A stretch of 48,458 nt of DNA from Deltaproteobacteria bacterium (GTDB lineage: Bacteria > Desulfobacterota > Syntrophia > Syntrophales > UBA2192), in contig JAAYEC010000025.1 of NCBI GenBank assembly GCA_012728915.1, positions 1 through 48,458 of the forward strand, read 5' to 3'. The notes beneath the pieces were generated by a model. That model was not told where the DNA came from and made no database searches. It saw only the letters and a program-made list of their open reading frames with translations. Positions within the stretch are counted from its first letter, which is position 1, and every line of letters begins with the position of its first letter. Shown one piece after another: positions 1 through 48,458 of the stretch. The position numbers and the translations under genes were made by a program.

Positions 1-31
1 ATTTATCCAGCGTCACCAAGCTCCAGTCGGA

Positions 32-123
32 GGGTGGCGGAATCGATCGGAATCGGGTGGCGGCTTCCGTCGGAATCGGGTGGCGGAATCAATCGGAATC
101 AGGTGGCGGATTGCGTCGGAATA
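32..123. repeat. Four tandem 23-bp repeats, IS21-like terminal array
   Basis: Four consecutive 23-bp units start at 32, 55, 78 and 101. All share the core GGTGGCGG followed by a variable 6-7 bp and TCGGAAT. A partial unit lies just before them. Multiple short terminal repeats of this GGTGGCGGA...TCGGAAT kind are typical of the ends of IS21-family elements, so this is probably the end of an element lying mostly outside the window. No IS21 transposase gene is visible. The units are contiguous with no spacers, so this is not a CRISPR. Confidence 0.6.
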
Positions 124-208
124 CGCACTTAGCAATTGAAAAGGGTGCGCACGATCAGGTAGAGGTTTCTTTGCGACAAGAAAACAGACCCTGAAAGGAG
201 GCACCCTC

Positions 209-721
209 GTGAATCGATTTAGCAGCATTTTCGGTCAAATTCTACACCTATTTCCGAGACGCGAGTTCTTTGAAGCCGTGGAGGCCACCCGGGCCGATCG
301 AGGCGCCAAGGGCTTTGACTGCTGGGAGCAGTTCGTGGCCATGCTGTTCTGCCAGTTGGGGCAAGCCCATTCCCTTCGGGAGATCTGCGGGGGGCTGGCC
401 AGTTGTTTCGGCAAGGCCAGGCATCTGGGCATTCAGAAGGCCCCGAAACGCTCGACCCTGGCCTACGCCAATGAGCACCGCCCCTGGCAGCTCTACGAGA
501 AGCTGTTTTATCAGATCCTGGGGCGTTGCCAGCAACTGCAGTTCGGCAAGCGGACGTTCCGGTTCAAGAACCGGCTCTTCAGCCTCGATGCCTCGCTCAT
601 CCCTCTGTGCGTCTCTCTGTTTGACTGGGCCAAGTACCGGCGGACCAAGGGGGCCGTGAATCCAAAGCCTGATTCCATAAGGGTCAATTGCCCGGTCTCA
701 GGTTATTTTGGACAGCAGTGA
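209..721 (+). pseudogene. IS4-family (DUF4372) transposase, 3'-truncated
   Basis: The first 150 residues look like the N-terminal half of an IS4-type transposase with a DUF4372 domain. There is the N-terminal segment NRFSSIFGQILHLFPR, then the first catalytic Asp in LFSLDASLI (D127), then SLFDWAKYRRTKGAV. Family members run to about 350-400 residues and carry two further catalytic acidic residues. Here the family-like sequence stops near base 658 and about 20 unrelated residues follow before the stop. A good Shine-Dalgarno (AAAGGAGG) precedes the GTG start at 209. The gene is therefore a remnant that cannot encode an active DDE transposase. It abuts the end of the glycosyltransferase cluster. 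Confidence 0.8.
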
Positions 722-774
722 TGATTTGCTGGAGACGGGGAAATGAGCAGGAGGGCGGGTGGGCATGGATCCGG

Positions 775-1818
775 TCATTCGATGCCGGGCATGCCGTAAC
801 GCTGCAGCATGGCGAGTTTGTGCGGCATCGAAGTGTGGACGGCAAAGAAGCGGCGGCAGGGGATGCGCCTTGACGACTGCGTGCTTCGCCTCAGCGCCAC
901 CAAGCGGCCCCTCTCCCGCCATACATTCTCGAAGGCAAACCAGTAGATGTCCGAAAAGACCCGCGTGTTTCTTTTCAGAATCGACAGGACGAGTCCTTCC
1001 GCAGCAAGGACCAGCAGGTGTACGGGTATGAAGAAGAGTGAAGCGGGGGGCGGGTAGCATATCAGCATCGTAAAGCTCTTGTTCCGCTCGCTCAGGGCGC
1101 GGCGCCGATAGCTCGTCTGGAGGGCATTCCCAACGACCTTGCCTCCCTTGAAGCTCCGGCCGACCCAGTGATCGTAGCCTGATTCGGGCAGGACCGTGAC
1201 GGGGACCCCTCTCAACCGGGCCAGGCAGCACAGGTACATATCTTCCGCCAGGCTACCGAACCATTCCGGAAATCCTCCCAGGTCATCCCACAGGGCTTTC
1301 GGGATCCAGAGGCACGACCCCATGACCATGCCCACATCCGTCCTGCCCGGATCCAGGTTCGGCACCGGGTTCATGAACGGGTCCAGCAGGCTGCCCCGGT
1401 CGATCAGCGCGCCCGTCTCGATATCGTACTGAGGAAGCCCCAGGATGGCAGGGCCCGGTTGCTCTTCGGCATGGCGAAAGAGGGTGCCGACGGCATCCCG
1501 ATGCAGGACCGCGTCGTTGTTCAGCAAGAGGATATACCGGCCCCGTGCGCGGGCAACCATCCGGTTGTTGCTGACGCAGTAGCCTGCGTTCTCATCGTTC
1601 GCGATGAGGGTGACTTCCGGGAACTGAGTGCGGATGATCCCGACAGAATCGTCCGTCGACGCATCATCGTGGACGATGATCTCCAGAGGCTGATCGAAAT
1701 CCTGGTTGAGGACGGATTGGAGGCAGGGACCGATCACCGCCTCGCCGTTGAAGTTGGCAATGCAGATCGAACAGACCGGGTCCGCTGTCGAATTTACAGC
1801 GGCTGCTTCTTGAGCCAT
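775..1818 (-). CDS. Family 2 glycosyltransferase
   Basis: Predicted 347-residue inverting glycosyltransferase with a GT-A fold. The nucleotide-sugar binding segment contains IIVHDDAST (D51, D52). A metal-binding region LLLNNDAV lies around residue 100, and the acceptor-site acidic pair is in SLAEDMYL (E192, D193). A hydrophobic stretch near residues 275-300 suggests membrane association. Reading continues upstream without a stop, but ATG 1818 is preferred because AAGGA lies 7 bases before it; a second ATG at 1824 is too close to that site. This start overlaps the 3' end of the epimerase gene by 25 bases, as expected for translational coupling. The family resembles rhamnosyl or other polysaccharide transferases; the sugar cannot be told from sequence. 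Confidence 0.82.
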   Translation of the reverse strand: MAQEAAAVNSTADPVCSICIANFNGEAVIGPCLQSVLNQDFDQPLEIIVHDDASTDDSVGIIRTQFPEVTLIANDENAGYCVSNNRMVARARGRYILLLNNDAVLHRDAVGTLFRHAEEQPGPAILGLPQYDIETGALIDRGSLLDPFMNPVPNLDPGRTDVGMVMGSCLWIPKALWDDLGGFPEWFGSLAEDMYLCCLARLRGVPVTVLPESGYDHWVGRSFKGGKVVGNALQTSYRRRALSERNKSFTMLICYPPPASLFFIPVHLLVLAAEGLVLSILKRNTRVFSDIYWFAFENVWRERGRLVALRRSTQSSRRIPCRRFFAVHTSMPHKLAMLQRYGMPGIE

Positions 1819-2726
1819 TCCCATGTCCTTGCAAGGCCCGTTTCCAGATCCGTGGCGGGCTTCCACCCCGCATGTCGATTCAGCTTGGAATAATCCAGGA
1901 CAACCGACCGGACATCGATCGAACGTCCGGCGCGGTATTCCTTTCGGATCCGCCCGCCCGTCACCGACTCGACAAGGTCGCACAGCCGGTTGATGCTGAC
2001 CCCCGAGCCGTAACCTACATTAAAGACATCGATCGTCTTGGCAGCCTGTCCCTTTTCGACGAGGCACACACAGGCATCCACAAAATCCTCGAGGTAGATG
2101 AAGTCACGGATATTTTCCCCGTCCCCCCAGATCTCCACGGGGCGATCCCGCCGCAGATGTTCCAGCATGCCGCGCACGATCCCGAAGCCTTTTCGGTAGG
2201 GCTGACCCGGGCCGTAGAAGTTGGAGGGTCTCAGAACAGTCACGCCTCTTCCGAACTGCCTGCAGTAGGCCTGCAGAAACGCCTCCATCGCGATCTTGCC
2301 CGCCCCGTGGTAGGACAGTGGCGAAAGCGGATGGTCTTCATCCACCGGCAAGGTTCGGGGGTTGCCGTACACGGTGCCGCCCGAGGAGACGAAGAAAAGA
2401 TGCACGTGATCGTATTTCTGCAGGACGTCGAGGAACCGCAGGGCAGGTCCGAGGTTCAACTCGGACTCCCACATCGGTTCGGAGGCCGAAGTGCCCGGCG
2501 TGCTGTCCGAGGCAAGGTAAAAAACCGTCCGGCATTCGGGCAGCAGCGTGTGCAGCAACTTTGCGTTGTCCAGGGGGCTGGTGTGCAGAATCGCACGACC
2601 GCCGAGTTGCACGGGCACGGGCCGCCGCGCGACAAGGTGCACTCGGTGGCCGGCAGCGGTCAGGCGAGGCGCCAGCGCCTGACCGACAAAACCCGTCCCG
2701 CCGATGAGCAGTATAGGAGATTCCAT
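1794..2726 (-). CDS. NAD-dependent sugar epimerase/dehydratase
   Basis: A 310-residue extended SDR enzyme. The Rossmann dinucleotide motif GGTGFVG is at residues 8-14, and the family segment LRPSNFYGPGQ is present. Such enzymes interconvert nucleotide sugars, for example as UDP-hexose 4-epimerases. The usual catalytic YxxxK reads YHGAGK, so the position four residues before the Lys is His with a Tyr just ahead of it. This could shift or reduce activity. The start at 2726 follows a GAGG and lies 8 bases after the stop of the upstream glycosyltransferase. An in-frame start further upstream lies inside that gene and is not favoured. Neighbouring glycosyltransferases on both sides imply a surface-glycan role. 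Confidence 0.8.
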   Translation of the reverse strand: MESPILLIGGTGFVGQALAPRLTAAGHRVHLVARRPVPVQLGGRAILHTSPLDNAKLLHTLLPECRTVFYLASDSTPGTSASEPMWESELNLGPALRFLDVLQKYDHVHLFFVSSGGTVYGNPRTLPVDEDHPLSPLSYHGAGKIAMEAFLQAYCRQFGRGVTVLRPSNFYGPGQPYRKGFGIVRGMLEHLRRDRPVEIWGDGENIRDFIYLEDFVDACVCLVEKGQAAKTIDVFNVGYGSGVSINRLCDLVESVTGGRIRKEYRAGRSIDVRSVVLDYSKLNRHAGWKPATDLETGLARTWEWLKKQPL

Positions 2727-2734
2727 CTGCGCCT

Positions 2735-3835
2735 CTACCTCACAACGGTCCGATAAGCGTCCACGTAACGTGCCGCGCAATCACTCCAGGTCCCGATGTT
2801 TTCCAGGACCCACGCTCTTGCCCGCATTCCCATGAGAATGTTGTTATCCTTCTTCTTGAGCCAGGTAACGGCTTCGTGAAATTCCTTTTGCGAAGACACC
2901 AGCCAGCCGGTTTCTCCATGCCGGATGACATCCCGGTGGGCCGGCTGATCGGATGCGATGACAGGCATTGCCGAGGCCATCGCTTCGAGGATCACCTGGG
3001 GCCTTCCCTCGTCGTGTTGGCTTAGCGTGATGAGGCCCGCGGCCTCAGGGAACCATTTTTCCCGCAGTTCCCGGGGGTGCGTGGCCCCGTGAAAGCAGAC
3101 CCAGGAAGGCATGTCGACCTTCTCCTGCATGGGTCCCAGGACGTGCAGTTCGTCGTCTTTGTCGAAGAGACCCTCTCCCCACGGGAAGAGCTGTCCCATT
3201 TTCTTTGCCGTCACCCGGAGGACAACCAGCCACTTGCGCCTTTCCCCGGCATGATCGCGGCGTATTTCGAACCACGGCGGATCGACCCCGAAGGGGATGG
3301 CGCGGATTTCCGCCCGATCGCCAAAAAGGGCTTCCAGGCGCCTCACCATCCATCCGGCATTGGGCGCGATCACGGCTCTTCTGCGCCCGAGTGTAACCCT
3401 CAACAGGGTAACCATGCCGGGCCGATCCAGTAGCGCGAAATCGGTCCCCAGCACGCTGATCACGGCAGGTTTGTCGATGCCCCACAGGGGAATGGAATTC
3501 TGCAGCCAGTTGACATGAAAGAGATCGGCGTCAGCGGCTCTCCGATACGCCCTCCTCTGTAGCCCGAGCAGCCGGAGAACGGTGCCCGACGCCTTCCACC
3601 CCTGGCTGCGCAGCAGATGCGCGATCCCTCCGGCGGCGAGCATGCGGTGAAACCATTCCAACTCCCGGGCCGTTAATATATTCGATACCCCGTCCGGGAC
3701 GTCACCGAGCGGAGCGCAAAGCCGAAGATCCACCGACTCCGCGGCTGCAAGCGCATAGACCAGATTCTTGATGAAGGGAACCTTCCAGTCGTCAGGACCT
3801 CGGGGATAGGATGTGCTTGCCAGTAAAACGCGCAT
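2735..3835 (-). CDS. Family 4 (GT-B) glycosyltransferase
   Basis: A 366-residue retaining glycosyltransferase, first gene of the minus-strand sugar cluster. The C-terminal half shows the GT4 signature DEGRPQVILEAMASAMPV with its E-x7-E arrangement, followed by DQPAHRDVI and HGETGWLV. The N-terminus (LLASTSYPRGPDDW) matches the first Rossmann half of GT-B enzymes. It probably transfers a sugar from a nucleotide donor to a lipid-linked or surface glycan on the cytoplasmic face. The next gene starts 8 bases after its stop. The divergent intergenic region upstream is shared with the GT-C/TPR gene. Confidence 0.85.
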   Translation of the reverse strand: MRVLLASTSYPRGPDDWKVPFIKNLVYALAAAESVDLRLCAPLGDVPDGVSNILTARELEWFHRMLAAGGIAHLLRSQGWKASGTVLRLLGLQRRAYRRAADADLFHVNWLQNSIPLWGIDKPAVISVLGTDFALLDRPGMVTLLRVTLGRRRAVIAPNAGWMVRRLEALFGDRAEIRAIPFGVDPPWFEIRRDHAGERRKWLVVLRVTAKKMGQLFPWGEGLFDKDDELHVLGPMQEKVDMPSWVCFHGATHPRELREKWFPEAAGLITLSQHDEGRPQVILEAMASAMPVIASDQPAHRDVIRHGETGWLVSSQKEFHEAVTWLKKKDNNILMGMRARAWVLENIGTWSDCAARYVDAYRTVVR

Positions 3836-3991
3836 ATGCCGGATTTTGCAAGGTCGGTGCCAGACCTTGCCCTTCGCCCTGCCCGGTCGGTCTGCCGTTT
3901 CAGCCTACCGGAAAGGCGGTTTCATGGGAGAAGCAGCGCCCGTTCGCAAAGCGCGCCGCCCCGCGATAAAAAGATGATTGATTATAAGGCC

Positions 3992-4008
3992 TTGGCAATG
4001 TAATTGCA
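3992..4008 (+). promoter_or_regulatory. Sigma-54 (-24/-12) promoter for the GT-C/TPR gene
   Basis: TTGGCAATGTAATTGCA has GG at 3994-3995 and GC at 4006-4007, exactly 10 bases apart, with TGGCA and TTGCA contexts that fit the RpoN consensus. It lies about 165 bases before the ATG at 4172 and points toward it. The 336-base gap between the two divergent genes holds nothing else that I can recognise. Confidence 0.65.
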
Positions 4009-4171
4009 TTTTTAATACGGGGGTCTCCTGCAAGGCCAGTATCCGGGATTGTGTTTATCCATGTGTTGTGATTAATAAATGCCGTTCAAGTCCCCACCTG
4101 CATCCCCCTGTCACAGCCGGTCGTCAGGGTAAGACCCGTGTGCTGACGATCACGATCGAACGAGGGCCGTC

Positions 4172-6262
4172 ATGATGAGCGAGAAAAAGAGCGATATGCC
4201 AACACGTTCAGCAGACCAGCCCGGCGGCATTGCGTTCGCCGTGGTCTCCCTGCTGGCCGTGCTGTTGATCATTTACGGAAACAGCTTTTTCGGCGAGTGG
4301 CATTTCGACGATTATCACAACATCGTCGACAACCGCAATGTTCATCTCCAAACCCTTTCCTGGGACGACATTCACCGGAGCTTCTACGGGACAGCGGTGG
4401 AACCCAGGGGCCGGCATCTGACCCGGCCCTTGTCCTACCTGTCCTTCGGGCTGAACTATTTCCTTGGGGGGACGGATGTCTTTGGCTACCACGTCGTGAA
4501 CTTTTTCATCCACTTCGGTAGCGCCGTTTTTTTGTTCCTCTTTGTGTTCAGGACCTTGAAGCTGCCTCTCCTTCACGGCCGGTACGGTGACCGGGCTTAC
4601 GACATCTCGCTTCTCGCGGCTTTCCTGTGGGCGATCAATCCCCTGCAGGTCAACGCCGTGACGATCATTGTCCAGCGGATGGCCGCCATGGCCGGCCTCG
4701 GTTACGTCATGGCCCTGTACTTCTTCGTCCGGGCGAGAACGGCCGAGACAGGAAGCGCTCGCTGGGGACTCGCCTGCTGCTGCGCGGCATCGTCCTTTCT
4801 GGCTTTCGGATCGAAAGAGAACGCGGCGATGCTTCCTGTCGCGATCCTCCTTTACGATATTGTCCTTATTCAGGGAGCGACACGGGAATGTCTCTTGCGC
4901 GTCGCGAAATTCTCGTGGATCCCGCTGGCCTTGACCGCCAGTCTTGCCGTGCTGTTTTCCGACTTCCTGTCGGGGGTCTTCCAGGCCTATGAGGTGCGAC
5001 CGTTCACCCTGGTGGAGAGGCTTCTGACAGAGCCGCGGGTACTGCTTTTCTACTTCACCCTGCTCCTCTATCCCATCCCGTCGAGGCTGACCCTTCTCCA
5101 CGACATCGAGATATCGCGCAGCCTGATCGACCCCTGGACAACGCTGGCAACCATTCTGGGCATCATCCTGATCCTAGGCTTTGCCGTCGCGAAGGCGCGC
5201 CGGTTCCCCCTGCTGTCTTTTGCTATCCTGTTCTTCTTTATGAATCACCTTATCGAGGGGACCGTCATCCCGCTTGAACTCATCTACGAGCATCGGAACT
5301 ATATCCCATCGATGTTCTTCTTCGTGCCGATCGCCGTCGTGATGGTCCGTACCCTTGATTATTTTTCCTACCGCAGGGGCATTCAGTATTTCATGGCGGG
5401 GGGCTTTGCCCTGCTTCTGGCCTTCCAGGGGCACACGACCTTCGAGCGGAACGACATCGTCCGCTCCGACCTGCATCTCTGGCTCGACAACGTCCAGAAG
5501 GCCCCCAACCTGAGCCGACCCCGCATCAACCTGGCAAAACATTACTATGAAGCAGGAATGTACGATGAGGCCTGCAAGGAGCTGAAAACCGCAGAGGACC
5601 TGAATCGGGACACCAATTTGAGACAGATCGGTCTCGCGTCGTACAGCCTTGGCGCCTATTATCTCTATCAGATAAAAGATCTAAATCGTGCCGAACAGCA
5701 CTTCACTAAGGCCTTAGAGCGCTTCCCGGGCTACCCTTCCGCGATTATCGGCCTCGCAACGGTGGATCTCAAGAGGGGGAATACGAGTAAAGCCTGGTCG
5801 CTTATACAAGAATACATTCCCCACCATCGACATAACCGGCAGATGATCATTATCGACGCGCTTGTACGCTTGAAAAAAGGCGATGCGAAGGGCGCAATTC
5901 AAGCCTCTGCGAAAGCAATTGCACTGAAGTGGGACGATCCGCAGCCTTGGGAAATATGGGGCGAGGCATGGCGGATGCTGGGGCAATGGCGAAAGGCAGC
6001 TCAATGCTGGGAAGAGGTCCTGCGCAGGAACCCGTTCAGCTCGAGAGCTTGTCTGGCCCTCGTGGACCTTTACGACCGCCTGCAGGAGGGAACGGCGCTG
6101 AGGCGCAACGCAGCTCGTTGCCTTGCATTGAAAGGCGACGAGTCTCTAGATGAATGGCTCGAAGGTCTTGCACGTGATTCAAGTGCCTCAGCTTACGAAA
6201 TAAAGCCCAGGGTGCTCCGTCAGATCATACAGAAGGAAATAAGAAGGGATTTGCTGCGGTAA
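4172..6262 (+). CDS. GT-C type polytopic membrane protein with C-terminal TPRs
   Basis: A 696-residue protein. The first about 410 residues hold roughly ten or more hydrophobic helices. After the first helix the outer loop carries an acidic pair in HFDDYHNIVDN (D46, D47), the arrangement seen in GT-C glycosyltransferases that use lipid-linked donors (compare the TMTC/PMT families). Residues of about 430-690 form tetratricopeptide repeats, for example KHYYEAGMYDEACKEL and AEQHFTKALERFPGYPSAI. A predicted sigma-54 promoter precedes it, and it converges on two pilin genes 50 bases away. I infer a periplasmic protein O-glycosyltransferase, possibly acting on pilin; this is not proven by the sequence. 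A second ATG directly follows the first. Confidence 0.7.
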   Translation: MMSEKKSDMPTRSADQPGGIAFAVVSLLAVLLIIYGNSFFGEWHFDDYHNIVDNRNVHLQTLSWDDIHRSFYGTAVEPRGRHLTRPLSYLSFGLNYFLGGTDVFGYHVVNFFIHFGSAVFLFLFVFRTLKLPLLHGRYGDRAYDISLLAAFLWAINPLQVNAVTIIVQRMAAMAGLGYVMALYFFVRARTAETGSARWGLACCCAASSFLAFGSKENAAMLPVAILLYDIVLIQGATRECLLRVAKFSWIPLALTASLAVLFSDFLSGVFQAYEVRPFTLVERLLTEPRVLLFYFTLLLYPIPSRLTLLHDIEISRSLIDPWTTLATILGIILILGFAVAKARRFPLLSFAILFFFMNHLIEGTVIPLELIYEHRNYIPSMFFFVPIAVVMVRTLDYFSYRRGIQYFMAGGFALLLAFQGHTTFERNDIVRSDLHLWLDNVQKAPNLSRPRINLAKHYYEAGMYDEACKELKTAEDLNRDTNLRQIGLASYSLGAYYLYQIKDLNRAEQHFTKALERFPGYPSAIIGLATVDLKRGNTSKAWSLIQEYIPHHRHNRQMIIIDALVRLKKGDAKGAIQASAKAIALKWDDPQPWEIWGEAWRMLGQWRKAAQCWEEVLRRNPFSSRACLALVDLYDRLQEGTALRRNAARCLALKGDESLDEWLEGLARDSSASAYEIKPRVLRQIIQKEIRRDLLR

Positions 6263-6311
6263 TAATCCAAATTATCGATAGGCTCGAACATTTTCTGCAG
6301 TACAATAGCCG

Positions 6312-6692
6312 TCAATTCGCAGGCAATTGCCACAACCCGCTGTTGGTGCCTAGTACATTACCTCTTCCCGAGGCGATGATCTTGATCTGTGACGATGCGC
6401 CACCCAAAGGAACAAATTCCAGCGTGTAATCTCCCACGTTCGTCGTTGTGCCAACAGCCGCCACAAGGCTGTTGACCCCGGGTGGAGCAGCTTTCTCCAG
6501 GAAGAACTGTGCGTACTGGATCGTCAGACATGCCTTGCCCTCCGTAACGGCTTGGAGGGCTCCACGGTTCTGGGCTTCGCGCGTGAGATCATAATACTTC
6601 GGTACGGCAATGGAGGCAAGAACGCCGAGGATAACGAGAACCGCAACCAACTCGATGAGGGTGAACCCCCTCTGGGAAACGCGCAAAGACAT
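6312..6692 (-). CDS. Type IV pilin-like protein (short)
   Basis: A 126-residue prepilin. The class III signal reads QRGFTLIELVAVLVILGVLA: cleavage by prepilin peptidase after Gly9 would leave an N-terminal Phe, with the conserved Glu at mature position 5 (FTLIE). The hydrophobic N-terminal helix is followed by a small globular domain with no Cys pair. The body (AVTEGKACLTIQYAQ, VGDYTLEF) is related to the pilin gene just upstream, so the two look like tandem duplicates. The gap to that upstream gene is 188 bases with no convincing promoter, so co-transcription is likely. The Shine-Dalgarno is weak (GAGG about 13 bases before the ATG). Confidence 0.85.
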   Translation of the reverse strand: MSLRVSQRGFTLIELVAVLVILGVLASIAVPKYYDLTREAQNRGALQAVTEGKACLTIQYAQFFLEKAAPPGVNSLVAAVGTTTNVGDYTLEFVPLGGASSQIKIIASGRGNVLGTNSGLWQLPAN

Positions 6693-6880
6693 GGCCGCGT
6701 AATAGCCTCATCCCTTCATTTTGCACACGGAACGAAACCGCATTGGCCGTCCCTGCGTCACGAAGGCGGCCCCGTGATGAGCCGCCCCGGGGGGAATCGA
6801 ATCAACGAAAGACTACGAAGAAGGAGCAGCCCCCGTCTATTCAACGCACGGAAAAACTCGCGAAAACGCAGTCATTACGG

Positions 6881-7246
6881 TTACGGTTGCGGGTGCGGGT
6901 GATGCCAAATGCTGGAATTGGTAATATCTCTATTGCTCTTTAGTGTGGCTTTAACTTTTACAGTCGACGTAGCCGGCTCGAATCCGAGAGTATAATCGCC
7001 TGCGTCTGTGCTGATTTTTTCCACAATGCTATTAGCCGTCGGAATCCCTCCGGATTTTTCCAAAAGAAGCCTGGCAAATTCGTTCGAAAGCCTCGATTTC
7101 CCTTCGGCTACGGCCTGCATGGCGGCCTTCTTAGACGCCTCCTCGGTCAGGTTCATGAACCGGGGGACGGCCACAGCTGCAAGAATTCCCAGGATCACTA
7201 GCACGGCAATGATTTCGATCAGCGTAAAACCTTTCTGATTACTCAC
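6881..7246 (-). CDS. Type IV pilin
   Basis: A 121-residue prepilin with leader VSNQKG and mature N-terminus FTLIEIIAVLVILGILA, carrying Glu5. I chose the GTG at 7246 because AAGGAGG ends 9 bases before it; an ATG at 7267 (reading MSRRRSK) sits on top of that site and would give an over-long leader. The globular part (AVAEGKSRLSNEFAR, AGDYTLGFEP) resembles the second pilin downstream. The C-terminus ends in an odd HHPHPQP tail encoded by a repetitive CCGCAC-type stretch, which may be a recent extension. A sigma-54 type promoter lies about 330 bases upstream. Confidence 0.85.
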   Translation of the reverse strand: MSNQKGFTLIEIIAVLVILGILAAVAVPRFMNLTEEASKKAAMQAVAEGKSRLSNEFARLLLEKSGGIPTANSIVEKISTDAGDYTLGFEPATSTVKVKATLKSNRDITNSSIWHHPHPQP

Positions 7247-7576
7247 TTTCGATCGCCTCCTTGACATGGTCAAAAGCCCTCCTTCACGTGTTGTTCTCTC
7301 TCTCGAAACGCCGACAACCCCATTTATCGCACGTTCGTACGGCGACCGGCCGGTGCGTCCGGGTTTCCCCCTCCCGTCGGCACCCATCCGAAAGGTGGCG
7401 CATTGTAAATCAATTCACCCCGTATTTCCACAGTTTTTCGACCTCCAGGGCCCTGGAGACCAACCTCCGCAGTGCCTGCCGGCGGGCCGGATCCTGCGGG
7501 GCGAAAACCCCGGTCATCGGGGTGAACCGGCGCCGTACAACGGATGCCGGTCCTTCGGAATGACCTGCAGAATTTC

Positions 7577-7596
7577 GGAGCATCATCCGTGCCACG
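7577..7596 (-). promoter_or_regulatory. Sigma-54 (-24/-12) promoter for the pilins
   Basis: On the minus strand the sequence reads GTGGCACGGATGATGCTCC. A perfect TGGCAC -24 block is followed by TGCT, with GG and GC separated by exactly 10 bases (plus-strand CC 7592-7593 and GC 7580-7581). It points to the pilin gene starting at 7246 and gives a leader of roughly 320 bases. The 487-base gap between the pilin and the activator gene otherwise holds only short GC-rich inverted repeats. Confidence 0.6.
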
Positions 7597-7733
7597 GCGG
7601 GACCCGTTCAACCTGGAAACCGGAAATATCCGGCACTTTCAGGAACTTGAACCTGTTTTTTCCCGTCCAAAGGACCGCTCCGGGGCCTCCCGGGGACCGA
7701 AGAACTGTCATAAATTGTTGTAATATCTACATT

Positions 7734-9059
7734 TTATGTAGATTTTCTGATTGTCGTGACGTCGATGTTGTACTTTTTCACCCGGTGCCACAGGCTTCGC
7801 TCCTTGATCCCCAGGATCTGGGCCGCCTTGACCTGCACCCCGTCCGCCCGGGTGAGCGCATCGATGATGAACCGCTTCTCGATTTCCGCCATCCGGTCGT
7901 CGAGGCTGGCCTGCTCGGGGACCTCCTGCATGGCCTGGCCGACCAGGCCCCCCGAGATCTGCACAGGCAGGTGCTGGGGTTCGATCATGCTTTCCTCGGC
8001 CATCACGGCGGCCCGTTCGATCACGTTCTTCAGTTCCCGGACATTGCCGGGCCACTGAAAGCCCATGAGGAGCTGCAGGGCCGCGGATGAAATTTCCGCC
8101 TGTTTCGGGGCCGTCTCCACAAATCCCTGGGCCAGGGCGGGGATGTCCTCCCGCCGTTCCCGCAGGGGCGGCAGATGAAGGGCGAAGACGTTCAGACGGT
8201 AGAAGAGGTCCTCCCTGAACTTCTCCTCCTGGACGAGCTTCATGAGGTTCTTGTTCGTCGAGGCGATGATGCGGATGTCGACATGGATCGGTTTGGTCCC
8301 GCCCACCCGTTCGAACTCCTTTTCCTGGAGGACCCTCAGGAGCTTGGCCTGGGTCGCGAGCGGCATGTCCCCGATCTCGTCGAGCAGGATCGTGCCCCCG
8401 TGGGCCAGTTCGAACTTTCCCCGCTTCTGCGCCGTGGCTCCCGTGAAGGCCCCTTTCTCGTGGCCGAAGAGTTCGCTCTCCAGGAGCCCCTCGGGGATGG
8501 CGACGCAGTTGAGCTTTATGAAGGGCCCTTCCTTCCGCAGGCTGTGCTGGTAGAGGCTCTGGGCGACCAGTTCCTTCCCCGTGCCGCTCTCTCCCGTGAT
8601 GAGCACCGTGGCGTCCGTCGGGGCCACCTTGAGGATCTGGCTGAAGATGCCCCGCATGAGCTTGCTCTGGCCGATGATTTCGGGGAAGAGCTCGCGCGCC
8701 TCGACCTTGGAAAGCAGGCTCGTGACCTGCTCGAAGATGAGGTTGAACTGGCTGATGTCGTCGGCCTTCCGGTCGACGGCGCTCTGCAGCTGGGTTTTCG
8801 GAAACGCGGGAAGATTCTCCGCGTCGCGGATGAATTTCTTGATGGGCCGCAGGATGACCCAGGTGATGAGCAGCGCGCACAGGAAGGTGAACAGCGCGAT
8901 GCCGACGCCCCAGGTCTTGAGGAGCCACGAGGTTTCCTCCGGGTATTTCACGTGGAAATCGACGATCTGGTACGTGACGATCACGGCAAAGACCGTGATA
9001 CCGCTGAAGATGATGGGGATCAGGACGTAGAGGCTGACCTGGAACCGTGACTTCTGCAT
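7734..9059 (-). CDS. Membrane-anchored sigma-54 enhancer-binding activator
   Basis: A 441-residue protein and last gene of the pilus operon, 5 bases after pilC. Two hydrophobic helices (about 8-32 and 46-70) precede a linker and a full AAA+ sigma-54 activation domain. That domain has Walker A GESGTGKE (156-163), the RpoN-contacting loop GAFTGA (203-208) and Walker B GGTILLDEIGDM (221-232). A Fis-type helix-turn-helix (VKAAQILGIKERSLWHRVKK) closes the protein. There is no receiver domain, so it is not an orthodox NtrC response regulator; sensing probably goes through the membrane segment. It likely activates the three -24/-12 promoters found in this window. Confidence 0.88.
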   Translation of the reverse strand: MQKSRFQVSLYVLIPIIFSGITVFAVIVTYQIVDFHVKYPEETSWLLKTWGVGIALFTFLCALLITWVILRPIKKFIRDAENLPAFPKTQLQSAVDRKADDISQFNLIFEQVTSLLSKVEARELFPEIIGQSKLMRGIFSQILKVAPTDATVLITGESGTGKELVAQSLYQHSLRKEGPFIKLNCVAIPEGLLESELFGHEKGAFTGATAQKRGKFELAHGGTILLDEIGDMPLATQAKLLRVLQEKEFERVGGTKPIHVDIRIIASTNKNLMKLVQEEKFREDLFYRLNVFALHLPPLRERREDIPALAQGFVETAPKQAEISSAALQLLMGFQWPGNVRELKNVIERAAVMAEESMIEPQHLPVQISGGLVGQAMQEVPEQASLDDRMAEIEKRFIIDALTRADGVQVKAAQILGIKERSLWHRVKKYNIDVTTIRKST

Positions 9060-9064
9060 GGCGC

Positions 9065-10300
9065 CTAGAATCCCTTCGTGGCAATCTTGGTCAGATCCCA
9101 CATGGGCAGGAAGACGGCCAATGCGAAGAATCCGACGACGAACGCCAGGCCGACGACCAGGACCGGCCCGATGGCATCGGAGAGGCGTTTCACCGCAAAG
9201 GCCACTTCGTCGTCGTAGTGGACGGAGACGGCCTGGAGCATCTCGTCGAGCTGGCCCGACTCTTCCCCGATGGCGACCATCTGGATGACCATGGGGGTGA
9301 AGTATCGTGCCGTGCTGAGGGGCCCCGAGATTCCGCGGCCCTCCTCCACCCGGTCCCGAACCTGGTCGAATTCCCGGGCGATGGCCGTGTTGCCGATCGT
9401 GCCCGAGAGGATCTGCAGGGAGCTCATGACGGGGACGCCGCTTGCCTGGAGGATGGAGAAGATGCTGGCGAAACGCGACATGGCCGCCTTCATGAACAGG
9501 GGGCCCAGGAGGGGGACCCGCAGCAGGAAGGCATCCCGAACGAATTTCCCCTGATCCGTTCTGAGATAGTAGCCCGCCGCCGCGAGGAGTCCGATAAGCG
9601 CCGCGAGCGTGGCGAACCAGTAGTCCGTCAGGAGGTGGTGGAGGAACAGGCTCACCTTCGTCGGCCAGGGCAGCTCGACGCCCACGCGGGCGAAAATGCC
9701 CACGAAACGGGGAATGACGTAGTTGAGCAGCACGAAGAACGCGATGCCCAGGGCCGCCACGACGATGATGGGGTACTGGAGGGCCGATTTCACGTCGGAC
9801 TTGACCTTGTGCTCGTGCTCGAGGATGTAAATGAGCCGCTGCAGGACCTCGGGGATCGTCCCGCTGGCCTCCCCGGCCCTGATCATGCTTCGGTACAGGG
9901 TGTTGAAGGTCTTGGGGTGCTTCGCCATCGCGTCCGAAAGGGGGGAGCCCTCGCGGACATCCTGGGTGATCTCCGAGACGATCTGCCTGAGCTTCGGGTT
10001 GCTCACCTGGACCTCGAGCACCTCCAGGAGCCGCATGATGGGGACGCCGGCCAGGAACATCGTGCGGAACTGCTTCGTGAACAGGATGAGCTCCTGCATC
10101 GAGACCCCGCCCACCCGCTGCTGCAGGCCCTCCCAGGAGATGCCGGGGAGGGCGCCGCGCTCCGATGCGCCCGCGACCCGGGAAGGGATCCAGCCGCGGT
10201 TCAGCAGCAGCGTGCGCGCCGCGTCGGGCGACTCCGCGTCGATGACGCCGGAGATCGTCGCGCCGGTCTCGTTGATGGCTTCGTAGGAATATTTCGGCAT
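9065..10300 (-). CDS. pilC: Type IV pilus / type II secretion inner-membrane platform protein
   Basis: A 411-residue GspF/PilC family protein that links the assembly ATPase to the growing pilus. Two repeated T2SSF domains are visible. The first begins at LILFTKQFRTMFLAGVPI (about residue 70), the second at LLRVPLLGPLFMKAAMSRFA. Hydrophobic helices lie near residues 170-190, 220-245 and 375-400, the usual three-helix topology. The N-terminal MPKYSYEAINETG is typical of the family. The gene follows pilB and precedes the sigma-54 activator. Whether it should be called PilC, MshG or GspF cannot be settled by sequence alone; the context with PilM, N, O and P favours a pilus. Confidence 0.9.
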   Translation of the reverse strand: MPKYSYEAINETGATISGVIDAESPDAARTLLLNRGWIPSRVAGASERGALPGISWEGLQQRVGGVSMQELILFTKQFRTMFLAGVPIMRLLEVLEVQVSNPKLRQIVSEITQDVREGSPLSDAMAKHPKTFNTLYRSMIRAGEASGTIPEVLQRLIYILEHEHKVKSDVKSALQYPIIVVAALGIAFFVLLNYVIPRFVGIFARVGVELPWPTKVSLFLHHLLTDYWFATLAALIGLLAAAGYYLRTDQGKFVRDAFLLRVPLLGPLFMKAAMSRFASIFSILQASGVPVMSSLQILSGTIGNTAIAREFDQVRDRVEEGRGISGPLSTARYFTPMVIQMVAIGEESGQLDEMLQAVSVHYDDEVAFAVKRLSDAIGPVLVVGLAFVVGFFALAVFLPMWDLTKIATKGF

Positions 10301-10446
10301 TCGTCAAACGGTGATTCGTGATGAATGATTGGTGATCCGTGGAAGCAGGAAGAAACCATCCTGCTCTCTCTTCCCTGTTTCCTGTCCCCTTTTCTTCTGC
10401 GTTTCTCTGCTCTTTTTCTTCCCTGTACCCTTGACCCTGAACCCTG
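10301..10446 (-). other. Polypurine/polypyrimidine spacer between pilB and pilC
   Basis: The 146-base gap inside the operon is strongly strand-biased: the plus strand is a run of CTTCC/CCTGTTTCC-type pyrimidines from about 10350 to 10445. It starts with imperfect GTGATnnGTGATnnATGA repeats near 10310-10340. No gene or terminator is recognisable. Such degenerate purine tracts are common between genes in this group of bacteria; the function is unknown. Confidence 0.4.
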
Positions 10447-12162
10447 TTAAACCATCACCGCCGCCGAGGCCTCCTCGATGGTCGTCACGCCGGAGAGAAC
10501 CTTGCTCATGGCGTCGTCCTTGAGGGTCCGGAGCTTCCCCTTCTGCGTGAGGATCCGGCTGATCTCCTGGGCCGCCATCCCCCGCAGGATCATGTCCTGG
10601 ACCTCCTCGTCGTTAAGGACGATCTCGAAGATCCCCGTCCTGCCGCGGTAGCCCGTCCCCATGCAGGCCGGGCAGCCCCGTCCCCGCTGGAAGTTGGCCC
10701 TGTCGATCTTGAGTCCCCAGGCGGCGATCACCTTCTCGTTGGGCCGGTAGCGCTCCACGCAGTAGGGGCAGATCGTCCGGACGAGGCGCTGGGCGAAGGT
10801 CGCCAGCAGCACCGACGAGACGAGGAAACGCTCGATTCCCATGTCGATCAGGCGCGTGATGGCGCCCGCGGCATCGTTGGTGTGCACGGTGCTCAGGACC
10901 CGGTGCCCCGTGAGGGCCGCCTGCACGGAGATGCCAGCCGTTTCGCCGTCTCGGATCTCGCCGACCATGATCACGTCGGGGTCCTGGCGCAGGATGGAGC
11001 GCAGGCCGCTCGCGAAGGTCATGCCGGCCTTGCGGTTCAGCTGCACCTGGCGCACCTTCTCGACGCGGTACTCGACGGGGTCCTCCAGGGTGATGATGTG
11101 GATGTCGGGCCGGTTGATCTCGCGGATGATGGCGTAGAGGCTCGTGCTCTTGCCGCTTCCCGTCGGGCCCGAGCTGAGGATCATCCCGTAGGGCTTGTTG
11201 ATGATGGAGTCGATCTTGTCGCGATCCTCCTTGACCATCCCGAGCCGGTCGAGCGAGTAGACGCCGGCGCCCATGTCGAGCAGCCGCAGGACCAGGTTCT
11301 CGCCGTAGATCGTCGGGATGGAGGAGACGCGGACGTTGATCTCCTTGTTCTCCATCTTGACGGTGAAGCGGCCGTCCTGCGGGATTCGCGAGGTGGCGAT
11401 GTCCATGTTCGCGAGGATCTTGATGCGCGAGATGATGGGCAGGAACATCTGCTTGGGCGGCGCGGGCACCTCGTGGAGACGGCCGTCGATGCGGAACCGC
11501 ACCTGGACGTTTTTCATCTGGGGGCTGATGTGGATGTCGCTCGCCCCCTCCCGGACCGCCTGGGAGATGATCGAGTTGACGAGGCGCACGATGGGCGCCT
11601 CCTCGGCCATCCCCATGATGGAGCTGGGGCTCACCTGGAGGTCGTCGGTGTACTCGGCGGCCGCCTCGGCATCGAAGCCGGAGTCGAACTTCATCTCCTC
11701 GAGGCTCTCCAGCACGCCGCCGAGGCCCGACTGCATCCCGTAGATCTGGCCGATGAGCTGGTTGAGCTCGCGCTCCGTGCAGACGACCGTCTCGACCTCC
11801 TCGTTGGTGAGCGACTCGATGTAATCGAGGGCGTTGATGTCCACCGGGTCCGTCATGGCGACGGTGAGCAGACGGCCCTTGCGCTTCAGCGGAGCGGCCT
11901 GGTTCTTCTGGGCGATGTCGGCCGTGAAGACGCCGGCGAGGCTGAGGTCAACGGGGTACCTGTCGGGGTGGTATTTCTCGATCTTGAGCTGGCGGCTCAG
12001 CAGGTCGACCATCTGGGTTTCGGACAGGATGCCCTGCTGGATCAGGAGTTTGCCGAGCTTCAACCCCGTCTTCTTCTGCTCGTCGAGGAAGTGCCTCAGC
12101 TGGTCCTCGTTGAGGACCTCGGCATCGATGAGCATCTCCCCCAGCTTCTTTCGGACTCTCAA
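10447..12162 (-). CDS. pilB: Type IV pilus assembly ATPase (PilB/GspE/MshE)
   Basis: A 571-residue extension ATPase. An N-terminal MshEN/GspE-N region (RKKLGEMLIDAEVLNEDQL) is followed by the secretion ATPase core. The core has Walker A GPTGSGKST (332-340), Asp box ITLEDPVEYR (357-366), Walker B DPDVIMVGEIRD (394-405) and His box LTGHRVLSTVHTND. A zinc-binding tetracysteine follows (C465-x2-C468 and C497-x2-C500). Reading stays open far upstream into the preceding gene, but the protein family begins at LRVRKKLGEML. This fixes a TTG start at 12162, which has AAAGG eight bases upstream. The length then matches the family. It powers pilin polymerisation at the inner membrane. Confidence 0.9.
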   Translation of the reverse strand: MRVRKKLGEMLIDAEVLNEDQLRHFLDEQKKTGLKLGKLLIQQGILSETQMVDLLSRQLKIEKYHPDRYPVDLSLAGVFTADIAQKNQAAPLKRKGRLLTVAMTDPVDINALDYIESLTNEEVETVVCTERELNQLIGQIYGMQSGLGGVLESLEEMKFDSGFDAEAAAEYTDDLQVSPSSIMGMAEEAPIVRLVNSIISQAVREGASDIHISPQMKNVQVRFRIDGRLHEVPAPPKQMFLPIISRIKILANMDIATSRIPQDGRFTVKMENKEINVRVSSIPTIYGENLVLRLLDMGAGVYSLDRLGMVKEDRDKIDSIINKPYGMILSSGPTGSGKSTSLYAIIREINRPDIHIITLEDPVEYRVEKVRQVQLNRKAGMTFASGLRSILRQDPDVIMVGEIRDGETAGISVQAALTGHRVLSTVHTNDAAGAITRLIDMGIERFLVSSVLLATFAQRLVRTICPYCVERYRPNEKVIAAWGLKIDRANFQRGRGCPACMGTGYRGRTGIFEIVLNDEEVQDMILRGMAAQEISRILTQKGKLRTLKDDAMSKVLSGVTTIEEASAAVMV

Positions 12163-12254
12163 GGCCTTGCCCTTTCTTTCCTTCGGGTGTTCCGTTTGTC
12201 CATTCTCGCTGCGGCCGGCGTGTCCCGGCGGGACGCGGACCGGGGGTGCGTCGA

Positions 12255-13400
12255 TCAATCGGGTCCCGGTGCGCTCCCGGTCTGCACGCCAGCTGCATCC
12301 CTCGGAATATTCTTCCGGAACAGGATCCCTGCCGTCTGCCCGGATGCGCCCGGCGGCGAGCCGGCCATGGCCGCCGAGGGATGCCACGGGTTCAACGTCG
12401 AGGACGCCAGGGGGTGGACGGTCTTGTCCGAGATCCGCGCCTGGTAGACCGTTCCCGCCCGGTCCCCCGGGTCCACGGCCCCGTCCCGCTTGATCGAGAC
12501 CCCCGCGAGGAAGGCCAGGACCGCCACGACCAGCACGGCCGCAACCCCCCACCCCATCGCCCGTTTTCTTCTGCGCTGGGATACGCGGTTTCGGAGGCAG
12601 GACTGAACGAGAAACCATCCCGCCCGGGATCGGTTGCGGACTATCATCGCCAGGATGACCTGATGGCAGAGCATCACGACCTTTCGCGGCACGCCCCCCG
12701 TAGCCGTGTAGATGGCCGCCAGGGCCGGCAGGGTGAACTCGACAGGCTCGTGGCCGGCCTGGCTCGCCTGCGCGATGCGGTGTTCGATCATCCGGCGCAT
12801 CTGCGTGAAATCCAGCGGCCTGAGCCGCAGGCAGACGTTCATCCGGTCGGCGAAGTTCTCCCGGCGCTCGAGGATCGCGTTGAACTCCGGCTGGGCGAAG
12901 AGAACGATCTGCAGGAGCTTGAACCGGTTCGTCTCGTAGTTCAGGAATTCCCGCAGGATCTCGATGCAGAACCCGGGCAGCTTCTGCCCCTCGTCGATGA
13001 TCAGGACGACGACCTTGTCCTCGTCGACCCCCCGGCGGAACAGGTGCTGCTTAATCGCCTCCTTGAGCTGCCACTCCGTGAGACCGTGGACGGACTCCAC
13101 GGCTCCCATCATCCGGGCGATGCCGGCCAGAAACTGGATGGGCCCGCCGAAATCGGGATCCATGAGCAGGTGGAACTCCACGGACCCGTCCCCGTGAAGC
13201 TTTCGGATCAGCATGCGCGACAGCGTCGTTTTCCCCGTCCCCACGTCCCCGATGACCACGTTGAGCCCCCGGCGCAGGCGGATGGAGATCTCCAGCTGCT
13301 GGAGGCAGTTCACGTGCTGGGGGGCCTCGAAGAAGAACTCCGGCTCCGGGGAGTTGGAGAAGGGTTCCCGGTCGAGGTTGAGGATCTCGAAGTAACTCAT
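12255..13400 (-). CDS. ExeA/MshM-like AAA ATPase with C-terminal membrane helix
   Basis: A 381-residue protein. Its opening, YFEILNLDREPFSNSPEPEF, is typical of the ExeA/GspA/MshM ATPase family. Walker A is GDVGTGKT (51-58) and Walker B is VVLIIDE (131-137). After a basic RRRKR stretch, one hydrophobic helix at about 281-300 leads to a short periplasmic tail without a peptidoglycan-binding domain. In related systems these ATPases help insert or assemble the secretin across the cell wall. Its start codon overlaps the stop of the secretin gene by 4 bases (ATGA), which indicates translational coupling. Confidence 0.88.
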   Translation of the reverse strand: MSYFEILNLDREPFSNSPEPEFFFEAPQHVNCLQQLEISIRLRRGLNVVIGDVGTGKTTLSRMLIRKLHGDGSVEFHLLMDPDFGGPIQFLAGIARMMGAVESVHGLTEWQLKEAIKQHLFRRGVDEDKVVVLIIDEGQKLPGFCIEILREFLNYETNRFKLLQIVLFAQPEFNAILERRENFADRMNVCLRLRPLDFTQMRRMIEHRIAQASQAGHEPVEFTLPALAAIYTATGGVPRKVVMLCHQVILAMIVRNRSRAGWFLVQSCLRNRVSQRRRKRAMGWGVAAVLVVAVLAFLAGVSIKRDGAVDPGDRAGTVYQARISDKTVHPLASSTLNPWHPSAAMAGSPPGASGQTAGILFRKNIPRDAAGVQTGSAPGPD

Positions 13401-15049
13401 GGCTGCTTGCCCGGGGTCGTCCCGGAAGCCTCCTTCCTAGCCGGGGCCGTGACCTCGGCGGGCGCGTTCGTTGCTGCGGCTGCTGGTTCTGCCTGGAGGG
13501 CCGCCTGGGCTTTCAGGATGTGCGGCGTGATGAAGATGAGCACCTCTTCCATCGTCTCGGCCCGGTCATCAGCCTTGAACAGGTAGCCGATGCCCGGGAT
13601 GTCCTTGAGGCCGGGGATGCCCGTGTCGGTCAGCAGGGTGCGCTGCTTCGTCAGGCCGGAGATCACGACGGTCTCCGTATCCTGCACGATGAGGGTCGTC
13701 TCGGTCTGCTTCTTGATGATGTAGGGGTTGCCCTGGACGCTGCGGGTCGAGTCCACCTCGTCCTTCTTGACCTTGATCTTCATCTTGAGGTTCCTGCCGT
13801 CGATCACGTGCGGGGTGATCTCGAGCCGCAGCACGGCGTCCTCGAACTTGACCTCCTGGGTTACGACGCCGCTCGAGGTGCTTGTCGCCACGTAGGGGAC
13901 CCGCTCGCCGTTTTCCGTGTAGGCCATCTGGTTGTCCAGCGTCGTGATGGAGGGGCTCGACAGGATGTTGAGCTTGCCGTCTTTCTGCAGGGCCTGGAGC
14001 TGCATCTCCAGGACACTGCCGCCGATCGTCCCGAAGATGAGGCCGAGCGACCCCGCACCGCCCGCTGCGGCAATGGCCGCGGGGTTGGCCGGGAAGTTCA
14101 GGCCGAAGCCCTGGCCGGCGATGCCCGTCGAGCCGTAGGTCGGCGTGTAGCCGCCCGCCGTGGGGGGCGTCGTCGTCGACCCGCCCGAGCCGCCCGGCGT
14201 GACGTAGTAGTTCTGGCCCCCCCACCGGTTGGCGTAGACGCCGCCCCACTGCACGCCGAGGGCCCGCGCCGTGTCCTTCGAGGCCTCGACGATGTTGGCC
14301 TTGATGAGGATCTGGGCCGTGGGCTTGTCGAGACGCTCGATCATGGGGATCATCCGCTTGAGATCGTCCCGGGTGGCCTGAATGATCATGGAGTTGGTGT
14401 GCTGGTCGACGAGGATGGAGCCGCGGACCTTGCCGTCCCGGTCCTTCGTCAGGAGCTCCTTCAGGCTGTCGCGGAGCTTCGCCGCGTCTGCGTAGTCCAC
14501 GGAGACGACCATGGTGAGGAGCTTCTGGCCGCGGATGCGGTCCCGGGCGGCGTCGAGCTTGATGTCGCGCTCCATGTCCTCAACGGTCATGACGCGGATG
14601 ATGTCGCCCTCCCAGGAGTAGGAAAGGCCGTTGGTTTTCAGGATCCCCAGGAAGGCCTGGTCCCATGGCTTGCTCTCGATGTTGATCGAGGTTTCTCCCT
14701 TGACGCCCGAGCGCAGCATGATGTTCACGTCGGCCGCCTGGGCCAGGGCGCGGAGAATGACGTTGATGTCCACGTTGTGCATCCTCAGCGAAACGCGGCG
14801 CGTGGGCAGGGGCTTTTCCTTCCGGGCCGCCTCGTCCGTGACCAGTTCGTCCTCCTCGAGGGGCGGCATGTCCATGATCCGCGCCCGCGGTGTCGGCGAG
14901 TGGCCCTTCGAGGTATCCGCCATGGTGCTCCACTTTTCAAAGAAGGGGTCTTTCACCCGTTTGAGATCCTTCGCGCATCCCGCGAGCGAAAGACCGATCA
15001 CAGGAATGAAGAACCAGCACATCCACCGGGTAAGGGCTCTGGGTTTCAA
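13397..15049 (-). CDS. pilQ: Secretin lipoprotein of the pilus system (PilQ/MshL type)
   Basis: A 550-residue outer-membrane secretin. The N-terminus carries a lipoprotein signal with lipobox LAGC (Cys25). A secretin/TonB short N-terminal domain lies at about 85-155 (RVSLRMHNVDINVILRALAQ). An N1/NolW-like segment follows, then the C-terminal secretin barrel (EVKFEDAVLRLEITPHV, TVVISGLTKQRTLLTDTG, VLIFITPHI). A Gly/Pro/Thr-rich insert sits at about 280-310. The start is TTG at 15049 with GAGGAG 7 bases upstream. It forms the pore through which the pilus leaves. The lipoprotein signal and the ExeA-like partner resemble MSHA (MshL) systems more than classical PilQ. Confidence 0.9.
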   Translation of the reverse strand: MKPRALTRWMCWFFIPVIGLSLAGCAKDLKRVKDPFFEKWSTMADTSKGHSPTPRARIMDMPPLEEDELVTDEAARKEKPLPTRRVSLRMHNVDINVILRALAQAADVNIMLRSGVKGETSINIESKPWDQAFLGILKTNGLSYSWEGDIIRVMTVEDMERDIKLDAARDRIRGQKLLTMVVSVDYADAAKLRDSLKELLTKDRDGKVRGSILVDQHTNSMIIQATRDDLKRMIPMIERLDKPTAQILIKANIVEASKDTARALGVQWGGVYANRWGGQNYYVTPGGSGGSTTTPPTAGGYTPTYGSTGIAGQGFGLNFPANPAAIAAAGGAGSLGLIFGTIGGSVLEMQLQALQKDGKLNILSSPSITTLDNQMAYTENGERVPYVATSTSSGVVTQEVKFEDAVLRLEITPHVIDGRNLKMKIKVKKDEVDSTRSVQGNPYIIKKQTETTLIVQDTETVVISGLTKQRTLLTDTGIPGLKDIPGIGYLFKADDRAETMEEVLIFITPHILKAQAALQAEPAAAATNAPAEVTAPARKEASGTTPGKQP

Positions 15050-15061
15050 GGCCTGTCTCCT

Positions 15062-15550
15062 CTAGAAGGTTTCGTCCTTCAGTTTGATGACGACATTTCT
15101 CTGGTTCTGCCGGTCGGTAATGACCACCCGGGTGGGCTCCACGCTCTTGAGGAAGAAAGCGCTGCCGAAATCGAGCTTCTCGCCGACCCGGTACGTGCTG
15201 CCGTTGATGACGGCCAGCTTCTTCTCGCCCATGTCGACATAACCCGAATAGACGATGTCCGGACCGCCCGTCCCCCCCGGCCCCGCCTTCGGCGCGGACG
15301 GCATGACTTTCCTGTAGAAGGGGTCTTTCGCCCAGGCCGCCTCGGCCCTGGCGATCACGTAATTCTCGGTCGGGGAGGCAGACACCTTCTTGAGCTCCGC
15401 GGCGATCTCCTGGATGATCTTCTCCGAACCCGAGTACTGGTCCGCCGGTTTCGCCCCCTGCCCCGTGACGGCCGGCCACAGGTGGTACACAAGGGCCAGG
15501 AGGATCGAGAAAATCATGGCGCTGACGATGATCTTTTCACGCTTGCTCAT
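15062..15550 (-). CDS. pilP: PilP-like pilus assembly protein
   Basis: A 162-residue bitopic protein with one N-terminal hydrophobic helix (about 8-28) and a periplasmic domain. The C-terminal half has the PilP/GspC HR-like pattern: YSGYVDMGEKKLAVINGSTY, then VGEKLDFGSAFFLKSVEPTR. In type IV pilus systems PilP connects the PilN-PilO dimer to the secretin. The assignment rests on this pattern and on gene order (PilM-N, O, P, secretin). Unlike typical PilP it lacks a clear lipobox Cys. Confidence 0.75.
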   Translation of the reverse strand: MSKREKIIVSAMIFSILLALVYHLWPAVTGQGAKPADQYSGSEKIIQEIAAELKKVSASPTENYVIARAEAAWAKDPFYRKVMPSAPKAGPGGTGGPDIVYSGYVDMGEKKLAVINGSTYRVGEKLDFGSAFFLKSVEPTRVVITDRQNQRNVVIKLKDETF

Positions 15551-15588
15551 TCAGCCATTCCTCTCGTGGAGCCCGCCCGCGCCGCAGA

Positions 15589-16122
15589 TCAGCCGACGGC
15601 GAGCCACACCTTGAGCCGGAACTCCTTGACCCCCGGCATCTGCTGGATTTCGATCTCCTCGATCTTCTCGAGGTAGGGCCGGTCGCCCAGTTCGATCAGG
15701 AAATTCCGGAAATGGTAATAGTCCCCCTTCAGGGTCGCATTCACCAGCATGGTCGACGAGCCGCCGACCAGGGTGTTGATGTCGGGGCTGACGGCCACGA
15801 GGTCGAGCTTCGCCTTCAGGGCCATGTCCCGGAAGATCGCGGAGATCCTGTCCTTCTGATCCCCCGAGAGCTTCGCCTTCGCCGGCAGCGGGAGGTGACG
15901 CTCGGCCTTGACCTTCATCCGGTCGATGAGCTGCTTGGTCATGGGCGCATAGCTCTGGTGGGTCTTGACCTTCGTGTTGAGCTCGGAGATCTCCGCGTCC
16001 AGCCTCGTGATGGTCCGGTAGTTGTAGAAGCCGATCCACACGAGGATCAGGATGATGCCGATCCCGGCGATCAGCAGTGTCACGCTCCGCGTCGCGAAGG
16101 GGATGTTTTTCCTCATTTCCAT
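15589..16122 (-). CDS. pilO: PilO-like pilus assembly protein
   Basis: A 177-residue protein with one N-terminal membrane helix (LLIAGIGIILILVWIGF, about 16-33). A coiled-coil region follows (ITRLDAEISELNTKVKTHQ), then a ferredoxin-like periplasmic domain ending KEFRLKVWLAVG. PilO pairs with PilN beneath the secretin. The gene lies 11 bases after the PilM-PilN fusion and 38 bases before pilP. A second ATG (16116) is an equally possible start. Confidence 0.78.
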   Translation of the reverse strand: MEMRKNIPFATRSVTLLIAGIGIILILVWIGFYNYRTITRLDAEISELNTKVKTHQSYAPMTKQLIDRMKVKAERHLPLPAKAKLSGDQKDRISAIFRDMALKAKLDLVAVSPDINTLVGGSSTMLVNATLKGDYYHFRNFLIELGDRPYLEKIEEIEIQQMPGVKEFRLKVWLAVG

Positions 16123-16133
16123 GGTTCACCCGG

Positions 16134-18041
16134 CTAGAGCTTGATGTTCAGGACGAAGTGCAGGACTTCTCCTTCCGCCTTGTTCTGCTGCAGCGCCTCG
16201 ACGACGCTCCTCTGCACGGTGGCTTCCTTCACCAGGGGAGACCCCTTGAGCCTGAGCACGTAACTCGAGAGGTAGCCTTCGAGCATGTTCCTCTCCCCCG
16301 TCACGATCCCGTCGATCTCCAGGCTCTTCACCGCGGCCTCGGCCGGCTTTGCCGGCGCGGCGCCTTTCTCCGCTGCCCTGGCCGCCGGGGCGGCCTTCCC
16401 CTCGGGCTTGCCGAGGCTTGTCCTGACCTTCAGGAACCGGACATTTTCCGGCGTCAGGGCGGACAGCTCGCTCAGGACGGCCATCCCCAGGTACCGCTCG
16501 CCGTACTCCTTTTTCAGGCGCCTCTCCTCGCGGTCCTTGGCCGCCATCTGGAGGACCAGCTTCGTGTCCACCATCAGGTTCAGCGAGGAGAGCTGCTGGT
16601 TGAGCTCGGCGACGGCCTCCTTCTTCTTGGATGCCATGCGCTCCTGCCAGGCAAAGACCGTGAGCCCCGTGATGATGATCCCCGCGAGCGAGAGCAGGAT
16701 GGCCCGGTTCACCCGGCTCACCGTGGCCATCTTCTCCTTTTCCTTGTACGTGAACAGCAGATTGGGCGTCCTGACGTTGTCCGACAGGGCAAGCCCCACC
16801 GCCACGGCCAGGGAGGCCTTCTCGGAGGCCGTCGCGGGTTCCGTATACCCGGAGAGGTAGGGAATGGACGGATCCATGGGGTCCATGACCCCGCTTTCGA
16901 TGCCGAGCTGCTCCCCGATGTAGTGAATCAGGGGTCGGTAGGCGTTCACGACGCCGGAGATGTACACCCGGCTGACCTTTTCGCCGCCCAGGTTCGCGAA
17001 GGTTCGCTCCACCTGGCGCACGAGGCGGTCCAGGGCCGGGCGGACCATGTCGAAGATATCCTCTTCCGAAAAATCGTGTCCCGCATCGTCCGGCGTCAGG
17101 GCGGGTGCGTCCGGGTCGAGGCTCATGATGAGTTTATGGGCCTGTGAGGGCGTGATGGTGAAATCCATCGGCGCACCACCCCAGCGCAGATCCCTCGCCG
17201 AGGGCCGCCTGCGGTCGGTGTAGTTCTCGACGAGGGACTCCACCATGCTGTTCATGCCGGTCTTGATGTCCCGGGTCAGGATGAGGCTGCCCCTGGAGTA
17301 GATGTCGATGCGCGCGCCGTCGCGGCCGATGTAGAGGCCCGCAAGGGTCTCGCCGTAGGTCGGCATCCACTTGGTGCGGAAGAGGTTCTGGACGGCGAAA
17401 GAGGCGATGGTCAGGCCGCTCAACTGATAGCCGGCGTCGGTGAACAGCTCGACGACGGCCTCCACCTCCCGCCTCGGCGCCGTGTAGACCATGACGGAGG
17501 TCTTCTTGACCCCCTGCTCCACCAAGTCGTTCAGGATCTCGAAGTCGAGGATCGTGTCCATATCCTCGAAGCTGAGTTCCCGCTTGGCCGTCCAGTAAAT
17601 AGCGTTTTCAAGCTGCTTGCGGGGCACCCTGGGGATCTTGATGAACCGGACGTCCACCTTGGAGGAGGACATGAGGCTCCAGATCTGGAGGCCCTTGCCG
17701 GGGCCGCAGAATTTCCCCAGTTCGGACTTCAGGAAACCCGTGAACTCGCGGGTCCCTCGGGCGGTCGCGGGCGGAACGGGCACGCGGCGGAAATCGATAA
17801 TTCTCCACTGGTCGGCGGCCGTCTCCTCGACTTTCACCAATTGAAGGGCCTGGTGCCCGATGTCGACGCCGATGGTCACGGGACGCTGAAAGGCGGGGGC
17901 GAGGGAAGAGAAGGGGCTTGCCTTCTTCTTTTTCGGTGCGACAGGCTTGTAGGATGGTTCTTCTTTCGGCGCCGCCTTTGCCTTTCCCCGGATGACGTTG
18001 AGTAGTTTTTCCGTGGAAGAAATTTCTCGATTGGAGGCCAT
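16134..18041 (-). CDS. PilM-PilN fusion protein
   Basis: A 635-residue protein joining two normally separate pilus proteins. Residues of about 54-421 form a PilM actin-like domain: phosphate-1 motif IGVDIGHQALQLVKVEE, then YISGVVNAYRPL and ASLAVAVGLAL. Next comes PNLLFTYKEKEK (426-437), resembling the PilN peptide that docks into PilM. A membrane helix (about 447-466), a coiled coil, an Ala/Pro-rich linker and a PilN-like periplasmic domain follow. The ATG at 18041 is preferred over a GTG at 18047 because GAAGG lies 5 bases before it. It is the first gene of the pilus operon, behind a predicted sigma-54 promoter. Confidence 0.85.
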   Translation of the reverse strand: MASNREISSTEKLLNVIRGKAKAAPKEEPSYKPVAPKKKKASPFSSLAPAFQRPVTIGVDIGHQALQLVKVEETAADQWRIIDFRRVPVPPATARGTREFTGFLKSELGKFCGPGKGLQIWSLMSSSKVDVRFIKIPRVPRKQLENAIYWTAKRELSFEDMDTILDFEILNDLVEQGVKKTSVMVYTAPRREVEAVVELFTDAGYQLSGLTIASFAVQNLFRTKWMPTYGETLAGLYIGRDGARIDIYSRGSLILTRDIKTGMNSMVESLVENYTDRRRPSARDLRWGGAPMDFTITPSQAHKLIMSLDPDAPALTPDDAGHDFSEEDIFDMVRPALDRLVRQVERTFANLGGEKVSRVYISGVVNAYRPLIHYIGEQLGIESGVMDPMDPSIPYLSGYTEPATASEKASLAVAVGLALSDNVRTPNLLFTYKEKEKMATVSRVNRAILLSLAGIIITGLTVFAWQERMASKKKEAVAELNQQLSSLNLMVDTKLVLQMAAKDREERRLKKEYGERYLGMAVLSELSALTPENVRFLKVRTSLGKPEGKAAPAARAAEKGAAPAKPAEAAVKSLEIDGIVTGERNMLEGYLSSYVLRLKGSPLVKEATVQRSVVEALQQNKAEGEVLHFVLNIKL

Positions 18042-18276
18042 GCTCACCTTCTTGTCGAAAAAAGTCCCGATAATCCGGCAGCCGTCAACGCCGCCGGAAT
18101 CCCCTCGTCAAGGGAACAATACTCCCCCAAAACCGCTCTGCGCGAGGGCTACCGCCTGTCGATGGAAATTCGCGAATAAAAATAAATGGTTGCGCACAAA
18201 AAGAAAAACCCTTGAAAACATTATCTATTTTGTATTTTTTGTCAAGCTTTTTCAGGCGCCGGCAACCACTGCAACA

Positions 18277-18296
18277 TTTGCACAATACATGCCAAA
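18277..18296 (-). promoter_or_regulatory. Sigma-54 (-24/-12) promoter of the pilus operon
   Basis: The minus strand reads TTTTGGCATGTATTGTGCAAA. GG (plus CC 18292-18293) and GC (plus 18280-18281) are exactly 10 bases apart, in TTGGCA and TGCAA contexts. It lies about 240 bases before the PilM-PilN start. An AT-rich stretch with TTGACA at 18238-18243 lies downstream and might be a second, sigma-70 promoter, but no well-spaced -10 was found. The rest of the 499-base gap holds only GC-rich short repeats. Confidence 0.68.
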
Positions 18297-18540
18297 AAAC
18301 AAATACTTACCCCCTGCAGGGGCAGGCCCGGCAGGGCGCCTCCATTTCCTGCCGACAAATTTTGCAGGCCCGTCATGCGGGATTCCTTTCTTTGCTGGCA
18401 GGCGGGGAAAGGGGCGCCTTTACGGGAACTTTCTGCAAATTCGCATGACAGGCGCATGAAAAATCTGTTATGCAGAACAAGCCCGCGGTGCCGGCAAAAC
18501 AGGGGCTGCAGGGAAAGCGGGCGAAAGCAGGGGGAGGCCG

Positions 18541-18939
18541 ATGAGACAATTCTCAGTCAGGACGCAGGCACGGGGCCAGATGATCGACATCACGGACCGG
18601 GTACGGGCGATCCTCCGGGAGAGCGGGGTCGCGAGCGGCATCTGCTGTGTATTCGTCCCGCACACCACGGCGGCCGTGACGATCAACGAAAACGCCGACC
18701 CCGACGTGCCCCGGGACATCCTGTCCCAGATGGACAAGACGATCCCCATGCGCGGGGACTACCTGCACGGCGAGGGGAACTCGGCGGCTCACATCAAGGC
18801 GTCCCTCTTCGGGGCGTCGGAGACGGTATTCGTTGAGAATGGCGCCCTCGTCCTCGGGACCTGGCAGTCCATCTTCTTCTGCGAGTTCGACGGGCCCCGG
18901 ACGCGGCAGGTCTTCGTCAAGATTATCCCGGGGGGATGA
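18541..18939 (+). CDS. yjbQ: YjbQ/UPF0047 family protein
   Basis: A 132-residue protein covering the whole UPF0047 family. The hallmark runs include CCVFVPHTTAAVTINENADP, the histidine region GDYLHGEGNSAAHIKASLFG and LGTWQSIFFCEFDGPRTR. E. coli YjbQ has weak thiamine-phosphate synthase activity, but the physiological role is not settled. A strong Shine-Dalgarno (GGGGGAGG) precedes the ATG. The gene is divergent from the pilus operon and is not next to the thiamine genes at 43-46 kb. Confidence 0.92.
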   Translation: MRQFSVRTQARGQMIDITDRVRAILRESGVASGICCVFVPHTTAAVTINENADPDVPRDILSQMDKTIPMRGDYLHGEGNSAAHIKASLFGASETVFVENGALVLGTWQSIFFCEFDGPRTRQVFVKIIPGG

Positions 18940-19078
18940 AACCCGCCCGCAGTGCCGTTTTTCTCCCATGACGCCAGGGGATGACGGCAAAAAAAAAGGG
19001 GGGGACGAAGGGGGCGGAAACGTTTCGTGCCTCGGTCCGCCTCCGCGATCCCGCCCGCCGGCGCCGCGGCTTCGCGGC

Positions 19079-19107
19079 AAAAAAAGGCCGGTTGCGGAAC
19101 CGGCCTT
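19079..19107 (-). terminator. Intrinsic terminator of the hsp20 operon
   Basis: A perfect 10-bp stem (AAGGCCGGTT / AACCGGCCTT, 19084-19093 and 19098-19107) with loop GCGG. On the minus strand it is followed by seven T, directly after the last hsp20 gene. A second 6-bp GC hairpin lies at 19063-19078. Confidence 0.85.
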
Positions 19108-19112
19108 CTCGA

Positions 19113-19631
19113 TCACTTCTTCGCGCCCTTGATGGGCACCTTCTTTCCCGCTTTCTTCGCTTCCGCCGTTTTCGGCAGCTTGATGGTGAGCACGCCGTTT
19201 CTGAAGTCGGCATCGACCTTCTTGAGGTCGATCCCTTCGGGCAGCGGGACCGTCCGCTGGAAGGAACCGTAAGAGCGCTCCACGTGGTAAAAGCTCCTGC
19301 CCTTCTCCTCCTTCTCCTCTTTCTTTTCACCCTTGAGGGTGATGGAATTCCCCGTCAGCAGGACCTCCACGTCCTTCTCCTCCATCCCGGGGAGCTCGGC
19401 CGTGATGCGGTACTCCTTTTCCGTCTCCTCGAGGTCCATCTTCGGGCTGAACCCGCTCCACCGCTCATCGGCCATCCGGAGGGGCCGGAGGTCGAACCCC
19501 CGGAAGAAATCGTCGAAAAGCCGGTTGACCTCCCTTTGAAGCGAAAAGAGGGGATACTCTTCCTCGCGTCTTGCAGGCGGGGTCACCGCCCCCTGGCCCG
19601 CCGTAACCACGTCCTTGATCTTGCCTGCCAT
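19113..19631 (-). CDS. Hsp20 small heat-shock protein (third of operon)
   Basis: A 172-residue alpha-crystallin family chaperone that holds unfolded proteins. The N-terminal arm includes FSLQREVNRLFDDFFRGF. The crystallin domain runs from about residue 63 to 155: SPKMDLEETEKEYRITAELP, the basic KGEKKEEKEEKGRSFYHVER loop and GVLTIKLPK. A short C-terminal tail holds VPIKG, close to the I-x-I/V oligomerisation motif. It is the longest of three paralogues in a row and lies 34 bases after the second. The terminator follows directly. Confidence 0.93.
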   Translation of the reverse strand: MAGKIKDVVTAGQGAVTPPARREEEYPLFSLQREVNRLFDDFFRGFDLRPLRMADERWSGFSPKMDLEETEKEYRITAELPGMEEKDVEVLLTGNSITLKGEKKEEKEEKGRSFYHVERSYGSFQRTVPLPEGIDLKKVDADFRNGVLTIKLPKTAEAKKAGKKVPIKGAKK

Positions 19632-19665
19632 GGTGCGCCTCCTTTTTAAGGGGATTGACGGGGTG

Positions 19666-20064
19666 TTACGCTGATTTCACGCTGATCTTCCTGAGCCTCA
19701 CGGGCTCCGCCTTGGGGAGAATGAGCTTCAGGACACCATCCTTCACCGACGCCTCAATCCCGTCACGGTCGATTTCGTCGGACAGGGTGAAGGCCCTCTC
19801 GTAGTCGCCGGCCTCGTACTCGGTGTAAGCGGCACGATACCCTCCATGGGCAGCGGGCTCGACCTTCCCCGAAAGGGTCAGTACGTTCTTCTCCAGGGTG
19901 ATGTCGACGGATCTCTCGTCCACGCCCGGCATGTCCGCCAGCAGGACGATCGCATCCTTCGTCTCGCAGATGTCCACCAGGGGAATGAAGACCTTCACGG
20001 ATTTCGTCCTCTCCGTTTCAACGGGCGAGGAAGCCTCACGCTTCTGCATCTCCTTGTCGGCCAT
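19666..20064 (-). CDS. Hsp20 small heat-shock protein (second of operon)
   Basis: A 132-residue alpha-crystallin domain protein with a short charged N-terminal arm. The domain begins at KVFIPLVDICETKDAIVLLA and includes MPGVDERSVDITLEKNVLTL and GVLKLILPK. The missing aromatic-rich N-terminal arm suggests smaller oligomers than its neighbours or mixed complexes with them. It lies 15 bases after the first hsp20 gene and has an AAAGGAGG site before the ATG. Confidence 0.92.
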   Translation of the reverse strand: MADKEMQKREASSPVETERTKSVKVFIPLVDICETKDAIVLLADMPGVDERSVDITLEKNVLTLSGKVEPAAHGGYRAAYTEYEAGDYERAFTLSDEIDRDGIEASVKDGVLKLILPKAEPVRLRKISVKSA

Positions 20065-20079
20065 GAGGGTTGCCTCCTT

Positions 20080-20526
20080 TCATCGCTGCTGCGATCTGAT
20101 CTCTATTTTCCTGGGTTTGTCCGCCTCCGCGCGCGGCAGCCTGACTGTCAGGACCCCCCTCTCATAACTCGCGTCCACCTTGCCCGAGTCCACGGCGTAG
20201 GGGAGGCGGAAGCTCCGGGTGAATTCCCCCCTTGCGCGCTCCTGGCGATGGGATACCTCTCCCGGCTTGAGAGCCTCCGGTTTTCTCGACCCCGTCAGTC
20301 GCAGGACGTTCTCGGCGACCGTGATGTCGAGATTTCCCGGGTCGATGCCCGGGAGTTCAGCCTCGACAATGACATCCTGATCAGAAGCCCAGATGTTGAC
20401 AGCGGGAAACGTGGAGGCATACGGCGTCTCTCTCAGGAGAAGACGGTTCACATCCTGCTGCAGCCTCTCCATCTCACGCCAGGGGCTCCAGACTCTTCCG
20501 TATCGACCAAATTCCGGCCAGAACAT
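20080..20526 (-). CDS. Hsp20 small heat-shock protein (first of operon)
   Basis: A 148-residue alpha-crystallin family chaperone. The aromatic N-terminal arm (WSPWREMERLQQDVNRLL) leads to the crystallin domain from about residue 40 (FPAVNIWASDQDVIVEAELP, GVLTVRLPR) and a C-terminal KPRKIEIR tail carrying I-E-I. It is the promoter-proximal gene of the three-gene operon. A good AAAGGAGG site precedes the ATG. Confidence 0.93.
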   Translation of the reverse strand: MFWPEFGRYGRVWSPWREMERLQQDVNRLLLRETPYASTFPAVNIWASDQDVIVEAELPGIDPGNLDITVAENVLRLTGSRKPEALKPGEVSHRQERARGEFTRSFRLPYAVDSGKVDASYERGVLTVRLPRAEADKPRKIEIRSQQR

Positions 20527-20607
20527 CTCGATGCAACCTCCTTTCGCGTGATCTGTCTTTCCGCCGCGGGGCCTGTTTCCGCAGTCCCCGCAGCGCTTTC
20601 TGCAATT

Positions 20608-20635
20608 AAAATAGATCCGGTTTGCGCGTTGTCAA
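20608..20635 (-). promoter_or_regulatory. Promoter of the hsp20 operon
   Basis: The minus strand shows a perfect TTGACA (plus 20630-20635), a 16-base spacer, and TATTTT (plus 20608-20613), about 80 bases before the first hsp20 ATG. The -35 is preceded by C (CTTGACA), which overlaps the sigma-32 -35 consensus, but no CCCATnT-like -10 is seen. No CIRCE-type inverted repeat was found. Confidence 0.6.
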
Positions 20636-20744
20636 GACCGGGGGGAACAGGGGATGGGAGGGGAAGACGGTTGGAAGGCAGACGGGGTGACGGCGCAACA
20701 TTCGGGGCACGGCGCGAGCCGCCCGAAACCGGGATGATCGACGG

Positions 20745-21404
20745 CTAAAGGAGGAGGGCGCCTCTGTAGAAGCAATACAGGCCGACCAATTGAATGACGT
20801 GGTAGAGGTCATTGTGATTGAAGTGTCTGGCCGGCCTGAAGCCGCTCCGCTGTACGGCGGCGGCGGCGAAGCTGACGAGGATCCCGACGCAGACGAGTCT
20901 CGCGCCTGGCGAACCCGTCGACGCGTAGCTGAACCCCATGGCCCCGAGAATGAACACCATGGCGGCGCTGTAGAAGACGATGACGTTGCGGAATCGGTAA
21001 TCCCGCCAGATCCAGGCGGCATAGAGGATCGAGAGGCCCAGGGCTGTCCAGCGCAGGATGTCGGCATACTCCGCGGGCCATATGTGATAGAAGGTCCCCA
21101 CCAGCATGGCCGTTACGGATGTGCCTACAGCGATCCCCGTGACGCGCCACAGCAGCGGCACCCACCGCACGAGGGCCGTGTGCCGTACGGCATGGATGGT
21201 TGCCCCCGCGAGGGTCCCCACGGCAATGAGAAAAAACGACAGGGCAAAGAAGCGGTGCACGGGTGCCTGGGAAATTCCGCAGATCCGCGATCCCGCCCAG
21301 ACGGCCGCCGCAGCCAGGAGGACGTCCGTCAGGACCGTCATCGGCTCGGGGCCCAGGAAGCCGTGCACCGGGGTTTCGCCGCGCTGCTCTCTGACCTGGT
21401 TCAT
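20745..21404 (-). CDS. Polytopic membrane protein of unknown function
   Basis: A 219-residue protein with about seven hydrophobic helices. Conserved-looking polar residues sit in or next to helices: HRFFALSFF, GATIHAVRH, GTFYHIWPAEY and the C-terminal HFNHNDLYHVIQLVGLY with its H-x3-H-like spacing. Seven helices with His and Asp at the ends recall the ceramidase-like (CREST) membrane hydrolases, but I cannot assign an activity. The start overlaps the stop of the upstream deacylase gene by 4 bases, so the two are co-translated. Confidence 0.7.
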   Translation of the reverse strand: MNQVREQRGETPVHGFLGPEPMTVLTDVLLAAAAVWAGSRICGISQAPVHRFFALSFFLIAVGTLAGATIHAVRHTALVRWVPLLWRVTGIAVGTSVTAMLVGTFYHIWPAEYADILRWTALGLSILYAAWIWRDYRFRNVIVFYSAAMVFILGAMGFSYASTGSPGARLVCVGILVSFAAAAVQRSGFRPARHFNHNDLYHVIQLVGLYCFYRGALLL

Positions 21405-21934
21405 GCGGACTTTTCCACCTTCCGGATCACGAAGCGCCCGCTCTCATCCTCGCCAAAAACACTGACGGGATTCGGAACGGCGGCGACGATCCGTCGAAGG
21501 TCCGACGTTGCGATGCGGAGGCTCTTCGTGGGAACGGCGGGGTTGAACATGAAGAATTCGGCCTCCAGGATGCCCTCGTCCACGTAGAAGGGAAGCGCCG
21601 GGTCCCGGTGGCCGAAGGGCGGCACCGAGCCCGGGTCGCAGCCCGTCACCTCCATCAGCTCATCGCGGTTGGCGAAGCGGATGTCCTTTGTGCCAAACTC
21701 CTTCTTGAAGAGCCTCGCCTTGATCTCCTTCTCGGCCGTGGTGACGAGCAGGTAGTACTTGCCCTTGGCCTTGAGGAGAATACACTTGCTGCTTGCCCCG
21801 CTCCAGCCCGCCTGCCCGCGGAAGCCCAGCGACTCCCCGCAGGTACCGACGGGCGGGTGCTCGATCTCGTCGAAGGGGATCCCCATCCGCTGGAGAAGAT
21901 TCCGGATGGCCTGACAGACGTCCTGTGACATCAT
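21401..21934 (-). CDS. YbaK/ProX-type aminoacyl-tRNA deacylase
   Basis: A 177-residue protein of the YbaK/ProXp family, which hydrolyses mischarged tRNAs (for example Ala-tRNA-Pro) in trans. Visible hallmarks are the central GASSKCILLKAKGKYYLLV strand with its catalytic-region Lys, the GCDPGSVPPFGH loop, and a strand reading LPFYVDEGILEAEFFMFNPAVPTKS-like in pieces. Which tRNA is edited cannot be read from sequence. It is the first gene of a two-gene unit with the membrane protein downstream. Confidence 0.85.
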   Translation of the reverse strand: MMSQDVCQAIRNLLQRMGIPFDEIEHPPVGTCGESLGFRGQAGWSGASSKCILLKAKGKYYLLVTTAEKEIKARLFKKEFGTKDIRFANRDELMEVTGCDPGSVPPFGHRDPALPFYVDEGILEAEFFMFNPAVPTKSLRIATSDLRRIVAAVPNPVSVFGEDESGRFVIRKVEKSA

Positions 21935-22081
21935 GTGACCCCCGTGACGCCTCGCAATCCAGGTTTATGAATCCAACCTGTCACTCCAACCCCCGGACCC
22001 TGACTTGTAGCAGAATTCTCCCTTCCTGATAAGTCGAAATCTGTGGTACGCTCGCAGGCGCGTCACCGCAAAGGAGGGGTC

Positions 22082-22867
22082 ATGAAAACCTTCAAAATCG
22101 CTTCCTACAACGTCAACTCGGTCCGCAGCCGCCTTCCCGTCGTGCTGCCCTGGCTCGAAAAGAACCGGCCCTCTGTTCTGTGCCTCCAGGAGACCAAGAC
22201 GGAAGACACGAAGTTCCCGGCGAAGGAATTCGAGGAGTCCGGGTGGAACGTCGTCTTCCGGGGGGGCAAGGGCTACAACGGGGTGGCCATCGTGTCGGCG
22301 GAGAAGGCGGACAGGGTGGCGCTCGGTCTCGACGACGGCGGCCCCGCCGACGAGGACCGCCTCATCCGGGCCGTCTTTTCCGGCATCACCGTCGTGAACA
22401 CCTACGTCCCCCAGGGAGCCGATCGCGAAAGCCCGAAGTTCGCGTACAAGCTTGAGTGGTTCAGGCGCCTCCGGACGTTTTTCGCCAGGCACTATAAGCC
22501 CGACCAGATGATCCTGTGGTGCGGCGACATCAACGTGGCCCGCGAGGAGATCGACGTTCACAACCCCAAGAGGCTCCTGGGGCATGTGGATTTCACGCCC
22601 GAGGTCTGGGAGGCCTTCGACCACGTGATGGAATGGGGCTTTGTGGACGTGTTCCGCAGGCACCATCCCGGCAAGCCGGGGCAATATTCCTTCTTCGACT
22701 ACCGGGTGCCCAAGTCGGTCGAGAGGGGGCTCGGGTGGCGGGTGGATCACATCCTGGCCACGGCGCCGCTCGCGAAGAAATCGGTTGCCGCCTGGATCGA
22801 CCTGGAGCCGAGGAAGGCCGAGAAGCCGTCGGACCACACGCCGATCGTGGCGGAATTCAAACTGTAG
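22082..22867 (+). CDS. xthA: Exodeoxyribonuclease III
   Basis: A 261-residue AP endonuclease / 3'-5' exonuclease of the ExoIII/APE1 family for base-excision repair. Present are [13 protein letters not shown] (Asn at the metal site), LQETKT (catalytic Glu), WCGDINVA (Asp and Asn), RVDHIL and the C-terminal SDHTPI with the catalytic His. The ATG at 22082 is chosen because AAAGGAGG lies 5 bases before it. An in-frame upstream start would add 13 unrelated residues. Confidence 0.95.
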
Positions 22868-22932
22868 GCTGATGTCCCGCTGTCTGCCGCTTGTTTGTCC
22901 GGCGGCACCATGTCGGTGAAGAGCGGAAGAGC

Positions 22933-23003
22933 AGAAGTAAGGAAGAGCGGTCAAGACAAGAAATCTTCCATCCACGCCGATCTTCCGCTCTTCCTGGCTT
23001 CCT
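22933..23003. repeat. Dispersed palindromic repeat, copy 1
   Basis: About 70 bases with 11-bp perfect inverted arms (AGGAAGAGCGG at 22940-22950 and CCGCTCTTCCT at 22985-22995). Its right 44 bases (22960-23003) match the reverse complement of 46690-46733 at 38 of 44 positions. A REP/MITE-like element lying between xthA and azlC. Confidence 0.7.
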
Positions 23004-23021
23004 CATTTCGTGATCTCGTTT

Positions 23022-23729
23022 ATGACCGATCATACAATGCCAACGGGGAACTCTTCCATCCTCAAGGACGGCCTGCGCGCCGCCTGGCCCATCTGCCTGG
23101 GCTACGTTCCCATCGGCCTGGCCTTCGGCGTGCTTGCCCAGAAGGCGGGCCTCTCCCCGCTTGCCGTCGGGGTCATGTCGGCGCTGGTTTTTGCCGGCAG
23201 CGCCCAGTTTATCGCCGTGGCCATGCTGGGAGCGGGGGCGGGCATCGCATCGATCATCGCCACGACCTTCGCCGTCAACCTTCGCCACCTGCTCATGAGC
23301 TCCGCCCTCTCCGTCTACCTGAGGGGCATACGGAAGCGCTGGCTGACTCTTTTCGCCTACGGGGTGACCGACGAGAGCTTTGCCCTGAACCTGGTTCGCT
23401 TCCGCGAAGGCAACTGGGACTGGAAGCGGGCGCTGACCGTCAACCACGTCACCAACGCGGTCTGGGTGGCGAGCACTGTCGCGGGCGCGCTGGGAGGCGC
23501 CCTCATCCCGGCACATGCCTTCGGGATCGACTATGCGCTCATGGGCATGTTTTTGTGCCTTCTCGTCTACCAGCTCCGGGGAAGGATCTATGTCCTGACG
23601 GCCCTGGTAGCCGGCGCCGCCGCCGTCGGGATATCCCTGACGGTCCCCGGCAACAGCTACATCGTGGCGGCCTCGGTGATCGCCGCCACGGCGGGGCTTT
23701 TCATCCGGAGGCGATGGCCTTCACGATGA
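23022..23729 (+). CDS. azlC: AzlC-family branched-chain amino acid exporter subunit
   Basis: A 235-residue inner-membrane protein covering the AzlC family. It shows AAWPICLGYVPIGLAFGVLA, the conserved small-residue segment VFAGSAQFIAVAMLG, the VNLRHLLMSSALS strand and GVTDESFAL. With AzlD it forms an exporter for branched-chain amino acids or azaleucine-like compounds. The start is uncertain: GTG 23010, ATG 23022 and ATG 23037 are in frame and none has a good Shine-Dalgarno. A palindromic repeat lies directly upstream. AzlD follows after 162 bases. Confidence 0.9.
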   Translation: MTDHTMPTGNSSILKDGLRAAWPICLGYVPIGLAFGVLAQKAGLSPLAVGVMSALVFAGSAQFIAVAMLGAGAGIASIIATTFAVNLRHLLMSSALSVYLRGIRKRWLTLFAYGVTDESFALNLVRFREGNWDWKRALTVNHVTNAVWVASTVAGALGGALIPAHAFGIDYALMGMFLCLLVYQLRGRIYVLTALVAGAAAVGISLTVPGNSYIVAASVIAATAGLFIRRRWPSR

Positions 23730-23805
23730 ACATCCTCTCCCCCGGCGTGAGAAGATCGACGGCAGGGCGGATATGCAGAACAGGCAACAGGGAACGAATG
23801 TCCTT

Positions 23806-23872
23806 CCTGGCTTGACCAGGAATACACATATGGACTGGAGCCCCGCTTTCGCGAGGATGACAATGAAGCCGG
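23806..23872. repeat. Degenerate interspersed repeat between azlC and azlD
   Basis: The segment CCCCGCTTTCGCGAGGATGAC and its surroundings resemble the widespread interspersed repeat with core CCCGCTTTCGCGGGAATGAC. A loose inverted repeat (CCCCGC / GCGAGG) is visible. It sits in the 162-base gap of an otherwise compact transport operon. Confidence 0.4.
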
Positions 23873-23891
23873 GAAAAGGGTCTTTCACAGG

Positions 23892-24218
23892 ATGATGACG
23901 ACGGACTACTTCCTCCTCTGCCTCGGCATGGGCCTCGTGACCTACGTCCCCCGCTGGGCGCCGCTCGTCGCCCTCTCGCAGCGGTCGCTCCCGCGCTGGC
24001 TCGAGGAGTGGCTCGACCTCATCCCGGCGGCGATCCTCAGCGCCCTGATCCTCCCGGCCCTGGTGACGGCCGGCGAACCCAGGCAGCTGTCCCTGTGGAA
24101 TAACGACCTGCTCGTGGCGGGGCCCGTTTTCCTGTTCGCCCTGCGCACGCGGTCGCTGGGCGGCACCGTGGTCGTGGGAATGGCGCTCTACTGGCTGGCG
24201 GGGAACGTTCTCGGATGA
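23892..24218 (+). CDS. azlD: AzlD-family transporter subunit
   Basis: A 108-residue protein with about four hydrophobic helices, the small partner of AzlC. It shows LGMGLVTYVPRWAPLVAL and the conserved YVPA-like and LIPAAILSALILPAL segments typical of AzlD. Its stop overlaps the start of the EamA transporter by 4 bases (ATGA). Confidence 0.88.
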   Translation: MMTTDYFLLCLGMGLVTYVPRWAPLVALSQRSLPRWLEEWLDLIPAAILSALILPALVTAGEPRQLSLWNNDLLVAGPVFLFALRTRSLGGTVVVGMALYWLAGNVLG

Positions 24219-25096
24219 TCTACCTCAAGCTCTTCCTCACGGCCGTCTTCTGGGGCGGGACTTTCATTGCGGGGCGCATCCTTGCCCAGGAGGTACAGCC
24301 CTGGTCGGGATCCTTCCTGCGGTTTCTCGTGGCCTCGGTGGGCATGATCCCCCTGGTCTGGCACTTCGAGGGCAGGCTGCAGCCTCTTCGAAAGAAGGAG
24401 GTTCTCCTCGTCTTCCTCTCGGGGATGACGGGCGTCTTTCTCTACAACGTGTTCTTCCTGACGGGGCTTCAGACGGTGCAGGCAGGCCGCGCATCGGTCA
24501 TCGTGGCCTCGAACCCGGTGCTCATCTCCCTGTTTGCGGCGCTTCTGTTCCGGGGAGAACGGATGACCCCGCGAAAGATCCTCGGCGTCGCGCTATCCGT
24601 ATGCGGCGCCGTCTTCGTGATCACGCGGGGACACCCCGAGGAGATCCTCCAGGGAGCTGCAGGGCGGGGCGAGATGTTCATCTTCGGCTGTGTGGCCAGC
24701 TGGGTCTCCTACTCGCTCATCGGCAAGGTCGTCATGCGAGACGTCCAGCCCGTCTCCGCGGTGACTTACGCCTGCCTGGTCGGCGCGTCGGCCCTTCTTC
24801 CGCCGGCGCTCATCGAGGGGATGGCGGGCAACCTCGGGAGCTACTCGATCGCCTCCTGGCTCTCGATCGTCTACCTGGGCTTCTTCGGCACCTGCATCGG
24901 GTTTATCTGGTACTATGAGGGAATCCGGGAGATCGGCCCCTCGAGGGCGGGGGTGTTCATCAACTTCGTCCCCATCAGCGCCGTCGTCCTGTCCTTCTTC
25001 CTTCTCGGCGAGACGGTCGACGCCTCGCTGCTCATCGGCACGGCCCTGGTGCTTTCGGGCATCTATCTCGCGAACCGATCCGCGGGCGGCTCATGA
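24215..25096 (+). CDS. EamA/DMT-family transporter
   Basis: A 293-residue protein with ten predicted helices in two EamA repeats. The first opens with LFLTAVFWGGTFIAGR. The second starts near GEMFIFGCVASWVSYSLIG and holds YLGFFGTCIGFIWYYEGIREIG. It ends GTALVLSGIYLANR. Such proteins export amino acids or metabolites. Coupling to azlCD by a 4-base overlap suggests a joint amino-acid efflux unit; the substrate is unknown. Confidence 0.88.
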   Translation: MIYLKLFLTAVFWGGTFIAGRILAQEVQPWSGSFLRFLVASVGMIPLVWHFEGRLQPLRKKEVLLVFLSGMTGVFLYNVFFLTGLQTVQAGRASVIVASNPVLISLFAALLFRGERMTPRKILGVALSVCGAVFVITRGHPEEILQGAAGRGEMFIFGCVASWVSYSLIGKVVMRDVQPVSAVTYACLVGASALLPPALIEGMAGNLGSYSIASWLSIVYLGFFGTCIGFIWYYEGIREIGPSRAGVFINFVPISAVVLSFFLLGETVDASLLIGTALVLSGIYLANRSAGGS

Positions 25097-25124
25097 CACC
25101 GGCCTCGCAAGCGGCACGAAAAGA

Positions 25125-25185
25125 ACAGGGCCGAAAAGGGGCCCTGTCCTTCTATATTGCCAGAGCACGAAGGTCTTTCGTGCTC
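25125..25185. terminator. Two hairpins between convergent genes
   Basis: Two perfect stems: ACAGGGCC / GGCCCTGT (25125-25132 and 25140-25147) and GAGCACGAA / TTCGTGCTC (25163-25171 and 25177-25185). They lie between the EamA gene (plus) and the PXPV gene (minus). On the minus strand the first is followed by TCTTTTC. Neither has a long T-tract, so termination is plausible but not certain. Confidence 0.5.
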
Positions 25186-25219
25186 CTCGATCGCTCAAGA
25201 TGTTCTGCCGGACCCCTCC

Positions 25220-25537
25220 TTAACGGTGGTAGTACCGCGCATCGTGCCGATAGTACACGGGGTGCCCCTGGTGGTGGCGCTGCCAGTGCTTCACATGGCC
25301 CGGGGGCACGTGCGCGTAGACCGGCCGGTAAACCACGGGGGCGGGCCTGTAAACGACCACGGGCGCCGGGTGCACCACGACGGGCTGGGCATAGACGACA
25401 GGGGGCGGGAAGCTCCCGATATCGAAACGGCCATAGAATCCCGGCTGGCCGATGCTGACGGATACGCCGACGTCGGCAGCTTGCGCCGCCGTTGCGGCAA
25501 CGAGAGTGATGGCGATGGCTGTCAGAATGCGTTTCAT
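25220..25537 (-). CDS. Secreted Pro/Val/Tyr/His-rich protein (PXPV-like repeats)
   Basis: A 105-residue protein with a clear Sec signal peptide (KRILTAIAITLVAATAAQA, cleavage after AQA). The mature part holds short PAPVV/RPAPVVY/PVVVHP repeats of the PXPV type and a His/Tyr/Arg-rich C-terminus (HVKHWQRHHQGHPVYYRHD). It is probably periplasmic or surface associated; a metal-binding role for the His-rich tail is conceivable but unsupported. Start at 25537 chosen because the signal peptide begins there and AAGGGAA lies upstream. Confidence 0.75.
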   Translation of the reverse strand: MKRILTAIAITLVAATAAQAADVGVSVSIGQPGFYGRFDIGSFPPPVVYAQPVVVHPAPVVVYRPAPVVYRPVYAHVPPGHVKHWQRHHQGHPVYYRHDARYYHR

Positions 25538-25755
25538 GTTCGGTTCCTTTCCCTTCTGTCGAGTCCTTCCTGTTGTCCGTTCGTCCTTAACCAGCCTTTG
25601 TTCTTGAATCCTTCCGTTGACTGGTAAAACGGATGGCGGGGCATTCGGTTTACAGTCCCCGAATCCGCCCGGACCCCCGGCAAGGTTCCAGGTGAAAACC
25701 AATGGTATTCCATGGTATTATGAAAAAAGGCGAATACGAGAGGAGGACGAAGAAT

Positions 25756-26742
25756 ATGAACAGGAAGGACATTGTCATCATCCTTACGGCGCTGGTCCTT
25801 GTCTCCGGAGCGGCCGGCATCGCCTCGGCAGCCGTGCAGGACAAGTATGCGCTGCCCGAGCCCTACCTGGCCTGGGAGAAGGCATACCTGAAGGAATTCC
25901 CGGAATTGCAGGGTCTCATGGACACGATGATTGCCACGGCAGTCCGGCAGCTGAAGGCTCCGGAGGGCGATATTCTCCACAACCGGGTATGTTCGGCCCT
26001 GGCCTACGAGATGGGCAAACCATTGGCGGTGCAGGAACGGAGACTGGCCGTCGCGGCGGATATCCTCCACAACATCAGCAAGGAAGACAAGGGGGCCGTA
26101 CTGACCGACCCCGACTGGTTCCGCAAGTGCTCGGAAATGGTCGCGAGACTCAAGAAGGCAGGGTACTTCAAGCCGTCTCCCGGCTTCTGGGGCGACGAGG
26201 CGCTGCTGAAAAGCCCGAAGGTCGGGGCCAATCTCGCCCTGGTCCATCACATCACGGGCGCCCTCACGGCCGGTGAGATCGCCCGCAAGGCAGGCGGGTT
26301 CTCCGAGAAGGACATTGAGAGGATGCAGGTGACCATCCTCGAACACTCCACGGGTTACTGGTATTTCCGGGATTCCGTGGACCAGGCGGCGGGCCGCAAG
26401 GGCGCCTGGCAGTCCGTCTTCCCCGAGCCGGAAAACGAGTCTGCCAGGATCGCACACGACGCCGATCTGATCTCCCAGTTCGTCTACGAGTCGGTAGTCC
26501 CAGACGGCAGCAAGTGGCGCGAGCTGGCGAAGAAGCGCTGGGGTGCCAGGGACACGAAGGAGGAGGCGCACATCGTCTACTACGTGTTCTTCCGGCTCTA
26601 CGAGGAGGCCAAGACGGAGAAAGGCAAGGCGCTGGCCAGGCAGGATTGGGAGAAGATCCGCCCCGAGCTGGCGAAGCTCACGGGCCTCAAGCCCGATGAG
26701 GACCCCATCAAGGTCCTCGGCGTCCCGACGATCTTCCGGTGA
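25756..26742 (+). CDS. Secreted HD-like domain protein
   Basis: A 328-residue protein. The N-terminal signal peptide is about 26 residues (IVIILTALVLVSGAAGIASA). The rest is helical with His/Asp motifs in HD-phosphohydrolase order: ILHNRV (H75), AADILHNISKED, LVHHITGALTAGEI, ILEHSTGYWYF and IAHDADLI. The central doublet reads HN rather than HD, so metal-dependent activity is uncertain. Export of an HD-type protein is unusual. The ATG at 25756 is preceded by GAGGAGG and gives the signal peptide; upstream in-frame codons would bury it. The substrate is unknown. Confidence 0.65.
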   Translation: MNRKDIVIILTALVLVSGAAGIASAAVQDKYALPEPYLAWEKAYLKEFPELQGLMDTMIATAVRQLKAPEGDILHNRVCSALAYEMGKPLAVQERRLAVAADILHNISKEDKGAVLTDPDWFRKCSEMVARLKKAGYFKPSPGFWGDEALLKSPKVGANLALVHHITGALTAGEIARKAGGFSEKDIERMQVTILEHSTGYWYFRDSVDQAAGRKGAWQSVFPEPENESARIAHDADLISQFVYESVVPDGSKWRELAKKRWGARDTKEEAHIVYYVFFRLYEEAKTEKGKALARQDWEKIRPELAKLTGLKPDEDPIKVLGVPTIFR

Positions 26743-26746
26743 GAGA

Positions 26747-26775
26747 AAAAGGGGACTGTCCCCTTTTCTGTTCAG
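26747..26775. terminator. Bidirectional intrinsic terminator
   Basis: A perfect 9-bp stem AAAAGGGGA / TCCCCTTTT with a 3-base loop (26747-26755 and 26759-26767), followed by CTGTTCAGTCTTTTTT on the plus strand. It lies between the convergent HD-like gene and the permease gene. Confidence 0.75.
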
Positions 26776-28445
26776 TCTTTTTTGGACAGTCTCCCGGCGA
26801 TCCCGTTGGCGAGCACCACCAGGGCCGTGGAGATGAAGATCATGAGGATGCCGAGGGCCGAGAGCCTCCCCCACAGGCCGTCCTCGGCGAAGCGCAGGAT
26901 CTGGACGGCCAGCACCTCCGTGCCGGGCCGCGAGAGGACGACGGAGAGGCTCAGCTCGCGGACAAACATGGTCGCCATCAGGATCCAGCCCGAGGCGATC
27001 CCGGGGACAAGCAGCGGCAGGACGATCCGGCGCATGGTGTACAGCGGGCCTCCGCCGCAGACCCGCGAGGACTCCTCGAGGTGACCGTGGATCTGGACGA
27101 AGGCGCTCGTCAGCGGCCGCAGGCCGTAGGGCAGATAGGTGGCGATGTAGCCGATGAGCAGGGCCCAGATCGTGGAATACAGCGGGGTCTGGACAAAGAA
27201 CCACATGAAGCCGATCCCCACGACGATCCCCGGGAAGGAGAAGGAGAGAAAGCTCAGCGACTCGAGCAGGCCCGAGGCCTTGCTGCGCACCTTGACGATG
27301 ACGTAGGCCACGAAGAAGGACAGGACGATCCCCAGTGTCGCTCCGCCGATGCCGAGGTAGAGGCTGTTCTTCAGTGCGAGCAGCGAGACGGGGTCCTTGA
27401 GGACCGTCGCCCAGTGCCGCCAGCTCATCGCCGCAAAGGCCTTCGCGCCGGGCGTCATCACGTAGGGAACGAGTGACGTGTAGAAGAGAACGAGGACCGG
27501 AAGGACGATGAGCACGAAGGAGATCAGGACGACAACCGCGAAGAGCGGGTACCGGGCGCCCTTGAGGTCGATGACGCTCGGCCGGTAGCCGCGGCTGGAA
27601 ATGGTCACGTACTTCTCGCCCTCCCGGGTGAGGCGCCGGTACAGCACGATGAGCGTGATCGAGGCGGCCAGGGCGCTCATGCCCACCGCCGCCGCCATCC
27701 CGTAGTCGGCGGCGTAGCCCGTGGCGACGATGCTGTAGATGTGGGTGGCCAGCACGTAGATCCGGCCCGGCATGCCGATGACCGACGGCACGGCGAAGGA
27801 GGCCAGGCTCCGGACGATGACGAGCGTGAGGGCCGCGAGGATGGCCGGCCTCAGCACGGGCAGGGTCACCCGGATGAGCGTGCGCGCGTTCGAGGCCCCG
27901 CAGACCCGCGAGGACTCCTCGAGGGCGACGTCGAAGGCCGACATGGCCGGCGCGACGACGAGGTAGGCGATGGGCAGGTCGAGCAGCCCCTCGACGAGGA
28001 TCATCCCCGTGAGCGAGTAGATGTTGAGCGCCGCCCCCTCGAGACCCAGCTGCCTCAGAAAGAGGTTGATCATCCCGTTGGAGGGGTTGAGCAGGAGCAC
28101 CCAGCTGACGGCAAACAGGATGTGCGGGACCATCATCGGGATGAGCGAGATGACGCCGAAGATGAACTTGCCGGGGATGTTGGTCCGCGTGTTGAGGTAG
28201 GCGAGAAACAGGGCAAGCCCCGTGGCGACGAGCGCCGAGCCCAGGGTGAAGATAACCGTGCTGACGAGGATCTCCGCGAAGGCCGGGTCGGTGTAGGCCG
28301 CGACGTACTTCTCCAGCGTGAAGGCGCCGAAGGCGCCCAGCTCGCCGCTGAAGCTCCCCAGGATGAGCATGACGACGGGGCAGAGCGTAAGGAACCCGAC
28401 AATCGCGATGAGGCCCGGCGTCAGCGCCGTTGAAGTCTTTTGCAT
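26772..28445 (-). CDS. Iron-type ABC transporter permease (double domain)
   Basis: A 557-residue inner-membrane permease with two fused BPD_transp_1 domains, as in FbpB/SfuB/AfuB of ferric iron importers. Each half carries an ATPase-coupling EAA-like loop: EESSRVCGASNARTLIRVTLP (first, in pieces) and EESSRVCGGGPLYTMRRIVLP (second). About twelve hydrophobic helices are visible. It forms the channel for the binding protein and ATPase encoded upstream on the same strand. The 223-base gap to the ATPase gene holds an interspersed palindromic repeat. Confidence 0.9.
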   Translation of the reverse strand: MQKTSTALTPGLIAIVGFLTLCPVVMLILGSFSGELGAFGAFTLEKYVAAYTDPAFAEILVSTVIFTLGSALVATGLALFLAYLNTRTNIPGKFIFGVISLIPMMVPHILFAVSWVLLLNPSNGMINLFLRQLGLEGAALNIYSLTGMILVEGLLDLPIAYLVVAPAMSAFDVALEESSRVCGASNARTLIRVTLPVLRPAILAALTLVIVRSLASFAVPSVIGMPGRIYVLATHIYSIVATGYAADYGMAAAVGMSALAASITLIVLYRRLTREGEKYVTISSRGYRPSVIDLKGARYPLFAVVVLISFVLIVLPVLVLFYTSLVPYVMTPGAKAFAAMSWRHWATVLKDPVSLLALKNSLYLGIGGATLGIVLSFFVAYVIVKVRSKASGLLESLSFLSFSFPGIVVGIGFMWFFVQTPLYSTIWALLIGYIATYLPYGLRPLTSAFVQIHGHLEESSRVCGGGPLYTMRRIVLPLLVPGIASGWILMATMFVRELSLSVVLSRPGTEVLAVQILRFAEDGLWGRLSALGILMIFISTALVVLANGIAGRLSKKD

Positions 28446-28525
28446 GGATGGCCGCGTAATCTCAACTTCGTCATTCCTTGCCCCAATTTCCCTCTCCCTT
28501 GAGTAGCTGTGTCATAATCGGCTCT

Positions 28526-28618
28526 CGTCATTGCGAGCGACCGCAGGGAACGCGGTAATCTCAATCTTTCCGAGGATATCCGAGATTGCTTCAGTCGCTT
28601 CTCTCCTTCGCAATGACA
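28526..28618. repeat. Interspersed palindromic repeat (CGTCATTGCGAG family)
   Basis: About 93 bases with arms CGTCATTGCGAGCGACCGCAG and, inverted, TCGCTTCTCTCCTTCGCAATGAC, and inner arms GGTAATCTCAATC / GAGATTGCTTC. This CGTCATTGCGAGCG...CGCAATGACA palindrome is known as a scattered repeat in many bacterial genomes. Here it lies between the ATPase and permease genes of the ABC operon. Confidence 0.8.
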
Positions 28619-28668
28619 TTGCGACACAGTCCCTGACGTGAGAGGGCCAGGGTGAAGATAGCCGCCGT

Positions 28669-29757
28669 TCAATTCATGAGGATCGAGCAGTGCCTCGGGT
28701 CGAACTGCAGGGCGATCTCCTCGCCCTCGCGGACGGCGGCCGTCGAGTCGATCCGGAAGATGAGCAGGGTCTCGCCCACGCGGATCTCCCCCTCGAAGGC
28801 ATCGCCCACGAAGACCAGGGACTCGACCGTTCCGCGAAAGACATTCTCCCCTCCGCCGCGGCCCTCCGAAAGCACGCGGATGAACTCGGGGCGGATGCAG
28901 ACGGTGGCCGCCTGCCCCGGCGCCGCGCCTGTCTTCCGAGCGCAGGCGATGGGCCCGATGGCCGAGTCGACTATCGTGGCCTTCTCGCCCGCGGCCGCAA
29001 CCGTGCCCGGGATGAAGTTCGCATGCCCGATGAAGTCGGCCACGAACTGCCGGTCGGAATCGAAGTAGATCTCCCGCGGCGTTCCCATCTCCACGATGCG
29101 GCCGTTTCGCATGACCGCTATGGCATCGGAGAGCGCCAGGGCCTCGATTTGATCGTGGGTGACGTAGACGGCGGTGATTTTGAGCTCCGTGAGGAACCGC
29201 CTCAGTTCCTTGCGGGTCTCCTCGCGCAGCTTGGCGTCGAGGTTGGAGAGGGGCTCGTCGAAAAGGATCACCTTCGGCTCGGCCACCAGCGCACGCGCCA
29301 GGGCAACCCGCTGCTGCTGGCCGCCGGAGAGCTTCGTGGCAGGGCGTTTCTCGAAGCCGTCGAGCTGGACGAAACGAAGGGCCCTGGCGACCTTCCTTTC
29401 GATCTCCCCCTTCGGCTCGCTGCGGGCCTGGAGGGGGTAGGCCACGTTGTCGAAGACGTTCATGTGGGGCCAGATGGCGTAGGTCTGGAACACCATGCCG
29501 AGCCCCCGCCTGTCGGGCGGCACGAAGATGCCCTTTTCGGCCGAGAAGACAACCTCGTCGCCGATGGCGATCTCGCCCGTATCGGGCGACTCGAGGCCCA
29601 CGATGCACCGCAGCAGTGTCGTCTTGCCGCAGCCGCTGGGGCCCAGGAGGGTGAAGATGCGGTTCGACGGGATCACCAGGTCCACGTCGACGAGCGCCTC
29701 GATCCGCTTTCCCTCGGAGTCGTAGAACTTGCTGACGTTCTTTACGCGGATTTCCAT
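28669..29757 (-). CDS. Iron-type ABC transporter ATPase
   Basis: A 362-residue ABC ATPase of the FbpC/PotA type. Walker A is GPSGCGKTT, the signature is LSGGQQQRVALARAL, Walker B is VILFDEPLSNLD, and the H-loop is VTHDQ. The C-terminal extension of about 120 residues looks like a TOBE regulatory domain (VCIRPEFIRVLSEG). The start MEIRVKNVSKFYDS at 29757 is set by the family; the Shine-Dalgarno there is weak and the next gene upstream ends 55 bases away, so coupling is likely. Confidence 0.9.
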   Translation of the reverse strand: MEIRVKNVSKFYDSEGKRIEALVDVDLVIPSNRIFTLLGPSGCGKTTLLRCIVGLESPDTGEIAIGDEVVFSAEKGIFVPPDRRGLGMVFQTYAIWPHMNVFDNVAYPLQARSEPKGEIERKVARALRFVQLDGFEKRPATKLSGGQQQRVALARALVAEPKVILFDEPLSNLDAKLREETRKELRRFLTELKITAVYVTHDQIEALALSDAIAVMRNGRIVEMGTPREIYFDSDRQFVADFIGHANFIPGTVAAAGEKATIVDSAIGPIACARKTGAAPGQAATVCIRPEFIRVLSEGRGGGENVFRGTVESLVFVGDAFEGEIRVGETLLIFRIDSTAAVREGEEIALQFDPRHCSILMN

Positions 29758-29812
29758 TCGATTCTTGCCGTCAGGGCTCTCCTCCCGTTCTTCCCATTCT
29801 ACCGATCCCCGG

Positions 29813-30808
29813 TTACTTCGCGAAGATCTTCTTGAACTCGGCACCCCACTTCCTGATTTCGTCGTCGGAGAGCTCCCGGATCGGGATGACCTTCGCCTTG
29901 TCGATCGCAGAAATCGGCGGATAGACGCCCGGGGCCAGCACGTACTCGCCCACCTGGTCGGCCATGATCTTCATGGCGTCCTTCGAGAGCCAGTAGTCGA
30001 CGAAGAGCCGCGCGGCGTTCGGGTGGGGCGCCTTTGCGGTGATGCCGATGGCGCGGGGCGTGCCCATCATGGGCTGGGAGACCTTCGCCCAGTCGAGCGG
30101 CGCTGGGGCCTTGGTCACGATGTACTTGGGCATGGAGATCCCGATGAGCTTCTCGCCCGTCTCGATGGGAGCCGGCGTCGGTCCGAAGGAGGCCACGAAC
30201 ATGGGGCTGTTGGCCGCCAGGCCCTTCAGGAAGGCCCGCCACTCGGCATCGGACTTGATCACGTTCTCCTTGAGGCCCACGAGCCAGGAGATGGTCGTCG
30301 GGTGCGTGGCGGGGTCTGCCATGACGATCTTGCCCTTCCACTTCGGGTTCGTCAGATCCTGGTAGGTCCTGGGCACGTCGGCCGCCCTGACGAGATCCTT
30401 GTTGTAGATGAGGGCGACGTACTCGATGCCGAAGCTCTGGATCATGCCGTCCTTGTTGGCCCACTTGGGGTAGCCCGCCGAGGCGGGGGAAACGTAGGAG
30501 GCGATGACGCCCTTGCTCTTGAGCAACTCCATCACCGGGATGGGCGCCTGCAGGACGTCGGCCGTGAGTTTGCCGGCCGCGTGCTCCGTCAGGATCGTGG
30601 CGATGAACTTGCTCGTCGAGAGCCTCGTGTACTCGGCCTTGATGCCGTATTTTTGCTGGAATGCCTCCATCACGGGCTCGACGGACGTCATGTTGGCATA
30701 GAACGACACCTTCCCCTCGGCCTTCGCCTTCTCCACGGAGACCTGCGCAAAGGCACAGGGCGCCGCGACAAGCATCAACAACGCGACGAGAACTGCGATC
30801 TTCTTCAT
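29813..30808 (-). CDS. Periplasmic iron-type binding protein of the ABC importer
   Basis: A 331-residue extracellular solute-binding protein (family 1 / FbpA-like). A Sec signal peptide (KKIAVLVALLMLVAAPCAFA) is followed by GKVSFYANMTSVEPVMEAFQ and the binding-protein core with GIEYVALIYNKDLV and YQDLTNPKWKGKIVMADP. The latter segment is characteristic of ferric-ion binding proteins. Its exact ligand (iron, another metal or a phosphonate-like compound) cannot be proven here. AAGGAGG precedes the ATG. It heads the order binding protein, ATPase, permease. Confidence 0.88.
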   Translation of the reverse strand: MKKIAVLVALLMLVAAPCAFAQVSVEKAKAEGKVSFYANMTSVEPVMEAFQQKYGIKAEYTRLSTSKFIATILTEHAAGKLTADVLQAPIPVMELLKSKGVIASYVSPASAGYPKWANKDGMIQSFGIEYVALIYNKDLVRAADVPRTYQDLTNPKWKGKIVMADPATHPTTISWLVGLKENVIKSDAEWRAFLKGLAANSPMFVASFGPTPAPIETGEKLIGISMPKYIVTKAPAPLDWAKVSQPMMGTPRAIGITAKAPHPNAARLFVDYWLSKDAMKIMADQVGEYVLAPGVYPPISAIDKAKVIPIRELSDDEIRKWGAEFKKIFAK

Positions 30809-30812
30809 GGCT

Positions 30813-30947
30813 TCATCCTCCTTCCTTCAGCCAACCGGAGAAATCCTTCGCTTCCCGCATCGATTCAGGATCATAGTACGATTTCTCCCCCGTATCCACG
30901 GAATTTACGCACCGGAGCCAGGCCCGGCGATTAGCCGTTCCTCCCAT
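30813..30947 (-). CDS. Possible small coupled ORF before the binding protein
   Basis: An open frame of 44 residues (ATG 30947, TGA 30813-30815) whose stop lies inside the Shine-Dalgarno region of the binding-protein gene. The C-terminal part (SYYDPESMREAKDFSGWLKE) has protein-like composition. There is no good ribosome site for the ATG and I recognise no family. It could be a leader peptide, the end of a decayed gene, or chance. Confidence 0.3.
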   Translation of the reverse strand: MGGTANRRAWLRCVNSVDTGEKSYYDPESMREAKDFSGWLKEGG

Positions 30948-31099
30948 GGGGACCGGAGGGCTGGCGGGAAGGGGCGTGCGGGGCCACCCCGCTGACGACT
31001 CCTCTCCCGATCGGCCTTGCGGGCAGGTTCCCGCGGACTGACGCAGCAGTCCCTTTCGACTCGGGCCGCACGGGATTCCGCCTTTTTCCCCTGCGCGCT

Positions 31100-31702
31100 T
31101 CAGCGGACCGAGAAGGCCGACTGGATCGTCTCGGAGAGCTGCCCCGATCGCACGGTGCTGGTCACCACGTATAGACCCTTTTTCGCGTCGGCGGGCAATG
31201 TCAGGGGAATGCTGGACGTGTAGGTGCCGCCCTTGCGTACGACGGTGATCTCGGGGTTCCCGACGAGGCTTCCCTCGTGGCGGATTTCGCGCTTCTCGAC
31301 GAGGGTCAGCTCCGTCGTCTCGGCAGGCGTGAGCACGGCGTAGGTCAGCTTCATGTCGACCTTTCCGCCCGGAGCCGCGGTCTGCGGCTCGACGGAGGCC
31401 CCTTCGATGCGGATCAGGGGACCCTGGGTCGGCCGGTATCCATACCGGTCGGCCGTTTCGGTGCGCGTCCTGCTCTGGTCGTAGTAGTAATGGCCGATGG
31501 CCCCCCCGACCAGCGCACCCAGCAGCCCGCCGATGACGGCGCTTTTCGTGTCGCCCCCGACCACGGCGCCCAGCACGGCACCTGCGGCCGCACCGACACC
31601 GGCACCCTTGGCCGCTCCCTTGTGCTCTTCGGGAATCGTGACACAGCTGGTGACGATCAGGAAAACGGATACCATCAACAGCACGATAGCCCTGTTTCTC
31701 AT
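31100..31702 (-). CDS. Glycine-zipper lipoprotein with C-terminal Ig-like domain
   Basis: A 200-residue exported protein with a lipobox VTSC at residues 17-20. A glycine-zipper stretch follows (KGAGVGAAAGAVLGAVVGG and IGGLLGALVGGAIG, about 33-70), as in Rcp/17 kDa antigen-like proteins, which inserts in or crosses the outer membrane. The last 100 residues look like a beta-sandwich (VDMKLTYAVLTPAETTEL, GGTYTSSIPLTLP). The start at 31702 is set by AAAGGAGG nine bases upstream. The role is probably envelope structure. Confidence 0.78.
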   Translation of the reverse strand: MRNRAIVLLMVSVFLIVTSCVTIPEEHKGAAKGAGVGAAAGAVLGAVVGGDTKSAVIGGLLGALVGGAIGHYYYDQSRTRTETADRYGYRPTQGPLIRIEGASVEPQTAAPGGKVDMKLTYAVLTPAETTELTLVEKREIRHEGSLVGNPEITVVRKGGTYTSSIPLTLPADAKKGLYVVTSTVRSGQLSETIQSAFSVR

Positions 31703-32233
31703 CGTTGTTCCTCCTTTCGTATAGCATCGTGTCAGTCCGGTCGCCGTCTTTCGATACACGCCTTTTCGGAACCGGCGGCCCTGTCCGAACGTCTGTTGAA
31801 GGATTATACCGCAGAGATTGCGGAAACACTATCCGTCAGTTCCGGAGTGCGGCAAGGCCGGACCGGGCGACCCAGGGCCTCCATCGCCCCGCTCCGCCGC
31901 GCCTTTTCTCCACGGGCGCCTGTCGCTCAGGGCGTTCCCCACGACCCGCCCGTTTCCGCCCCTGGGCAGGCGGTGGGCGAGGAAAACAGGGGACGCCCCG
32001 CACATTCGTACATTCGGCGAAAATAGACGCCTCTGATCGGTGAATGAATTGAGGGTCAGGCAGGAAGCGGCCTGCTGATTCGAGTCGCAGAAAAGACCAG
32101 AGGGTACATGGCGGGAATCGGTATCATCACATGCTCATGCTGTACACAGGGCAAGAATTGCGCGGCCGCCGAGGCAAGTCGGGGCCAGGCCTGATTATTG
32201 ACATTTATGGAGACGTCCGGATCTCGCTGACGG
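31703..32233. other. Intergenic region without recognisable content
   Basis: About 530 bases upstream of the glycine-zipper gene and downstream of vapC. I see no convincing gene on either strand, no tRNA and no clear terminator. Short open frames here have no ribosome sites and no protein-like composition. A partial promoter-like TTGACA lies at 32197-32202. Confidence 0.5.
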
Positions 32234-32629
32234 CTATACGTCAACGATTTCCAGGCTCAGGTGCTTCACCATCGGGTCGAAATCCCTATCATCGTGGAGT
32301 AATGCGATGCGGTGGTGGATGCAAAAGGTCCCGATCATGACGTCAATCGTTTTCCGAACCGTCACGCCATTTTTCCTCAGGCGCCTGTAATTCATGGCGC
32401 TTTCCAGGGCCATCTCCTTTCCAACCATTGGCATGAAGGGAAGCCGCAATAGAAGATCCCGCGCAATCTTGAAATCCCTGTCGCGTTGGAATCCCTGAAG
32501 TATCTCCGTCAGGATGAGATCGCCGATAACAATGTAGGCTTTCCCCAGTGCCGAATCCAACCAGTCGGTCTGAGCCGTTCTCCTGCCGTTGAAGTAGTCG
32601 ATCCAGACGGATGAATCAACAAGAATCAT
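32234..32629 (-). CDS. vapC: VapC-type PIN-domain toxin
   Basis: A 131-residue PIN ribonuclease. The four acidic positions of the active site are visible: ILVDSSVWID (D5), LILTEILQG (E42), VRKTIDVMIG (D96) and LLHDDRDFD (D113-D116). VapC toxins cleave tRNA or rRNA and are held inactive by VapB. Its start overlaps the stop of the antitoxin gene by 4 bases, the standard type II toxin-antitoxin arrangement. Confidence 0.92.
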   Translation of the reverse strand: MILVDSSVWIDYFNGRRTAQTDWLDSALGKAYIVIGDLILTEILQGFQRDRDFKIARDLLLRLPFMPMVGKEMALESAMNYRRLRKNGVTVRKTIDVMIGTFCIHHRIALLHDDRDFDPMVKHLSLEIVDV

Positions 32630-32820
32630 TTATCCAACCTCATCTCGTCAAGGTTTCCCGACCACTTGAGTTTTCCCCGAAACTTTCTGATCTCCCTGCG
32701 TCCCCTGATCTGCACCAGCAGCCGCAACGCCTCTTCGATGGTGTCCTTCTTCGTTTTCTTGCCGGATGCCTTGAGGGCGGACGTCATCAGGTCGTCGTCG
32801 ATGACAATATTCGTTCTCAT
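32626..32820 (-). CDS. vapB: VapB-type antitoxin
   Basis: A 64-residue antitoxin. The N-terminal strand MRTNIVIDDDLM and the following helices (KKTKKDTIEEALRLLVQ) match the ribbon-helix-helix VapB type that pairs with PIN toxins. The basic/aromatic tail (FRGKLKWSGNLDEMRL) would bind VapC. The ATG at 32820 has GAGAGGCAAGG upstream. It autorepresses through the operator upstream. Confidence 0.88.
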   Translation of the reverse strand: MRTNIVIDDDLMTSALKASGKKTKKDTIEEALRLLVQIRGRREIRKFRGKLKWSGNLDEMRLDK

Positions 32821-32833
32821 GCCTTGCCTCTCG

Positions 32834-32866
32834 TGTGTATTAACTAACCTCATCATACACATCCAA
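32834..32866 (-). promoter_or_regulatory. vapBC promoter with overlapping operator
   Basis: A 7-bp perfect inverted repeat TGTGTAT / ATACACA (32834-32840 and 32855-32861) overlaps a promoter with TTGGAT (-35, plus 32861-32866), 17-base spacer and TTAATA (-10, plus 32838-32843). It ends 14 bases before the vapB ATG, as expected for an autoregulated toxin-antitoxin operator. Confidence 0.72.
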
Positions 32867-32905
32867 GGGGCGCTTGGAAAGACTTATTTCGCAGGTCATC
32901 AAGCA

Positions 32906-32932
32906 AAGGCAGGGCCGCGGTGGCCCTGCCTT
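32906..32932 (-). terminator. Hairpin terminator after the Ig-like repeat gene
   Basis: An 11-bp perfect stem AAGGCAGGGCC / GGCCCTGCCTT with 5-base loop (32906-32916 and 32922-32932), 50 bases past the stop of the minus-strand gene at 32983. Only a short T-run follows on either strand, so the effect may be modest. Confidence 0.55.
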
Positions 32933-32982
32933 CTTTGCCTTGATGAACTGTTGCCTGCTTTTTCCCGGGTCGCCCCGGATTC

Positions 32983-33786
32983 CTACTGCACCGTGATCAC
33001 CTGGGTGGCCGTTGTGCCCTTGCTGTCCCAGACGGTGATGGTCGCCGTACCCTTCGCCCTGGGGGCCATCTGGAACTGCGTGGCGTTGACCTGGAGCTGG
33101 TTTCCGGAAACGGTTGCCCTGTAGGGCGCAACACCACCCTGGCCCGACAGGACCCGGATGGCGGCCGTACCCGTCGGGCCCACCGTCAGCGCCGACGGCG
33201 CGGCGAGCGTCAGCGTGGTCAGGTTCCGGACGATCAGCGACAGCTCGCGGGTCGTTCCGGCGCTGTCTTTGGCTACGATGCCGACCACGCCTGCCTGGCG
33301 GCCGGTGACGGCGTACTGCCCGGCTGACTGTTGCTGAATGGTCACCGCACTCGGGTTGCTTGCCGTCACCGTGTAGGGGGGCTTGCCGCCCGGGACGCCA
33401 AACCCGCGCCTCTGTCCCACCGCCACCGGGTTTCCAGCGTCCGGCAGCGCGCTGAGGGCGAGCGGTTGCGCCCCGGGGTCATAGACCACGATCTCGCGAA
33501 CCATGGTGTTGCCCTTTGTGTCCTTGACCGTGAGGATGGTCGTGCCCACCGCCTTGGGAATCACCTTGAAGGAGACCCGAGTCCCCGGGTACGACGGCTC
33601 GACGACAACGAAGGGCTTGGTCAGGCTGAAGGCGTAAGGCCTTGTGCCGCCGTTGATGTTCAGGAGATAGTACGCCTGCTTGATGCCCAGGCGGGTGGAG
33701 TAGGAGTAAAACGATTTCCCGTCGCCGGACCTAACGGAAAGTACCTCGGCGGCATCGGCAGTGGGCGGCAGAGCCGGGCAGGACAA
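32983..33786 (-). CDS. Secreted Ig-like (BIg) repeat protein, 5' end uncertain
   Basis: The frame encodes about 267 residues with three beta-rich repeats in bacterial Ig-like style: GGTRPYAFSLTKPFVVVEPS, GGKPPYTVTASNPSAVTI and GGVAPYRATVSGNQLQVN, each ending in a G-T-x-x-x-V strand. The first usable start (TTG 33786) cuts into a hydrophobic export signal (VCAVFPAFLSLTLSC) that is read in frame further upstream. Before it lies an in-frame TGA (33835-33837), and 12 codons above that an ATG at 33873. The gene may be a nonsense-mutated allele of a longer secreted protein. It probably functions, if at all, in the periplasm or on the surface. Confidence 0.6.
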   Translation of the reverse strand: MSCPALPPTADAAEVLSVRSGDGKSFYSYSTRLGIKQAYYLLNINGGTRPYAFSLTKPFVVVEPSYPGTRVSFKVIPKAVGTTILTVKDTKGNTMVREIVVYDPGAQPLALSALPDAGNPVAVGQRRGFGVPGGKPPYTVTASNPSAVTIQQQSAGQYAVTGRQAGVVGIVAKDSAGTTRELSLIVRNLTTLTLAAPSALTVGPTGTAAIRVLSGQGGVAPYRATVSGNQLQVNATQFQMAPRAKGTATITVWDSKGTTATQVITVQ

Positions 33787-33967
33787 TGTCAGCGAAAGGA
33801 ACGCCGGGAAAACGGCACAAACTGAAAGGGGCCTTCAGAACGAAAAGGGAATGACAGCGCGAAAGCCCAGCATGAATTGCCCGCGGCGCCGCGAATAACC
33901 ACGCAGATTTTGTGCCCTTCCGGGCCAGACGGAGGCACCGGGGTCGAGCGATTTCACCAAGCGGAAT

Positions 33968-34429
33968 CTACAGGAATTTCGGGGGGAGTTTCGGGTTGCC
34001 GGGGAAATGGAAACCCGGCAGGACGATGACCGACGAGGTGCCGTGGGCGACGAGCTTTCCCTCGCCGTTGACGATTTCCGTCTCGCCCAGGCCCAGGGTG
34101 CGGCCCAGGCGGATCCGCCTGCCCCGCGCCGAAAGTCTCCCGTCGGCAACGGGCGCCAGGTAGTTCACCTTCAGGTCCACCGTCGTGATCCCCGCGGATT
34201 CGTCGAGCTCCGAAAAGAGGGACCAGAAGATGGCCGTATCCGCAAGCGACGCTATCACGCCGCCGTGCACATTCCCGTAAATCTGAAGGTGATGGCCGCG
34301 CGACCGGATCTCGACGAGGGCTTGGCCGGGGCTCAGTTCGGAGAGCACCATGCCGAGGTGGCGGAAGTAGGGGCTTTCGTTCGCCAGGCCGGTGACGGCC
34401 TTCACGTACTCGGGGTTGAGCTTTTTCAT
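33968..34429 (-). CDS. Hotdog-fold thioesterase (PaaI-like)
   Basis: A 153-residue PaaI/YdiI-type acyl-CoA thioesterase. The hotdog core includes NVHGGVIASLADTAIFWSLF (His-Gly-Gly catalytic helix) and TTVDLKVNYLAPVADGRL. It would hydrolyse aromatic or short acyl-CoA esters in the cytoplasm. A second hotdog gene of a different subfamily lies 81 bases upstream on the same strand. Confidence 0.88.
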   Translation of the reverse strand: MKKLNPEYVKAVTGLANESPYFRHLGMVLSELSPGQALVEIRSRGHHLQIYGNVHGGVIASLADTAIFWSLFSELDESAGITTVDLKVNYLAPVADGRLSARGRRIRLGRTLGLGETEIVNGEGKLVAHGTSSVIVLPGFHFPGNPKLPPKFL

Positions 34430-34510
34430 AGAGCCACCGCAGGAAAGAGTGACGGCCCTTCTCCCCGTGACTGTCCCGCAGGGGAAGGGTGGAGCCGGTC
34501 GATCCTGTCG

Positions 34511-35014
34511 TCAGTTGCAGGTTCCACCGTTGTGCTGGCAGGCCTTTTCCTTGGTCTTCTCGCGCAGTCTTGCCTCCCGGCGCGCCCGTGCTTCACGATG
34601 GCGCCGCCGCTCGTCGTCCGTCTCCAGGACGAGCTGCGGGATGGGCGCCGGCCTGCCCTGCTTGTCCAGCGCCACGAAGGTCAGGTAGGCCGAGACGGTG
34701 TGCCGCGTTTCCCCGGTAAAGAGGTTCTGCGACTCGACGCGCACGCCGGCCTCCATGGAGCTCTTGCCCGTATAATTGATGCTCGCCCGCAGGGTGACCA
34801 GGTCGCCGATGAAGACGGGGTTGTGGAAATCGAGGCGGTCGATGGAGGCCGTCACGCAGTTCAGGCCGGCGTGCTTGATCGCGGCCGCTCCCGCTGCCGT
34901 GTCGATCAGCTTCATGATGACGCCGCCGTGGACGTTTCCTGCGGGATTGGCGTCCTGCGGGTTCATGACCTGGGCCAGCGTGACGGCGCTCTCCCGGATT
35001 CGCTTCGCTTGCAT
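34511..35014 (-). CDS. Acyl-CoA thioesterase (YciA/BFIT-like hotdog)
   Basis: A 167-residue acyl-CoA hydrolase. QVMNPQDANPAGNVHGGVIM and KLIDTAAGAAAIKHAG give the hotdog helix with the catalytic Asp. RLDFHNPVFIGDLVTLRA and SMEAGVRVE are characteristic of YciA/ACOT-type enzymes. The C-terminal tail is long and charged (ERRRHREARARREARLREK) and ends CQHNGGTCN, unlike the family core. The promoter region faces the divergent kinase gene. Confidence 0.88.
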   Translation of the reverse strand: MQAKRIRESAVTLAQVMNPQDANPAGNVHGGVIMKLIDTAAGAAAIKHAGLNCVTASIDRLDFHNPVFIGDLVTLRASINYTGKSSMEAGVRVESQNLFTGETRHTVSAYLTFVALDKQGRPAPIPQLVLETDDERRRHREARARREARLREKTKEKACQHNGGTCN

Positions 35015-35150
35015 GATCGCTCCGCTCCCTTCGGTTGATTTTTGAACAACCGTTTATAGACGAACGGGCTGTTCCGGTCAACCCTTGCGCAAAACAAGGG
35101 GTATCGGATATAGGGGATCGGGTCAAGGAGAAACAGGGAAGGAAACGCCC

Positions 35151-35717
35151 GTGAAGTGCTTCATCATTATCGGCATGCCCGCGGCGGGCAAGGACATTGC
35201 CCGGCAGTTCGCCCGGACCAACGGGTACCCTTACTTTGCAACAGGCGACATCGTCCGCGCGGAAGCGGCCTGCCGGGGAGTGGCGCCCGACGCGGAAAGC
35301 ATGGGGACGCTCTCGACGGAGCTGCGCGGCTGCGACGGTCTGGGGGTGACGAGGATGGCCCTGAAGGCGGCCCTGGAAACAGGGGCCCCCGTTGTCTTTC
35401 TCGAAGGAATTCGCTCGCGCCGGGAGATCGATCTGATCGGAACGCAGGCCGAAACCGTGGTCGTCGCTTTTTTGTCCCCGAGAGCGCTGCGAAGAGAACG
35501 GGTCATCTCCCGCGGACGGCCGGACGACTCGGCGGCGGCCTTCGACACGAGGGACCGGCGGGAGATCGACTACGGCCTTTCCATCCCCATTGCAACGGCC
35601 GACGAGTACGTGCTGAACACGGGCACGATGGAGGAAGCGCTCAGCGCATTCGGCCGGATCGTCGAGCGCCACACCGCGGCGCGATCGGCTCACAGCAGCG
35701 ATCGGCCGCCGGCGTAG
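35151..35717 (+). CDS. UPF0200-like P-loop nucleotide kinase
   Basis: A 188-residue P-loop protein. The start FIIIGMPAAGKD (Walker A G8-K14) and the segments FATGDIVRAEAACRG and VFLEGIRSRREIDL match the UPF0200 / adenylate-kinase-like family that is mainly known from archaea. The true substrate is unknown. GTG 35151 is chosen because AAGGA lies 7 bases before it; upstream reading adds 22 unrelated residues. The 3' end overlaps the convergent NlpC/P60 gene by 28 bases. Confidence 0.72.
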   Translation: MKCFIIIGMPAAGKDIARQFARTNGYPYFATGDIVRAEAACRGVAPDAESMGTLSTELRGCDGLGVTRMALKAALETGAPVVFLEGIRSRREIDLIGTQAETVVVAFLSPRALRRERVISRGRPDDSAAAFDTRDRREIDYGLSIPIATADEYVLNTGTMEEALSAFGRIVERHTAARSAHSSDRPPA

Positions 35718-36457
35718 CGCCTGCTGTAGTATTTGCCGTCGAGCGACTCGATGCCGATTCTCTTGCCTCGTCCGGGCGCATGGATGAAGCGTCCTCTGCC
35801 GATGTAGATCCCCACGTGGGAGACCTTTCCTGAATTGTTCGTCTTGAAGAAAACAAGATCTCCCGTCTCCAGGCTTCCCCTGCTGACGGGATTGCCCATC
35901 TCGGACTGCTCGCGCGAGGAGCGGGGCAGCATGAGCCCGTTGTACTGGTAGACGGCCATGGTCAACCCGCTGCAGTCGAACCCCTCGTCGGCGGAGTCAC
36001 CGCCCCACAGGTAGGGCACGCCGATGAAGCTCTTCGCCGTCCGCACGATCTCGTCGCGGACGTAGGTTTCGCCCTTTTCCCCCTTGAGGGCGATGGCGTA
36101 TTCGCGGGGGTTGACGACCCAGAACTCCTCGATGATGCCCTTGTCCGCAAGGCGCCTGGCGCGGGCCGCGGCGTCCTCGGCCGTCTTGAAGTTCCCGAAG
36201 CGGACTTTGTAGAGCCCCGTTCTGTAGACGAAGTAGTAGGCGGAAAGGCCCTCGCGGTTGAGCTTCCGGGTCAGCGCCGCCGCGTTTTCGACCCTGGAGA
36301 AGGCCCCCGCCTGGATGGTGAAGCCCATCTTCGCCGGCATGGGCCCCTTGCCGGAGGGCCGGATCGTCTCGGGTGGCGCGCCCCGGCGCGCACAGCCGGC
36401 GAGGACGACAAGGAAGACGAGCAGGACGAGAAGTGGGCGATTCCGGTTCGGCAACAT
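35690..36457 (-). CDS. SPOR and NlpC/P60 domain lipoprotein (cell-wall hydrolase)
   Basis: A 255-residue exported protein. The lipobox LAGC (Cys22) follows a hydrophobic signal. Residues of about 45-115 form a SPOR peptidoglycan-binding domain (FTIQAGAFSRVENAAALTRK, YKVRFGNFKTAEDA). Residues of about 135-255 form an NlpC/P60 peptidase with catalytic Cys162 (DCSGLTMAVY), His214 (SHVGIYIG) and His226 (RFIHAPG). It would cleave peptide stems of peptidoglycan, probably at septa given the SPOR domain. Confidence 0.92.
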   Translation of the reverse strand: MLPNRNRPLLVLLVFLVVLAGCARRGAPPETIRPSGKGPMPAKMGFTIQAGAFSRVENAAALTRKLNREGLSAYYFVYRTGLYKVRFGNFKTAEDAAARARRLADKGIIEEFWVVNPREYAIALKGEKGETYVRDEIVRTAKSFIGVPYLWGGDSADEGFDCSGLTMAVYQYNGLMLPRSSREQSEMGNPVSRGSLETGDLVFFKTNNSGKVSHVGIYIGRGRFIHAPGRGKRIGIESLDGKYYSRRYAGGRSLL

Positions 36458-36490
36458 CTCCTGTTTCCTGGACCCTGGCTCCCGTGCCTT

Positions 36491-36754
36491 CTATTTCAGT
36501 CTGGTGACGATGAACGGCCAATGAAGCTCGCAGGGCACGCCCATCCGCAGCCACGCACAGCGCTCGTCGATGATCTTGTTCATCAGGTCCCGAACGGTGG
36601 CCCTTTCCCCCTCCCCGGCCGGCACCTCGAGAGAAACGCTCAACGTCTCGATCTGCGGGGGCGCCTCCTGCCCGACTTCCTCCCGGTAAAAATGCCTGGC
36701 GTCCTCCTCCGAGTCCGCGGCGACGATGTGATCGCCGATCCTGTAGGCCTCCAT
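36491..36754 (-). CDS. Small hypothetical protein
   Basis: An 87-residue protein I do not assign to a family. It begins MEAYRIGDHIVAADSEEDAR and ends CELHWPFIVTRLK. The middle contains IETLSVSLEVPAGEGERATV. Mixed alpha/beta, no signal or membrane helix. The start at 36754 has AAAAGGGGGAC before it and fits the composition change. The gene lies 33 bases upstream of the NlpC/P60 gene on the same strand, so the two may be co-transcribed. Confidence 0.65.
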   Translation of the reverse strand: MEAYRIGDHIVAADSEEDARHFYREEVGQEAPPQIETLSVSLEVPAGEGERATVRDLMNKIIDERCAWLRMGVPCELHWPFIVTRLK

Positions 36755-36838
36755 GACTGTCCCCCTTTTGACGACATTGCGTCCTTTACGTATTGCAGAA
36801 TCACGCCCCCCCGTCAAGGCCCCTCCGGGCCTCGTCCC

Positions 36839-36867
36839 TTGACAGTCCCGGGACGATCCCCTATAGT
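36839..36867 (+). promoter_or_regulatory. Sigma-70 type promoter of the UPF0182 gene
   Basis: TTGACA (36839-36844), a 17-base spacer and TATAGT (36862-36867): one of the best consensus matches in the window. It lies about 55 bases before the ATG at 36922. Confidence 0.75.
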
Positions 36868-36921
36868 GCGCCGCAGGTACCCGAAAACCCGTAATGCACC
36901 AAAGAAGAGGGGATTCGTGCC

Positions 36922-39648
36922 ATGGTCGACATCCGAACCATCCGGCCTCCGACAAACGTTCCGCGCGGCTTCATCCTGGCCCTCGTCCTGGGGGTCCTTT
37001 TTGTCTTTTTCTGGAGGACTGCCGGCCTGATCACGGACTGGTTCTGGTACCGAGAAGTCGGCTATGAGAACGTCTTTACCGTCAGCCTGATCGCCCAGTT
37101 CAAGGCGGCCGCGCTTTTCGGCATTCCCTACTTCCTGTTCTTCTTTCTGAACCTCACCCTGGCAAACCGGCTGGCACCGCCTTTCCGGGTGCACGACGGG
37201 AGCGACACCATCGACGTGACCCCGGCAAAGAAGCCCCTCCAGCTTCTGATCCTGGTCGTCTCCGTCGTGCTCGGCCTGTTTGCGGCGCTCGCCGGGGCCG
37301 GCCAGTGGGAGAGCCTGCTTCTGTTCTGCAACGGCACCCCCTTCGGGGTAAAGGACCCTCTCTTCGGGAAGGACATCGGGTTCTATGTCTTCCGGCTTCC
37401 CTTCCTGGGTCACCTCTTCGGCTGGTTCGTAAGCCTGAACCTCTTCACCCTTGTCGCCACGGCTGTGGTCTACGTCATCCGGAAGGCCGCCTTCATTCGG
37501 CCGCCGCAGGTCTTCAGCCTGGCGCCGGCGGCGCGGAGGCATCTCCTCATCCTCCTTTCGTTCTTTTTCTTCTGGGGCGTTTTCGGCTCGTGGCTCTCCC
37601 TCAACGAGGTTCTCTTCACGAGGCGCGGCGTCGTCTTCGGCCCGGGCTACACCGACGTGACGACCCAGCTCTGGGTCCTCAAGGCCCTCATGGCCGTCTC
37701 CTTCCTCTGCGGGGCGGCGATCGTCGCCTACGCCTTCGTCGGGAAGGCGCTGGTCCCGATCGCGGCCGTCGGCGCCTTCGCGGCCCTCTTCATCCTGGGT
37801 CGGGGGGTCTACCCGTCGGTGGTGCAGAAATTCCAGGTGATCCCCAACGAGATCGTCCTGGAGCGGCCCTACATCGAGTGGAACATCCGGTACACCCGTC
37901 TGGCCTATCAGCTCGACAACATCGAGGAGCGCGACTTCCCCGCCGAGGAGAACCTGACCCGCGAGGACCTGCGCCGCAACGACCTCACGATCAAGAACAT
38001 CCGCCTCTGGAACGACGCGCCGCTGCAGCAGACCTACGGACAGCTCCAGGAGATCCGGACCTACTACAAGTTCGTCGACGTGGACAACGACCGCTACATG
38101 GTCAACGGCGAGTACCGCCAGGTGATGCTCTCGCCGCGCGAGATGCACTACCCGTCGCTGCCGTCGAGGACCTGGGTGAACGAGCACCTGACCTACACGC
38201 ACGGCTACGGCATGGTCTTGGGGCCCGTCAACCGGGTCACGGCCGAGGGGCTCCCGGAATTTTTCATCAAGGACATCCCGCCCGTCTCGTCGGCGAACCT
38301 CAAGATCACCCGGCCGGAGATCTACTTCGGCGAGACGTCAAACGACTACGTCTTCGTCCGCACGAAGGCCCCCGAATTCGACTACCCCGTGGGGGACAAG
38401 AACGTGTATACGACCTACGAGGGCAAGGGCGGCGTTCCCCTGTCCTTCTTCCGCAAGCTCCTCTTCGCGGCACGGTTCGGCTCCGTGACGATCCTGCTGG
38501 CCAACGAGATCACCGACGAGAGCCGCATCCTGTACTACCGGACGGTGCGGGAGCGCGTCGCCCGGATCGCGCCGTTTGCCCGCATCGAGGGCGACCCCTA
38601 CCTGGTGATCACGCCCGAGGGCAGACTCGTCTGGTTCGTCGACGGCTACACCATGACGGACCGCTTCCCCTACTCCGAACCCATGAAGAACGTGGGCAAC
38701 TACATTCGCAACTCCTTCAAGGCCGTCGTCGACGCCTACGACGGCACGGTGCAGCTCTACGTGAGCGACGAGACGGATCCCATCCTGCAGACCTACGCGA
38801 AGATCTTCCCCGGGGTCTTCAGGCCCCTGGCCGAGATGCCCGAGCCCCTGCAGAAGCACATCCGCTACCCCGGCGGAATGCTCGGCATCCAGGCCCACAT
38901 GTACCGGGCCTATCACATGCAGGACCCGCAGGTTTTCTACAACAAGGAGGATCTCTGGGCGATCCCGGGCAGGTCGGGGCGCAGCGGCGAGCAGGAGATG
39001 GACCCCTACTACACGATCATGAAGCTGCCGGGAGAGAAGAAGGAGGAGTTCATCATGCTCGTCCCCTTCACGCCGAGCCGCAAGGACAACATGGCCGCCT
39101 GGATGGCCGTGCGCTGCGACATGCCGAACTACGGCAAGCTCATCGCCTACCAGTTCCCGAAGCAGAAGCTGATCTACGGGCCGCAGCAGATCGACGCCCG
39201 CATCAACCAGGACGCCGAGATCTCCAAGCAGCTCGCGCTCTGGAACCAGCGGGGCTCGTCGGCGATCCGGGGCAGCCTGCTGGCGATCCCCATCGAGAAA
39301 TCGATCCTCTACGTGCAGCCGCTCTACCTCTCGGCCGAAAAGGGACAGCTGCCCGAACTCAAGCGGGTCATCGTGGCCTTCGGCAACACGATCGCCATGG
39401 AGGAGACGCTGGAGCTGTCTCTGCAGCGGATCTTCGGCGGAGAGTTGATCCGCGACAGGGGCGCAAGGCCCGCAGGAACGGCAGCAATGCCCGCCGCCCG
39501 GGAGAGGTCGGATCGGGAAATGGCCCTGGAGGCCCTGCAGCACTACCGCAGGGCCCAGGAGTACATGAAGCAGGGCAACTGGGCCGCCTACGGCGAGGAG
39601 CTCCGGAAGGTGGACGAGGCCCTGCGGAGCGTCGAGAGAAGGAAGTGA
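36922..39648 (+). CDS. UPF0182 family membrane protein
   Basis: A 908-residue protein covering the whole UPF0182 family. About seven hydrophobic helices occupy residues 1-305 and begin with GFILALVLGVLFVFFW and TDWFWYREVGYENVF. A large extracytoplasmic domain follows with the family's FVDVDNDRYMVNGEYRQVML-like, TYTHGYGMVLGPVN and WFVDGYTMTDRFPYS segments. The C-terminus ends in a charged helix. The function of the family is unknown. GAGGGG lies 9 bases before the ATG and a strong promoter precedes it. Confidence 0.93.
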   Translation: MVDIRTIRPPTNVPRGFILALVLGVLFVFFWRTAGLITDWFWYREVGYENVFTVSLIAQFKAAALFGIPYFLFFFLNLTLANRLAPPFRVHDGSDTIDVTPAKKPLQLLILVVSVVLGLFAALAGAGQWESLLLFCNGTPFGVKDPLFGKDIGFYVFRLPFLGHLFGWFVSLNLFTLVATAVVYVIRKAAFIRPPQVFSLAPAARRHLLILLSFFFFWGVFGSWLSLNEVLFTRRGVVFGPGYTDVTTQLWVLKALMAVSFLCGAAIVAYAFVGKALVPIAAVGAFAALFILGRGVYPSVVQKFQVIPNEIVLERPYIEWNIRYTRLAYQLDNIEERDFPAEENLTREDLRRNDLTIKNIRLWNDAPLQQTYGQLQEIRTYYKFVDVDNDRYMVNGEYRQVMLSPREMHYPSLPSRTWVNEHLTYTHGYGMVLGPVNRVTAEGLPEFFIKDIPPVSSANLKITRPEIYFGETSNDYVFVRTKAPEFDYPVGDKNVYTTYEGKGGVPLSFFRKLLFAARFGSVTILLANEITDESRILYYRTVRERVARIAPFARIEGDPYLVITPEGRLVWFVDGYTMTDRFPYSEPMKNVGNYIRNSFKAVVDAYDGTVQLYVSDETDPILQTYAKIFPGVFRPLAEMPEPLQKHIRYPGGMLGIQAHMYRAYHMQDPQVFYNKEDLWAIPGRSGRSGEQEMDPYYTIMKLPGEKKEEFIMLVPFTPSRKDNMAAWMAVRCDMPNYGKLIAYQFPKQKLIYGPQQIDARINQDAEISKQLALWNQRGSSAIRGSLLAIPIEKSILYVQPLYLSAEKGQLPELKRVIVAFGNTIAMEETLELSLQRIFGGELIRDRGARPAGTAAMPAARERSDREMALEALQHYRRAQEYMKQGNWAAYGEELRKVDEALRSVERRK

Positions 39649-39691
39649 AGGATACCGGCCGGGCGCCGCATCCCTGGCGCCGGCCGCAGTC

Positions 39692-40876
39692 TCAACCCGG
39701 GGGCTTTCCAGCAGGGCTTGCCCTGTGGCTTCCGCGGTAGAGCTCGTACTCGAGCAGACGGCACTCGATGGGCCCGTTGTAGAAGGGCATTCTCCGCTTC
39801 GTCCGCAGCCCGACCTTCTTGGCCAGATCGAGATTGCCCGTGAAGATGTAACCCCGGTAACCTGGGCATTTGCTTTTAAAAAAGTCCCCGATTCCCCTGT
39901 AAATTTCCCCCAGCTTGTCCGTATCGCCCATCCGCTCGCCGTACTCGGGGTTCAGGATGACAACGCCTTCGCCGTCGGGGACCGGGGTATCCCTGAAATC
40001 GCAGGCCCTGAATTCGATGAGATGCTCCACGCCCGCCGTCCGGGCATTCCGCCGCGCCGCCTCGACGGCGGCGGGCCGAATGTCCGTGGCGACAATGCGC
40101 CCGGGGGCCTTGCGGTGGGCCTTTTTCTTCAATTCCTCCCGCTCCCTCTGGAACGCGGGGCTATCGAACCCCAGAATGTGCATGAACCCGAAATTCTGCC
40201 TCAGGATCCCGGGAGCTCTTTCCAGGGCGATGAGGGCTCCCTCGATGGCCAGGGTGCCGCTTCCGCACATGGGGTTGATCAGGGGTGTCCTGCCGTCCCA
40301 CCCCGTGGCGAGGATGACGGCGGCCGCCAGCGTCTCCTGCATGGGGGCCTCCAGGGGGATCTTCCGGTATCCCCTGCGCGACAGGGGCTCGCCGGAGGTG
40401 TCGATCCAGAGCTCGCAGCGATCGCCCACCCAGTGCAGGTGGACGACGGCCCCGTGGCGCCCCGGGCCCGAGTCGGGCCGTCGGCCCTTCCGGTCGCGGA
40501 TGCGGTCCACGATGGCATCCTTGGTCTTCATATTGGCAAACCGGGGGTCCCTGACGGCGTCTGTGTCGGCGCTGGACGTGACCGAGAGGTACCCGTCGGG
40601 GGCGATGATCGTCTCCCAGGGCAGCTTCACGAGGCGGCGGTAAAGATCCTGTGCCTGGACGGCCGGAAAGGCATCGAGGAGATACAGGATGCGCTGGGCC
40701 GTGCGCAGGGAGAGATTAAGGCGAACGGTGTCCGCGAGAGTGCCTTCCGTCTCGACGGCCGTCTCCAGCATGGCGAGGTCGGGGAATCGGAGAGCCCGGA
40801 TCTCCCCTTCGAGGATCCCGACGGTCCCGCGCGCACAGGTGATGAAAATTCTTCGTTTTTCTTTCCAGAGAGTCAT
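39692..40876 (-). CDS. THUMP-domain 23S rRNA (guanine-N2) methyltransferase
   Basis: A 394-residue RlmL-N/RlmK-like RNA methyltransferase. The N-terminal half is a THUMP RNA-binding region (ITCARGTVGILEGEIRAL). The C-terminal half is a Rossmann methyltransferase with LINPMCGSGTLAIEGAL (SAM motif I) and the catalytic motif IV reading NPEYGERMG. Most relatives have NPPYGER; NPEYGER is a recognised variant in a subgroup. It would modify G2445-like positions in 23S rRNA. The Shine-Dalgarno is not obvious. It converges on the UPF0182 gene. Confidence 0.88.
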   Translation of the reverse strand: MTLWKEKRRIFITCARGTVGILEGEIRALRFPDLAMLETAVETEGTLADTVRLNLSLRTAQRILYLLDAFPAVQAQDLYRRLVKLPWETIIAPDGYLSVTSSADTDAVRDPRFANMKTKDAIVDRIRDRKGRRPDSGPGRHGAVVHLHWVGDRCELWIDTSGEPLSRRGYRKIPLEAPMQETLAAAVILATGWDGRTPLINPMCGSGTLAIEGALIALERAPGILRQNFGFMHILGFDSPAFQREREELKKKAHRKAPGRIVATDIRPAAVEAARRNARTAGVEHLIEFRACDFRDTPVPDGEGVVILNPEYGERMGDTDKLGEIYRGIGDFFKSKCPGYRGYIFTGNLDLAKKVGLRTKRRMPFYNGPIECRLLEYELYRGSHRASPAGKPPG

Positions 40877-41031
40877 GCGGTGCCGTCCGTGCCGAAGCTG
40901 GGGCAGTAAAACACAGCCGCGCCGGGATGTAAAGGGGCGGAGGCCCCGCGGAACCAGAAAATCCTTGCGGAATGACGCTGTTATGATGGTACAATCGGCC
41001 GAGGCCGTGATTGCGCCGCAGGAAACCGGTC

Positions 41032-41961
41032 ATGATCGACGAGAAACATCTGGACAGCATCCGCCTGTCATCGACGCCCGTCGGCCAGAGGGTCGTGGCA
41101 ACCCTCATCCTGAGTCCCAACTATCATCTTTTCCAGCGTGTGGATATCCGGCTCGAGAATCCGGAGAGGATCCCCCGCGACGAAACGGTCATCTTCGCCA
41201 TGAACCACACGGACCGGTATAACTACTGGCCCTTCCAGTATCGGCTCTGGCGGTTGCGATACCCCTTCACGACGGTGTGGGCCAAGGGAAAATACTACCG
41301 CAACCGGATCGTCGGAAAGATCCTCGACGCCTGCAATGTCATCCCCGTGCCTTCCATGGGATACCTGGTGGAGGAATTCTACAGGGAGCGGTTCGGCCGG
41401 AAGATCGGGCCGGAGGAGTACCGCGCCGTCAAGGATTGGATCGACGGCAGAGCGGATGCAGCCGTCTCGACGGCAAAACTCGGCTCCGAGGCGGCGGCCC
41501 TCTTCACGAGGGGTGTTATCGAACACCTGAAGGACTATCACCAGCTGCTGATGGAAAAGGTGGCGGAGCTGAGCACGAAGGCGGTCCGGGAATGGAACCT
41601 CAACCTCATCATCTTCCCCGAGGGAACCCGGTCGCTGCGGCTGGGCACGGGCAGGACAGGCCTCGCGCAGATTGCGCTGTACTCGGGAAAGAAGGTCGTC
41701 CCTGTGGGCTGCAACAACTCCGACCGGGTCTACAGGGGCCATTCGCCCTTCGCGAAATCGGGCACCATCACCTACCGGGTGGGGGAGCCGCTGTCCGTCG
41801 AGGGCAGGCTGAAAGAATTCCGTATCACCGAGCCCTTCAAGCTCTTCTCGCGCGAGAGTCAGCAGAAGTACAGGGACCAGTTCGAGGGGGTGACACAGGT
41901 CGTCATGGACAGTCTGAACGAACTGCTCGACGCGAGACACCGCAGGCCCGAAAACGGTTAG
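41032..41961 (+). CDS. PlsC-like acyltransferase
   Basis: A 309-residue protein of the 1-acyl-glycerol-3-phosphate acyltransferase superfamily. Motif I is in FAMNHTDRYNYWPF. The canonical H-x4-D reads H-x4-N, so the catalytic Asp seems replaced by Asn, although an Asp lies two residues after the His. Motif III (IIFPEGTRSLRLG) and VVPVGCNNSDRVYRG are well kept. An insert of about 100 residues between motifs I and III lengthens the protein beyond usual PlsC size. The ATG 41032 has AGGA 8 bases upstream. The acceptor is unknown. Confidence 0.78.
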   Translation: MIDEKHLDSIRLSSTPVGQRVVATLILSPNYHLFQRVDIRLENPERIPRDETVIFAMNHTDRYNYWPFQYRLWRLRYPFTTVWAKGKYYRNRIVGKILDACNVIPVPSMGYLVEEFYRERFGRKIGPEEYRAVKDWIDGRADAAVSTAKLGSEAAALFTRGVIEHLKDYHQLLMEKVAELSTKAVREWNLNLIIFPEGTRSLRLGTGRTGLAQIALYSGKKVVPVGCNNSDRVYRGHSPFAKSGTITYRVGEPLSVEGRLKEFRITEPFKLFSRESQQKYRDQFEGVTQVVMDSLNELLDARHRRPENG

Positions 41962-42044
41962 CCGGAGGTGCTGCCAAGGCACGCTCTCCCTTGAGCGAGG
42001 ATGTCAATCCGGCAACAATCGGACCCGCCTTGGGATCAGGCCCG

Positions 42045-42308
42045 TCACGCACCCATCACCCTATCGCCCAGAAACGAAGCCATGCGCTCTTCCGACAGGG
42101 CGATGTCGAGCGGAACCCATTCTCCATTCACCATCACGCTGGTGGCACTCCGGACCCGGCACTTCATCGCCTCTTCCGAGTCGGTCAAATGAATCTGCAC
42201 GTCGACCCTGTCGCCGAACCGCTCCTTCATTTTTCTCGCAACGTCCAGTGCGGCAGCACAACTCCGTCAGCCGGGGTTTCCCGAATGAAAGACTCGCAGC
42301 TTCACCAC
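42045..42308 (-). CDS. Thioredoxin-like selenoprotein with in-frame TGA (UxxC)
   Basis: An open frame of 87 residues plus stop, interrupted once by TGA at 42267-42269 in the same frame. It starts at GTG 42308 (or GTG 42305) with AGGGAGG eight bases upstream. Reading the TGA as selenocysteine gives VVKLRVFHSGNPG-U-RSC, then ALDVARKMKERFGDRVDVQI, HLTDSEEAMKCRV, SATSVMVNGEWVPLDIAL. That is a first beta strand, a redox U14-x-x-C17 site at the helix start, and a thioredoxin-like remainder. The reading frame and amino-acid quality are equally good on both sides of the TGA. A small stem-loop follows the TGA. It is the last gene of the thiamine operon, 64 bases after the methyltransferase. Alternative: a Cys/Trp codon mutated to stop. 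Confidence 0.72.
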
Positions 42309-42372
42309 GGCGTTTCCCTCCCTTCTCGCCACAGGATCCCGCTTTCTCCCGACAGGTCGACACGAAGCGGGA

Positions 42373-43008
42373 TCACGGCGCACCCAGATGCTTGGAGCCT
42401 CTGACAACGACAAAGCTTCCCCTGCCGTGACCTTCTTCAACAGACAGGCCGCTGCTGGAGTCCCTGAAGAGCGTTTGCCTGTATTCAAAATCGGAAAACC
42501 CCGCGCGTGACAACATGCTTTCCACATCCTGAACGGAATAAAAGGCGGCATCCCGGTAAAACAGGCTTCGATCCTTTTTGAGGCGATATTGGCGACCCAG
42601 CGCGCTTTCCCTGTCGATGAAGCCGATGACGAGCGCTCCCTCCGGCCTGAGAACGCGATGCGCTTCCCGGAGCGCCAGTTCCACATCGTCGAGGAAACAG
42701 ATCACCGTCACCATCAGGACAAAGTCGAATTCGCCGTCGGAAAACGGGAGAGCCTCGGCTGTCGCCTCGAACACAAGCAGGCCGTGCCGGCGGGCCAGCT
42801 CCGCCATGCGGGGCGAAGGCTCGACACCGACGGGAATGCCCAGCGGTCCGGCGAACCTCCCCGTGCCGATGCCGATTTCAACCCCTTTCCCGCCGACGGG
42901 GATCAACTCCCTCACGGCGGCAAGCTCGGCAAGATAGATCTCCCGATGCCTGTCGAACCACGCGTCGTATTGCTCGGCATGTTCGTCAAACGTGGCAATT
43001 CTCGCCAT
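42373..43008 (-). CDS. SAM-dependent class I methyltransferase
   Basis: A 211-residue methyltransferase. The N-terminus ATFDEHAEQYDAWFDRHREI is followed by motif I VEIGIGTGRFAGPLG, the acidic GVEPSPRMAELARR strand, FDFVLMVTVICFLDDVE (motif IV region) and HRVLRPEGALVIGFIDRES. It belongs to the UbiE/Methyltransf_11 type; the substrate is unknown. ATG 43008 is preceded by GGGAGG. It lies 17 bases after thiC, so it is transcribed with the thiamine genes, though it is not a known thiamine enzyme. Confidence 0.85.
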   Translation of the reverse strand: MARIATFDEHAEQYDAWFDRHREIYLAELAAVRELIPVGGKGVEIGIGTGRFAGPLGIPVGVEPSPRMAELARRHGLLVFEATAEALPFSDGEFDFVLMVTVICFLDDVELALREAHRVLRPEGALVIGFIDRESALGRQYRLKKDRSLFYRDAAFYSVQDVESMLSRAGFSDFEYRQTLFRDSSSGLSVEEGHGRGSFVVVRGSKHLGAP

Positions 43009-43025
43009 CCTGCCTCCCGCTTTCG

Positions 43026-44360
43026 TTATTCCGGTTCCAGCCCCGCCGGCGCCTGTCGGTTGCCGGGATCTCGCTTCTTCCGCCCCGTCCTGACGGCGCA
43101 GAGATCCCCGCACATCGTGCATCCCTCTTCTTTTGCGCTGGCGCTCTTCTCGAGCCACGCCCGCGAGCGCGCGGGATCGAGGGACGCCGCGACCTGGCCC
43201 TCCCAATCGAGTTCCCTGCGGGCCCGGGCCATGCGGCGATCCCGTTCGATCGCCCCCGGGATCCCCTTGGCGATGTCGGCGATATGGGCGGCGATCTTCG
43301 AGGCGATGACGCCTTCCCGAACATCGTCGAGGGTGGGAAGCCGCAGGTGCTCCGAGGGGGTCACGTAGCACAGGTAGTCCGCCCCCGCCCAGCCGGCGAT
43401 GGCCCCTCCGATGGCGGCCGTGATGTGGTCGTACCCGGGGGCGATGTCCGTGGGCAGCGGCCCCAGGACGTAGAAGGGCGCCCCGCCGCAGAGGCTCTTC
43501 TCCAGAAGCACGTTGGCTTGAATCTGGTTTATCGGGACGTGCCCCGGGCCTTCGATCATGACCTGGACGCCGCGCTCCCGTGCCCTGCGGGCAAGCTCGC
43601 CGAGCAGGATGAGCTCCTGGAGCTGGCCGCGGTCCGTGGCGTCGGCCAGGCAGCCCGGCCGCAGGCCGTCGCCCAGGCTCAGGACCATGTCGTACCTTCT
43701 GGCGATCTCGAGGAGCCGGTCGTACTGCTCGTAGAGAGGGTTCTCGCGGTTGTTGAAGTCCATCCAGTGGGCGAGAATCGAACCCCCGCGGCTGACGATC
43801 CCCAGGAGCCGGCCCTGCTTCTCGAGGCAGGCGACGCTCTGCCGCGTCACGCCGCAGTGGACGGTGACGAAGTCCACGCCGTCCTCGCCGTTCTCCTCGA
43901 CGGCCTGGAAGAGCTCATCGGCCGTCATCTCCACGATGGCCTTACCGACGTCTACGGCTTTCACGGCAGCCTGGTAGATCGGTACGGTCCCCACGGCGAC
44001 CGTCGATGCCCCGATGACGGCTCGCCGGATCGCCCCGAGGTCGCCACCGGTGGAGAGGTCCATGATCGTGTCCGTCCCCGCGGCAATGGAGACGCGGATC
44101 TTCTCCATCTCCAGGGCCATGTCGGCCCGGTCCTTCGAGGTGCCGATGTTCGTGTTGATCTTCGTCCGCAGGCCCTTGCCGATGGCCAGTGCCGGAATCG
44201 TGCGGTGCCGGTTGTTGCGGATGACGACGATCGTCCCGTCCTCCACACCCCTGCGGATCGTCTCGGGCTCGACGTTTTCGAGCTCCGCGCAGAGTTTCAT
44301 CTCCCCGGAGAGGATCCCCCGTCTTGCCATTTCCAGTTGTGTCAAGTCACCTGTTCTCAT
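43026..44360 (-). CDS. thiC: Phosphomethylpyrimidine synthase ThiC
   Basis: A 444-residue radical SAM enzyme that turns aminoimidazole ribotide into the HMP-P pyrimidine of thiamine. Hallmarks are INTNIGTSKDRADM, MDLSTGGDLGAIRR, DFVTVHCGVTRQS, SRGGSILAHWM, SLGDGLRPGC and MIEGPGHVPINQI. The C-terminal cluster motif reads CTMCGDLC: two residues between the first pair and three before the last Cys, where many ThiC have CxxCxxxxC. The length fits the shorter ThiC group lacking the long N-terminal domain. It lies 103 bases after thi4 in the TPP-controlled operon. Confidence 0.96.
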   Translation of the reverse strand: MRTGDLTQLEMARRGILSGEMKLCAELENVEPETIRRGVEDGTIVVIRNNRHRTIPALAIGKGLRTKINTNIGTSKDRADMALEMEKIRVSIAAGTDTIMDLSTGGDLGAIRRAVIGASTVAVGTVPIYQAAVKAVDVGKAIVEMTADELFQAVEENGEDGVDFVTVHCGVTRQSVACLEKQGRLLGIVSRGGSILAHWMDFNNRENPLYEQYDRLLEIARRYDMVLSLGDGLRPGCLADATDRGQLQELILLGELARRARERGVQVMIEGPGHVPINQIQANVLLEKSLCGGAPFYVLGPLPTDIAPGYDHITAAIGGAIAGWAGADYLCYVTPSEHLRLPTLDDVREGVIASKIAAHIADIAKGIPGAIERDRRMARARRELDWEGQVAASLDPARSRAWLEKSASAKEEGCTMCGDLCAVRTGRKKRDPGNRQAPAGLEPE

Positions 44361-44463
44361 CGCAGCACCTTATAATCAGGCGTTTTATCAGCATTCCGGA
44401 TGGCGACGTCGGGCGCGTTTCCGTTAACCGCTCTTCGTGAAGCGGCTGTGAGAGAACGCCCGG

Positions 44464-45237
44464 TTACCCGGCGGCCAGGATCTGCTCGGCCGCCTTGCGA
44501 CCCGACAGGAGCATCCCGCCGAAGATGGGCCCCATGCGCGGCCCCCCAAAGGCGGCGTTGGCCGACATGCCGGCCACGTAGACGCCGGGGCAGATCTCCC
44601 GGGTATTGTCGACCGTCAACCGTTCGGCCTTTTCCGACCACATGGAGCGCTCCCCCATGAGCTTGCCCGTCGGGGTGTTGAACGTCACATCGGCCTTGCG
44701 CTCGATGACGTGCAGCACCTCCGTGTCGTGCCCCGTCGCGTCGATGACAGCCCTCGCGTGGATCGTCAGCGGGTCGACGTGAAGCCCCGCCATCTCCACG
44801 GGCGACCAGGTGATGACGAGCCCCATGACGCGGTTGTCCCGGATCACCACGTCCTCCACGGTGATGCAGTTGAAGACCTTCGCCCCGGCCTGGACGGCCC
44901 GGGAGCAGATCGTGGTGACCGCCTCGATGGCGTCGGCCGTAAAATAGCCCGGCTCGTATTCTTCCGTCCGGACCCCGAAGTGATCGAGAATCCCTTTTGC
45001 CTCAGCCTGGACGACGATCTCGTTGAACATCATCCCGCCGCCCCACATGCCGCCGCCGATGCTGAGCTTGCGTTCGTAGAGGGCGACCTTCTTTCCGCCC
45101 CTCGCCAGGAAGTAGGCCGCGACAAGACCCGAGGGCCCGCCGCCGACAACGGCCACATCGACATCGAGATGCGCCAGCAGCTTCTTCGTGTACGTCTCGA
45201 CAATGGCCCGTGTGATGGTGACTTCGTTCAATGCCAT
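44464..45237 (-). CDS. thi4: Thiazole synthase Thi4 (His-type, sulfide-dependent)
   Basis: A 257-residue Thi4/Thi1 protein making the adenylated thiazole precursor from NAD and glycine. The dinucleotide site is [16 protein letters not shown], and [17 protein letters not shown] and [20 protein letters not shown] are family signatures. In yeast a suicidal Cys lies before M-D-P. Here the corresponding segment reads [10 protein letters not shown] with His153, as in methanogen Thi4 proteins that use free sulfide catalytically. This fits an anaerobic host. No thiG, thiS or thiH is seen in the window. It lies 13 bases after thiD-thiN. Confidence 0.93.
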
Positions 45238-45250
45238 GGTTGTATCCCTC

Positions 45251-46600
45251 CTACTGCCTCCTCAATGCTCTCGACACCTTGAGCACCTTCTCGACCACCT
45301 CGGACGGGCTGCGTCCGAGGATGCGGACGATGGGCTCCTTGCCGTCGCCTCCCCGGTCGAATACGGCATCGGGGATTCCCCTTCGCCGCGACAGGGCCTC
45401 GGTCGTCCCCCACTCGAGGGACGAGCCCTCGCGGCGCCTCACGTCCTCCGGCTCGTCGGCCCGGTCGAAGCTTGCCACGTCGAATCCGAGGCCCTTCAGG
45501 GTCTTGACGATATCCTCGGAGAAGCGGATGTTCATGGCCGACCGGTACCCGCCGTCGAAGCGCATGACCGCCAGGATCACCTTGGCGACGTGGCTCGAGG
45601 CCCCGAAGGCCGGATCATGCAGGGTTTCCACGTTTTCCCCGACCCGGATGATGCGCCCGGGGACGGCGGCCACCTCCGCCGCCGAGGACGCGCCCGCGAG
45701 GGCATAACCGAAGTTGGACTGGATCTCGGGGACGATGTTTCCCGCGCGCCCGCCCTTGAGCCTCGCGACGGCCGTCTTCAACTCCTCGATGCAGCGCCAG
45801 CGCTCGCCCTCGCGGAAAACAGGGGCCAAGTGGTTCGTCGGGCCCTGGCCCCCGCCGATCGGGAGGCCGAACCGGATGGCCTCGGTGACATAGCTCTTCG
45901 CCCTTTCCACGGCCTCGGGCACCCCGTAGCCCTGGGCAAGCCCCGTGGCGATGGCTGAAGCGAAGGTACATCCCGTGCCGTGGGTGTGCTTCGTGTCGAT
46001 GCGCCCGGCCGCAAACTCGTGGAAACTCTTCCCGTCGAAGAGCAGGTCCACGGCGTCACCGTCGAGATGCCCGCCCTTTACGACGACGTTCTTCGCTCCG
46101 AGCTTGCGGATCAGGACAGCCGCTTTCTTCATGTTCTCCTTCTTCACAATCCGCATCCCCGCAAGGACCTCCGCCTCGGGGATGTTCGGCGTGACGACCG
46201 CGGCCAGCGGGATCAGGTCCCTGATCAGGGTCCCGCGGGCCTCCTCGCGAAGCAGGGGGCTGCCGCCCTTGGCTACCATGACGGGATCGACGACGAGCTT
46301 GCGGATCCTGTACTGCCGGATCTTCTTCGCCACGCAGCGGATGATCTCTGACGAGGAGAGCATGCCCGTCTTCGCCGCGTCGACGCCGATGTCGCTTGCC
46401 ACGGAGTCGAACTGCGCGTCGATGAACTCGACGGGGATCTCGTAGACGCCCTGGACGCCGAGGGTGTTCTGGGCCGTCAGCGCCGTGATGACGCTCATGC
46501 CGTATCCGCCGAGCGCGGCGATCGTCTTCAGGTCGGCCTGGATCCCGGCCCCCCCGCCGGAATCGGACCCCGCTATTGTCAGGACTCGCTTCACTTCCAT
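45251..46600 (-). CDS. thiD: Bifunctional HMP(-P) kinase / thiamine-phosphate synthase (ThiD-ThiN)
   Basis: A 449-residue fusion. Residues 1 to about 265 are Thi[46 protein letters not shown] and [17 protein letters not shown], phosphorylating HMP and HMP-P. Residues of about 275-449 form ThiN ([36 protein letters not shown]), the alternative thiamine-phosphate synthase found in archaea and some anaerobes in place of ThiE. It therefore joins the thiazole and pyrimidine halves. It heads the operon; AAGGAGG precedes the ATG. A riboswitch and terminator lie upstream. Confidence 0.95.
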
Positions 46601-46689
46601 GCGTCCTCCTTCCCGGCCGCCGATCTCGACGCGTTTCCCGGGCCGTTCAAAAGCATCCGGATGCGGGGCGCCTTGAAAAGATTGAAATC

Positions 46690-46757
46690 AGGAAGTTACG
46701 AAGAGCGGAAGATAGGCGTGGATTTAAGATTTCTGTATCTTTTCCGCTCTTCCTGGC
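46690..46757. repeat. Dispersed palindromic repeat, copy 2
   Basis: About 68 bases with 11-bp perfect arms GAAGAGCGGAA (46700-46710) and TTCCGCTCTTC (46742-46752). Inverted relative to copy 1 at 22933-23003, with 38 of 44 bases identical over 46690-46733. It lies in the transcribed leader between the riboswitch terminator and thiD. Confidence 0.7.
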
Positions 46758-46847
46758 TTCTGCCCGTCCTGCCTTCCTTCACGAACGCAAAGCCGGCAAG
46801 TGATCACCGTGCCAAGCAGGGATGCGGCCCCGTTCAGCAGCCCCGGA

Positions 46848-46880
46848 ACAAAAAAGGCACACCCGCGCCGGATGTGCCTC
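46848..46880 (-). terminator. Riboswitch-linked intrinsic terminator
   Basis: The minus strand reads GGCACATCC-GGCGC-GGGTGTGCC followed by TTTTTTG: a 9-bp stem (one G-U pair), 5-base loop and T-run. It lies about 20 bases after the TPP aptamer and before the thiamine genes, so TPP binding probably promotes termination here. Confidence 0.85.
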
Positions 46881-46894
46881 TGAACCTTGATTGC

Positions 46895-46982
46895 TGCTTC
46901 CGCCACTCCCTACGCTGGCATTACCCAGGTCAGGTTCGAAGGGTATACTCTCAGCCTGTACGGCACCCCCAGGATCGGCTAT
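46895..46982 (-). ncRNA. TPP riboswitch (THI box)
   Basis: On the minus strand the thi-box core is complete: GGGGGTGCC, GGCTGAGAGTATACCC, GAACCTGACCTGGGTAATG and CCAGCGTAGGGAG, in the right order and spacing for a thiamine pyrophosphate aptamer. It controls the minus-strand thiD-thiN, thi4, thiC operon, not the MFS gene on the other strand. The linked terminator indicates transcriptional control. Confidence 0.97.
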
Positions 46983-46996
46983 TCGGTTGTGGCTTG

Positions 46997-47025
46997 AGAT
47001 TACTCCAAGGAGTTGCTGTAATCAA
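46997..47025 (-). promoter_or_regulatory. Promoter of the thiamine operon
   Basis: TTGATT (plus 47020-47025), 17-base spacer and TAATCT (plus 46997-47002) on the minus strand. The expected start of transcription, near 46990, falls just before the riboswitch aptamer. The match is moderate (4 of 6 and 3 of 6). Confidence 0.45.
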
Positions 47026-47122
47026 GCGAATTCTTGGCCGCGGGAGAAATTAGCTCTTGAATTAAGCCTCGCGGGCGACTAAGAATGATGCCTTCAACGA
47101 CGTGACCGGAGCCCGCTTTCCG

Positions 47123-48316
47123 ATGCGCCCTGCCCCCTTCGTCTTCCTGATCTGCCTGGCTGAGGCGCTTTCCATGACGGGGACCATGTACTTCCCCGCC
47201 CTCCTGCCTTCCCTCCAGTCCGAGTGGGGGCTGACCAACACCGAGGCCGGCTGGATCAACGGCATCTTCTTCGCCGGTTACGCCGTGACCTCTCCCTTCC
47301 TCGTGGGCCTGACGGACCGGATCGACGCCCGGCGGATCTACCTGCCCTCGGCGGCCCTGGCGGCTCTCTCGCTGTTTCTCTTCGGGTGGATGGCCGAAGG
47401 GACCTGGACGGCGGCAGGGCTGCGGCTGCTGGCGGGAATCGGCCTCGCGGGGACGTACATGCCCGGGCTCAGGGCGCTGAGCGACAACGTCGCCGGGTCG
47501 AAGCAGAGCCGCTCCATCGTTTTCTACACCGCGTCCTACGGGATCGGCACGGCGCTTTCCGTCTGCCTGGCCGGACTCCTCGCCCCCCTCATCGGCTGGC
47601 GGGCGGGGGCGGAACTCCTCGCGCTGGGACCCGTGGCGGCCCTTCTCCTCTTCGCAGCCGCCGTGCCGCCCCGCAAACCGCCGGCCTCCGACGCGGGGCT
47701 GCGCATCTCCGCCCTGGACCTGAAGGCCGTCCTGGCTGACCGGGGCGCCGCAGGCTACATCCTCGGGTACGGGGCGCACTGCTGGGAGCTCTTCGGGTTC
47801 CGCTCATGGCTCGTCGCCTTCCTCGTTTTCAGCCTGAGCCTCCAGCCGGACTTTACACCCCCGCTTTCCCCCCAGAACGTGGCCATGATCATCCTGCTGG
47901 CGGGCGTGCCCGCCAGCATCCTCGGCAACGAGGGCGCCATGGCGTGGGGCCGGCGCAGGGCGATCACGCTCTACATGATCGGATCGGGGATCCTGGGATG
48001 CTTCATCGGCTTCACGGCAGGGCTGAACTTCTACCTCGTCTCGGCCCTGTCCTTCCTCTACGGGATGACAAATCTCTTCGACAGCGGGGCGCTCACGGCG
48101 GGACTCGTCGCCGAATCGCCGGAGCGGCAAAGGGGTCTGACGCTGGCCGTCTATTCCTTCACGGGTTTCGGGATGGCCTTCCTGGCGCCCCTGGCCTTCG
48201 GCGCCATCCTGGACGCCGCCGGGCGCGGGGTTGCGGCGTGGGGCTTCGCCTTCGCCTCCCTGGGAATCGTCTGCATGTCCGGCGCCCTGTGGCTGCGGAT
48301 CTTCCGGCCGCGATGA
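47123..48316 (+). CDS. MFS transporter
   Basis: A 397-residue major facilitator with twelve predicted helices. It begins FVFLICLAEALSMTGTMYFP. The loop 2-3 signature appears as VGLTDRIDARRIYLPSA. A second half starts near GYILGYGAHCWELFGFRSWL. The subfamily resembles nitrate/cyanate-like MFS antiporters, but no substrate motif is decisive. The start is ambiguous: GTG 47102 or ATG 47123, neither with a strong ribosome site. It is divergent from the thiamine operon, so a link to thiamine is possible but not supported by its own riboswitch. Confidence 0.82.
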   Translation: MRPAPFVFLICLAEALSMTGTMYFPALLPSLQSEWGLTNTEAGWINGIFFAGYAVTSPFLVGLTDRIDARRIYLPSAALAALSLFLFGWMAEGTWTAAGLRLLAGIGLAGTYMPGLRALSDNVAGSKQSRSIVFYTASYGIGTALSVCLAGLLAPLIGWRAGAELLALGPVAALLLFAAAVPPRKPPASDAGLRISALDLKAVLADRGAAGYILGYGAHCWELFGFRSWLVAFLVFSLSLQPDFTPPLSPQNVAMIILLAGVPASILGNEGAMAWGRRRAITLYMIGSGILGCFIGFTAGLNFYLVSALSFLYGMTNLFDSGALTAGLVAESPERQRGLTLAVYSFTGFGMAFLAPLAFGAILDAAGRGVAAWGFAFASLGIVCMSGALWLRIFRPR

Positions 48317-48353
48317 TCCCCGGGGAACGGACCCGTTGCCTCATAAATAAATG

Positions 48354-48458
48354 TTACCGAAGAGGGGGCTCAGGTCGCTGACGGCAGAGAGTCCGTTTAT
48401 AGCAGAGATCGAAGATTTTTTTAAGTTTGTGTTCCATGGCCTTGCGCAGCACGAAGGG
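48354..48458 (-). CDS. Possible 3' end of a gene running off the window
   Basis: An open minus-strand frame enters from the window edge and ends at TAA 48354-48356. It gives about 34 residues (VLRKAMEHKLKKIFDLCYKR and a basic tail ending PEPPLR). The fragment is too short to assign and may be a chance frame. Confidence 0.25.
   Translation of the reverse strand, partial: PFVLRKAMEHKLKKIFDLCYKRTLCRQRPEPPLR

Follow-up and report, generated by a model that had tools for sequence, protein, structure and literature searches.

A probable TsoX selenoprotein gene following a methyltransferase gene and thiamine biosynthesis genes in a Syntrophales bacterium

In the current analysis we have identified, in a stretch of 48,458 nucleotides from a deltaproteobacterium of the order Syntrophales (referred to here as the window), a gene on the minus strand at 42045-42308 that is very likely to be tsoX, with the UGA at codon 14 decoded as selenocysteine (Sec) by means of a downstream SECIS hairpin and with a product of 87 residues adopting a thioredoxin fold. 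The TsoX family has already been described and is present in curated libraries, and the copy in the window is an additional member with some new context. In the review PMC13188914 TsoX is an HSGNPxU motif selenoprotein with a UxxC arrangement and is credited to Haft & Tolstoy 2025 mSystems. A first-pass annotation made from the letters of the window had proposed an unannotated thioredoxin-like selenoprotein at this position. It was correct as to the selenoprotein, but it overlooked the existing name and the fact that the hairpin is weaker here than in the relatives; the word unannotated holds for the raw sequence and fails for NCBI, where a curated family model exists.

The reading frame extends from a GTG at 42308, preceded by a Shine-Dalgarno-like GGGAGGG, to a TGA stop at 42047-42045. 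It is interrupted by a single in-frame TGA at 42267-42269, the codon of the U in the U-x-x-C motif, and Cys17 is encoded at 42258-42260; the frame, its one TGA and the ribosome binding site are as the first-pass annotation had given them. The frame is still open upstream of the GTG and contains an in-frame ATG at 42686, so that the choice of the GTG rests on the Shine-Dalgarno-like sequence and the length of the homologues. With the standard code only an ORF of 61 residues (42045-42230) is obtained from the window, which is the fragment that gene callers had been predicted to report; with standard gene calling the small selenoprotein confirmed here would be cut short. The C following the TGA had also been considered a weak termination context. 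The true stop of tsoX likewise reads TGAC, and this context has been dropped as evidence for readthrough.

For the profile searches the TGA was read as Cys. Residues 2-81 of the product score 123.7 bits with the NCBIfam family NF045809, 'HSGNPxU motif (seleno)protein TsoX', whose cut-off is 52, and the family motif HSGNPx-U-xxC occurs in it as HSGNPGURSC. This score, together with the retention of the TGA and of the sequence following it in homologues, places the frame far beyond chance. The window protein thus resembles the family entry in its near full-length match, the HSGNPxUxxC motif, a single Sec and the U-x-x-C pair. It differs in context, the gene lying with a methyltransferase in a TPP-riboswitch operon, in a genome where a search for TsoA found none. 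Several relatives of TsoX are encoded in operons of the Tso (three selenoprotein) type together with TsoA, and at least one of these also with TsoC, whereas TsoA is missing from 22 of the 30 genomes with tsoX as well as from that of the window.

The genome encodes the complete machinery for Sec, the presence of which the first-pass annotation had proposed to check. The genes selA (contig C7, 609 bits), selB (C71, 370 bits), the tRNA-Sec gene selC (C30, 76 bits) and selD (C79, 385 bits), which itself carries an in-frame TGA, have all been identified. A second match to the tRNA-Sec model (L011, G000:C8:33654-33748), with 49.8 bits against a gathering threshold of 47, is probably another long-arm tRNA.

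We searched for tsoX in relatives, in the order (155 genomes) and in the phylum (395 genomes), amounting to roughly 530 genomes, all of one phylum. Thirty genomes, that of the window included, encode a TsoX above the cut-off. The Sec site is TGA in 29 of these genes, spread over many families, and Leu (TTA) in one; the alignment shows no variation at His8, Gly10 or Cys17. Homologues with Cys at residue 14, which had been expected, number zero among these roughly 530 genomes of a single phylum, the only copy above the cut-off with no stop at the site being the one with Leu. This copy (L055 158-397, G438:C179) still has a paired SECIS hairpin and has either lost its Sec recently or been misassembled. 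The sole match in a further collection of contigs, in Acetivibrio (L018), was rejected as a chance match of 11 residues and is no relative.

The family match, the Sec machinery and the conservation of the TGA at the site together argue for the selenoprotein. One competing explanation, that the TGA is an ordinary stop and that the 61-residue ORF, beginning at an internal ATG, is either a gene of its own or a chance ORF, takes its appeal from the standard code, which does give such an ORF. We regard it as very improbable, as the residues before and after the TGA fit the family model within a single frame, the relatives conserve them, and the genome has the machinery to decode the codon. Codons 3' of the TGA, compared with a sister genome (G004), have a dN of 0.16 and a dS of 0.45, so that the part of tsoX downstream of the TGA is under purifying selection. 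Still less credible is a sequencing error concealing a TGC or TGG, for which no support was found: in the sister and 27 other relatives this codon is TGA too, and Cys occurs in none of them. A third explanation, that of a decaying gene, concerns the SECIS hairpin and is weighed with it below.

A SECIS-like hairpin, CGCACU-GGAC-GUUGCG, is located at 42237-42252 of the minus strand, 14 nt 3' of the TGA, and is homologous to a hairpin of the family, with a C-U mismatch and a U-G pair in its stem. Most relatives have the consensus GGCUAU-AGGY-GUAGCC or a paired variant of it at the same distance of 14 nt. Each of the six positions of the family stem is paired in 28-30 of the 30 sequences, and compensatory exchanges are seen from GC to CG and from UA to CG or AU. 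The stem overlaps conserved codons, and constraint on the protein therefore adds to its conservation. The codon choice at the apex of the hairpin points to selection on the RNA: AUA is the codon for Ile there in 20 of 21 cases, whereas the neighbouring genes use it for 390 of their 2500 Ile residues (Fisher p about 2e-15, with kinship ignored) and the rest of tsoX for 25 of 93. Folding of the stretch 3' of the window's TGA by itself revealed no significant structure (z near 0), and the case for the predicted SECIS rests on such comparative evidence.

The published bSECIS model (PMC13188914) asks for a loop of 3-9 nt with G among its first two bases, a stem of at least 4 pairs, a spacing of 16-37 nt and a minimum free energy of -7.5 or lower. 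For the homologous hairpin in the window the spacing and the loop G are attainable, but its energy (-4.1 or weaker) falls short, and the only hairpin of the window with sufficient energy (-9.8) is a non-homologous one. Several relatives with a perfect stem, folded alone, also miss -7.5, and the energy limit is hence not a decisive criterion.

The weakness of this hairpin is the starting point for the view that the window's tsoX, though a member of a selenoprotein family, is in early decay, with its SECIS degraded and little or no Sec inserted. Relative to the sister, three base changes at the apex have cost one pair, have replaced the residues T-G by L-D and have taken the energy from -9.6 to -4.1 kcal/mol. 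The dN/dS of tsoX (0.33) is higher than that of the adjacent methyltransferase (0.22), and tsoX is missing from 5 of 7 congeneric genomes. Against decay, the frame is intact, all of the catalytic residues are retained and the dN/dS is well under 1. The hairpin also keeps a spacing of about 20 nt, and the GG of its loop and its remaining stem of 4-5 pairs resemble those of a copy of the family that is fused to another enzyme in genome G293. Decay is accordingly judged unlikely, and with tsoX read as a functional selenoprotein gene, Sec insertion is likely to be efficient in the organism of the window, as far as can be judged from sequence.

AlphaFold2, run on 29 homologues, gave a model of TsoX with a pLDDT of 93.8 and a pTM of 0.83. 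The model comprises strands at residues 2-8, 35-41, 56-60 and 63-65 and helices at 15-34, 45-50 and 73-85, and the top structural neighbours found with Foldseek are thioredoxins (TM about 0.7). Sec14-x-x-Cys17 is situated at the N-terminus of helix 1, between it and the first strand, which agrees with the placement given by the first-pass annotation. The fold and the redox pair with a spacing of two residues are common to TsoX and the small thioredoxins of the MJ0307 type (Thioredoxin_3, TIGR00411, PDB 1nho). TsoX differs from these in scoring under the family cut-offs (21.2 against 24.8 for Pfam Thioredoxin_3 in the case of the window protein), in having Sec for the first Cys, in lacking CGPC and in having Thr at the cis-Pro position. 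A cis-Pro facing the active site, a criterion of the thioredoxin family proper, is absent; in the residue alignment to thioredoxins its position is occupied by Thr56, and 28 of 29 homologues have Thr there. According to PMC2757866, the cis-Pro is believed to belong to the substrate site and may block metal binding. Ordinary thioredoxin behaviour can therefore not be assumed for TsoX.

The gene closes an operon on the minus strand headed by a TPP riboswitch at 46890-46980 (RF00059, 61.9 bits, gathering threshold 54.3), in accordance with the first-pass annotation. The riboswitch is followed by a thiD-thiN fusion for HMP kinase and thiamine-phosphate synthase (45251-46600, PF08543 and PF10120), a thi4-type thiazole synthase gene (44464-45237, PF01946, 276 bits), thiC for HMP-P synthase (43026-44360, PF01964, 642 bits), the gene of a class I SAM-dependent methyltransferase (42373-43008, Methyltransf_11) adjoining tsoX, and tsoX itself. 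It is probably co-transcribed with the thiamine genes under the riboswitch. In the sister genome the thiDN-thi4-thiC-methyltransferase genes lie at one contig end and methyltransferase-tsoX at another, and the order is therefore very probably common to both. Clustering of the loci reveals thi genes next to tsoX only in these two genomes of the same genus. The role in ThiC/Thi4 chemistry suggested earlier does not generalise, and a general thiamine role for TsoX was rejected. Between the methyltransferase stop and tsoX an inverted repeat (42335-42374) has been observed, with 19-nt arms of 79% complementarity (outer arms GATCCCGCTT/AAGCGGGATC) and without a T run. It is weaker in the sister and is possibly a processing or attenuation hairpin.

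A link to the adjacent methyltransferase, also suggested in the first-pass annotation, has gained support, as the pair recurs in several families. The same type of methyltransferase, which has an invariant Cys in a VT-x-x-CF motif, adjoins tsoX on either side in 6 of the 30 loci. Among the 155 genomes of the order, 16 encode the methyltransferase (>200 bits), 12 encode tsoX and 5 encode both (hypergeometric 0.003, with kinship ignored), with the genes adjacent in 4 of the 5; the remaining 11 have the methyltransferase without tsoX, which speaks against the explanation favoured here. Of the 7 genomes of the genus, the 2 that have tsoX are also the 2 that have the methyltransferase. MBL-fold proteins adjoin the methyltransferase in some genomes lacking tsoX, and in other genomes MBL-fold and CoA-disulfide-reductase-type proteins adjoin tsoX itself. 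Some of the latter neighbours appear to have a rhodanese-like C-terminal part. In G293:C195 (L090 6600-8000) an in-frame fusion joins a TsoX domain with HSGDPNUKPC to a complete thioredoxin reductase (384 bits).

The family, fold, Sec codon, Sec machinery and, for the family, the decoding of Sec are well supported by computation. In the window UGA codon 14 is very likely translated as Sec by SelA, SelB, SelC and SelD with the SECIS hairpin just 3' of it, and where helix 1 begins Sec14 and Cys17 would pair as selenol and thiol. We propose tentatively, and with less than even confidence, that TsoX may act as a small redox carrier by selenenylsulfide/selenol-thiol exchange, that it may be recharged by a flavoenzyme of the thioredoxin reductase type, and that it may hold a substrate of the adjacent SAM methyltransferase, a compound containing sulfur, selenium or a metalloid, in the reduced state. 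The reductase step is suggested because of the fusion in G293. It is also conceivable, and in our estimate rather doubtful, that TsoX and the methyltransferase form a two-gene module that can be placed under TPP control, in which TsoX, having Thr where thioredoxins have the metal-excluding cis-Pro, would use its Sec/Cys pair as a binding or delivery site (for a metal, Fe-S, selenide or a metalloid) for methylation and not as a disulfide reductase. The recurrent methyltransferase partner, the thioredoxin reductase fusion, the occurrence of Sec and never Cys in the searched genomes and the conserved Thr at the cis-Pro position are additions to the named family and provide testable leads on its role.

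Further ORFs with in-frame TGA codons have been observed near tsoX in other genomes. Directly 3' of it in three loci (L073, L075, L084) lies a DsrE-family ORF with a conserved in-frame TGA (FFVUGVC), which has a Pfam DsrE match and no NCBIfam match at 1e-5; DsrE-like UxxC selenoproteins are already included in PMC13188914. TsoA-like and DsrE-like genes near the G293 fusion also carry in-frame TGA. In two loci (L082, L083) an MbdU-like protein with SGCUG, again with an in-frame TGA, is encoded 5' of tsoX and matches the first 60% only of NF045648, with 364 bits against a cut-off of 600.
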